Origin: Algoriphagus sp. | Lineage (GTDB): Bacteria; Bacteroidota; Bacteroidia; Cytophagales; Cyclobacteriaceae | Assembly (NCBI GenBank): GCA_023653075.1 | Contig: JAMNXQ010000016.1 | Location: 1 to 42,160 of the forward strand | Length of the DNA stretch: 42,160 nt | Direction of reading: 5' to 3' | Part shown: in pieces, positions 1 to 42,160 of the stretch | How positions within the stretch are numbered: position 1 is the stretch's first letter | Layout of the letters: each line of letters begins with the position of its first letter | Program-made: the position numbers and the translations under genes | The notes under the pieces: generated by a model | What the model was told of the DNA's origin: nothing | Databases searched by the model: none | The model's input: the letters and a program-made list of their open reading frames with translations, nothing else

Positions 1-125
1 TCCTTTTGCAGTTCCTCGCAGGTTTTGATAGCTTCTTCAAACTTGCTGAGGTAGTTTTTTATCTGCCGGATATTTACTGGTTTCACAACCGGAAACTTCG
101 GAGATGATTGGAACAAAGTAAACAT
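1..125 (-). CDS. N-terminal part of an unrecognised protein, cut by the window edge
   Basis: An open frame runs leftward from an ATG at 125 to the window edge, giving 41 residues that begin MFTLFQSSPKFPVVKPVNIR. The frame has no stop. The second half is rich in Lys and Glu and looks helical (NYLSKFEEAIKTCEELQK). I do not recognise the family. No signal peptide is visible. The upstream sequence on the same strand has an imperfect promoter-like stretch (TAGCATTTG) about 35-45 nt before the ATG. It lies downstream of the tRNA-His terminator and so is probably a separate transcript. The short visible length leaves real doubt that it is a gene. Confidence 0.45.
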   Translation of the reverse strand, partial: MFTLFQSSPKFPVVKPVNIRQIKNYLSKFEEAIKTCEELQK

Positions 126-187
126 AGCTGTTGGTTTAGTTTCATTTTTAGTGGCAAATGCTATGCCAAAATGAAGAGTAAGGTAAC

Positions 188-213
188 AAAAAACCCCTCG
201 TTGGAGGGGTTTA
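188..213 (-). terminator. Intrinsic terminator downstream of tRNA-His
   Basis: On the minus strand, AACCCCTC and GAGGGGTT form an 8-bp stem around a 4-nt loop, followed by a run of T residues. It starts two bases after the tRNA discriminator base, so it should end the tRNA transcript. Confidence 0.8.
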
Positions 214-214
214 G

Positions 215-289
215 GGTGAAAGACCGGGCTCGAACCGGCGACCTCTGGATCCACAAACCAGCGCTCTAACCAACTGAGCTACAATCACC
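215..289 (-). tRNA. tRNA-His (GTG anticodon)
   Basis: Read on the minus strand, the cloverleaf is clear. The D stem is GCTC/GAGC, the anticodon loop is TTGTGGA with anticodon GTG, and the T loop is TTCGAGC with a 5-bp stem. The extra 5' G at position -1 (base 289) faces discriminator C73 (base 215), the mark of histidine tRNAs. No CCA is encoded. The acceptor stem is GTGATTG against CTTTCAC, which leaves two adjacent T-T oppositions at pairs 5-68 and 6-67. That is unusual for a functional tRNA and is discussed as a finding. The anticodon stem also has a T-T at its loop-closing pair. A consensus promoter lies upstream and a terminator directly downstream, so the gene is a single-gene transcription unit. 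Confidence 0.93.
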
Positions 290-329
290 GTGTGGGGCTC
301 CAACTCTCAGCTTGCCTTGAATTGGTTTG

Positions 330-360
330 CAAAAGTAAGGACTGTCTTTCTTTGGAGCAA
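330..360 (-). promoter_or_regulatory. Bacteroidota-type promoter of tRNA-His
   Basis: On the minus strand, TTG at 358-360 is followed after 20 nt by TACTTTTG at 330-337, matching the -33 TTG / -7 TAnnTTTG consensus known for Bacteroidota. Transcription would start near 323, giving a leader of about 35 nt before the tRNA. Confidence 0.65.
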
Positions 361-524
361 GACCGAGGCAATTTATTTGTTTGAAAAATACACTTGATGC
401 CAATTCCATTTTAGGAGCAGTTCTTGAATTTTCCCGTTGATACCTGCCAGGACTAGCTCCGCCGTGCTTAAGGTGCCCATCCATGGAGCTCATCCTTTTC
501 CAAAGGATTACGGGTAGCTTTGCC

Positions 525-532
525 TATATTTG
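525..532 (+). promoter_or_regulatory. -7 element (TATATTTG) of the helicase gene
   Basis: TATATTTG matches the Bacteroidota -7 consensus. It lies about 50 nt upstream of the ATG at 585, and downstream of an alternative in-frame ATG at 483. This supports 585 as the true start, because the longer frame would begin before its own promoter. No clear -33 TTG is visible. Confidence 0.5.
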
Positions 533-584
533 CAATTGTGAAACCAATTCGTTTCGTGTTTACTCACTTTTCTCTCGTTTTCCA

Positions 585-1955
585 ATGAGCAATGAACCGC
601 AAGGATTTGATTCCTTCAAGCTAAACAAACAATTGCTCGATGCGGTAGCTGAATCTGGCTACACGGTGCCAACTCCTATCCAAGAGAAGACCATTCCCTT
701 GGCTCTAGCAGGTCATGATGTGTTGGGTATCGCCCAGACGGGTACTGGCAAAACAGCTGCCTATCTTTTGCCCTTGCTCATGAAAATCAAGTATGCACAG
801 GGCATGCATCCTCGAGGCTTGGTGCTTGCGCCTACCCGGGAGTTGGTCATGCAAATTGAGGAAGTGGCGCAGCACCTAGCCAAATACACGGGTCTTCGAA
901 TCGTGAGTTTGTATGGGGGATTAGGACCCAAAAAACAAATCGAACAGGTGGCAGCGGGTGTGGACTTGGTAATTTCCACTCCAGGAAGGTTTATGGATTT
1001 GTACCGAAAGGGAGCCATTTATACCAAGGATTTAAAAACCATGGTGATGGATGAGGCAGATAAAATGATGGACATGGGTTTTATGCCCCAAATCCGCTCC
1101 ATTTTAGAAGTCATTCCATCCAAACGACAGAACCTCCTTTTTTCAGCCACCTTTTCCGGACGAATAGACCATCTGGCAGCTGAGTTTTTAGAGTTTCCCG
1201 AGCGGGTAGAAGTAGCGCCTTCGGCGACTACTGCGGAAACCATCGCTCAGGTCAAATACCAGGTACCCAATATCAAAACCAAAATAAACCTGTTGGCCCA
1301 TTTGCTCGAGAATGAGGAAATCAACAGAGCCATGATTTTTACGCGCAGTAGAAAAAATGCGGAATCCGTGTATTCATTTCTAGAGCGAAAGCATTTTGGA
1401 GAGATTCGTGTCATCCATGCCAACAAAGGGCAGAATACCCGAATCAACTCCATGGAAGATTTCAAGGCAGGTGATGTACGACTCCTGGTGGCTACGGATG
1501 TGGCAGCCCGAGGCCTAGATGTCACCTTGGTATCTCACGTGATCAATTTCGATGTGCCCCTCATCTACGAGGATTATGTGCACCGAATCGGCCGTACGGG
1601 CAGAGCGGAAAATGAAGGGAAGGCAATCACCTTTGTTAACCCAGCCGAGGTCTACCATTTTGAGAAAATCGAAGAACTTATTCGAATGGAGGTAGAAGTG
1701 CTTCCTATTCCCGATGTGGTAGACGTGCCAGCTACCCCGTTTGAGGAGAAGCAGGGCTACGAACGGGAATTGGATCGACTCAAGCAGCGTGATAATCCTG
1801 ACTATAAAGGTGCTTTCCATGAAAAGAAGGAGCGCCCTAAGGAAAACATTGGAAAAGGGGAGAAGGTAAAGGCGAGAAAGAAACAAAAGAAGCCTAACCG
1901 CAACCAACTCAAAACGAAGAATCAAAAAAATAGAGGGAAACACGGAGAGGGTTAA
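585..1955 (+). CDS. DEAD-box ATP-dependent RNA helicase (RhlE-like)
   Basis: A 456-residue superfamily 2 helicase that should unwind RNA in the cytoplasm, for example in RNA decay, ribosome assembly or cold adaptation. Visible motifs in order are the Q motif (GFDSF with PTPIQ), Walker A AQTGTGKT, PTREL, STPGR, the DEAD box in VMDEAD, SAT, a motif V region (ATDVAARGLD) and HRIGRTGR. After the second RecA domain there is a Lys/Arg-rich tail (about 60 residues, many KK and RK runs), as is common in RhlE-type proteins, which probably binds RNA. I chose the ATG at 585 because the protein then starts just before the Q motif and downstream of a promoter element. The exact subfamily is not certain. 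Confidence 0.93.
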   Translation: MSNEPQGFDSFKLNKQLLDAVAESGYTVPTPIQEKTIPLALAGHDVLGIAQTGTGKTAAYLLPLLMKIKYAQGMHPRGLVLAPTRELVMQIEEVAQHLAKYTGLRIVSLYGGLGPKKQIEQVAAGVDLVISTPGRFMDLYRKGAIYTKDLKTMVMDEADKMMDMGFMPQIRSILEVIPSKRQNLLFSATFSGRIDHLAAEFLEFPERVEVAPSATTAETIAQVKYQVPNIKTKINLLAHLLENEEINRAMIFTRSRKNAESVYSFLERKHFGEIRVIHANKGQNTRINSMEDFKAGDVRLLVATDVAARGLDVTLVSHVINFDVPLIYEDYVHRIGRTGRAENEGKAITFVNPAEVYHFEKIEELIRMEVEVLPIPDVVDVPATPFEEKQGYERELDRLKQRDNPDYKGAFHEKKERPKENIGKGEKVKARKKQKKPNRNQLKTKNQKNRGKHGEG

Positions 1956-2017
1956 TTCCTAAACCGGATAGCTTGCCTTTACTAAGATTGCGAAGCTTTG
2001 TTGATTAAAGGATAAAC

Positions 2018-2045
2018 AAAGAAGGGGCCAATTGGCCCCTTCTTT
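2018..2045. terminator. Bidirectional terminator between helicase and M28 peptidase
   Basis: A perfect 28-nt palindrome (arms AAAGAAGGGGCCAA and its complement) sits between two convergent genes. It has A residues on the left and T residues on the right, so it can end transcription from both sides. Confidence 0.85.
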
Positions 2046-2046
2046 A

Positions 2047-3543
2047 TTATCGGTCTGTACGAGTATTGCTTCTGTCTACTGGAGTGCGCTGCTCTCTGTT
2101 GGCAAGGTCCCAAGCGGTATGGAAGATCAAATGTGCACGTTTGCTCATTAGCGGGAATTCAATTTTGTCTACCGTGTCGGTCACTTGATGGTAGTCGTCA
2201 TGTACCCCATTGAAGAAGAAGATCACCGGGATGTTGAACTTGGCAAAATTGTAATGATCTGAACGGTAGTAAAAACGGTTTGGATCGTCTTCCGCATCGT
2301 AGCGGTAATCTAGGATCAGATTGGTGTAGGTAATGTTGTTGTACTCGTTGATTTTTTTCAAGTGGGAGGAAAGCATCTCCGAACCAATCACGTACACATA
2401 GTCCTTGTTTGCTTCTTTCTGGTATTCGTAATCAATACGGCCCACCATGTCAATGTTGATGTTGTTCACGGTATTGGCAATTGGGAATACCGGGTGCTCA
2501 GAGTAGTACTCTGATCCCAACAATCCTTTTTCTTCTCCAGTCACATTCAAAAACAAGATACTTCTTCTTGGTTTCACGCCATCCTTGGCAGCCAAGGCAA
2601 AAGCTTCGGCAATTTCCATGACGGAAACAGTTCCAGAACCATCGTCATCTGCGCCATTGAAGGCATCTCCTGCAGCACTTACGCCCACGTGGTCGTAGTG
2701 TGAAGAAATGACCAATACTTCTTCTTTTTTATCTGTACCCTCCAGGAAGCCCATTACATTGACTGCGTCTACTGGGGTTTTGGTTTTGACAATATGGTAG
2801 CTTGCTTTTTGAGAGGCAATGGATTCAGGATTGGTTTTGGCTGCTTCCTTCAATACCTCTAGAGATGTACCAAACAATTGTGCCATCTTGTCTGAGCTCA
2901 CCATGAATATCGGGCGCTGTTTCACTTCTTGATCAAAGCCAATTCGGCCATTGCCAGCCATGGACTTGTATCGATTGGCGATGCGGTCAAAATTAGCTTG
3001 TCCTTCCATGGTCACAATCACAATCCCTGCAGCACCGGCATCCATCACTTTGGTTACCAAGTCATTGCTTCTTACTCCAACAGCCCAAAGGCCTACGAGT
3101 TTGCCTTTTACGTCCACTTTGGCGAGGTTTTCATCGCTTACTAGGCCTAAAAATACTAGGTCTGTTTTCACTGCTTTGGATAGATTGCCGTCTCCAGTAA
3201 ACACATAGTCGGTGTTTTCCACCAACTTGGTTTTTCCGATCTGAAGGCTTACTTGTGAGAAACGGGAACTTACCAATGGGACGTTTTGAAAATAGCTCCC
3301 TCCATTTGGAGCAGTTAATCCAAGGCCTTTGTAGAAATCGGCTAAGTAATTGGCAGCAATTTTTCCCTCCGGAGAACCCGTATCACGACCCTTCATCTCA
3401 TCGGATGCCAAATAGGTCAGGTGCTTGGTGAGGTCTTCTACGGTGATGGTATTTGCATACTTTACTTGAACTGGGTTTTGCGCCCAAGCGGATAGCATCG
3501 TAGCCATCCCTAATGCGGCACTCAACAGGTATTTATTTTTCAT
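2047..3543 (-). CDS. Secreted M28 family zinc metallopeptidase with PA domain
   Basis: 498 residues with a signal peptide (MKNKYLLSAALGMATMLSAWAQ) and a typical cut after AQ, so probably exported. An inserted PA-like region occupies roughly residues 100-250. The catalytic domain shows the M28 di-zinc signature: H282 and D284 in SSHYDHVG, the bridging Asp in NGADDDGSG (about 299), the catalytic Glu pair 337-338 in VTGEEKG, D365 in NIDMVGR, and a late His in YRSDHYNF. All expected ligands are present. M28 enzymes of this type are aminopeptidases or carboxypeptidases, and the exact substrate cannot be read from the sequence. It is a single gene convergent with the helicase, with a promoter-like TAGTTTAG at 3562-3569. 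Confidence 0.93.
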   Translation of the reverse strand: MKNKYLLSAALGMATMLSAWAQNPVQVKYANTITVEDLTKHLTYLASDEMKGRDTGSPEGKIAANYLADFYKGLGLTAPNGGSYFQNVPLVSSRFSQVSLQIGKTKLVENTDYVFTGDGNLSKAVKTDLVFLGLVSDENLAKVDVKGKLVGLWAVGVRSNDLVTKVMDAGAAGIVIVTMEGQANFDRIANRYKSMAGNGRIGFDQEVKQRPIFMVSSDKMAQLFGTSLEVLKEAAKTNPESIASQKASYHIVKTKTPVDAVNVMGFLEGTDKKEEVLVISSHYDHVGVSAAGDAFNGADDDGSGTVSVMEIAEAFALAAKDGVKPRRSILFLNVTGEEKGLLGSEYYSEHPVFPIANTVNNINIDMVGRIDYEYQKEANKDYVYVIGSEMLSSHLKKINEYNNITYTNLILDYRYDAEDDPNRFYYRSDHYNFAKFNIPVIFFFNGVHDDYHQVTDTVDKIEFPLMSKRAHLIFHTAWDLANREQRTPVDRSNTRTDR

Positions 3544-3665
3544 ATTTTTTCGATTAAGTCCCTAAACTACTTATTTTTTTTACCCTCAAAAAAACCGCTG
3601 GTCAATTCTCAGTGTTATAGTATAAAATTTTGAAGTTGCACCTCGGCAATTTCTTTCGGAAATCA

Positions 3666-3673
3666 TACCTTTG
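3666..3673 (+). promoter_or_regulatory. -7 element (TACCTTTG) of gcvP
   Basis: TACCTTTG matches the Bacteroidota -7 consensus exactly and lies about 60 nt before the gcvP start. No convincing -33 element was found at the expected distance. Confidence 0.55.
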
Positions 3674-3732
3674 TGCACGGAAAATAGGAAAGAATTCACA
3701 CCCAAATAGTTCATACGTACTACCCCCTACTT

Positions 3733-6612
3733 ATGCAGATCAATCTTAACAATGCTGTCAAATTTGAGAGCAGACACAATGGCCCGACAGAAGCGGAAAT
3801 GGCGGCGATGTTGGAAAAAATCGGAGCCTCAAGCTTGACCGAATTAATCAACCAAACCGTACCTCAATCCATTCAATTGGAGCGACCACTTCAGCTTCCA
3901 GCTGCTCAGTTGGAGTCTGAATTTTTGAAGAATTTCAAAAAATTGGCATCCAAGAATAAGGTGTTCTCTTCTTTTATTGGATTAGGGTATTACGATACCT
4001 TGGTGCCTGGTGTAGTCCTTCGAAATGTATTGGAAAATCCAGGGTGGTATACTGCTTACACGCCTTACCAAGCCGAGATCGCTCAGGGGAGATTAGAAGC
4101 CTTGATCAACTTCCAGACGGTAGTCATTGAACTTACTGGAATGGAGCTTGCCAATGCCTCCTTATTGGATGAGGGTACAGCTGCTGCTGAGGCGATGACC
4201 ATGCTTCATGCCGTAAAGCCTCGGGAAAAGAAAAATGCAAACACCTACTTTGTAGATGAAAAAGTATTTCCACAGACCAAAGCCTTGTTGATCACTCGGG
4301 CGGAGCCTATCGGAATCAATTTGGTTTTTGGACCTTTGTCTTCTTTGGATTTAACCGATCCAGAATTGTATGGGGCCATGTTCCAGTACCCAAATATGGA
4401 TGGGGAAGTAGTGGATTACACTGCGCTAGTGGCTTCTGCTAAAGAAAACAAGGTGTTGACTGCCTTTGCTTCAGACCTTTTGGCCTTGTCCTTGTTGACA
4501 CCTCCAGGGGAAATGGGTGCTGATGTCGTAGTAGGTTCTGCGCAGCGCTTTGGAGTACCTATGGGATATGGTGGACCACACTCTGCCTTCTTCGCTACCA
4601 AAGAAGATTTTAAGCGTCAGATTCCTGGCCGTATCATTGGGGTTTCCATTGATCGTGCTGGTAACAAAGCCTACCGAATGGCGCTACAAACTCGTGAGCA
4701 GCACATCAAGCGAGAAAAGGCAACTTCAAACATTTGTACTGCGCAGGTATTGCTTGCAGTGATGTCTAGTTTTTATGCAGTCTATCACGGTCCTATAGGA
4801 CTAAAAAATATTGCACTTCGCACGCATGGCCTTGCCAAGTTGACTGCACAAGGATTGGCGAAACTAGGGTTCACCCTAGGAACCAACGCCTACTTCGATA
4901 CCCTAAAAGTTCAGGTAGATGCAGCCACCCAGACCAAAGTGAAGGCTCTTGCAGTGGCAGCTCAAGTGAATTTCAGATACGAGGAGGGTGCGATTTTCAT
5001 TGCCTTTGATGAGGCAAAGACCATCGCAGATGCTGAGCTCGTACTTTCCTTGTTTGCCAATGCAAAGGGTCAAGCTTCACCCTTCACCGCAGACATGGCC
5101 AACTCCCTACAATTGGAATGGCCTGCAGCGCTTGTGCGTACCTCTGCTTACCTCACGCATCCGGTATTTAATACCAACCACAGTGAGCACGAGATGCTTC
5201 GTTACATCAAGAAGCTAGAATCTAAAGATCTTTCCCTGGTGCATTCCATGATCTCCTTGGGCTCTTGCACCATGAAGTTGAATGCAACGGCAGAAATGAT
5301 CCCAGTGACTTGGCCTGAATTTGGTCAAATCCACCCTTTTGCTCCCATCGACCAGACCGAGGGGTATCAGGAATTGTTTACCAACTTGAGAACCTGGTTG
5401 ACCGAGATCACTGGATTCGCAGATACTTCCTTGCAGCCCAATTCTGGAGCACAAGGAGAATATGCAGGCTTGATGGTGATTCGCGCTTACCACCTCAATC
5501 GAGGTGAAGGGCATCGTAATGTAGCCTTGATCCCAACTTCTGCTCATGGTACCAACCCTGCCTCTGCTGTAATGGCGGGCATGCGAGTGGTATTGGTGGG
5601 TTGTGACGAAAAGGGAAATATTGATGTAGAAGACTTGAAGGCAAGAGCAGAGGAGCATGCTGCTGAACTGTCTTGCTTGATGGTAACTTATCCTTCTACA
5701 CACGGCGTATTTGAAGAAGCGATCCAAGAGATTTGCGCTACCATCCATGCTTATGGTGGGCAAGTGTACATGGATGGAGCCAACATGAATGCTCAGGTGG
5801 GAGTAACTTCTCCTGGCCGAATTGGGGCGGATGTTTGCCACCTCAATCTGCACAAGACCTTCTGCATCCCTCACGGGGGTGGTGGACCTGGTATGGGCCC
5901 AATTTGCGTAGCGGCTCACTTGGCGCCATTCTTACCTGGCAATCCATTGGTGAAAACAGGTGGAGAGCATGCCGTGTCTTCAATCTCATCTGCACCTTAC
6001 GGAAGTGCAAGTATTCTTCCAATTTCCTATGCCTACATTTCCATGATGGGCGGTGATGGACTTACTCGAGCCACTCAGATTGCTATTTTGAATGCGAATT
6101 ACATCAAGGAGCGTTTGAGCGGACATTATCCATTGCTCTATACAGGCTCAAAAGGACGTGCAGCCCACGAAATGATCGTAGACTGTAGAGCCTTCAAAGA
6201 AGTAGGAGTAGAGGTAGAAGATATCGCGAAGCGCTTGATGGATTACGGTTTCCATGCGCCTACGGTATCCTTCCCAGTTGCTGGAACTTTGATGATAGAG
6301 CCTACTGAATCCGAGACCAAAGCCGAACTAGACAAGTTCTGTGATGCTATGGTTGCCATTCGTGCAGAGATTCAAGAAATTGAAGACGGCAAGGCTGACC
6401 GTGTAGAGAATGTGCTTAAAAATGCACCGCATACTGCTACCATGGTTCTTACTGGAACATGGGACTTGCCTTACTCGAGAGAGAAAGCGGTGTTCCCAGC
6501 TCCTTTTGTAAAGGAGAATAAGTTCTGGCCTACGGTACGAAGAATTGATTCTGCCTATGGAGATCGTAACTTGATTTGCAGCTGTATTCCAGTAGAGGAA
6601 TACGCGAACTAA
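3733..6612 (+). CDS. gcvP: Glycine dehydrogenase (decarboxylating), P-protein of the glycine cleavage system
   Basis: 959 residues, the length of a single-chain homodimeric P-protein in which the two halves encoded separately in some bacteria are fused. It decarboxylates glycine with pyridoxal phosphate and passes the aminomethyl group to the lipoyl arm of H-protein (GcvH). The PLP lysine is K708 in [18 protein letters not shown], with the glycine-rich stretch that follows it in the family. The N-terminal half starts with the usual [14 protein letters not shown] block, and [12 protein letters not shown] marks the start of the catalytic second half. No gcvT or gcvH is adjacent, so the system is dispersed. 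The gene ends in a strong terminator facing lipA, which makes the cofactor for its partner H-protein. Confidence 0.98.
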
Positions 6613-6637
6613 ATAACAAGAGTTCCTAAAAACAAGA

Positions 6638-6665
6638 AAGGCCCCGTATGTACGGGGCCTTTTTT
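6638..6665 (+). terminator. Intrinsic terminator of gcvP
   Basis: AAGGCCCCGTA and TACGGGGCCTT pair around a 2-nt centre and are followed by six T residues. The A run on the left could let it serve the convergent lipA as well. Confidence 0.88.
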
Positions 6666-6674
6666 GTTGATGTC

Positions 6675-7553
6675 TTACACATGCACATGTCGTTCGGCAT
6701 GGTAGGAGGATCGGACCAAAGGTCCAGATTCCACGTATTTCAATCCTCTTCGTAAGCCTTCTTCCTTATAATGTGCAAAGGTGTCCGGATGAATAAATTC
6801 CGCTACTTCGATATGCATTTTGGTGGGTTGTAGGTATTGGCCTAGCGTCAGGATGTCGCAGCCATTTGCTGCCAAATCATCCATGGCCTGATACACTTCT
6901 TCTTTGGATTCCCCAAGGCCCAGCATGATCCCAGTTTTGGTGCGTTTGCCAGCGGCTTTGGTTAGCTTAATCTGTTCCAAGGAGCGCTCGTATTTTGCCT
7001 GTGGGCGTACCATGCGGTAAAGCCTTCCCACTGTTTCCATATTGTGAGAGACCACCTCCTGTCCTCCTTCAATCATGCGGTAGAGCGCATCCCAGTTGCT
7101 CTTCACATCTGGAATAAGCGTTTCGATAGTCGTAGTTGGTGAAAGTTCCTTGGTCAATACCACCGTCTGGTACCAAATTTCAGCTCCTCGATCTTTGAGT
7201 TCGTCACGATTCACCGAAGTGAGGACGGCATGCTTTACCCCCATCAATTGAATGGCTTCTGCTACTCGTCTTGGCTCATCCGTATCGTATTCATTGGGTC
7301 TCCCTGTGGCTACTGCACAGAAGGAACAGGATCGGGTACAGACGTTTCCCAAGATCATAAAAGTAGCTGTGCCAGCACCCCAGCATTCACCCATATTTGG
7401 GCAATTTCCGCTTTCGCAGATGGTATGCAATTTATGTTGATCTACCAGCTTCCGTACCTTAGCATATTCGGTTCCAACGGGTAACTTTACCCGAAGCCAA
7501 TCGGGCTTTTTACGTCTAGTGGCTTCTTCAGAAATTACGGGTAATTCAATCAT
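6675..7553 (-). CDS. lipA: Lipoyl synthase
   Basis: A 292-residue radical-SAM enzyme that inserts two sulfur atoms into protein-bound octanoyl groups to give lipoate. Both iron-sulfur motifs are intact. The auxiliary cluster motif CX4CX5C is C46, C51, C57 in [12 protein letters not shown]. The radical-SAM motif CX3CX2C is C72, C76, C79 in CTRSCSFC. The C-terminal RSSYHA, whose serine ligates the auxiliary cluster, is present near the end. Length is normal. It is convergent with gcvP, whose system needs lipoylated H-protein; 2-oxoacid dehydrogenases would also depend on it. The start at 7553 lies about 18 nt after a consensus -7 element, which gives a very short leader. Confidence 0.98.
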
Positions 7554-7570
7554 GAGATTAAGATTTGATG

Positions 7571-7578
7571 CAAAGGTA
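7571..7578 (-). promoter_or_regulatory. -7 element (TACCTTTG) of lipA
   Basis: On the minus strand TACCTTTG matches the Bacteroidota -7 consensus and lies 17 nt upstream of the lipA ATG, so the transcript leader would be about 10-15 nt. Confidence 0.55.
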
Positions 7579-7610
7579 ATTTAGGACCGATAAATACTCG
7601 CTTTTTTGAC

Positions 7611-8339
7611 TTACTTTCTAAAGCCGAAGAACAAAGTAAAGTAGGCAGATTGAAAAAATTGCCGATTCTGCTCGCGCAAGATGAGTGGGATTTTCTTTTG
7701 AAATCCTTCCACTTGGTACCCTACTTCCAATCCAGTGACATTGCTTTTGAATACGCCAAATTCAAAATATAGTGCTGCTTTAGCCATGCCGCCAATAGCC
7801 AATTCTGACTGCCCGATCCCTTCCAATAATCGTCCAGTACCTAGGATGTTGAATCTGCTTTGGTGTACTGCGGGATCGTATTGCTCCACTACCGTTTCTA
7901 CGCGGTTGATTGCATATTCGATAAAGTAGGGTGCTACTAGGCCTATAGATGGCCCTACTGCTGCTAGCGCAGAAACTTGCACCCCTTGATTCGGAGCCTT
8001 TTTGAATAGAATTACTTCCCTGCCATAATGCGGTCGAATGGCATAGAGGTAATTGGATTTGCCAAATATGTAATTGTTGCCCGTTACCGTGGTATACCGA
8101 ACTTCCTTAGGGTGTTTCAAATTGGCAAGTTCAAGTCCAAAGAAAGCAAATTGGGAATCGTCTAGTCGTGTCCCCACCTTGAGGGCAAGGCCACCAATCA
8201 TTCCTCCGTTCGTATTTTTATTGACGCCCAAGAGGTATTCTCTATCGTATTCGTAATTGCCTGCATCCTCTCGCTGCGCCAGCGCAGGTAACGTGAGGAG
8301 AAAGAAAAATACTGGGAATAGGAAATTCAGCTTATTCAT
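7611..8339 (-). CDS. Exported hypothetical protein, probable outer-membrane beta-barrel
   Basis: 242 residues with a clear signal peptide (MNKLNFLFPVFFFLLTLPALAQ). The mature part has many short alternating, aromatic-rich strands separated by Gly/Asn turns (for example GGLALKVGTRLDDSQFAFFGLEL, YFEFGVF, YFTLFFGFRK). The last residues FFGFRK resemble a barrel-closing strand, although it ends in RK rather than Phe. I do not recognise a named family; no catalytic motif is visible. It is transcribed in the same direction as lipA, with about 57 bp between its stop and the lipA start. A role as an envelope protein is inferred from composition only. Confidence 0.8.
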   Translation of the reverse strand: MNKLNFLFPVFFFLLTLPALAQREDAGNYEYDREYLLGVNKNTNGGMIGGLALKVGTRLDDSQFAFFGLELANLKHPKEVRYTTVTGNNYIFGKSNYLYAIRPHYGREVILFKKAPNQGVQVSALAAVGPSIGLVAPYFIEYAINRVETVVEQYDPAVHQSRFNILGTGRLLEGIGQSELAIGGMAKAALYFEFGVFKSNVTGLEVGYQVEGFQKKIPLILREQNRQFFQSAYFTLFFGFRK

Positions 8340-8411
8340 TCGCTTTGGTCGAAAATAATGCCCTATTTTTGATTAGATATTTATACAACTGAATTTTAAA
8401 AGTAAGAGTTT

Positions 8412-8816
8412 ATGCCCACTATAAAAAGTTCGTACCTAGGAAGCTTGAGAACTCAAGCAACGCATGTTCTTTCTGGAAATGCCCTGCTGACAGATGCACC
8501 GCTGGACAACAACGGAAAGGGAGAAGCTTTCTCTCCAACCGATCTAGTTTCTGCTGCCTTGGGGAGTTGCATGGTCACAATAATGGGCATTGTAGCAGAG
8601 CGGGATGGAATTTCACTGGAAGGACTTTCTTGGGAAATCACCAAGATTATGGAAAGCAGTCCGAGAAAGATCAAAGAAATTCAAGTAGACTTTCATTGGT
8701 CTGGCTCTCCATTTACACCAGAATTTAGCCAAAAATTAAAAAATGCTGCTCGCACCTGCCCAGTGGCATTGAGTTTGGATCCTGCGCTTACCCAAACTAT
8801 CAATTTTGATTTTTAA
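8412..8816 (+). CDS. OsmC/Ohr family peroxide-reducing protein
   Basis: 134 residues, normal for the OsmC superfamily of thiol peroxidases that reduce organic peroxides. The two conserved cysteines are both visible, the first in ALGSCMVT (preceded by SPTDLVSAA) and the second in ARTCPVALSL. The FSPTDLVSAALGSC block with the VAERDGI segment is typical of the general OsmC branch rather than Ohr. There is no signal peptide, so it acts in the cytoplasm. It is followed after 54 bp by the serine dehydratase gene on the same strand and may be co-transcribed with it. The physiological substrate is unknown. Confidence 0.92.
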   Translation: MPTIKSSYLGSLRTQATHVLSGNALLTDAPLDNNGKGEAFSPTDLVSAALGSCMVTIMGIVAERDGISLEGLSWEITKIMESSPRKIKEIQVDFHWSGSPFTPEFSQKLKNAARTCPVALSLDPALTQTINFDF

Positions 8817-8870
8817 GCTTGCCCAGGAGCTTGACTCCTTTTGATTACTACGAAATAAACCCAAAGAATC

Positions 8871-9779
8871 ATGTCATTTCTATTTGAAAGTTTTAGTGGA
8901 TGGAAAAAATACGCTGAGGAGAAGTCCCTTTCTTTAGTGGATGTAGTGCTTGACTATGAAGTGGCGCAAAAAGGAGCTACTCATGAGGAAATTTGGAAAG
9001 GTATCCAGCAGGCCTATCAGGTCATGAAAGACGCGGTGAAGACTGGCTTGGAACAGGAAATGAGTTCCCGCTCAGGGATGATTGCTAATGGTGCCAAGAA
9101 AGTTTATACCAATCCCCTTACCGTTCTTTCCCCAGAATTTCAGCGCTTAATCTCCAGAGCCTTGGCTGCCAAGGAGGTCAACTCCTGTATGGGTCGGGTC
9201 GTGGCAGCACCTACGGCTGGTGCATCTGGAATTCTTCCGGGAACTTTAGTGACGCTACAAGAAATCCACGGGCTCACCGATGCTCAAATTTGTGAAGGTT
9301 TGTTGATTGGGGCTGGAATAGCCTTGATCATCGAGCAAAAGGCAAGTTTGGCAGGGGCAGTAGGTGGTTGTCAAGCGGAAACGGGTTCGGCAGCTGCGAT
9401 GGCAGCAGGCGCGATTGTTCATTGCTTGGGCGGAACTACAGATCAACTTTTTAATGCAGTAGCCATTACCATACAATGCATGTTGGGCCTAGTATGTGAT
9501 CCGGTCGCAGGCTTGGTGGAAGTACCCTGTGTGGTACGAAATGCAAGTGCTGCAGCGATCGCCTTCAGTTCTGCTCAAATAGCCTTATCCAATGTAAGCG
9601 CTGTCATTCCAGTGGATGAATGCATTGAAGCGATGGGCGAGATAGGTGCATCTATGGAAAGCCGCTACAAAGAGACAGCCATGGGTGGCCTAGCCGCTAC
9701 CTTGACTGGACAAGAAATCGCCAAGCGGGTATTGATTCAAGATATCGAAATACTTCCAGATCAGGAGTTACCCAAATAG
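8871..9779 (+). CDS. sdaAA: L-serine ammonia-lyase (serine dehydratase), iron-sulfur dependent, alpha chain
   Basis: 302 residues matching the alpha (catalytic) chain of the 4Fe-4S L-serine dehydratase, which converts L-serine to pyruvate and ammonia. Visible family blocks are CMGRVVAAPTAGASGILPG, GGCQAETGSAAAMAAGA and LVCDPVAGLVEVPCVVRNA. These carry three conserved cysteines (in GGCQAE, LVCDPV and VPCVVR) expected to hold the cluster. There is no beta domain in this frame, and the beta chain gene is not adjacent, so it must lie elsewhere or be dispensable. The 3' end overlaps the convergent membrane protein gene by 12 bp (9768-9779). The pathway is serine catabolism, and glycine cleavage by the nearby gcvP product is metabolically related. 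Confidence 0.94.
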   Translation: MSFLFESFSGWKKYAEEKSLSLVDVVLDYEVAQKGATHEEIWKGIQQAYQVMKDAVKTGLEQEMSSRSGMIANGAKKVYTNPLTVLSPEFQRLISRALAAKEVNSCMGRVVAAPTAGASGILPGTLVTLQEIHGLTDAQICEGLLIGAGIALIIEQKASLAGAVGGCQAETGSAAAMAAGAIVHCLGGTTDQLFNAVAITIQCMLGLVCDPVAGLVEVPCVVRNASAAAIAFSSAQIALSNVSAVIPVDECIEAMGEIGASMESRYKETAMGGLAATLTGQEIAKRVLIQDIEILPDQELPK

Positions 9780-10226
9780 TGCAGCCACAAATGGAATGGA
9801 GAGCATCCATTCTATTGAAAAACTAAAAAAGGTTGCCCAAGCCAATCCGCTCAAGAGCATGTAGCTGAAAATCTTCTGTTTTGCTGAACCAAAAGAGACC
9901 AAAATTAAAGTTCCTCCAATCGGGGTGAGTAGGATGGGAGTTAAAAAGGCTATTCCCATCTCTCCATAGGAATTCCACACCCGAACGATTCGACGATTTT
10001 TGGGTGTAAACAATTTCTTTCGTTTTCCATATCGCCGTTGAACCCATTTTTTAATGCGGATTCCTAGAAAAGTAAATAGGGTCACGCTGCTCATCATCCC
10101 CAAGACACTCACGAGGATGATTTGCCAAGGGCTGTAGCCAGCTGCTGCTCCCAATATTGGGCCAGCAACAAACTTGAACATGGATAAGAGGTAAATACCG
10201 ACAAAGGTCAGAAAAGCTTCACGCAT
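9768..10226 (-). CDS. Small integral membrane protein, possibly of the small multidrug export type
   Basis: 152 residues with about four hydrophobic spans: FLTFVGIYLLSMFKFVAG, WQIILVSVLGMMSSVTLFTF, MGIAFLTPILLTPIGGTLIL and FSYMLLSGLAWATFFSFSI. A strongly basic loop (KKWVQRRYGKRKKLF) between spans 2 and 3 should face the cytoplasm. The pattern of a Gly/Pro-rich third span after a YGEMG motif resembles the PF06695 small multidrug export group, but I hold this only weakly. No transport function can be shown from the sequence. The stop codon lies inside the end of the convergent serine dehydratase gene. No obvious promoter was found. Confidence 0.75.
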   Translation of the reverse strand: MREAFLTFVGIYLLSMFKFVAGPILGAAAGYSPWQIILVSVLGMMSSVTLFTFLGIRIKKWVQRRYGKRKKLFTPKNRRIVRVWNSYGEMGIAFLTPILLTPIGGTLILVSFGSAKQKIFSYMLLSGLAWATFFSFSIEWMLSIPFVAALFG

Positions 10227-10329
10227 GGGGTTTAAAATTCAGCAAGGTAATTGAAAGTGCTTTGGGCGGTTTTAAAAATTCCAATTGGATTTTTAGGAAA
10301 GGTGAAGTCTAGTTTAAAACAAAGAAAGG

Positions 10330-10396
10330 TTGAGGTTTGTTCGGCGATCCGGTAACAAGTAACGAACCACTCTTGCGTGAAAGTCTATTTGGACTT
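10330..10396. other. Short intergenic stretch with imperfect hairpins
   Basis: The 195-bp gap between the small membrane protein and upp has no credible gene. It holds an imperfect inverted repeat (GGTTTGTT at about 10333 and AACGAACC ending at about 10366) with an inner CGG/CCG pair, and a small hairpin AAGTC-TATTTG-GACTT at about 10380-10396. No T-run terminator is evident. A structured RNA end or small RNA is possible but unproven. Confidence 0.3.
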
Positions 10397-10421
10397 GACC
10401 TTTCTAGGTGAGCTAATAGGA

Positions 10422-11063
10422 TTAAATTTTTTCTCCAAAGGCGAGATCTCCTGCATCTCCCAATCCTGGGACGATGTAGGATAGGGAATTGAGTTTTTCG
10501 TCAAGGGTGCCCAGCCAAAGAGAATAAGGGACTGTGATGGCCTTCTTCAGGTATTCTACACCTTCTGGTGCAGCAAATGCAGACACCAAGTGTATGGCTT
10601 TGGGCGTCCCGTGTTTGAGTAGGGTCTGTAGAGATTCCACGCAGGATTGGCCGGTGGCCAGCATGGGGTCTACTAAAATCAACACCTTGTTGTCCAAGCA
10701 AGGGCTTGCATGGTAACCTAAGTTTACAGTCAGTTTCTCCCCAGATTCCTCTCGAAAGGCACCGATAAATCCACTTTCTGCCTGATCAAAAAAATTCAAA
10801 AATCCTTGGTAAAAAGGAAGCGCTGCTCGCAATACTGCAACCAAAACCACCTTATCGGAAGGCAGCTGCATTTTCATTCGTTCCAATGGAGTTTCAATCT
10901 CCTCTTCTTGGTAGGACAGGGATTTGGAGACTTCGTAGGCTAGAATCTCTCCAAGGCGTTCTAGATTTTTCCGAAAGCGCATCCTGTCTTTTTGGATCTG
11001 CTTATTCCGTAATTCTGCCAGGAATTGATTGGCAATGGAAGCCTGTTGAGAAAGTATAAACAT
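10422..11063 (-). CDS. upp: Uracil phosphoribosyltransferase
   Basis: 213 residues from the chosen start. It makes UMP from uracil and PRPP in pyrimidine salvage. The PRPP-binding loop is VLILVDPMLATGQS, matching the family signature, and the uracil-binding C-terminal block YIVPGLGDAGDLAFG is complete. An in-frame ATG 12 codons upstream would add a hydrophobic MEIFLLFFVFLD that does not fit a cytosolic enzyme. A promoter-like TTTCTTTG lies at 11075-11082 between the two ATGs, so I chose the ATG at 11063. It is a single gene, downstream of the OmpA terminator. Confidence 0.94.
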   Translation of the reverse strand: MFILSQQASIANQFLAELRNKQIQKDRMRFRKNLERLGEILAYEVSKSLSYQEEEIETPLERMKMQLPSDKVVLVAVLRAALPFYQGFLNFFDQAESGFIGAFREESGEKLTVNLGYHASPCLDNKVLILVDPMLATGQSCVESLQTLLKHGTPKAIHLVSAFAAPEGVEYLKKAITVPYSLWLGTLDEKLNSLSYIVPGLGDAGDLAFGEKI

Positions 11064-11154
11064 GTCTAAAAATACAAAGAAAAGCAGGAAGATCTCCAAA
11101 AACCCAGGCGGTAATTCGAAGCGATTTACCAGTGGGATCGCCTACGATTTAGAC

Positions 11155-11187
11155 AAAAAAAAGAGGCTGGGGTAACCCAGCCTCTTT
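11155..11187 (-). terminator. Intrinsic terminator of the OmpA-family gene
   Basis: On the minus strand, AAAGAGGCTGGG pairs with CCCAGCCTCTTT across a short loop (TTAC or similar) and is followed by eight T residues. It lies directly after the OmpA stop codon. Confidence 0.88.
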
Positions 11188-11204
11188 ATGTATGTGATCA
11201 AGAA

Positions 11205-12497
11205 TTACTTCACTACGAAGCTAGCTCTTCTTGCCATTTGTCTTGCATCTGCAGAAGACTTGTCTACTGAAGTATCTTCACCGTAACCTTTGTAAGTTAC
11301 TCTAGAAGCATCTACACCAGAAGCAATGATCAAGTCATAAACTGCCTTTGCTCTGCTTTCAGAAAGTTTGATGTTGTAATCTTCTTCACCCAATTCGTCA
11401 GCATATCCTTTTACTTCAACAGTTACTCCAGGATTTCTTTTCAAGAAGTTGGAGATGTACTGAGCAGAGCTGATTGAGTAACCTAGTGGCTTAGCGCTAT
11501 CGAAAGCATAGTACACATTTACATAACCATCGTTGATTGCTTTTCTCAAGTAATCTACTTCGTCTCTAGAAACCTCAACAGGGCAACCATTTGAAGCAGC
11601 AGCACCTGGCTGGAATGGACACTTATCCAAGTGGTCAGGAGTACCATCACCGTCAGAATCAAGGGTAGCTCCTGATGGGCTAACTCTTGCTCCAGCTGGA
11701 GTGTTAGGCTCTTTATCCAAGTAATCTGGCACACCGTCAGCGTCAGAGTCTTTCAACATGTCTTTGATGCCGTTGATTTGAGTAGCCAATTCTTCTTTGG
11801 TAGCGTAGTTGTTAGCAGCGATAAACCAATCTGCATGTTGTGTTTGCTTACCCAAGTAGATGTTCAATCCTAAAGTACCAGTCCACCAGGTAGCGTTTGG
11901 TCCATAAAAACCATTGTTTGTGGAAGGATTAGCCATTGTGCTTGGCAAAATAGCGGAAGAACCATCGAAAGTGATAGTCTGACGACCATTCAATACAGTA
12001 GATACATCACCCACAAGAGCAACTTTTTCGCTCAATTTGATTTGTGGAGTAAGACCAAAAATCATGGTGTAAACCTTATCGTTGAAATCGTTGAAACGAT
12101 TCAATTCAGGATTCACTACACCGATACCTCCACCCATGTGAAACAACATGCCAAGTTTGCTGGAGAAAGATTCAAAATTCATGATGCGACCAACATTGGC
12201 TACACCTTGAAGATTAAGTCTAAAATATTTCGTATCGAATGCTTTGGTGTCCTTTAGCTCTTGGAAAGATCCGAAACCGTAATCAAGTTTCGCTCCGAAC
12301 TTCTCATTGAACATGTAACGTACCCCAAGGTCAGCGTGTCCTAGGTTAAGCGTTGGAGAAATAAAACCCGCAGTGAACGGGGCCATTGGCTTATTGAAAC
12401 CAACATTGGCTTCAAGGGACCACTTGTTGAATTCCTGGGCATTGGCGGCAAACGCCAAAGAACCAGCCAAAAGGGTAGAGAGTATTAGTTTTTTCAT
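11205..12497 (-). CDS. OmpA-family outer-membrane protein with calcium-binding TSP3-like repeats
   Basis: 430 residues from the ATG at 12497, which gives a clean signal peptide (MKKLILSTLLAGSLAFAANAQ); an upstream ATG adds only seven residues. An N-terminal domain of about 220 residues looks like an eight-stranded barrel. Then come Asp-rich thrombospondin type 3-like calcium loops (DSDADGVPDYLD and DSDGDGTPDHLDKCP). The C-terminal OmpA domain includes NVYYAFDSAKPL, VEVKGYADELG and NIKLSESRAKAVYDLI, which binds peptidoglycan noncovalently. It probably anchors the outer membrane to the wall and is likely abundant, given its strong promoter and terminator. It stands alone as a transcription unit. 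Confidence 0.95.
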   Translation of the reverse strand: MKKLILSTLLAGSLAFAANAQEFNKWSLEANVGFNKPMAPFTAGFISPTLNLGHADLGVRYMFNEKFGAKLDYGFGSFQELKDTKAFDTKYFRLNLQGVANVGRIMNFESFSSKLGMLFHMGGGIGVVNPELNRFNDFNDKVYTMIFGLTPQIKLSEKVALVGDVSTVLNGRQTITFDGSSAILPSTMANPSTNNGFYGPNATWWTGTLGLNIYLGKQTQHADWFIAANNYATKEELATQINGIKDMLKDSDADGVPDYLDKEPNTPAGARVSPSGATLDSDGDGTPDHLDKCPFQPGAAASNGCPVEVSRDEVDYLRKAINDGYVNVYYAFDSAKPLGYSISSAQYISNFLKRNPGVTVEVKGYADELGEEDYNIKLSESRAKAVYDLIIASGVDASRVTYKGYGEDTSVDKSSADARQMARRASFVVK

Positions 12498-12543
12498 GAC
12501 AAAAAATTTTTGTTTCAAATTTTAGGTTTGGTAAATCTACTTA

Positions 12544-12574
12544 CAAATATAAATGCTTTTATTTTATTGCAAAA
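12544..12574 (-). promoter_or_regulatory. Strong Bacteroidota-type promoter of the OmpA gene
   Basis: On the minus strand TTTTG at 12570-12574 and TATATTTG at 12544-12551 are separated by 18 nt, a good match to the -33/-7 consensus. The leader to the ATG at 12497 would be about 40 nt and is AT-rich. Confidence 0.7.
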
Positions 12575-12661
12575 CTACAGGATTTATTTATAAAACAAGA
12601 CATTAACAAATTTGTTTCCGTGTTTTAAAGGTCTTATTTCGCCCTTCTGTTTACACAATCT

Positions 12662-13579
12662 ATGCCAATTTCTGATTTCCTCAAAGAATTGCTTCTCATC
12701 CAGTCGGTTTCAGGTGACGAACCTGCGGCCACTTCTTGGATTGCAAGTTTTATAAACCAACGAAAAAGCAACTGGAAAGTTGTGCCAGAAGTCTTTCAAG
12801 GAGAGGAATTTCACGATTGTATTTTGTTGAAGTTTGGAAATCCTCGAACAGCCGTTTTTGCCCATATCGACACCATTGGCTTTATGGTTCGGTATGCGAA
12901 TCAATTGATTCCAGTCGGAGGACCTGAACTGATTCCTGGAACTCGGTTAGTGGGCAGGGATAGTTTGGGAGAGATTTCTTGCAAACTAGTGGTTGAGGGA
13001 GAAGAACTTTTTCATGACTTTCCAAGAAAAATTGATAGGGGAACCAGACTCTCTTTTGCCCAGGATATTCGAGTAGAATCCGAATTCATCCAAGCAGCCT
13101 ACTTGGACAATCGACTCGGAGTATATGCAGCCTTGAAACTTTGTGAGAACTTGGAAGATGGCTGGGTGGTATTTACCACTTACGAGGAGCATGGAGGAGG
13201 TAGCATGCCTTTCTTACTTCCATTTATTCAACAGACTGCCCCAGTCAAGCAGGGCCTAATTTCCGACATCACCTGGATCACAGATGGGGTTCATCACCAC
13301 GAAGGGGTGGTCATTTCTATTCGAGATAAGTTTATTCCTCGTAAAAAATTTATTGATCGGATCATCCAACTCGCTCAGAAAAGTGGAATTCCATTTCAGT
13401 TGGAGGTAGAAGCCTATGGAGGAAGTGATGGTCGGGAAATCCAGTTTTCACCTTATGCGATGGATTGGTGCTTCATAGGAGCTGCAGAAGATCAGGTGCA
13501 TAGCCCAGATGAAAAGGTTTCCCTCCAAGACTTGGAATCCATGGTTCAGCTGTACCAATACCTATTCAAAGAATTATAA
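12662..13579 (+). CDS. M42-type dinuclear metalloaminopeptidase
   Basis: 305 residues. All ligands expected of M42 (glutamyl/lysyl aminopeptidase, TET-like) enzymes can be placed: H68 and D70 in FAHIDT, bridging D149 in YLDNRLG, the catalytic Glu pair E175-E176 in TYEEHGG, D202 in SDIT, and H280 in VHSPDEKV. The central segment (residues 80-145) corresponds to the beta-barrel dimerisation domain. It is shorter than the usual 340-360 residues. There is no signal peptide, so it acts in the cytosol on short peptides. The stop is followed after 8 bp by hpt, so the two are likely in one operon, although no shared function is obvious. Confidence 0.88.
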   Translation: MPISDFLKELLLIQSVSGDEPAATSWIASFINQRKSNWKVVPEVFQGEEFHDCILLKFGNPRTAVFAHIDTIGFMVRYANQLIPVGGPELIPGTRLVGRDSLGEISCKLVVEGEELFHDFPRKIDRGTRLSFAQDIRVESEFIQAAYLDNRLGVYAALKLCENLEDGWVVFTTYEEHGGGSMPFLLPFIQQTAPVKQGLISDITWITDGVHHHEGVVISIRDKFIPRKKFIDRIIQLAQKSGIPFQLEVEAYGGSDGREIQFSPYAMDWCFIGAAEDQVHSPDEKVSLQDLESMVQLYQYLFKEL

Positions 13580-13587
13580 ACCTTGCC

Positions 13588-14127
13588 ATGAAAAAGATTC
13601 AGATTAAAGATAAATTCTTTGAAACCTACCTCAGTAAGGAACAATTGGAGCAACGGATACAGGAGTTGGGCGCTCAAATTACGGCTGATTTTGAAGGAGA
13701 AGAACTGGTGTTGCTCGGAGTGCTCAATGGCTCTTTTCTTTTCCTTGCTGACTTGGTGCGGGCAATCCCTCTTTCCATGACCTGTGAGTTTATCAAGATC
13801 TCTTCCTATTCTGGGATGGAATCCACAGGAAAGGTTACCGAGGTCATCGGGATCCCTCCTACGATTGCCGGAAAAAATGTAGTGATTGTCGAAGATATCG
13901 TAGACACCGGTAGAAGTATGGCCTATTTATTGGAACAATTGGCAACATTCAGCCCCAAACGAGTGGCAATAGCTACCTTACTCTTCAAAAAAGAGGCATT
14001 TTCTTTTAATTATCCCTTGGATTATGTCGGTTTTGAAATTCCGAATAAATTTGTGGTCGGATTTGGGCTCGATTACGATGGAGCCGGTCGTAATTATCCA
14101 GAAATCTATCAGCTCAGTATCCCCTAA
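13588..14127 (+). CDS. hpt: Hypoxanthine phosphoribosyltransferase
   Basis: 179 residues, the normal length. It converts hypoxanthine (and often guanine) plus PRPP to IMP (GMP) in purine salvage. The PRPP signature is VVIVEDIVDTGRSM, the N-terminal LVLLGVLNGSFLFLADL block binds pyrophosphate, and the purine-binding end shows KFVVGFGLDYDGAGRNYP. The gene starts 8 bp after the M42 peptidase stop and ends 11 bp before adk, so hpt and adk are probably co-transcribed and functionally linked through purine nucleotides. Confidence 0.96.
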   Translation: MKKIQIKDKFFETYLSKEQLEQRIQELGAQITADFEGEELVLLGVLNGSFLFLADLVRAIPLSMTCEFIKISSYSGMESTGKVTEVIGIPPTIAGKNVVIVEDIVDTGRSMAYLLEQLATFSPKRVAIATLLFKKEAFSFNYPLDYVGFEIPNKFVVGFGLDYDGAGRNYPEIYQLSIP

Positions 14128-14138
14128 ACTATTTTTCT

Positions 14139-14711
14139 ATGCTTAATCTTGTTTTGTTTGGACCTCCAGGTGCTGGAAAAGGCACGCAGAGTGAAAAAAT
14201 TATTGCCTCCTATGGATTGACTCACTTGTCCACAGGGGATTTGTTTCGCAAACATCTCGGAGAAGGAACAGCCTTAGGGGTATTGGCAAAAGGATTTATG
14301 GATCAAGGACACTTGGTTCCAGATGAGGTAGTCATCCAAATGGTAGAGGATAAAATTGCTACCACCAAAGATAGCAAAGGATTTATTTTTGATGGTTTTC
14401 CACGCACCACAGCACAGGCGGAAGCCTTGGATGCCATGCTCACAAAAAACGGGATGAAGATTTCCGGAATGATTGCTTTGGAAGTTCCGCAGGCAATCCT
14501 AAAGGAGCGAATTCTAGAAAGAGGGAAAACTTCAGGTCGAGTAGATGACCAGGAGGAAGCAAAAATAAATACCCGAATTCAGGTGTATTTAGACGAGACC
14601 TTGCCCGTAGCATCGTACTACGAAAAACAGGGGAAATTTCATCAAATCGATGGGGTTGGAAAGATCGAAGAAATCTTTGATCAGATTGCTGCCGTGATTG
14701 ATGGGTATTGA
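14139..14711 (+). CDS. adk: Adenylate kinase, short (LID-less zinc) type
   Basis: 190 residues. It interconverts ATP + AMP and 2 ADP. The P-loop is GPPGAGKGTQ near the N-terminus, the AMP-binding region includes STGDLFRKHL and FDGFPRTTAQAE, and RVDDQEEAKINTRIQVY carries the Arg residues near the end. The length fits the short form, in which the LID domain is reduced and lacks the four-cysteine zinc site. The stop is followed by a strong hairpin and T-run. It directly follows hpt. Confidence 0.97.
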   Translation: MLNLVLFGPPGAGKGTQSEKIIASYGLTHLSTGDLFRKHLGEGTALGVLAKGFMDQGHLVPDEVVIQMVEDKIATTKDSKGFIFDGFPRTTAQAEALDAMLTKNGMKISGMIALEVPQAILKERILERGKTSGRVDDQEEAKINTRIQVYLDETLPVASYYEKQGKFHQIDGVGKIEEIFDQIAAVIDGY

Positions 14712-14726
14712 TCCCTAGCTTTTCGC

Positions 14727-14734
14727 TAAATTTG
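14727..14734 (+). promoter_or_regulatory. Candidate -7 element (TAAATTTG) for obgE
   Basis: TAAATTTG matches the Bacteroidota -7 consensus and lies 16 nt after a TTG at 14708-14710. If used, the transcript would begin near 14741 and the hairpin-plus-T-run at 14749-14776 would lie in its leader. Confidence 0.4.
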
Positions 14735-14748
14735 CATTTCCAAGACTT

Positions 14749-14776
14749 GGCTAGGCTCTAGGGCTTAGCCTTTTTT
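14749..14776 (+). terminator. Intrinsic terminator after adk, or attenuator in the obgE leader
   Basis: GGCTAGGC pairs with GCTTAGCC (8 bp, one G-T pair) around a 6-nt loop and is followed by six T residues, ending 12 nt before the obgE start. It probably ends the hpt-adk transcript. Because the only promoter-like element lies upstream of it, it could also be a leader attenuator. Confidence 0.75.
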
Positions 14777-14788
14777 CATTCACCATAC

Positions 14789-15781
14789 ATGGCTGACTCT
14801 AACTTCATCGATTACGTAAAATTTTGTTCCCGTTCTGGGGCTGGCGGTGCCGGTTCCGTGCATTTCCGTAGGGAAAAACACGTGCCTAAAGGCGGTCCTG
14901 ATGGGGGAGATGGAGGTCGTGGGGGCCACATTATCTTGAGAGGGAGTTCTCAATTGTGGACGCTCCTTCACCTCAAATACAAGAAACACGTCATTGCAGA
15001 TCCTGGAAAAGGAGGAGACGGGGGTCGAAGAACAGGAGCAGATGGGAGAGACGTGATTTTGGAAGTACCACTCGGTACAGTAGCCAAAGATGCCGAAACT
15101 GGCGAAAAGCGTTTTGAAATCACCACCCATGGTCAAGAAATTATCCTCACCAAAGGAGGTCGAGGAGGATTGGGCAACGATCACTTCAAAACAGCCACCA
15201 ACCAAGCTCCTCATTTTGCCCAACCTGGAGAAGATGGGATTGAGGAATGGATTATTCTTGAGTTGAAATTGCTAGCGGATGTAGGATTGGTAGGCTTTCC
15301 AAATGCAGGAAAGTCCACGTTACTTTCTGCGATCTCGGCAGCTAGGCCAGAAATTGGGGATTATCCCTTTACAACCTTGGTTCCAAACTTGGGTGTAGTC
15401 GGTTACCGGGACGACAAATCCTTTGTGATGGCAGATATTCCCGGAATTATTGAAGGGGCTGCCGAGGGAAAAGGCCTGGGTATTCGATTTTTAAGACACA
15501 TTGAACGCAACTCGATACTTTTATTTCTAATCCCCGCAGATGCGAAGGATATCAATGAACAGTACCGAATCTTGTTGGGGGAACTCAGAAAATACAATCC
15601 CGAGCTCTTGGACAAGAAGCGCTTGCTTGCAATTTCAAAGGTTGATATGCTCGATGAGCAATTGATGAAAGAGATGGAACGCGAAATACCAAATGACCTT
15701 CCTTATGTGTTTATCTCCTCTGTCAGCCAGTTTAATTTGGAGAAACTGAAGGATTTAATCTGGCAGGCAATCCATTCCTAA
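14789..15781 (+). CDS. obgE: Obg/CgtA family GTPase
   Basis: 330 residues. It is an essential GTPase that works in late 50S ribosome assembly and in stress signalling. The glycine-rich Obg fold is plain in residues 1-160 ([28 protein letters not shown]). The G domain follows: G1 GFPNAGKST at residues 169-177, switch II in [10 protein letters not shown], and a G4-like SKVD in [10 protein letters not shown]. The protein ends right after the G domain, so it lacks the C-terminal OCT domain of many Obg proteins; this shorter architecture is common in some phyla. A short leader with a terminator-like hairpin precedes it. Confidence 0.96.
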
Positions 15782-15859
15782 ATCCGCCACTTTGTCAGCC
15801 TTGAGGGTCTGGCAAACTCCTTGTTCATTCAAAAAAAGCCAACTACGAACGAAATACCC

Positions 15860-16420
15860 ATGGAAAATAAAAATCAAGAACAGCAAGAAGGGGAATTGCA
15901 CCTCGACGAAACGAAATTGGACGAGTCTACTGCTCACACTGGAGAAGTTGCCGAAGAAAATGAGCTAAGTCAGGAAGAAAAATTGACTGCGGAAGTAGCG
16001 GAACTGAAGGAGAAATACCTTCGCCTGTATTCTGATTTTGAAAATTTTAGAAAAAGAACTGCCAAGGAGCGGATTGACTTGATTAAAACTGCCTCGGAGG
16101 ATGTGTTGAAGGATCTAATTCCAGTTGTCGATGACTTTGAGCGCGCATTTAAGGCCGCAGAAAAAGAAGCAGACATTCAAAAAATCCAAGAGGGCAACCA
16201 GCTAATCTTTCACAAACTGGTCAAAATTCTTGATTCCAAGGGCTTAAAACCCATGGAGGATTTGATTGGAAAACCGTTTGACCCTGACACGCAAGAAGCA
16301 ATTACACAGATCCCATCGCCGAGCCCAGAGTTTAAGGGAGCAGTGGTAGATGTGGTAGAAAAAGGGTACCTCCTAGGTGAAAAAGTAGTTCGATTCGCCA
16401 AAGTAGTGACCGGAGCATAA
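15860..16420 (+). CDS. grpE: GrpE nucleotide exchange factor
   Basis: 186 residues. It releases ADP from DnaK. The N-terminus is acidic and Gln/Glu-rich ([13 protein letters not shown]), then a long helix-forming coiled coil (about residues 40-110, including [19 protein letters not shown]), then the C-terminal beta domain ending [14 protein letters not shown], which matches the GrpE signature region. I chose the ATG at 15860 because the only longer frame uses a TTG and adds 13 residues with no family match. The dnaJ gene starts 7 bp after its stop, so grpE-dnaJ form an operon; dnaK itself is not in the window. No CIRCE-type operator was seen. Confidence 0.95.
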
Positions 16421-16427
16421 CATAATT

Positions 16428-17537
16428 ATGGCAAAAAGAGACTATTACGAGGTTCTGGGTGTTTCCAAATCCGCAAGTGCGGAGGATATCAAGAAGGCCT
16501 ATCGCAAACTAGCGATTCAATACCATCCAGATAAAAATCCAGACAATCCTGAGGCTGAAGATAAGTTTAAGGAAGCGGCGGAGGCTTATGAGGTGCTAAG
16601 CAATCCGGAAAAAAAGCAGCGTTACGACCAATTTGGACACCAAGGAATGGGAGGTAACGGCGGTTTCGGCGGCGGCGGGATGAATATGGAAGATATTTTC
16701 TCCCAGTTTGGAGACATTTTTGGCGGCGGGGGCTTTGGATCCTTCTTTGGTGGAGGTGGCGGAGGAGGAAGACGCACTAAGAAAGGAACCAACCTTCGTG
16801 TTAAGCTGAAGCTCACCTTGAGTGAAATTGCGAATGGTGTAGAAAAGAAAATTAAAGTGAAGCGCCAGGTGGTAGCTCCTGGGGTGACCTTCAAAACCTG
16901 TTCTGCCTGCCAAGGATCTGGTCAAGTTAAAAAGGTAGTAAATACCATGTTGGGTCAGATGGTTTCGGCAAGCACCTGTGGAGTTTGTGCCGGATCAGGA
17001 CAATTGGTGGACAAGAAGCCAGATGATGCAGATTCACGAGGATTGCTTTTGAAGGAAGAGGTCATCTCCATTACGATTCCAGGTGGGGTAGGCGAAGGCA
17101 TGCAACTCAGCATGTCCAGCAAGGGGAATGAAATGCCAGGAGGAATTCCGGGTGACCTCTTGATTGTCATTGAAGAAGCCGAGGACGGTGTTTTTCAACG
17201 GGAAGGCAACAATGTGATTTATGACTTGCATATATCCTTCATTGAAGCCGCTTTGGGGGAATCAGTAGAGGTTCCTACCCTGGATGGTAAGGTGAAAATC
17301 AAAATAGATCCTGGAACCCAAAGTGGAAAAATGCTCCGACTCAAAGGAAAGGGCATTAAAGACATCAATGGCTATGGTAGAGGAGACCAGTTGATCATGG
17401 TCAATATTTGGACCCCAACCACCCTTTCTAAAGAGGAACGGACCGTGTTGGAAGGTTTGAAGAATTCTGAAAACTTCAAGCCTGATCCGGGGAAGCAGGA
17501 GAAATCCTTCTTTGATCGGATGAAAGAGTTTTTTTAA
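16428..17537 (+). CDS. dnaJ: Chaperone DnaJ with reduced zinc-finger domain
   Basis: 369 residues. It is the DnaK co-chaperone. The J domain (residues 1-70) contains HPD at 33-35, then a Gly/Phe-rich linker (about 75-120), then the cysteine domain and two substrate-binding beta domains. Only two CxxCxGxG repeats are present: CSACQGSG starting at C158 and CGVCAGSG starting at C184. By position they correspond to repeats 2 and 3, so zinc site II should be intact while site I (repeats 1 and 4) is absent. The segment after it ([14 protein letters not shown]) has no cysteine. It is co-transcribed with grpE and followed by a strong terminator. Confidence 0.96.
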
Positions 17538-17547
17538 AAAATTGAAA

Positions 17548-17575
17548 AGCCAGAGTCAAGCTCTGGCTTTTTTTA
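17548..17575 (+). terminator. Intrinsic terminator of the grpE-dnaJ unit
   Basis: AGCCAGAG and CTCTGGCT form an 8-bp stem around TCAAG, followed by seven T residues. Confidence 0.88.
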
Positions 17576-17619
17576 TATTTTTAAAAAACCTTTTTTGGCT
17601 TCTCGCGTACCCTATTGCT

Positions 17620-18504
17620 ATGTTTAAAAAATTGTGCCTTGTTTTTTTTCTCTTGCCTTTAGCTGGGAGTTGGGTCCATGCACAATTTGTACGCGAATAC
17701 CGAGTGGCTGCAAAGGAGGGGATTGAGACGGTAAGTTTAAATTTTAGCACCTACAAAAGCCAAACTCAGGTCAAAAGAAGTTCAGGGATGGACCCTATCT
17801 CTATCCATGGCCACCTTCTCCAGGCAAACATTCTTCCCGATTTTCGATCATCCACATTAAAAAGTGCAGTAACAGCAAGTTTGGTGCACAAGAATATTGA
17901 ATCGGACAACCTTGGGAAAAGCATCACCACCAAATTATTTTCCACCTCCAATGGCTTTGACCATACCTGGGATGTAGGGCTGACGAATGGCTACAGGTAT
18001 GATTTGGAGTTTAATTTGGGCATGGGCACGGCGGATTTTGATCTGTCACAGTTGGCAATTTCTACACTGAAAATAAAAAGTGCGAGTGCAGACGTCTCGA
18101 TTCACAATAGCTCAACAGCTTCGAATTTGATAGGGATGGACACCCTGCTGGTCACGCTCAATATGGGTATTGTGGACCTGAGTCAGGCACAGCAAGTTCA
18201 AGCCAAAAAAGTGATTATTGAGGTCAACTACGGAGAAATCAACTTGAATTATGGACTGGGTCAAACTTCCAAAGGGCAAGTAATTGCAGCTGTAGGAGGG
18301 GGATCGATTTACCTTAAGCTACCCCCCGAATCCAATCCGGTAAAAATACGAATGATAACTACCCCCCTGTGCCGAACTTCAGTTCCGGACTACCTCAGGG
18401 CCATAGGGGAAGGTGTTTTTGTGACCAAAGGCTATGCAGCCTCAGATCCGAGACTCTTGGAATTTATTCTAGATGTAGGCGTTGGCGCTCTCACAATCGA
18501 GTAA
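17620..18504 (+). CDS. Exported protein with toast-rack-like beta repeats
   Basis: 294 residues from the ATG at 17620, which gives a signal peptide MFKKLCLVFFLLPLAGSWVHAQ; an upstream ATG at 17542 would place a terminator inside the gene. The mature part is repetitive beta structure with short strands of the form YDLEFNLGMGTADFDLSQLAISTLKIKS and VTLNMGIVDLSQAQQVQ, which resembles the right-handed toast-rack repeats (DUF2154/LiaF-like, DUF4097) where rows of hydrophobic and polar residues alternate. It is probably periplasmic or surface exposed. The stop is followed by just 2 nt before the ABC ATPase start, so they are translationally coupled. The function is unknown, and the family assignment is by eye. 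Confidence 0.85.
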   Translation: MFKKLCLVFFLLPLAGSWVHAQFVREYRVAAKEGIETVSLNFSTYKSQTQVKRSSGMDPISIHGHLLQANILPDFRSSTLKSAVTASLVHKNIESDNLGKSITTKLFSTSNGFDHTWDVGLTNGYRYDLEFNLGMGTADFDLSQLAISTLKIKSASADVSIHNSSTASNLIGMDTLLVTLNMGIVDLSQAQQVQAKKVIIEVNYGEINLNYGLGQTSKGQVIAAVGGGSIYLKLPPESNPVKIRMITTPLCRTSVPDYLRAIGEGVFVTKGYAASDPRLLEFILDVGVGALTIE

Positions 18505-18506
18505 GC

Positions 18507-19403
18507 ATGTTAGAAATCCACCAACTCAATAAGGCGTATGGTAGCCACAAAGCGCTAACTGACCTAAATTTAGTGGTTCCGGAAGGAGGAATTTTTGGTT
18601 TATTGGGCCCCAATGGAGCAGGAAAAACCACCCTCATCCGAATTATCAATCAAATCATCGAACAGGATAGCGGGGAAGTTGTGATGGATGGACAACGCCT
18701 ATCCGGAGAGTCTATTCGTAAAATCGGATACCTTCCAGAGGAGCGAGGCTTGTACAAAAAAATGGGGGTTTGGGATCAGCTCATTTATTTTTCAAGGATT
18801 AAAGGGCTGACGGCTTCTGAAGCGAAGCATCGGGTGCAGCTGTGGTTGGAGAAGTTTGATATTGCTTCTTGGAAAAACAAGAAAATTGAAGACCTGTCGA
18901 AAGGCATGGCTCAGAAAATTCAATTTATTGCTACAGTCATTCATGAGCCTAGGTTATTGATTTTGGACGAACCTTTTTCTGGTTTTGATCCCGTCAATGC
19001 GGCTCTTCTAAAGGATGAAATTTTAGAATTAAAGAAGACAGGGACGACTATTCTGTTGAGTACCCACCGCATGGAGTCCGTGGAACTCCTTTGTGATCAA
19101 GTAGCCATGATCCACAAGTCAAAGAAAATATTGGATGGAAGTATCCGGGAGATCAAATCTAGATTTAGACCCTTGGAAATCCGGGCAAGTATCGATCAAC
19201 TCAATCAAGAATTACCCTCCCACTGGCAGGTAGAATCCCGAGAAGAAGGGAGAGTTGAGCTAGTATTGCCGGTGAATGGGCAGTCTCCCAATCAACTCCT
19301 GCAGGAATTAATGGCGTTTGGGCAGGTCACTTCTTTTCAGGAGCGCTTTCCAAGCATGGAGGAAATTTTTATTCAACAAGTAAATGCGAGTGGCCATGCA
19401 TAA
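18507..19403 (+). CDS. ABC transporter ATP-binding protein (ABC-2 exporter, DUF4162 tail)
   Basis: 298 residues from the ATG at 18507, 2 nt after the previous stop; an earlier in-frame ATG lies inside the upstream gene. It shows Walker A GPNGAGKTT (34-42), signature LSKGMAQK, Walker B LLILDEPFSGFDP, and a switch His in LLSTHRM. After the ATPase core there is a C-terminal accessory region (residues 220-298, RPLEIRASIDQL ... MEEIFIQQV) typical of DUF4162-tailed exporters of the NatA type. It energises the permease encoded next, whose start overlaps its stop. The cargo is unknown; sodium, peptide or drug export are all possible for this family. Confidence 0.93.
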   Translation: MLEIHQLNKAYGSHKALTDLNLVVPEGGIFGLLGPNGAGKTTLIRIINQIIEQDSGEVVMDGQRLSGESIRKIGYLPEERGLYKKMGVWDQLIYFSRIKGLTASEAKHRVQLWLEKFDIASWKNKKIEDLSKGMAQKIQFIATVIHEPRLLILDEPFSGFDPVNAALLKDEILELKKTGTTILLSTHRMESVELLCDQVAMIHKSKKILDGSIREIKSRFRPLEIRASIDQLNQELPSHWQVESREEGRVELVLPVNGQSPNQLLQELMAFGQVTSFQERFPSMEEIFIQQVNASGHA

Positions 19404-20706
19404 GGTATTGCTTGTCATTCAGCGAGAGTACCTGGCACGGGTGAAGAAAAAATCCTTCCTTATCGCCACCTTACTTACTCCTTTGATTTTTCCAGCCATC
19501 ATGGCCGTCTTTGTATGGATAGCGGTGGAGGAAAAAGAAAATCAATCCCTCCGTGTGATCGAAGTGGTAGATGAGACGGGACTTTTTTTTATGGAAAGTT
19601 CGGAGCAATATGCATTTAGTTCTTCTGAAAAAAGTTTGGAGGAAGCCAAAGTCTTGGTCAACACTGGAGAACGCTATGGAGTACTCTACCTTCCGAAGAT
19701 GGAACTCTCTGCTCCCCAAGGAATTCAATTTTATGGGATGGAAAATCCAAGTACATCCTTGATTGGCTATTTGGAGGGGGCACTCAAACGAAAAATTGAG
19801 GACCAGCGCTTGTATGCCAAAGGGATAGATCCCAATGTGCTGAAGGAAATCAGGACTGATGTGAAGGTTCAATCCCTTACGCTAGGGGAGGCAGGGGAAG
19901 AAAAAATCACGGATGCTACTGTCAATTACGCCATAGGGTTTTTATCAGGGATTTTGATTTACCTGTTTATTTTCATTTATGGCAACCAGATCATGCAGGG
20001 TGTTATTGAGGAAAAATCCACTCGTATTGTGGAGATTTTGGTTTCTTCCTTGAAGCCCTTTCAACTCATGATGGGTAAAATCGTGGGAATTGGTGCAGTA
20101 GGTTTAACACAATTTCTCATTTGGGTACTCCTGGTCAGCACACTTTCTACTGTGGTGATGGGGGTTTTGGGGATGCAGATGCCCCAGCAGCAGGCTATGG
20201 AAATGGCCAATCCCGAGCTGATGGCTACTTCTCCTGATTCAGGGCAATTGGGAGAAATCCTTCAAGTCATCCATGGAATTGATTTTGTGACTCTGGTGGC
20301 AGCATTTGTATTTTACTTTTTGGGAGGGTATTTGTTATACGGAGCCTTATTTGCTGCAGTGGGTGCAGCAGTGGATGCTCCTTCGGATGCCCAGCAATTT
20401 ATGTTCCCCATTACCATCCCCTTATTGGTAGGGTACATGGGCTTGTTTGTGTTTGTGCTTCAGGACCCAGGCAGTAGCACCTCTTTTTGGCTTTCCATTA
20501 TTCCACTTACTTCCCCGATCGCGATGATGGGTAGGATTAGCTATGGAGTTCCTTTTTGGGAATTGGGACTTTCCATGGGCTTGCTGGTCTTGGGATTTTT
20601 TGGCACCACCTGGCTTGCAGCAAAAATTTACCGCATTGGAATTTTGATGCATGGCACCAAGCCTTCCTACAAGGTGCTTTGGAAATGGCTTCGAAGCAGT
20701 AATTGA
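19396..20706 (+). CDS. ABC-2 type exporter permease
   Basis: 436 residues from the ATG at 19396, which overlaps the ATPase stop codon by 8 nt; a second ATG 4 codons earlier is equally possible. A first membrane span (FLIATLLTPLIFPAIMAVFVWIAV) is followed by a large extracellular domain (about residues 45-180), then five or so spans (AIGFLSGILIYLFIFIYG, VGLTQFLIWVLLVSTL, LVAAFVFYFLGGYLLYG, PITIPLLVGYMGLFVFVL, GLLVLGFFGTTWLAAKIY). This is the architecture of NatB/ABC-2 exporters. It forms a complex with the ATPase just upstream. The substrate cannot be read from the sequence. Confidence 0.93.
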   Translation: MHKVLLVIQREYLARVKKKSFLIATLLTPLIFPAIMAVFVWIAVEEKENQSLRVIEVVDETGLFFMESSEQYAFSSSEKSLEEAKVLVNTGERYGVLYLPKMELSAPQGIQFYGMENPSTSLIGYLEGALKRKIEDQRLYAKGIDPNVLKEIRTDVKVQSLTLGEAGEEKITDATVNYAIGFLSGILIYLFIFIYGNQIMQGVIEEKSTRIVEILVSSLKPFQLMMGKIVGIGAVGLTQFLIWVLLVSTLSTVVMGVLGMQMPQQQAMEMANPELMATSPDSGQLGEILQVIHGIDFVTLVAAFVFYFLGGYLLYGALFAAVGAAVDAPSDAQQFMFPITIPLLVGYMGLFVFVLQDPGSSTSFWLSIIPLTSPIAMMGRISYGVPFWELGLSMGLLVLGFFGTTWLAAKIYRIGILMHGTKPSYKVLWKWLRSSN

Positions 20707-20844
20707 TTCTAGGAACTTGGCCTTCCTTGAAGGTGCTATTTTTTCCAAGGCGTTGATTTTCCAATAAAACCTCTTTTTTTTGGCGGCATAGATACTTTAA
20801 TTTCCTTTCTTTAGTTACTACTAGTATACTGCTAGCCCATTCGA

Positions 20845-22083
20845 ATGAACAACAGGTTGCCCGATTTGGCCTCGATCGATTTCTATCAAAACAAAAAGTT
20901 AGTCAAGTGGCTGATTTTTTTAATTTCCCTTCTCCTGGGCTTGGGGTCCATTGGGTATACCCATCGGCTAGTGGAGGAACTTCGGGCGCGGGAGGATAGA
21001 CAAATCCGCGTCTTGTCAGCGGCTTTGGACTATGCAGCGACTACTTCCGAAAACCTAACTTTTATCAACCAAGAGATCATTCAGCAGAATTATTCATTTC
21101 CCATCATCATGGTAGATGGGGAGGGCAATCCAATTGAATTTCGAAATATCTCGTTCAAAAACAGCCAGAATCAAGCCGACTCCACTCGGATTTTGAATGA
21201 AGAGTTGCAGGAGATGCAGGAAGACTATCCGCCCATTGTTTTGCAGGAAGCCGATATTCGAATTTATTACCGCAATTCAGCCCTGTTGACCAACTTGAAA
21301 TACTATCCTTACATTCAATTGGCGGTGATTTTACTTTTTGGTTTGCTGGTGTATGTGGTATTTAACCAAAGCAAACTCTCAGAGCAAAACCGGGTGTGGG
21401 CAGGCTTGACTAAGGAAACTGCGCACCAGCTGGGTACACCGATTGCTTCCCTCATGGCGTGGATGGATTACTTGAAAAATTCCCCTGTTTGGGATGAAAA
21501 CAAGGAAATCATTCAGGAGATGGATAAAGATGTGACCAAGCTGCGTGTCGTCACGGAGCGATTTAGCAGCATTGGAAGTACTCCAGTGATTCAACCTGAA
21601 AATGTCTACCAGATCGTTGAGGAAGCGGTAGCCTACTTGCGGCCTCGTATTTCTACAAAAGTGGAGTGGGAGATTCAATCTGATTCGAAGGATTTGACTG
21701 CACTTTTAAACAAGCCGCTATTTGAATGGGTGATCGAAAATGTATGTAAAAACGCAGTGGATGCCATGAAAGGGAAGGGTCTGCTTCGCCTAACCCTTTT
21801 CCAAGAAAGCGACAAGTATGTAGGCATAGACATTACCGACACAGGGATGGGGATAGAGAAAATGAAATTCAAAAAAGTGTTTACTCCAGGCTTTTCTTCT
21901 CGTAAGCGGGGATGGGGATTGGGCTTGACCTTGTCCAAACGAATTGTGGAGGGGTACCATGGAGGAAAGATTTTTGTGAAGCAGTCCGAACTTGGGAAGG
22001 GTACGACATTCCGGATTTTGTTGCTTGGGCCCATGGAGGAAGGAACACCCTTCTTGAGCAAGGGGATCTTGGATGCTTCCTAA
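20845..22083 (+). CDS. Membrane sensor histidine kinase (orphan)
   Basis: 412 residues with two membrane spans, about 20-38 and 157-173, bracketing a periplasmic sensor domain of some 115 residues. The H-box has H194 in ETAHQLGTPIASL, a form common in Bacteroidota. The HATPase domain shows the N-box NVCKNAVDAM, G1 DITDTGMGI and G2 RGWGLGLTLSKRIVEG. No response regulator is adjacent, so it is an orphan or pairs with a distant regulator. The periplasmic domain matches no family I recognise. It follows the exporter genes after 138 bp, suggesting envelope-related sensing. That link is only positional. Confidence 0.93.
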   Translation: MNNRLPDLASIDFYQNKKLVKWLIFLISLLLGLGSIGYTHRLVEELRAREDRQIRVLSAALDYAATTSENLTFINQEIIQQNYSFPIIMVDGEGNPIEFRNISFKNSQNQADSTRILNEELQEMQEDYPPIVLQEADIRIYYRNSALLTNLKYYPYIQLAVILLFGLLVYVVFNQSKLSEQNRVWAGLTKETAHQLGTPIASLMAWMDYLKNSPVWDENKEIIQEMDKDVTKLRVVTERFSSIGSTPVIQPENVYQIVEEAVAYLRPRISTKVEWEIQSDSKDLTALLNKPLFEWVIENVCKNAVDAMKGKGLLRLTLFQESDKYVGIDITDTGMGIEKMKFKKVFTPGFSSRKRGWGLGLTLSKRIVEGYHGGKIFVKQSELGKGTTFRILLLGPMEEGTPFLSKGILDAS

Positions 22084-22121
22084 GAATAGAGTGAAATTAT
22101 GACCCTGCTTACCTAAACTTT

Positions 22122-22144
22122 AAAAATGGGGTTCAGCCATTTTT
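22122..22144 (+). terminator. Intrinsic terminator of the histidine kinase gene
   Basis: AAAAATGG and CCATTTTT pair around a 7-nt loop, giving a T-rich hairpin tail 39 nt after the stop. Confidence 0.6.
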
Positions 22145-22147
22145 AGC

Positions 22148-22155
22148 TACCTTTG
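22148..22155 (+). promoter_or_regulatory. -7 element (TACCTTTG) of prfC
   Basis: TACCTTTG matches the Bacteroidota -7 consensus exactly. It follows the upstream terminator directly and would start transcription near 22162, only about 14 nt before the prfC ATG. Confidence 0.55.
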
Positions 22156-22175
22156 CTGCCTGAATTTCTCCAGTC

Positions 22176-23756
22176 ATGAGTTTAACAGCCGAAATCAACA
22201 AGCGTAGAACCTTTGCCATTATTGCTCACCCCGATGCAGGGAAAACGACCCTGACCGAAAAATTACTACTTTTTGGGGGTGCCATACAGACGGCTGGAGC
22301 AGTCAAATCGAATAAGATCGATACGGCGACCAAGTCTGACTGGATGGAAATTGAAAAGCAGAGAGGGATTTCTGTGGCCACTTCAGTGATGGGCTTTGAG
22401 TACAAGGACATTAAAATCAACCTACTCGATACTCCTGGTCACCAGGATTTTGCGGAAGATACCTACCGCACCCTGACTGCTGTGGATTCGGTGGTCATGG
22501 TAATTGACTGTGTGAAAGGGGTCGAAATTCAAACTGAAAAGTTGATGGAGGTATGCCGTATGCGCAATACTCCTGTGATTTGCTTTATCAATAAATTGGA
22601 CCGTGAGGGTAGAGATCCCTACGATCTTCTGGATGAGGTAGAATCCAAGTTGACTATCAAAGTACGCCCACTTTCCTGGCCCATAGGGATGGGAAAGGGA
22701 TTTAAAGGGGTGTACAACCTCTATGAGAAAAAGCTAAACCTATTCACCCCTTCTCAGCGGAAGTTGAGTGACGACCGGCAGGTGTTTGAAAATCTAGAAG
22801 ATCCGCAGTTGGATGCCTTGATTGGTCCAGGCAATGCAAAGCAGCTTCGGGAAGATGTGGATTTGATTGAAGGAGTATATCCTGACTTTGATGTTCAGGA
22901 TTATTTGGATGCAAAAATCGCCCCGGTATTTTTTGGTTCGGCCGTGAACAATTTTGGGGTCAATGAAATGTTGGACACTTTTATCCAGATTGCTCCGATC
23001 CCACAAAGTCGAGAGACGGACCTTCGAAAAGTGGCTCCTGATGAATCCAAGTTTTCAGGCTTTGTATTTAAAATCCATGCCAACATGGATCCCAACCACC
23101 GCAACCGAATTGCCTTTTTGCGGATTTGTTCCGGAAAGTTTGAGCGCAACAAGCCCTACAATCACGTACGTGGACCGAAGCCTCTTCGCTTTTCCAATGT
23201 GACCCAGTTTATGGCTCAGGACAAAGAAATCATTGACGAGGCCTTCCCCGGAGATATTGTCGGCTTATACGATACCGGTAATCTCAAGATTGGGGACACA
23301 CTTACGGAGGGTGAAAACTTAGTTTTCACAGGAATCCCTAGCTTCTCGCCCGAGATTTTTCGAGAGGTAGTCAACAAAGATGCGATGAAGACCAAGCAAT
23401 TGGAGAAAGGGCTCAAGCAATTGATGGAGGAAGGAGTGGCTCAACTCTTTACTTTCGAGATGGGCGCCCGAAAAGTGGTGGGTACCGTGGGGCAACTGCA
23501 GTTTGAAGTAATCCAATTTCGTTTAAAAAACGAATACAATGCCACGGTGGAGTTTCATCCGATGAACCTGTACAAGGCCTGCTGGATCAGCTGTTCGGAT
23601 AAGAAGCAATTGGATGAGTTTGTTCGTTCCAAAAACCGCTACATTGCGCGAGACAAGGACAACAAGTTGGTCTTTATGGCCGAGTCCAAATCCTGGCTAC
23701 AGATGGTGCAGGACAATTATCCAGAAATTGAATTCCACTTTACCTCGGAGTTTTAA
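22176..23756 (+). CDS. prfC: Peptide chain release factor 3
   Basis: 526 residues, full length (E. coli RF3 is 529). This GTPase recycles RF1/RF2 from the ribosome after peptide release. It has G1 AHPDAGKTT (residues 17-25), G3 DTPGHQDF, G4 NKLD, and the RF3-type domains II-III with [21 protein letters not shown]. The last 36 bp (23721-23756, eleven codons [11 protein letters not shown] plus stop) are repeated at 25119-25154, so the current 3' end was probably rebuilt by an insertion event (see findings). The gene lies after its own -7 element and terminator-bounded start, and is followed by a 12-bp-stem terminator at 23805-23834. Confidence 0.97.
23721..23756 (+). repeat. Copy 1 of the 36-bp prfC 3'-end repeat (in prfC)
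   Basis: This is the last eleven sense codons and stop of prfC. It matches 25119-25154 at 34 of 36 positions. The two differences (CCA/CCG and ATT/ATC) are synonymous. Start-to-start distance is 1398 bp. Confidence 0.95.
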
Positions 23757-23804
23757 AGCTATTTATCTGCCACTGGTTCTAAACCCACGGAGGATTCTTT
23801 TCTT

Positions 23805-23834
23805 AAGTCCTGTTTCTCTCGAAGCAGGACTTTT
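23805..23834 (+). terminator. Intrinsic terminator downstream of prfC, inside the inserted module
   Basis: AAGTCCTGTTTC and GAAGCAGGACTT form a 12-bp stem with one T-G pair and a TCTC loop, followed by T residues. It would end prfC transcription before the ATPase gene. Confidence 0.8.
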
Positions 23835-23864
23835 AAATCAATATGCCTAATGATTTGTATTAAA

Positions 23865-23921
23865 GATTAAAAATATGGAAAAATATGGAATCAGATTCCA
23901 TATTTTTCCATATTTTTAATC
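23865..23921. repeat. Perfect 57-nt palindrome directly abutting the ATPase start codon
   Basis: Two perfect 27-nt arms flank a 3-nt centre (CAG). Each arm carries two tandem copies of AAAAATATGG (10-nt period) on one strand and their complements on the other. The right arm ends at base 23921 and the ATG of the ATPase begins at 23922. On RNA it would be a very stable hairpin hiding the ribosome-binding region; on DNA it is a symmetric site with one-turn spacing. Both readings suggest regulation of the ATPase, or a processing site at an element end. Confidence 0.95.
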
Positions 23922-25079
23922 ATGATTCCTAGGAAAGCAAGCGAGAAGCTTCAAGAATTGGCAAGCTATTTCAAAGTAGTAGCAGTAGTTGGCCCGCGTC
24001 AATCGGGGAAAACTACGTTAGTTCGGTCCATATTCCCTCAAAAACCTTATGTGTCTTTAGAAGATCCTGATCAAAGGAGGTTTGCATTGGAGGATGCAAG
24101 AGGATTTTTGAGTAAATATACCGAAGGGGCTATTTTGGATGAAGTGCAGCGTACTCCCGAGCTTTTTTCTTACTTGCAAGGAGTAGTAGATTCAAGTCGT
24201 CAAACTGGACAATTTATCCTTACTGGATCAAACAATTTCCTTTTGCAGCAGTCCATTACTCAAAGTCTTGCAGGAAGAGTAGGGTATTTGCAGCTGCTGC
24301 CTTTTTCGTTGACTGAACGTTATCCAGAACTAGCCGAAATCCCTTCAGAAGATGAATTAATGATTAAAGGGGGCTATCCACCGCTAGTTGAGCCTGGTAT
24401 TCCTACAGATTTGTGGTTTCCAAATTACCTGCGAACGTATATTGAGCGAGATGTAAGGCAAGTCAAAAATATTACTGATTTAATAGTTTTTGAGCGCTTT
24501 ATTCATTTGCTGGCAGGAAGAGTAGGTCAGGAATTAAACATGACTGCATTAGGAAATGAAGTTGGAGTAACTACCAAGACCATTCAATCTTGGATTGGCA
24601 TTTTAGAAAGTAGTTTTTTGATTTATTTAGTAAGACCCCATTTTCAAAACTTCAATAAGGTTATCGTCAAGCGTCCTAAAATCTATTTTTTAGACACTGG
24701 ATTGGTAAGTTTTCTATTGGGAATCAAAACAGTTGCTCAGTTGAATTTTCATCCCCTGCGTGGCGCGCTGTTTGAAAACTTGGTGGTTTCCGAATTGATT
24801 AAGGAAAGAACGAATCAAGCAGAAGAAATTAATTTGTTTTTTTGGAGAGACAAGACCGGACATGAAATCGACGTGCTGGTCGATGAGGGGTTAGACTTAT
24901 TTCCTGTTGAGATCAAATCAGGTAAGACAATCAATTCCGATTACTTCAAAAATCTGAGATTCTGGATGAATTTGAGTCAGCAAAAAAAAGGGATGGTTTT
25001 GTATACAGGGGATCAAACCCAAACTAGATCAGAGGGAATTTCAGTTAAAAATTGGAAAGAGTTTCTTTTTGGAAGATAA
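23922..25079 (+). CDS. AAA+ ATPase of the DUF4143 family with nuclease-like C-terminal motif
   Basis: 385 residues. The N-terminal ATPase has Walker A GPRQSGKTT (24-32), Walker B AILDEV (70-75) and a sensor-1 TGSNN (101-105). A DUF4143 domain follows from about residue 175, with a winged-helix-like piece (MTALGNEVGVTTKTIQSWI). At the C-terminus, D317 in GHEIDVLVDEG and E330-x-K332 in PVEIKSGK fit the spacing of a PD-(D/E)XK nuclease core. The role of such proteins is unknown; some sit in mobile or defence contexts. The gene looks more A/T-rich than its neighbours by eye. It lies between the two copies of the prfC end and has no obvious partner gene. The ATG right after the palindrome is the only start that keeps the RKASEKLQELASYFK lead. 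Confidence 0.93.
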   Translation: MIPRKASEKLQELASYFKVVAVVGPRQSGKTTLVRSIFPQKPYVSLEDPDQRRFALEDARGFLSKYTEGAILDEVQRTPELFSYLQGVVDSSRQTGQFILTGSNNFLLQQSITQSLAGRVGYLQLLPFSLTERYPELAEIPSEDELMIKGGYPPLVEPGIPTDLWFPNYLRTYIERDVRQVKNITDLIVFERFIHLLAGRVGQELNMTALGNEVGVTTKTIQSWIGILESSFLIYLVRPHFQNFNKVIVKRPKIYFLDTGLVSFLLGIKTVAQLNFHPLRGALFENLVVSELIKERTNQAEEINLFFWRDKTGHEIDVLVDEGLDLFPVEIKSGKTINSDYFKNLRFWMNLSQQKKGMVLYTGDQTQTRSEGISVKNWKEFLFGR

Positions 25080-25118
25080 AATCAATCTTTCTTCACTCCA
25101 AACAGTACATGTCAAAAC

Positions 25119-25154
25119 CCGGAAATCGAATTCCACTTTACCTCGGAGTTTTAA
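25119..25154 (+). repeat. Copy 2 of the 36-bp prfC 3'-end repeat (displaced gene end)
   Basis: It encodes the same [11 protein letters not shown] and stop as the end of prfC, but is preceded by no prfC sequence. It is followed 2 nt later by a terminator hairpin, as expected for the original prfC end. Confidence 0.93.
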
Positions 25155-25156
25155 GT

Positions 25157-25184
25157 AAAAAGGCAGCGTATGCTGCCTTTTTTG
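25157..25184 (+). terminator. Intrinsic terminator after the displaced prfC end
   Basis: GGCAGC and GCTGCC pair around GTAT, with an A run on the left and six T residues on the right. It lies 3 nt beyond the copied prfC stop codon, so it is probably the ancestral prfC terminator now serving the ATPase gene. Confidence 0.85.
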
Positions 25185-25195
25185 TTGCACTGGTT

Positions 25196-25411
25196 TCAAG
25201 TATTCTTCGCAGACTTTGCTGGAGATCGGAAGATCAAATAGAAGATCGGTGCCAAGGGTATCAGAATCATGATGGCCAATAATATTAATTTGTTCATCAA
25301 GGTTTGGTCACTTTTTCCAATGGAGACGAGGACATACACCAGCAAGGCCAGGTAAACAAGACCAATTAAAGTGAAGATGGGTGCCGGGAGATTTAGAATG
25401 AATAGGAGCAT
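25196..25411 (-). CDS. Small PLDc_N-like membrane protein
   Basis: 71 residues from the ATG at 25411. Two hydrophobic spans (APIFTLIGLVYLALLVYVLVSI and NKLILLAIMILIPLAPIFYLIF) are joined by a short charged loop. The closing pattern NKLILLAIMILIPLAPIFYLI resembles the phospholipase D nuclease N-terminal domain (PF13396), which occurs alone in many small membrane proteins. A longer reading starts 25 codons upstream but adds a non-hydrophobic stretch without support. It is convergent with the ATPase module and ends 12 bp from the terminator. The function is unknown. Confidence 0.7.
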   Translation of the reverse strand: MLLFILNLPAPIFTLIGLVYLALLVYVLVSIGKSDQTLMNKLILLAIMILIPLAPIFYLIFRSPAKSAKNT

Positions 25412-25561
25412 AGGATTCAGAAAAATAGTGTGCGTCTTAACTAAAAATTGACCTGAGAAAACTTGCAAGCTTTTAAGCCTGCTCAATTAATTCTCAATTA
25501 GTTAAACCTAAGAAAAAATAGATTCCTAAACAAGGGATGAGTTGTAACAACAAGGTTCAGA

Positions 25562-27190
25562 TTATCCTGTTTTAAAAACCTCCGTAAACGCAAATTTTTT
25601 CCCATCAAAAAGCCCTTTGTCGCTGAGTTTTAGATCTGGGATCACCAGCAAGGCCATAAAGCTCAAGGTCATGAAAGGAGAATTGAGCGTAGAACCCATT
25701 TCCTTGGCTAGATGATCAATTCGGGTGTAAGCTGCTGCTACCTCATACCCATCTTCGGTAGACATAATGCCTCCCACCGGAAGTGGAAGTACTTCTTCTT
25801 GATCTCCCCAAACTGCCGATACACCCCCCTTGGCTTCGATCAATAAATTCACCGCCCTGCAAATGGAGTCATCATCTACCCCCACCGCGATAATGTTGTG
25901 GGAGTCATGCCCTACCGATGAAGCGATTGCCCCGCTTTTCAAGCCAAAATTTTTGATAAAAGCGAGGGCAGGAGGAGCATCCTGGTAGCGATTGACCACC
26001 GTGATTTTCAGAATGTACTGGTCAGGATTGGATTCTGCAAGTCCGTTTTTTAGGATGATTTTACCTTCTATTTCAGGGGTAATCAGCTGTCCATCTAGCG
26101 CTTCAATCACCCGAACTTGATTTCCCAACCCCGAAATCTGAAATTCTCTGGGAGTTTTGAGTGAAGTAGAAAACTTATTGATCACCTCATTTTTAGTTCT
26201 TGGAATCAGAGATTTTCCATTTTCAGCCACTTTTTGTCCTTGGATGTAAGTGGCTAGGACCTCAAAATTTTCCAGGTCTTTGACCAAAATAAAATCTGCC
26301 CCATCTCCTTCCCGTAGTTGCCCAACGGGAAGGGAGTAGTGGGTTATGGGATTGATACAAGCTGCCCTCAATACATCAAAGGTATTTTTTCCTTTGGCTA
26401 CCGCACGGCGGACGAGTTCGTCGATGTGGCTCAAGGCCAGGTTGTCCGGATGCTTGTCATCCGAACAGAAGAGCAGCATCTCGGGATAATCGTCGATTAG
26501 GTCGATTAAGGCCTCAAAGTTTTTGGCGGCTGAACCTTCACGAATGGAGATTTTCATCCCGAGTTTGATTTTTTCCAAGGCTTCCTCGTAGGTAAAGCAT
26601 TCGTGGTCGGTGCTTGGACCTGCTGACACATACTTTTGCGCGAGTTCCCCTCGAAGTCCAGGGGCATGTCCATCGATGGGCTTGCCCTGCTGCTGGGCAA
26701 TTTGAATTTTCTCCATGACTAGTGGATCCCGATTCACTGTTCCTGGCCAATTCATCATTTCGGCGAGGTACAGGATCTCCGGGCGAGCCATCAGTGATCG
26801 AATATCTGCTGCAGAGATTTCTCCTCCGGCAGTTTCAAATGGAGTTGCAGGTACGCAGGAAGGAGCTCCAAAGAAAAAGTGAAATGGCACTTGTTTCCCG
26901 TTGTCAATCATGTACTCTACGCCTTGCATGCCACAGACATTGGCGATTTCATGAGGGTCTGAGATGGTTCCCACTGTGCCGTGAACCACTGCTAGCCGGG
27001 CGAATTCCGAAGGAACCAGCATCGAGGACTCCACATGCACGTGTGCATCGATAAACCCGGGTAGTAAAAAGGGTAAATTCGGGTCGGAAGCTATTTTTTG
27101 GATGCGTTGGATTTTTTGTTCGACTACTTCTAGGGCTACCGTATAAATCTGCCGGAGGTGTAGGTCAACGAGGTTGGCGTGGAGAATCAT
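25562..27190 (-). CDS. ade: Adenine deaminase
   Basis: 542 residues, normal length for the bacterial Ade amidohydrolase, which converts adenine to hypoxanthine and ammonia. The metal motif GFIDAHVHVESSML appears early, followed by HGTVGTISDPHEIANV, then IDGHAPGL and CSDDKHPDNL. The C-terminal half has the Ade blocks VGHDSHNIIAVGVDDD and LPVGGIMSTEDG. Hypoxanthine from this reaction can be used by Hpt elsewhere in the window. The gene runs opposite to cmk, so the two share an intergenic region of about 130 bp. Confidence 0.96.
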   Translation of the reverse strand: MILHANLVDLHLRQIYTVALEVVEQKIQRIQKIASDPNLPFLLPGFIDAHVHVESSMLVPSEFARLAVVHGTVGTISDPHEIANVCGMQGVEYMIDNGKQVPFHFFFGAPSCVPATPFETAGGEISAADIRSLMARPEILYLAEMMNWPGTVNRDPLVMEKIQIAQQQGKPIDGHAPGLRGELAQKYVSAGPSTDHECFTYEEALEKIKLGMKISIREGSAAKNFEALIDLIDDYPEMLLFCSDDKHPDNLALSHIDELVRRAVAKGKNTFDVLRAACINPITHYSLPVGQLREGDGADFILVKDLENFEVLATYIQGQKVAENGKSLIPRTKNEVINKFSTSLKTPREFQISGLGNQVRVIEALDGQLITPEIEGKIILKNGLAESNPDQYILKITVVNRYQDAPPALAFIKNFGLKSGAIASSVGHDSHNIIAVGVDDDSICRAVNLLIEAKGGVSAVWGDQEEVLPLPVGGIMSTEDGYEVAAAYTRIDHLAKEMGSTLNSPFMTLSFMALLVIPDLKLSDKGLFDGKKFAFTEVFKTG

Positions 27191-27274
27191 AGCATCTAGG
27201 ATAAGCTTTTCAGTTTTTGTATTTCAAGGCCAAGGATCTTTGGCATTTTTGAAATTAGGTACTGCTAAAACTAC

Positions 27275-27282
27275 TATATTTG
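27275..27282 (+). promoter_or_regulatory. -7 element (TATATTTG) of cmk-ispH
   Basis: TATATTTG matches the Bacteroidota -7 consensus and lies about 38 nt before the cmk ATG. A TTTTTG at 27246-27251 is somewhat far (23 nt) to be its -33 partner. Confidence 0.5.
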
Positions 27283-27319
27283 CCCAAATTTTAGGCAGAA
27301 TAACAAGACAGGTTTTTTA

Positions 27320-28000
27320 ATGAACAAAATTGTCATCGCCATTGATGGGTACTCGGGATGTGGAAAAAGTTCGACTGCCAAGCAGGTAGCCAAACAATTA
27401 GGCTACACCTTCATCGACTCTGGGGCCATGTATCGGGCTGTTGCCTTACATTTTTTAAATCTGAATCTTTCGCCACTTCGCCCAGAGGATGTAAAGGAAG
27501 GTTTGAAATCATTGCAAATTTCTTTTCAACTCAATCCAGAGACAGGTAAGCAGGAAACGTACCTGAATGGGGTCAATGTGGAAAAAGAAATTCGAACCAT
27601 GCGTGTGTCTGAACGTGTAAGTGAAGTAGCCACAGTGAAGGAAATTCGTGCGGAATTAGTAGCACAGCAGCAGCAATTGGGTCGAAAAAAAGGAGTGGTG
27701 ATGGATGGGCGAGACATTGGCTCGGTGGTATTTCCATCCGCCGAACTAAAGCTTTTCATGACTGCAGATGTGGAGACTCGAGCCAAGCGTAGGCAACTTG
27801 AATTGCAGGAAAAAGGAGAAAGCGTTTCCTTGGAAGAAATTAAATTAAATTTAGAAAGCAGGGATCAAGTGGATTCTACTCGAACTGAAAGCCCTTTGAT
27901 CAAGGTAGCAGACGCGATAGAAATTGATACCAGTACCTTGAGCTTTTCCCAGCAAGTGGATCAAATCCTTGATTTAGTGAAGAAAGCAACGATTAACTAA
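27320..28000 (+). CDS. cmk: Cytidylate kinase
   Basis: 226 residues, normal length. It phosphorylates CMP and dCMP to the diphosphates. The P-loop is GYSGCGKSS (residues 10-18). YTFIDSGAMYRAVALHFL and VVMDGRDIGSVVFPSAELKLFMTA are the family blocks for substrate binding, followed by RRQLELQEKGESVSLEEIK in the LID-like segment. It is followed after 7 bp by ispH, forming a two-gene unit that is common in Bacteroidota. Confidence 0.97.
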   Translation: MNKIVIAIDGYSGCGKSSTAKQVAKQLGYTFIDSGAMYRAVALHFLNLNLSPLRPEDVKEGLKSLQISFQLNPETGKQETYLNGVNVEKEIRTMRVSERVSEVATVKEIRAELVAQQQQLGRKKGVVMDGRDIGSVVFPSAELKLFMTADVETRAKRRQLELQEKGESVSLEEIKLNLESRDQVDSTRTESPLIKVADAIEIDTSTLSFSQQVDQILDLVKKATIN

Positions 28001-28007
28001 CGAGCTT

Positions 28008-28904
28008 ATGCAAGTTAACATAGATAAGAATTCAGGATATTGTTTTGGAGTGGAGTTTGCCATCAAGATGGCAGAGGACGAAATGGAAAACATGGAGCCG
28101 CTCTATTGTCTTGGTGACATTGTTCACAACGATATGGAAGTGAAGCGATTGAGTGCGAAGGGATTGGTGGTGATCGATCGGGAGCAGCTTCAAGAATTGA
28201 GTAATTGTAAAGTATTGATTCGTGCGCATGGTGAGCCACCTGAAACGTACAAGCTGGCGATTGAAAACAACATTGAACTAATTGATGCTTCCTGCCCAGT
28301 GGTACTCAAGCTTCAGCATCGGGTCAAAAATGCCTTTGATAAGATGGAGCGCGAAAATGGGCAGATTGTGATCTATGGTAAAAAAGGTCATGCGGAAGTG
28401 ATTGGTTTAACTGGCCAAACTCTAGAAAAAGCGATTGTCGTGACAGACGATTCGGATTTGGATCACCTCGATTACAATCGTCCAATTACCCTTTTTAGCC
28501 AGACTACGAAAAGCACGAAAGGCTTCTATGCCTTATCTGAAAAAATTGAAGGTCGAATCAAGGAATCCAAAGGGGAGCTTACCGAGATTGATTTTAACTC
28601 CAATGATTCCATTTGTAGACAGGTATCCAATCGGGAACCTCAGCTGCAACGCTTTGCACAGGAAAACGACGTGATTTTGTTTGTGTCGGGAAAGAAAAGT
28701 TCCAATGGCAAAGCCTTGTATCAAGTCTGTCTCTCCGAAAATCCAAGAAGCTATTTCATTGAGAATGAAGAAGAAATCGATTCGGACTGGTTTCATCAAG
28801 CGGATCGAGTAGGGATTTGCGGAGCTACGTCTACGCCAATGTGGCTAATGGAGCAAGTAAAAGCCTATGTAAGTGGGATTTCAGAGCGCATCCTACAGGC
28901 ATAA
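28008..28904 (+). CDS. ispH: 4-hydroxy-3-methylbut-2-enyl diphosphate reductase
   Basis: 298 residues. It is the last enzyme of the MEP isoprenoid pathway and makes IPP and DMAPP with a 4Fe-4S cluster. The three cluster cysteines fit well: C12 in GYCFGV, C96 in DASCPVV and C203 in SICRQVSNREPQ. The catalytic Glu region ELTEIDFNSNDSI precedes the last cysteine. The REPQLQRFAQEND segment is typical of the Bacteroidota form rather than the E. coli TTNRQEAV form. It is co-transcribed with cmk. Confidence 0.96.
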   Translation: MQVNIDKNSGYCFGVEFAIKMAEDEMENMEPLYCLGDIVHNDMEVKRLSAKGLVVIDREQLQELSNCKVLIRAHGEPPETYKLAIENNIELIDASCPVVLKLQHRVKNAFDKMERENGQIVIYGKKGHAEVIGLTGQTLEKAIVVTDDSDLDHLDYNRPITLFSQTTKSTKGFYALSEKIEGRIKESKGELTEIDFNSNDSICRQVSNREPQLQRFAQENDVILFVSGKKSSNGKALYQVCLSENPRSYFIENEEEIDSDWFHQADRVGICGATSTPMWLMEQVKAYVSGISERILQA

Positions 28905-28989
28905 ATTGCCATTCTTCCCATATATTTCTATCTACTAAAAGTTCCAATAATTAATGTCGTTTAGACTCACATCTCAAAAGGTTTTTCCT

Positions 28990-28997
28990 TAGATTTG
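28990..28997 (+). promoter_or_regulatory. -7 element (TAGATTTG) of the nqr operon
   Basis: TAGATTTG matches the Bacteroidota -7 consensus and lies about 35 nt before the nqrA ATG. No good -33 TTG is visible. Confidence 0.5.
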
Positions 28998-29031
28998 TGG
29001 CGTTTTTAAAGGCTCATAGTTCCAAACAGAT

Positions 29032-30381
29032 ATGTCAAAAATAGTGAAGCTTAAAAAAGGGTTTGATCTGAAGCTGGTAGGAAAGGCTCCTTTGGAGTTG
29101 ATCCAAGTGGCGACGGCGACCACTTTTGCCATTAAACCCACGGATTTTCCGGGTATTCAGCGTCCCAAAGTGCTTGTGAATGAGGGAGACACTGTAAAAG
29201 CAGGTACTCCAATTCTCTTGGACAAAGCTATGGATCAGGTAATCTACGCGTCTCCTGTATCTGGAGAAGTAGTAGAGATCAAGCGTGGCGACAAGAGAAA
29301 GCTTTTGGAAATCAAAATTCTTGCGGACAGTTCTGTATCGCACGAAAAAGTAGGAGCCTTGGATTTGGGCCAAGATCGAGCTACCCTAGCTGCAAAGCTT
29401 GCTGCTTCTGGTGTTTGGCCAAATATCATTCAGCGCCCTTTTGGTATTGTAGCTAATCCAGCAGACTCTCCAAAAGCCATCTTTGTTTCGGGTTTTGATA
29501 CCCATCCATTGGCTGCTGAAGTACCTTTTATTCTCCAAGGAGAAGGCCGTTATTTTCAGGCAGGTATCGATGCCCTAGCCAAATTGACAACTGGTAAGGT
29601 TCATCTCAACGTAGATGGTACCAAGCAGGTGCCTGAGGTATTTGCGGGTATAAAAAATGCTCAAGTCAACCAGTTTTCTGGTCCACACCCTGCGGGAAAT
29701 GTGGGTACGCAAATTCACCACCTCGATCCAATCAATAAAGGTGATATCGCTTGGACTGTATCGGCTTATGGCGTGTCTCAAATCGGAAAATTTGTTTTGG
29801 AAGGCATTTACGATGCATCCAAGGTAATTGCCTTGACGGGTTCTGAAATGAGTCAAAAAGGCTACGTGAAAACCTACACAGGAGCTAATGTGAGCACCTT
29901 CTTAGGTGGGATAGCTCAACCTGAGACATTACGTATCATCTCAGGTAACGTATTGACAGGAGAAAAAATTGAAAAAGATGGATACCTAGGTTTTTATCAC
30001 AACCAGGTAACTGTTATCCCAGAAGGGAAATATGAGGAGTTCTTGGGCTGGTTGAAGCCAAGTGCATCCAAACTTAGCTTCCATAAAGCACTTGGAATGT
30101 TCTCTTTCCTTAAAGGAGGAGAATTCAAAGTGGACACCAATACCCACGGGGAAGAGCGTCCATTTGTAGTATCTGGTGTATTTGAGAAAGTAATGCCGAT
30201 GGATATTTTGCCCACCTACTTGTTCAAAGCCATCGTGACCGAGGACTTTGATGAGATGGAGGAACTCGGCTTGTATGAAGTAATTGAGGAAGATGTGGCG
30301 CTTTGCGAATTTGTAGATCCATCCAAAAATGAGCTACAAGAGCTAGTCCGCCATGGGATTGAATTGTTAATGTATAATTAA
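29032..30381 (+). CDS. nqrA: Na+-translocating NADH:quinone reductase subunit A
   Basis: 449 residues. NqrA is the cytoplasmic-facing, quinone-associated subunit of the sodium-pumping NADH dehydrogenase. The N-terminal VKLKKGFDLKLVGKAP and GTPILLDKAMDQVIYASPVSGEVVEIKRG resemble a lipoyl/biotin-like fold, and GPHPAGNVGTQIHHLDPI is the well-conserved NqrA signature. It is the first gene of the nqr operon; nqrB starts 4 bp after its stop. A -7 promoter element lies upstream. Confidence 0.96.
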   Translation: MSKIVKLKKGFDLKLVGKAPLELIQVATATTFAIKPTDFPGIQRPKVLVNEGDTVKAGTPILLDKAMDQVIYASPVSGEVVEIKRGDKRKLLEIKILADSSVSHEKVGALDLGQDRATLAAKLAASGVWPNIIQRPFGIVANPADSPKAIFVSGFDTHPLAAEVPFILQGEGRYFQAGIDALAKLTTGKVHLNVDGTKQVPEVFAGIKNAQVNQFSGPHPAGNVGTQIHHLDPINKGDIAWTVSAYGVSQIGKFVLEGIYDASKVIALTGSEMSQKGYVKTYTGANVSTFLGGIAQPETLRIISGNVLTGEKIEKDGYLGFYHNQVTVIPEGKYEEFLGWLKPSASKLSFHKALGMFSFLKGGEFKVDTNTHGEERPFVVSGVFEKVMPMDILPTYLFKAIVTEDFDEMEELGLYEVIEEDVALCEFVDPSKNELQELVRHGIELLMYN

Positions 30382-30384
30382 GCT

Positions 30385-31584
30385 ATGAAGTTATTACAAA
30401 ATCTCTTCGATGGAATTAAGCCAAACTTTGAAAAGGGTGGTAAATGGGAAAAATTCCATACCCTGTATGAAGGGCATAGAACCATTGCATTTGCCCCTGA
30501 CTTGATTACCAAGTCCAAAGGAGCGCAAATTAAAGATGCCACAGACTTGAAGCGGGTGATGATCACAGTTGTGATTGCCATGATCCCGGCTTTGCTTTTC
30601 GGCATTTTAAATATTGGACACCAGCATTTCATTGCTACTGGCGCAGAAGGAACATTTCTAGATAAGGCCATTTTTGGAGCACTTTCTGTGTTGCCAATTT
30701 TGATCGTTTCGTATGCGGTGGGTTTGGCTACTGAATTTACCTTCTGTGTGATTCGAAATCACCCCATTTCTGAGGGTTATTTAGTGACAGGGATGTTGAT
30801 TGCCTTGGTGATGCCTCCCTTCATTCCGTTATGGCAGGTAGCTTTGGCTACCATCTTTGCGGTGGTGATTGGAAAAGAAGTATTTGGTGGCACGGGGATG
30901 AATATTCTCAACGTGGCCATGACTGCTAGAGCTTTCCTATACTTTGCCTATCCAGCACAGATCTCAGGAGATTTGGTATGGACTTATCTTGGAGACAAGA
31001 CTGCAGTAGATGGTTTCTCTGGAGCTACAGCTTTGGCAGTAGCCTACAATTCTAGTATTGATGGTACTCCTGTGGTAGAAGCTTTGTCTACACACAATGC
31101 AGCCTTGGGAGCCGATTACAGTTTCATGAGCATGTTTATGGGCTGGATTCCTGGTTCCATCGGTGAGACATCTACTTTGATGGCCTTGGTTGGTGCTGTG
31201 ATTTTGGTGGCTACAGGCGTAGCAAGTTGGAAGATCATTGTAGGTGGATTTGGTGGTGCGTATATCATGGGTCTTGTGATGAATGCATTGGCAGTGAATG
31301 AATACATGGCGATGCCTGCCGAATACCATTTGGTAATGGGTGGACTTGCTTTTGGTGTAGTATTTATGGCCACTGACCCTGTATCTGCAGCGCAGACGGA
31401 ACTAGGCAAGTGGATTTATGGAATTTTAATTGGGGTGTTTACGGTTATCATTCGTGTGACCAATCCTGCATATCCTGAAGGCATTATGCTTGCAGTTCTT
31501 TTCATGAACGTGGTTGCTCCATTGATCGATCACTATGTAGTTAAGGCAAATAAAACAAGGAGGTTACAACGTGCAACAGTCTAA
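30385..31584 (+). CDS. nqrB: Na+-translocating NADH:quinone reductase subunit B
   Basis: 399 residues with about nine or ten hydrophobic spans. NqrB is the main membrane subunit and carries a covalent FMN and the ubiquinone/riboflavin sites. The FMN-attachment threonine is T215 in DGFSGATALA. Other recognised blocks are GKEVFGGTGMNILNVAMTARAFL and VMGGLAFGVVFMATDPVSAAQTELGKWIYG. The 3' end overlaps nqrC by 14 bp. Confidence 0.96.
   Translation: MKLLQNLFDGIKPNFEKGGKWEKFHTLYEGHRTIAFAPDLITKSKGAQIKDATDLKRVMITVVIAMIPALLFGILNIGHQHFIATGAEGTFLDKAIFGALSVLPILIVSYAVGLATEFTFCVIRNHPISEGYLVTGMLIALVMPPFIPLWQVALATIFAVVIGKEVFGGTGMNILNVAMTARAFLYFAYPAQISGDLVWTYLGDKTAVDGFSGATALAVAYNSSIDGTPVVEALSTHNAALGADYSFMSMFMGWIPGSIGETSTLMALVGAVILVATGVASWKIIVGGFGGAYIMGLVMNALAVNEYMAMPAEYHLVMGGLAFGVVFMATDPVSAAQTELGKWIYGILIGVFTVIIRVTNPAYPEGIMLAVLFMNVVAPLIDHYVVKANKTRRLQRATV
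31557..31573 (+). promoter_or_regulatory. Strong Shine-Dalgarno before a GTG start (nqrC)
   Basis: AGGAGGT at 31559-31565 is 5-6 nt upstream of the GTG at 31571. Most genes in this window lack such a site, as is usual in Bacteroidota, so it fixes the GTG start of nqrC inside the end of nqrB. Confidence 0.6.
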
Positions 31585-32326
31585 TACTTACATCATCGTC
31601 TATTCTGCTGTGTTGACCATTATCCTGGGGTTATTACTCTCGGGATCAGCACAGGTGCTAGGCCCTTGGCAACAAGAAGCCATCGCTTTGGATAAGAAAA
31701 AGCAAATTTTGGGAGCTGTGATTTCTGCAGAAGAAATTGCTGCCATGACTCCTGAACAAGTGAATGCATTCTATTCTTCACGAATTTCTTCTACGGTAGT
31801 AGACATTACCGGTAAAGAAGTGACCGCTGATGGGGTAAGTGCTGAGAAGGTAGAAATTGCGAAGGACTACAAAAAACCAGCAGAGGAGCGTACCTATCCT
31901 GTATTTATCTACCATGCTGAAGGCAATCCAGAAGCAGTTGAATCCTACATCTTCCCGATGTATGGTGCAGGGCTTTGGGATGCGATCTGGGGTTATCTTG
32001 CCTTGGATACAGACCTGAATACGATTAAAGGGATTACATTGGCTCACGCTGCAGAGACACCAGGTTTGGGAGCTCGAATCACGGAAGCCAAAGTACAAGG
32101 AAGGTATGTGAATAAGAAAATTTTTGATGAATCTGGTGCTTTGGTAACCGTGATGATGCAAAAAGGAGAAAATAAAGATTATTCATCTGATCCACACAAA
32201 GTAGATGGAATGTCAGGTGCTACCATTACCGGAAACGGTGTAAACAACATGCTTAAAGCCTACATGGGTTGCTACGAGGCCTATATCAAAGCCAAGTCCG
32301 CTCCAAAAGTAGTAGCTGTTCTCTAA
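31571..32326 (+). CDS. nqrC: Na+-translocating NADH:quinone reductase subunit C
   Basis: 251 residues from a GTG start. One membrane span near the N-terminus (IIVYSAVLTIILGLLLSG) anchors a periplasmic FMN-binding domain. The covalent FMN threonine is T218 in GMSGATITG. LALDTDLNTIKGITLAHAAETPGLGARI is the characteristic NqrC/RnfG block. The start overlaps nqrB and is set by the AGGAGG site. nqrD follows after 28 bp. Confidence 0.96.
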   Translation: MQQSNTYIIVYSAVLTIILGLLLSGSAQVLGPWQQEAIALDKKKQILGAVISAEEIAAMTPEQVNAFYSSRISSTVVDITGKEVTADGVSAEKVEIAKDYKKPAEERTYPVFIYHAEGNPEAVESYIFPMYGAGLWDAIWGYLALDTDLNTIKGITLAHAAETPGLGARITEAKVQGRYVNKKIFDESGALVTVMMQKGENKDYSSDPHKVDGMSGATITGNGVNNMLKAYMGCYEAYIKAKSAPKVVAVL

Positions 32327-32354
32327 TTAAAAACTCATTAAAACTAAAGAAACT

Positions 32355-33038
32355 ATGAGTGCTGAAACAATTGAAAAGTCTGTAGCGGTAAAGCCAGCAG
32401 AACCCTTGCTTTCCAAAAGGAGAAAAAAATTAATTACTGATCCATTAATTGACGATAATCCAGTAACAGTTCAAGTACTTGGAATCTGCTCTTCCTTGGC
32501 AGTGACAACCCAAATGCAGCCAACCTTGGTTATGGCGATCTCGGTAATCTTTGTGGTTGCTTTGTCCAACTTTGCGATTTCACTGATGCGAAATACCATT
32601 CCTGCCCGTGTACGTATTATTGTACAATTGGCTGTGGTGGCTACGCTAGTAACTATTGTCAGTGAGATCTTGAAAGCTTTCGCTTACGATATGTACAAGG
32701 AACTATCCGTGTTTATTGGTTTGATTATCACCAACTGTATCGTAATGGGTAGACTTGAGGCATTTGCAATGGGTAACAAACCTTACGACTCGATGCTAGA
32801 TGGCTTAGGTTCAGCATTAGGTTATTCTTGGATTATCTTAACAGTAGCTTTCTTCCGTGAACTTTGGGGATCCGGTGCTGTATTTGGAATTCCTGTTTTC
32901 CAGTATATTTCCAGTTTGTTTGGCCCAGATTTCAAATTGGCCACCAATGGATTGATGGTAACACCAGTAGGAGCATTTATCATTTTAGGGCTAATTGTTT
33001 GGGTACAACGTACCAAAACGGGCTATGTCGAACATTAA
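32355..33038 (+). CDS. nqrD: Na+-translocating NADH:quinone reductase subunit D
   Basis: 227 residues of membrane-embedded NqrD, one of two related subunits (with NqrE) that form the sodium-path and hold a membrane 2Fe-2S site between them. The conserved ITNCIVMGRLEAFAMGNKP carries the cysteine (in TNCIVMGR) of the intramembrane site, and the other block is GLGSALGYSWIILTVAFFRELWGSG. The N-terminal 25 residues (MSAETIEKSVAVKPAEPLL) precede the first span and are longer than in many NqrD proteins. Confidence 0.95.
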   Translation: MSAETIEKSVAVKPAEPLLSKRRKKLITDPLIDDNPVTVQVLGICSSLAVTTQMQPTLVMAISVIFVVALSNFAISLMRNTIPARVRIIVQLAVVATLVTIVSEILKAFAYDMYKELSVFIGLIITNCIVMGRLEAFAMGNKPYDSMLDGLGSALGYSWIILTVAFFRELWGSGAVFGIPVFQYISSLFGPDFKLATNGLMVTPVGAFIILGLIVWVQRTKTGYVEH

Positions 33039-33054
33039 TTAAGACACAGAAACA

Positions 33055-33666
33055 ATGGAATTATTCAGCTTAGGTATTCGGTCGATTTTTATCGATAACA
33101 TGATTTTCGCCTACTTCTTGGGAATGTGCTCTTTCCTTGCCGTTTCCAAAAAAGTAAGTACTGCAGTTGGTCTTGGAGCGGCTGTCGTATTTGTGTTGGG
33201 AGTAACAGTTCCCTTCAACTGGATTTTAAATGAATTTGTATTGAAAGAAGGCGCACTGACTTGGATCTCTGCGAGCATGTCAACTATAGATTTATCCTTT
33301 TTACGCTTCATCATGTTTATTGCCATCATTGCAGGTATCGTGCAATTGGTAGAAATGGTGGTAGAAAAGTTCTCACCGGCCTTGTATGGTCAGTTGGGTA
33401 TTTTCCTTCCCTTGATTGCAGTAAACTGTGCGATCCTAGGAGGCTGTCTATTTATGGCTCAGCGTGATTATACGCTAGCAGAATCTGCAGTGTATGGCTT
33501 TGGCTCAGGGTTTGGATTTATGCTTGCCATCGTTCTTTTGGCCGCTATCCGTGAGCGTCTCAAGTATTCCATGGTTCCCAATGGCTTGAAAGGCTTGGGT
33601 ATTACCATGCTCCTTACTGGATTGATGGGCATTGCCTTCATGTCCTTTATGGGAATTGACCTTTAA
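33055..33666 (+). CDS. nqrE: Na+-translocating NADH:quinone reductase subunit E
   Basis: 203 residues of membrane-embedded NqrE. Signature blocks are [22 protein letters not shown], with the first cysteine of the intramembrane iron-sulfur site, and [22 protein letters not shown], with the second. It is the last gene of the cluster; the terminator after it is immediate and no nqrF follows, which is unusual (see findings). Confidence 0.96.
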
Positions 33667-33688
33667 TTAGGTTGACATCAAAAAATCG

Positions 33689-33720
33689 AGGCCCTGAAGA
33701 TATCTTCAGGGCCTTTTTTT
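33689..33720 (+). terminator. Intrinsic terminator of the nqr operon
   Basis: A perfect 26-nt palindrome (AGGCCCTGAAGA / TCTTCAGGGCCT around TA) is followed by seven T residues, ending transcription right after nqrE. Confidence 0.92.
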
Positions 33721-33772
33721 GTGCAGAAAATTATTGCCTAACTTCATCGAAATAAAATCAATTGCTAGCCTT

Positions 33773-34399
33773 ATGAAAACGCTCTTCACCCTACTTTTCC
33801 TTTTTGTTTTTCAGCTCTCCTCGATAGCTCAAGATACCCAGTGGATTGAATTATTTTCTGGAAAAGATCTTGAAGGCTGGAGGGTTTCTGAAAATCCAAC
33901 GTCTTTTTCAATTGAAGATGGGCTTCTTAAAGTTGCCGGTCCTAGAGCCCATGCATTTTATGCAGGAAAAGTTGGGGGAGCAGATTTTAAAAATTTCGAA
34001 TTGTTGGTAGAGGTGAAAACGCTACCTAAAGCCAATTCCGGAATTTTCATCCACACAGCCTACCAAGAGAGCGATTGGCCAGAAAAAGGGTACGAGGTTC
34101 AGGTCAACCAAAGCCATTCCGATTGGCGAAAGTCAGGCAGCCTATATGCCGTTCAGGATGTCTCCGAGGTGCATGTCAAGGATGGGGAATGGTACACCTA
34201 CCATGTGATTGTAAAAGGAGATCAGATTTCAGTAGCCCTCAATGGCAAGGTGGTCATGGAATACGACGAGTCTGCCGATACCAAGCGTACTTCTCCCCTT
34301 GGAAAAAAGCGGTTTGATCGGGGTACAATTGCCCTTCAAGCACATGATCCAGAAAGTGTGATCTATTACCGTTCTGTTAAAATCAAACTATTAGATTGA
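33773..34399 (+). CDS. Exported DUF1080 (3-keto-disaccharide hydrolase-like) protein
   Basis: 208 residues from the ATG at 33773, which gives a signal peptide (MKTLFTLLFLFVFQLSSIAQ). The DUF1080 concanavalin-like fold is clear: WIELFSGKDLEGWRVSE, LLVEVKTLPKANSGIFIHTAYQ, KGYEVQVNQSHSDWRKSGSLY and IALQAHDPESVIYYRSVKIK. Some members of this family hydrolyse 3-keto-glycosides during glycoside breakdown. The exact substrate is not shown. It is probably periplasmic. Earlier in-frame ATGs lie upstream but would place the signal peptide inside the protein. Confidence 0.92.
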   Translation: MKTLFTLLFLFVFQLSSIAQDTQWIELFSGKDLEGWRVSENPTSFSIEDGLLKVAGPRAHAFYAGKVGGADFKNFELLVEVKTLPKANSGIFIHTAYQESDWPEKGYEVQVNQSHSDWRKSGSLYAVQDVSEVHVKDGEWYTYHVIVKGDQISVALNGKVVMEYDESADTKRTSPLGKKRFDRGTIALQAHDPESVIYYRSVKIKLLD

Positions 34400-34445
34400 A
34401 AGTAGAGTTGATCCCATACAAACAATCGCATTCCAACACCTAAAC

Positions 34446-35018
34446 ATGGCTTTTACCTACCGCAAACTGCTGGCTTATTTCTTTAGGGGCTTGTTATTTC
34501 TTACCCCTTTGGCGATCACGTGCTACATTATCTACCAGCTTTTTCTTTTTTTGGATAACCTGATTCCGGTACCCATTCCAGGTATTGGAATCTTGATGGT
34601 GCTGGCTTTAATTACATTTGTGGGGTATTTGGCAAGTCTAATTTTTACCAAACCACTATTCGACTGGTTTGAGCGTGGAGTATTTAAGATTCCTTTTGTC
34701 AACTTGCTGTACACCTCGATCAAGGATTTGATGGGTGCTTTTGTAGGGGAAAAGAAAAAGTTTAACTCTCCTGTCTTAGTCGAAGTGTCTGAAAGTTTGC
34801 ACCGCTTGGGTTTTGTAACCCAAGAAGAGATGTCTTCTATTGGAGCTCCAGGCTTGGTCGCCGTTTATTTTCCTCACAGCTACAATGTATCTGGAAATGT
34901 GTTTCTCGTAAAAAAGGAAAAAATCACGCCGCTCAAAGGGGTCAAAAATTCAGATGTGATGAAGTTTATGGTTTCAGGCGGCGTGTCTCCTATTGAACCC
35001 TCTAAAGAAGAAAATTGA
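34446..35018 (+). CDS. DUF502 family membrane protein
   Basis: 190 residues. Two membrane spans near the N-terminus (RGLLFLTPLAITCYIIYQLFLFL and GIGILMVLALITFVGYLASLIF) are followed by an amphipathic and soluble part with PFVNLLYTSIKDLMGAFVGEKKKFNSPVLVEV and VSGNVFLVKKEKITPL, which match DUF502. The function is unknown in bacteria; plant homologues are membrane proteins. It follows the DUF1080 gene in the same direction after 46 bp. There is no clear terminator before the convergent DUF1569 gene. Confidence 0.92.
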   Translation: MAFTYRKLLAYFFRGLLFLTPLAITCYIIYQLFLFLDNLIPVPIPGIGILMVLALITFVGYLASLIFTKPLFDWFERGVFKIPFVNLLYTSIKDLMGAFVGEKKKFNSPVLVEVSESLHRLGFVTQEEMSSIGAPGLVAVYFPHSYNVSGNVFLVKKEKITPLKGVKNSDVMKFMVSGGVSPIEPSKEEN

Positions 35019-35025
35019 CCATTTT

Positions 35026-35466
35026 TTAACAGCCAAATTGACTTAAGTGGTGATCCATGTGTTTGGCATGAAACCGTTCCCATTCGTCAAAGTTGAGCGG
35101 TCCAAATCCAGGGTGAGGGGTTGACTTTGTTGGGTTTTCTTGGAATAGCAATTGGTAGGCATCCCAACTTTTAATCAGTTCTTCTTTCGCCGTTTCTAGA
35201 TCGGGATAGCGAAGGTCGAGTAAGGTGTCAGGTAGTCCTGGACCTTTGATCCCTTTTGGAAAAGGGAGATCTGTAAATAACAGGGCATGTTTTCCAGCCA
35301 ACTGTTTTTCTGTAGGTACGATTTCAGGTATTTGGATTCTTCCAGCACACATTTTTAGGGTGAGGGTCAAATGTTCCACCATGTGCTGAGGCGTGAGTAT
35401 TCCAAACTTGGCTTCAGTAGTTAGGCTCAAGTGCTGGAGTCGTTGGAGTAGTATTTCTTTATTCAT
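35026..35466 (-). CDS. DUF1569 (DinB-like) family protein
   Basis: 146 residues from the ATG at 35466; an earlier ATG lies in the nrdA terminator hairpin and is unlikely. It shows the DinB-like helical bundle pattern with possible metal-binding histidines in LTPQHMVEHL and HAKHMDHHLSQFG; the latter matches the DUF1569 ending. No enzymatic function is established from the sequence. The gene lies downstream of nrdA on the same strand but behind a terminator, and is convergent with the DUF502 gene. Confidence 0.85.
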   Translation of the reverse strand: MNKEILLQRLQHLSLTTEAKFGILTPQHMVEHLTLTLKMCAGRIQIPEIVPTEKQLAGKHALLFTDLPFPKGIKGPGLPDTLLDLRYPDLETAKEELIKSWDAYQLLFQENPTKSTPHPGFGPLNFDEWERFHAKHMDHHLSQFGC

Positions 35467-35480
35467 CAATGAAAAGATAT

Positions 35481-35509
35481 AAAAAAAAGCGTTTGATAGA
35501 ATCAAACGC
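35481..35509 (-). terminator. Intrinsic terminator of nrdB-nrdA
   Basis: On the minus strand GCGTTTGAT pairs with ATCAAACGC around a 3-nt loop, followed by eight T residues. It lies 30-odd bp after the nrdA stop. Confidence 0.85.
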
Positions 35510-35541
35510 CTTTATTCATTAATGAACTCTAGAATATCGAT

Positions 35542-37941
35542 TTAGCTTCCGCACATTTCGCAGCCCTCTGGATCGTCCAAGGAGCAGGCAATGGCATCTT
35601 GCTTTTGTGTCTTGATGGTCTCTGTTTCATTTGCCTTTTCCATTTTTGGTTGCTCAAGTTGAGACTTGTCCAAGGTAAATTTGATGGCAGAAGTTGCCGC
35701 TTGCGAACGGAGGTAGTACATGCCTGTTTTCAAACCTTTCTTCCAAGCATAGAAGTGCATGGAGGTTAGTTTGCCAAAATTTGGATCCTGCATGAAGATG
35801 TTCATGCTTTGAGATTGGCAGATGTAGGCTCCGCGATCAGCAGCCATTTCAATGATGATTTTTTGAGAAATCTCCCAAACTGTTTTGTAGAGATCCTTGA
35901 TGTTTTGAGGGATTCCAGGAACAGCCTGTACCGATCCGTTGGTCGAAATAAGTCGGTTACGCATGGTATCGTTCCACAATCCCAAATCAATCAAGTCCTT
36001 CATCAAGTGCTTGTTTACCACGATGAATTCTCCAGAAAGCGTTCTTCTCGTGTAGATATTGGAGGTGTAAGGCTCAAAGCACTCGTTGTTGCCCAAGATC
36101 TGAGAAGTAGAAGCAGTAGGCATTGGAGCTACCAATAGGGAGTTGCGCATGCCGAACTTCTTCACTTTTTCTTTCAATGAATCCCAATCGTAACGTCCAG
36201 ATTTAGGAGTTACTCCCCACATATCAAACTGAAGGATTCCTTTGGAAGCAGGACAACCTTCGTAGGTTTCGTAGGTGCCATTGATTTTGGCAAGTTCCAT
36301 GGAGGTTTCTACTGCAGCATAGTAGATGGTCTCGAAGATGTCTTCGTTCAGGCCTTTGGCTTCCATAGAATCGAAAGGCATTCTGAGTAGGATGAAGGCA
36401 TCTGCCAAACCTTGAATACCTAATCCAATTGGACGGTGTCTAAAGTTGGATTTTCTGGCCTCTTCTACTGGATAGTAGTTGATGTCGATGACCTTGTTGA
36501 GGTTGCGGGTAGCCACCTTGGTGATCTCATACAATTTCTGGTGATCGAATCGAAGGACTCCATCTTCCCCAGCCATTACAAATTTTGGAAGGGCAATGGA
36601 AGCTAGGTTACATACGGCTACCTCATCTGGGGCAGTGTATTCAATGATTTCGGTACAAAGGTTGGAAGACTTGATTGTTCCCAAGTTTTGCTGGTTGGAT
36701 TTGCCGTTTGCAGCATCCTTATAGAGCATGTAAGGAGTACCTGTCTCGATCTGAGATTCCAATACTTCAAACCAAAGTTCTTGCGCTTTGATAGTTTCTC
36801 TTGCTCTTCCTTCTTTTTCGTATTTCTCGTACAATCTTACAAATTCTTCTCCATGGCAATCTGCAAGACCTGGGGCTTCGTTAGGGCAGAAAAGAGACCA
36901 GTCTTCGTTGTTCTCTACGCGCTGCATAAATAGATCTGGGATCCACAAGGCGTAGAAAAGGTCTCTTGCACGCATCTCTTCCTTTCCATGGTTTCTTCTT
37001 AGTTCAAGGAAGTCCTTGATATCTGCATGCCAAGGTTCCAAGTAAATGGCAAAGCTTCCTTTGCGCTTTCCTCCACCTTGATCTACGTAACGGGCTGTCA
37101 TGTCGAAGTTTCGTAGCATCGGTACGATACCATTGGAGACCCCATTGGTGCCTTTGATGTAGCTTCCCTTTGCACGTACGTTGTGGATCGAAAGACCAAT
37201 TCCACCAGCAGACTGGGAGATTTTAGCACAGGACTTCAACGTATCGTAGATGCCGTCGATGCTGTCATCCTTCATGGTCAAAAGGAAGCAAGAGGAAAGC
37301 TGTGGTTTTGGTGTGCCCGCGTTAAAGAGAGTTGGGGTAGCATGGGTAAACCACTTTTCGGAAAGTAGGTCGTAGGTTTCAATTGCTGCATCCAAATCTT
37401 CTCTATGGATACCTACTGCCACCCGCATGAGCATGTGCTGAGGACGTTCTACTACCTTGCCATCCAAACGGATGAGGTAGCTTTTTTCCAAAGTTTTGTA
37501 CCCAAAATAGTCGTAGCTAAAGTCACGCTTGTAATCGATCGCCTCATCGAGTTTAGCTGCGTGCTGCTTAATGATTCCGTACACCTCAGTATCTAGGAGT
37601 TGTGCATTTTCTCCAGTCTTGGGGTTGACATAGGTATACAGTCTTTTCATGGTGTTAGAAAAAGACTGGCTGGTGGTTTTGTGCAGGTTGGAGATTGCAA
37701 TACGCGCCGCTAAAATAGCATAGTCTGGGTGTCTCACGGTCAGTGAAGCACATACTTCTGCGGCAAGGTTATCGAGTTCGGAAGTGGTCACCCCATCGTA
37801 CAAACCATCAATTACCTTCTTGGCAACTTCAATGGGCTGGATGAATTTGGGATCTAGTTCATAGCAAAGGTTTTCTATCCTTGCAGTGATCTTGTCGAAC
37901 CGTACGGATTCTCTTCTTCCGTCTCTTTTAATTACTAACAT
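35542..37941 (-). CDS. nrdA: Ribonucleoside-diphosphate reductase alpha (large) subunit, class Ia
   Basis: 799 residues. It reduces ribonucleoside diphosphates to deoxyribonucleotides. An ATP-cone ([25 protein letters not shown]) is present at the N-terminus for dATP/ATP regulation. The core shows the redox cysteine in [14 protein letters not shown], the active-site loop [11 protein letters not shown], and [11 protein letters not shown]. The C-terminal tail ends [14 protein letters not shown], with the CxxC that exchanges electrons with thioredoxin. It pairs with the class Ia small subunit encoded just upstream (60 bp away), so nrdB-nrdA form an operon. Confidence 0.97.
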
Positions 37942-38001
37942 ACTCAGGCGAATTTTTAAAGGGGTGGTTTAAGATAGGTATTTTTGGGTATGCAAACTCG
38001 T

Positions 38002-38982
38002 TTAGAAATCTTCTCCAATCGAGAATCGAGCTCCAGTATCTGCCGCTTCGGTGGACTTCATGACGCCAGCTTTCTGGTAGTCACCCACTCTTTTTTCGAA
38101 GAAATTGGTTTTGCCTTGCAAGGAAATCATGTCCATGAAATCGAAAGGATTGGAGCTATTCCACTCCTTCTCACAGCCAAGTTCCATAAGGAGTCTGTCT
38201 GCTACGAATTCGATGTACTGGCACATCAAATCAGAATTCATTCCGATCAATCGAACAGGCAATGCGTCGGTTACAAATTCTTTTTCAATCGCTACGGCAT
38301 CGATGATGATCTCGCGAACGGTCTCTTTTGGAAGCTGGTTATTGACGTGTTTGGTATACAAGTGACACGCAAAGTCGCAGTGCAATCCTTCGTCTCTAGA
38401 AATCAATTCATTCGAGAAGGTAAGTCCTGGCATCAAGCCTCTTTTCTTTAACCAGAAGATGGAACAGAAAGATCCAGAGAAGAAAATACCTTCAACCGCA
38501 GCAAAGGCAATCAAACGTTCCTGGAAGGATCCATTATCAATCCAACGTAAGGCCCAATCCGCCTTCTTTTTCACGCAGTCGATGTGTTCGATGGCATTGA
38601 GCAGGCGGTCACGTTCTACATTGTCTTTGATGTAGGTATCGATTAGTAGGGAGTAGGTTTCAGAATGGATGTTTTCCATGGCAATTTGGAAACCATAGAA
38701 GAATTTCGCTTCAGTATATTGTACCTCGGCTACAAAGTGTTCGGCTAGGTTTTCGTTTACAATCCCATCAGAGGCAGCAAAGAAGGCAAGAATGTGGGAA
38801 ATGAAATGTCTTTCACCATCATTTAGATTTTTCCAATCGGTTAGGTCTTGACTCAAGTCAATCTCCTCAGCAGTCCAAAAGCTGGCTTCTGCTTTTTTAT
38901 AATACTGCCAGATGTCGGCATGTTGGATAGGAAATAAGACAAAACGGTTACTGTTTTCTTGTAAAATCGGCTCGTGCTGCAT
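38002..38982 (-). CDS. nrdB: Ribonucleoside-diphosphate reductase beta (small) subunit, class Ia
   Basis: 326 residues. The R2 subunit holds a diiron centre and a tyrosyl radical. Ligand and radical motifs are visible: [11 protein letters not shown] (first Asp/Glu area), the tyrosine in [20 protein letters not shown] followed by ExxH, and the later [14 protein letters not shown] and [15 protein letters not shown] with the last ExxH. The [14 protein letters not shown] form resembles the eukaryotic R2 type. The C-terminus ends in FSIGEDF, a typical R2 tail that binds the large subunit. It is the first gene of the nrdB-nrdA operon; upstream is a 567-bp AT-rich divergent region. Confidence 0.97.
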
Positions 38983-39054
38983 CGCTCTCTAGTTGTTGTA
39001 ATCTATAATTTGGGATTTTCGGCATAAAATATGCCTTTGGGGCTTCCTCTGAAG

Positions 39055-39080
39055 GAAAAAGCTGTCTTTTCAGAACAGCC
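39055..39080 (-). terminator. Possible leader hairpin/attenuator upstream of nrdB
   Basis: On the minus strand GGCTGT and ACAGC form a 5-6-bp stem with a loop of about 8 nt, followed by a run of five T residues, within the putative nrdB leader about 75-95 nt before its start. It resembles an intrinsic terminator but is short. Confidence 0.35.
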
Positions 39081-39515
39081 GTAGAACAAATATGAGGATC
39101 AAAAAGGGAATAAAAAAGTCTAAAATGTGGCCAAAATCAAGAAAATGACCGATAGTCAAAAGATGTTTAAACTACTAAATATCAATTTATTAATAGCATA
39201 AGTATTAAGTATAAAATCAATCAAATTCAGCAAATTGGCCCACTAGAATAATTTTTAAATTGTGAAAAAAAGTTTTTGAGGGGTAGCACTGACCCTTGTT
39301 TTGAACGATAGTCAACAAAAAAATAGAATCATTATTTTTTGTAAATAATTGAAAAACAAGTAGTTGAAAATCTGATTAATTTTTGATGCAAATTTTTGAC
39401 TTTTGATAAACCGACTCAAGATTCAACCGGATTATCCATTTCTTTAAGCGTTAAAAAGTTGGCGGGAATCTTTTATCATTTTTGGGGAAAGTTTTTTTAG
39501 TTTCAATTCAATTCC

Positions 39516-39523
39516 TATATTTG
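39516..39523 (+). promoter_or_regulatory. -7 element (TATATTTG) of rplU-rpmA
   Basis: TATATTTG matches the Bacteroidota -7 consensus and lies about 27 nt before the rplU ATG, as expected for a strongly expressed ribosomal protein gene. Confidence 0.6.
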
Positions 39524-39549
39524 CACTCCGATTTCGATAAATCAAGAAC

Positions 39550-39861
39550 ATGTACGCAATTGTTAACATCGCAGGAAAGCAGTTCAAAGTAACAAAAGAT
39601 CAGTTCGTTTATGCCCCTAAATTGGCAGGCGAAGCTGGCGCTTCCGTGGAATTTGACCAGGTCTTGTTGGCGGAAGCCAATGGCGCTGTGTCTGTAGGTG
39701 CTCCGCTACTCGCAGGAGCTAAGGTATCCGGAAAAATTCTGGGTCATGTAAAAGGTGACAAAGTGATTGTCTTCAAAAAGAAGCGCCGCAAGGGCTACAA
39801 AAAGAAGAATGGTCACAGACAAGACTTCACTAAAGTAATGATCGAATCTATCACGCTATAA
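39550..39861 (+). CDS. rplU: 50S ribosomal protein L21
   Basis: 103 residues, normal length. The N-terminal MYAIVNIAGKQFKVTKDQ and the C-terminal KKKRRKGYKKKNGHRQDF are hallmark L21 segments; the basic tail binds 23S rRNA. It is followed after 35 bp by rpmA, the usual pair. Confidence 0.97.
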   Translation: MYAIVNIAGKQFKVTKDQFVYAPKLAGEAGASVEFDQVLLAEANGAVSVGAPLLAGAKVSGKILGHVKGDKVIVFKKKRRKGYKKKNGHRQDFTKVMIESITL

Positions 39862-39896
39862 GGCAATCAGCCAAGAAATCATAAACGAATATAACC

Positions 39897-40157
39897 ATGG
39901 CACACAAAAAAGGTGTAGGTAGTTCCAAGAACGGTCGTGAGTCACATTCCAAAAGATTGGGTGTGAAAAAGTTCGGCGGTGAAGTAGTCATCGCAGGAAA
40001 TATCCTAGTAAGACAAAGAGGTACAAAACACCACCCAGGATTGAATGTTGGGGTAGGTAAAGACCACACGCTATTCGCATTGACCAACGGTGTAGTAGCA
40101 TTCAAGAAAAGATTTGATGGTAGATCCTATGTGAGCATCGTTCCTGCTCAGGATTAA
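39897..40157 (+). CDS. rpmA: 50S ribosomal protein L27
   Basis: 86 residues. The N-terminus [20 protein letters not shown] and the block [24 protein letters not shown] are diagnostic. The start is directly MAHKKG, without the cleavable leader known in some Firmicutes. It is in an operon with rplU and is followed by a strong terminator. Confidence 0.97.
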
Positions 40158-40177
40158 TTCCCCATCCCTAATTCTTT

Positions 40178-40208
40178 AAAACCTCTTCCTCGGAAGAGGT
40201 TTTTTTTT
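40178..40208 (+). terminator. Intrinsic terminator of rplU-rpmA
   Basis: AAAACCTCTTCC and GGAAGAGGTTTT pair around a 2-nt centre, followed by a long T run. Confidence 0.92.
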
Positions 40209-40301
40209 GCCCTTAGCACATCTTTTTGCCTTTAATCAATTTTTTTACTTCCTTTTCCAACTTTTCTCCTACCTTAAAACAAGATATTAATTCAACCCAT
40301 C

Positions 40302-42160
40302 ATGATCTCGTTTCAATCTTTACTTCGAAGTGGTGCACTCTTGCTACTTCTTATTCTAAGTCTTCCCGTTATTGGGCAGCAAATCCCAGATCCCAAAGTC
40401 TATGACGCGGTTCAATGGCGCCTAGTCGGTCCATTTAGAGGCGGTAGAGCGGATGCAGTAACAGGTGTCAAAGGAAATGACAAATCCTATTACTTCGCTT
40501 CTACAGGCGGGGGCATCTGGAAAACTAGCAATGCAGGCCAAACTTGGAGATCTGTGTCCGATGGATTCTTCGGTGGCTCCATGGGTGCTGTGGCGGTATC
40601 TGAAAGCGATACCTCCGTCGTCTATGCTGGCGGTGGCGAAAAAACCGTCCGTGGGAATGTTTCCTTTGGCTACGGGATATGGAAAAGTGCAGATGCAGGC
40701 AAAACCTGGGCACGAGCAGGCCTGGATAAAAGCCGTTTTGTTTCGCGCCTACGCATCCATCCTAGCAACCCCAATGTAGTCTACGCTGCAGTATTGGGTG
40801 ATATTTTTAAGCCAGATGCCACCCGTGGTGTGTACAAGACTACCGATGGAGGCAAGACCTGGGAACAGCTTCTTTTTGTGGATGACATCTCCGGTGCAGT
40901 TGATTTGGTCTTGGATCCCAACAATCCTGAGGTGCTGTATGCATCTACCTGGCAACTGCAACGCACTCCGTACAGCTTGGAGAGTGGTGGACCTGGATCC
41001 AAACTTTTTAAATCTTCCAACGGTGGAAAAACCTGGGAGGAACTTTCTTCCAAAGCAACCTTCCCGAAAGGAGTACTTGGCATTATGGGAATCGCGGTAT
41101 CTCCTAAAAATTCCAACCGCTTGTATGCCATCATCGAAAACGAAAAAGGGGGAGTGTACACCTCCAAAGATGCGGGTCAAACTTGGGAGCTCGTGAATGA
41201 AGATCGTAACCTTCGTCAGCGTGCCTGGTACTATTCCAGAATCTATGCCGACACCCAAAATGAGGAGACCATCTATGTCCTCAACGTGAGCTACCATAAA
41301 TCTACCGATGGGGGCAAAACTTTCAAAGGGGCAAATGCTCCACATGGTGACCACCACGACTTGTGGATTGATCCAGCCAACAACCAGCGCATGATCATCG
41401 CCGATGATGGTGGCGCACAAGTTTCAGAAGATGGAGGAGCAACCTGGTCTACTATGATGAATCAGCCCACTTCCCAATTTTACAGAGTCACTACAGATAA
41501 CAGCTTCCCATATCGTATCTATGGTGCGCAGCAAGACAACTCCACGGTTCGTATCTGTCACCGCAATGATGGTGGAGCGATTACTGAATCGGATTGGGAG
41601 CCTACCGCTGGTGGGGAATCGGGTTGGATTGCCCCAGATCCTCTAGACAATGATATTGTATACGGAGGATCTTACGGAGGACTACTTACTCGTGAAAACC
41701 ATCGAAATGGTACCTCGCGTACCGTCAACGTGTGGCCAGATAACCCGATGGGACATGGAGCAGAAGGAATGAAGTACCGATTCCAATGGAACTTCCCGAT
41801 TTTCTTTTCTCCTCACAACCCGAAATTGATTTACACGACCAGTAACCAATTTCACCGCTCCACCAACGATGGTCAAACTTGGGAGTTGTTTTCTCCAGAC
41901 TTGACTCGAAATGACAAGAGCAAACTTGGTCCTTCAGGAGGTCCGATCACCAAGGACAACACTTCCGTGGAGTATTATGCCACCATCTTTACTGCTGCTG
42001 AATCTCCAGTGAAACAAGGAGTAATCTGGGCAGGATCAGATGATGGATTGGTGCATGTAACTGCAGATAATGGAAAAACTTGGCAAAATGTCACTCCGAA
42101 AGACATGCCGGAGTGGTTGCAAATCAATTCCATAGAGGCGAGCCCCTTTGCCGCAGGCGA
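40302..42160 (+). CDS. Secreted BNR/sortilin-type repeat protein (partial, runs past the window)
   Basis: 619 residues are visible from the ATG at 40302 to the window edge with no stop. A signal peptide (MISFQSLLRSGALLLLLILSLPVIGQQ) is followed by repeated Asp-box motifs such as TSNAGQTW, SADAGKTW, TTDGGKTW, SSNGGKTW, SKDAGQTW and STDGGKTF, which form beta-propeller blades as in BNR/VPS10-like glycosyl-hydrolase-fold proteins. It is probably secreted or surface bound. The start region YDAVQWRLVGPFRGGRADAVTG is typical of the family in Bacteroidota. No catalytic residues can be assigned. Confidence 0.93.
   Translation, partial: MISFQSLLRSGALLLLLILSLPVIGQQIPDPKVYDAVQWRLVGPFRGGRADAVTGVKGNDKSYYFASTGGGIWKTSNAGQTWRSVSDGFFGGSMGAVAVSESDTSVVYAGGGEKTVRGNVSFGYGIWKSADAGKTWARAGLDKSRFVSRLRIHPSNPNVVYAAVLGDIFKPDATRGVYKTTDGGKTWEQLLFVDDISGAVDLVLDPNNPEVLYASTWQLQRTPYSLESGGPGSKLFKSSNGGKTWEELSSKATFPKGVLGIMGIAVSPKNSNRLYAIIENEKGGVYTSKDAGQTWELVNEDRNLRQRAWYYSRIYADTQNEETIYVLNVSYHKSTDGGKTFKGANAPHGDHHDLWIDPANNQRMIIADDGGAQVSEDGGATWSTMMNQPTSQFYRVTTDNSFPYRIYGAQQDNSTVRICHRNDGGAITESDWEPTAGGESGWIAPDPLDNDIVYGGSYGGLLTRENHRNGTSRTVNVWPDNPMGHGAEGMKYRFQWNFPIFFSPHNPKLIYTTSNQFHRSTNDGQTWELFSPDLTRNDKSKLGPSGGPITKDNTSVEYYATIFTAAESPVKQGVIWAGSDDGLVHVTADNGKTWQNVTPKDMPEWLQINSIEASPFAAG

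What the first reader, a model, noticed from the sequence alone, without database searches (positions are those of the whole stretch)
23721..25184. Small module inserted at the prfC 3' end with duplicated, synonymously diverged gene end
The last 36 bp of prfC occur again 1398 bp downstream at 25119-25154. They match at 34 of 36 positions, and both differences are third-base changes (CCA/CCG, ATT/ATC) that keep the eleven codons [11 protein letters not shown] plus stop. The second copy is followed within 3 nt by a good terminator, which suggests it is the original prfC end. The interval between holds only a DUF4143 ATPase gene, a long palindrome and an extra terminator. A simple transposon target duplication would give identical copies. 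Synonymous-only differences suggest one copy came in with the element from a related prfC, restoring the gene as integrative elements do at tRNA or gene ends. No integrase is visible, so the mechanism would be new or use host recombination.
Basis: partly seen in the sequence, partly recalled or inferred. Interest (0 to 1): 0.88.

Follow-up and report, generated by a model that had tools for sequence, protein, structure and literature searches.

The report
Mobile gene with copied gene ends
A single bacterial gene, of a family so far listed as a possible virus-defence gene, appears to move into the tail ends of other genes together with a spare copy of that tail, so that the invaded gene keeps its ending.

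Summary
The last 36 bp of prfC recur 1398 bp downstream (34/36), behind a palindrome and one DUF4143 gene (AAA+ ATPase plus PD-(D/E)XK-fold domain; PADLOC candidate PDC-S01). In 72 genomes of the genus (Algoriphagus), the 10 close DUF4143 homologues all belong to prfC loci (one by inference), and all 10 have a second prfC tail behind the ATPase; 9 of these tails begin within five nucleotides of the same point. Of 57 prfC loci without the ATPase, one has clear extra tails and one a weak hit. Between several distant species the ATPase is more alike than prfC, so it moves sideways into one site. Ten loci keep an orphan palindrome. DUF4260, hisIE and regulator genes in the genus, and genes in Flavobacterium, Parafilimonas, Fibrobacteres and on a Sphingomonas plasmid, show the layout too; most other DUF4143 loci do not. 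28 of 28 Flavobacterium relatives examined lack insert and second tail. Best reading: a single-gene, homing-like element that arrives with a copy of its target's 3' end. Insertion is well supported; that the DUF4143 protein drives it is inferred. Nearest analogue: mobile ORFs of fungal mitochondria.

The parts
22176..23756 (+). prfC (peptide chain release factor 3), the host gene whose 3' end is duplicated
   Evidence: ORF 526 aa; GTP_EFTU, RF3_C (Pfam)
23721..23756 (+). gene-end copy 1: last 36 nt of prfC, in frame with the gene
   Evidence: direct repeat D1; last 36 nt identical to the tails of the nearest empty relatives G088 and G090
23805..23832 (+). terminator-like hairpin after prfC, on the inserted side
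   Evidence: read from the sequence
23865..23921 (.). perfect palindrome (28-nt arms, 1-nt centre) ending at the ATPase start codon; core GGAAAAATNNGGAATNNNATTCCNNATTTTTCC
   Evidence: inverted repeat I1; the core pattern (up to 2 mismatches) is found in 21 of 72 genus genomes, in 20 of them at the prfC locus (G015 by inference)
23922..25079 (+). DUF4143 gene: AAA+ ATPase, middle helical part, C-terminal PD-(D/E)XK-fold domain (invariant E315-x-D317...E330-x-K332); PADLOC candidate PDC-S01
   Evidence: Pfam AAA_14 + DUF4143; PADLOC PDC-S01 E = 3e-104; invariant columns in 36 sequences; AlphaFold2 pLDDT 90.3 and 94.8; fold matches
25096..25154 (+). gene-end copy 2: partly degraded prfC tail; 25119-25154 matches copy 1 at 34 of 36
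   Evidence: continues into the native flank of empty relatives
25160..25183 (+). terminator hairpin after copy 2, the likely original prfC terminator
   Evidence: sequence; G090 and G011 have a terminator directly after prfC

Best explanation
The unit is a single-gene mobile element: a palindrome plus a DUF4143 AAA+/PD-(D/E)XK protein gene. It sits at the 3' end of a host gene and is flanked by two copies of that gene end. Shown by comparison: it moves between lineages into the same site at prfC; its presence goes with a second gene end right behind the ATPase; the copy joined to the native flank lies downstream; some other DUF4143 genes sit in the same way at other host genes. Inferred: the DUF4143 protein cuts or nicks the target near its 3' end, and homologous recombination with DNA that carries the element copies it in, with the gene-end copy as one homology arm. 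The gene tail stays intact, so the host gene survives; the other tail is left behind and decays. The palindrome at the start codon is probably the protein's own binding site (operator or recognition site).
For: (1) All 10 DUF4143 genes of at least 78% identity found in 72 genus genomes belong to prfC loci (G015 by inference), and all 10 have a second prfC tail; 9 of 10 right copies begin at positions 3-7 of the last 90 nt of prfC. (2) A whole-genome search with the window's 90-nt tail gave 82 matches in 67 of 72 genomes: one per genome plus 15 more, of which 14 lie at prfC loci and one, weak, elsewhere. (3) The ATPase is closer than prfC between some lineages: G058/G064 fourfold-site identity 0.84 against 0.40 and dS 0.25 against 2.9; also G010/G058 and G000/G015. 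Filled loci are scattered on the prfC tree. (4) Of 57 prfC loci without the ATPase one has clear extra tails and one a weak hit. (5) F. alvei: 28 of 28 other Flavobacterium loci examined lack insert and second tail, and its native flank continues from the right copy. (6) Repeats starting within 60 nt of the stop: 14 of 72 DUF4143 loci against 2 of 148 other genes in the same loci (p = 4e-6; without Algoriphagus 6 of 63, p = 0.01). (7) Excess of synonymous differences. (8) Invariant nuclease motif and fold.
Against: No cleavage, excision or transfer has been seen. At prfC some tail copies lie behind other genes (G059, G058, G079), so a tail copy can be left by, or travel with, other cargo. Most DUF4143 loci outside the prfC group show no gene-end copy (57 of 63 non-Algoriphagus loci have no repeat near the stop; 9 of 141 host tails have a clear cognate copy). 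The length of the duplicated stretch varies (about 60-254 bp). G058 and G064 share 2.25 kb including a further gene, which fits plain homologous transfer. Pairs such as G000/G079 show no excess likeness of the ATPase. Which copy is foreign differs between loci. The family is listed as a phage-defence candidate.
Confidence: 0.52

Rival explanations
1. Passive cargo: DUF4143 is a useful gene (for instance the phage-defence candidate PDC-S01) that spreads by ordinary homologous recombination at a hot spot behind prfC. The repeated tails are what lets any cassette loop out and reinsert; the protein plays no part in moving.
For: Other genes at prfC also carry tail copies (G058, G059, G079). G058/G010 share 1.04 kb starting in the tail with a different gene, and G058/G064 share 2.25 kb. 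The PADLOC hit is strong. PDC-S01 is described as the fourth most common defence system across prokaryotes, with validation pending for most such candidates (PMC12988326, passages).
Against: The same layout recurs at unrelated host genes with DUF4143 as the common factor, and control genes in the same loci rarely show it (2 of 148). In G079 the duplicated stretch is 99% identical over 123 bp, so a fresh insertion seems to make its own copy.
Confidence: 0.28
2. A transposon-like element that makes unusually long target duplications (about 60-250 bp), not a carried gene end.
For: Near-identical copies in G079 and G071, duplicated stretches that include the terminator, varying length, and loci where the repeated stretch is not a gene end (L207, L192).
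Against: Right copies in G058/G064 resemble each other and other lineages rather than the gene beside them, the G034 copy is a mosaic, and synonymous changes are in excess. The only Pfam families in the gene are AAA_14 and DUF4143, and the palindrome lies on one side only.
Confidence: 0.1
3. Decayed remnant of larger islands that used an integrase with its attachment site in the prfC tail, the integrase having been lost or acting in trans.
For: The layout equals attL/attR around an island: common left boundary of right copies, gene restored, tandem arrays.
Against: Apart from one weak 36-nt match in G016, no tail copy more than about 5 kb from prfC was found in 72 genomes (the query was the window's tail, and it missed the G072 copy, so diverged copies can be missed). 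No integrase was recognised by eye in the ORF lists of the six loci read. The same DUF4143 family recurs at other targets.
Confidence: 0.07
4. Old tandem duplication inherited vertically, with occasional gene conversion between the copies.
For: One conserved left boundary in the prfC group; gene conversion could keep copies alike.
Against: Patchy distribution, the ATPase being more alike than prfC between several distant species, and empty sister genomes.
Confidence: 0.03

Closest known systems
Mobile endonuclease ORFs of fungal mitochondria that carry a foreign gene C-terminus (Glomus atp6, atp9, cox2, nad3; Allomyces atp6; PMC3630166, passages read)
   Same: A nuclease gene sits behind a host gene; a copy of the gene's 3' end fused in frame keeps the gene going; the displaced native end lies behind the ORF; DNA differences are largely synonymous; several host genes are targeted.
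   Different: The fungal ORFs encode LAGLIDADG or GIY-YIG enzymes in organelle DNA. Here it is an AAA+ ATPase with a PD-(D/E)XK-fold domain and a palindrome at its start codon, in bacterial chromosomes and plasmids. Foreign origin of the in-frame copy is suggested at one site (F. alvei) and not seen in the window.
PDC-S01, phage-defence candidate in PADLOC (DUF4143 / COG1373 ATPases; that COG1373 is this family is recalled)
   Same: Same protein family (PADLOC E = 3e-104). Published notes describe ATPase domains fused to the PD-(D/E)XK superfamily (PMC12988326, passages) and an AAA+ ATPase fused to HTH and RecB nuclease domains, arCOG03166 (PMC4158269, passages; that this arCOG is the same family is my inference).
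   Different: The passages seen treat it as putative defence; insertion at gene ends with a copied gene end is not mentioned in them.
Integrative elements that restore a gene 3' end (tRNA-type attachment sites; recalled, no paper read)
   Same: Gene end restored, direct repeats on both sides, tandem arrays.
   Different: No integrase between the copies, about 1.4 kb in the window, one gene; repeats of varying length that decay or are mosaic.
Freestanding homing endonuclease genes of phages (recalled)
   Same: Single nuclease gene, lateral movement into the same site.
   Different: As far as I recall they lack a carried gene-end copy as a regular feature and belong to other nuclease families.

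Membership tests
DUF4143 / AAA_14 family (PADLOC PDC-S01) | Profile match over both domains | tested here: met
   Pfam DUF4143 160.8 bits, AAA_14 99.6 bits; PADLOC PDC-S01 347 bits
DUF4143 / AAA_14 family (PADLOC PDC-S01) | Anti-phage activity | not testable with these tools
   Only a profile name; 13 of 50,697 phage records encode a relative at E <= 1e-5
Gene-end-carrying mobile endonuclease ORF (fungal mitochondrial type) | Host gene 3' end present twice, on both sides of the ORF | tested here: met
   10 of 10 prfC loci; L014, L238, L254, L279; with the ORF in the other orientation L138, L338
Gene-end-carrying mobile endonuclease ORF (fungal mitochondrial type) | Relatives without the ORF have a single gene end | tested here: met
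   28 of 28 Flavobacterium loci; 55 of 57 prfC loci without the ATPase (exceptions G059 clear, G075 weak; G018 has a weak match about 1.9 kb away, beyond the flank read there)
Gene-end-carrying mobile endonuclease ORF (fungal mitochondrial type) | One copy is foreign | tested here: inconclusive
   Synonymous excess; in F. alvei 6 of 7 near relatives are closer to the right copy, 1 tie, but over all 28 it is 11 to 11 with 6 ties; G034 mosaic; window in-gene tail looks native
Gene-end-carrying mobile endonuclease ORF (fungal mitochondrial type) | LAGLIDADG or GIY-YIG endonuclease | tested here: not met
   Only AAA_14 and DUF4143 found at E <= 0.001
Gene-end-carrying mobile endonuclease ORF (fungal mitochondrial type) | Encoded nuclease cuts the target | not testable with these tools
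   Fold and invariant E-x-D...E-x-K only
PD-(D/E)XK nuclease superfamily | Fold and catalytic residues | tested here: met
Integrase-type integrative element | Encodes or sits next to an integrase | tested here: not met
   Between the prfC copies of the window the only sizeable ORF is the DUF4143 gene; none recognised by eye in the ORF lists of six relatives
Insertion sequence / transposon | Transposase, terminal inverted repeats, short constant target duplication | tested here: not met
   Only AAA_14 and DUF4143 in the gene; palindrome on one side only; repeat length about 60-254 bp

The most novel reading that the evidence does not exclude
The DUF4143 / PDC-S01 family, counted in print among the most common candidate defence systems of bacteria and archaea, is in good part a family of self-spreading, homing-type elements: each branch is adapted to the 3' end of particular host genes, brings a spare copy of that end so that the gene survives, and uses an ATP-driven PD-(D/E)XK enzyme unlike those of the gene-end-carrying homing elements known from fungal mitochondria.
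Probability: 0.38. Interest if true: 0.92.

Novelty: new variant of a known kind. Interest (0 to 1): 0.82.

Why it matters
It would give a very common, functionally unassigned protein family a testable role, and would show that a gene-end-carrying form of homing, described so far (in what I read) in fungal mitochondria, exists in bacteria with an unrelated enzyme. It would also explain why these ATPase genes tend to sit at the 3' ends of other genes, and it warns that counts of the defence candidate PDC-S01 may partly count selfish elements.

Tried and rejected
Tried without result: PDB sequence search with the profile, 0 hits at E <= 0.01. NCBIfam and PHROGs: no family. A protein-level search for the host tail behind every DUF4143 gene found clear cognate copies in 9 of 141 tests (28 bits or more; 54 of 19,740 non-cognate pairs also reach this, which I take to be prfC tails against other prfC copies, not checked). 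Most DUF4143 loci carry no recognisable gene-end copy, so I do not claim it for the whole family. Plasmids: 12 of 388 records with a match were read; one has a gene-end copy (integrase gene, L338), 11 have no clear one (weaker or short repeats in L334, L336, L339 and L340 were not followed). Literature: DUF4143 in 1 paper and COG1373 in 7, none about gene-end insertion by title and abstract start; further searches listed no report of this layout in bacteria. Fold search of the whole protein mainly matched the ATPase part, so the C-terminal domain was modelled alone.

Considered and rejected: simple short target duplication (the copies are not always identical, and length varies); assembly artefact (same layout in ten genomes); vertical duplication. 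Four of the 16 DUF4143 loci with flanking repeats (L019, L027, L192, L207) are not gene ends on inspection and are not counted as cases. L236, L272 and L280 are unclear and not claimed, although they are counted in the statistics; L244 is also unclear. One search missed G010 and G015 because of ORF calling and a contig break; both are counted. G015's link to prfC is inferred: its ATPase contig starts 490 bp upstream of the gene, and both contig ends carry one 18-bp sequence in opposite orientation inside the prfC terminator. In one search, L307, L310 and L312 (85-91% identical) were left out of the near-relative count because their tails do not line up without gaps.
Full report
What is there. 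The window holds prfC (22176-23756), then a terminator-like hairpin, a perfect palindrome with 28-nt arms that ends at a start codon (23865-23921), a 385-residue DUF4143 gene (23922-25079), and a second copy of the prfC 3' end (25119-25154, 34 of 36 identical; weaker homology from about 25096) followed by a terminator.

The same arrangement in relatives. I searched 72 genomes of the genus for the ATPase and for prfC. All ten ATPase genes with at least 78% identity belong to prfC loci: eight directly behind prfC; G058 with about 3 kb of other genes and an extra tail in between; and G015 on a contig that starts 490 bp before the gene, where the link is inferred from an interrupted terminator. 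All ten have a further prfC tail right after the ATPase stop. Nine of the ten right copies begin at positions 3-7 of the last 90 nt of prfC; in the window itself only the last part is well preserved. In G079 the two copies are 99.2% identical over 123 bp, terminator included. Among 57 prfC loci without the ATPase (67 loci read in all, flanks of 228-2198 nt), G059 has two clear extra tails and G075 a weak hit; in G024 the only hit is on the opposite strand and was not counted. A whole-genome search with the window's 90-nt tail gave 82 matches in 67 of 72 genomes: one per genome (in G084 not checked against a prfC gene) and 15 more, of which 14 lie at prfC loci (a weak one in G018 about 1.9 kb from prfC; G015 by inference) and one weak 36-nt match in G016 elsewhere. 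This search missed the diverged copy in G072, so it is not exhaustive.

It moves. Between several distant species the ATPase gene is more alike than prfC: G058/G064 have 0.84 identity at fourfold sites against 0.40 for prfC (dS 0.25 against 2.9), G010/G058 0.71 against 0.45, G000/G015 0.54 against 0.39. Other pairs (for example G000/G079, 0.31 against 0.37) show no such excess. Filled loci are scattered over the prfC tree: at least six changes even when scored only against the ten palindrome-bearing empty loci, no fewer than in 148 of 500 shuffles (46 of 66 rows were in neither group). The palindrome core, with up to two mismatches, is found in 21 of 72 genomes; in 20 it is at the prfC locus, ten of them without the ATPase (G005, G007, G012, G026, G035, G062, G066, G078, G082 and, with two mismatches, G016). 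In G077 one match lies about 4.7 kb beyond prfC and one on another contig. The arms vary mostly symmetrically (ATATGG/CCATAT, TTCGG/CCGAA, GTGG/CCAC; exceptions such as G012 and G034), which suggests selection on the palindrome.

Arrays. Tail copies also stand behind other genes at prfC: G058 (a large surface protein gene, then tail, ATPase, tail), G079 (ATPase, tail, metallophosphoesterase-like gene, tail), G059 (two tails, no ATPase) (the gene names are my reading of the sequences). G058 and G064 share 2.25 kb at 94% that begins inside the tail; G058 and G010 share 1.04 kb at 93% that begins in the tail. So the tail also serves as a recombination boundary for neighbouring DNA. This speaks for homologous recombination and against a fixed role of the ATPase in every event.

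Other target genes. In the genus: a DUF4260 gene (L014), hisIE (L138, 254 bp at 90.5%, ATPase in the opposite orientation), and an HTH regulator next to a more distant DUF4143 branch (L197 and L199, about 28-29% identity to the window's protein). Elsewhere: a 165-residue protein gene in Flavobacterium alvei (L238, 137 bp at 90.5%), a histidine-kinase gene in a Parafilimonas MAG with a second tail-like stretch before a response-regulator-like gene (L254), a 251-residue protein gene in a Fibrobacteres MAG (L279), and an integrase gene on a Sphingomonas plasmid (L338, 191 bp at 74%). Three more loci (L236, L272, L280) have flanking repeats whose relation to a gene end is unclear.

Controls. In the genus-wide and order-level set 16 of 113 DUF4143 loci have flanking direct repeats (12 of them gene ends on inspection, 8 of these at prfC), against 4 of 98 control genes from twenty 20-kb stretches that I chose at round coordinates. 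In the named set (80 loci kept of 118 found, 72 with enough flank) 14 have a repeat starting within 60 nt of the stop, against 2 of 148 other genes in the same loci (Fisher p = 4e-6); without Algoriphagus 6 of 63, of which I claim L238, L254 and L279 as gene ends (p = 0.01). DUF4143 genes rarely lie between two gene starts: 5 of 111 against 18 of 89 controls (p = 6e-4).

Empty site in a second genus. In 299 Flavobacterium genomes 58 have the F. alvei host gene at E <= 1e-60. I examined 29 of these loci: F. alvei itself has the insert and the second tail; the other 28 have neither. In 25 of these 28 the flank that follows the right copy in F. alvei is found within the stretch of up to about 1.5 kb read behind the gene, in L304 directly behind it. 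Of seven near relatives with alignable tails six are closer to the right copy and one ties; over all 28 the count is 11 to 11 with 6 ties. Since the in-gene copy is the one under selection, this suggests, without proving it, that the in-gene copy came with the element there.

Origin of the copies. Over ten prfC loci 45 of 74 differing codons are synonymous (p = 2e-4 against 0.40, which I take as the expectation if the copies diverged in place; without G058, whose copy is shared with G064, 38 of 62, p = 6e-4); F. alvei 6 of 7 (p = 0.019). The codons are not independent between loci, the degraded left part of the window's copy was left out, and the last codons of G058 and G064 are probably not homologous, which works against the excess. 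In G034 the left half of the right copy is closest to other lineages (own gene rank 32 of 67) and the right half closest to its own gene (rank 1); in G010, G071 and G079 the left half too is closest to the own gene, so a clear mosaic is seen in G034 only. In the window the in-gene tail is nearly identical to G088 and G090. This mixture fits recombination at varying points within the repeated tail.

How it most likely works. Shown by comparison: sideways movement into one site, insertion with a second gene end, similar layout at several other genes. Inferred: the protein makes the break that starts the event, and the tail copy is the homology arm. The closest analogue in print that I saw is the mobile ORFs of fungal mitochondria with duplicated, synonymously diverged C-termini (PMC3630166, passages). 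It works like them; it is not a member, because the enzyme family differs.

Limits. No activity was tested; most DUF4143 loci show no gene-end copy; genomes are one per species, so strain-level insertions could not be seen; the passive-cargo reading remains open.

Noticed in passing
L067 (G015:C37, terminator behind prfC) and L066 about positions 322-340 (G015:C48): An 18-bp sequence (GGCATTGGCGTTAACTTA) and its reverse complement sit near the two contig ends inside the prfC terminator, like the ends of an unseen insertion element.
   Followed up: partly
L015-L018, L020, L021, L083 (upstream of the DUF4143 start codon): Another DUF4143 branch has several tandem copies of GTACAATTTCAAA just before the gene instead of a palindrome: a second kind of likely operator or recognition site.
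   Followed up: no
L027 (G054:C18), upstream and about 330-1140 nt downstream of a DUF4143 gene: An array of repeated units with the inverted motif CCATGAAAAATA...TATTTTTCATGG on both sides of the gene.
   Followed up: no
L192 1394-1463 and 2598-2667: A 70-bp repeat (79%) lies directly before the start and directly after the stop of a DUF4143 gene; it looks like a copied upstream site, not a gene end.
   Followed up: no
L197 1005-1299, L199 2835-3152: A helix-turn-helix regulator gene with a long C-tract before its duplicated 3' end; in L197 the tail is read only in another frame: a candidate phase-variable gene.
   Followed up: no
L224-L230 (seven Dyadobacter genomes): All seven carry a 65-67% identical DUF4143 gene 77-87 nt behind a 213-214-residue ORF, with no visible gene-end copy; by their C-terminal residues the ORF looks like the same gene in most.
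   Followed up: no
G000:C10:10140-11273 and G000:C12:29556-30482: The window's genome has two more DUF4143 genes of other branches.
   Followed up: partly
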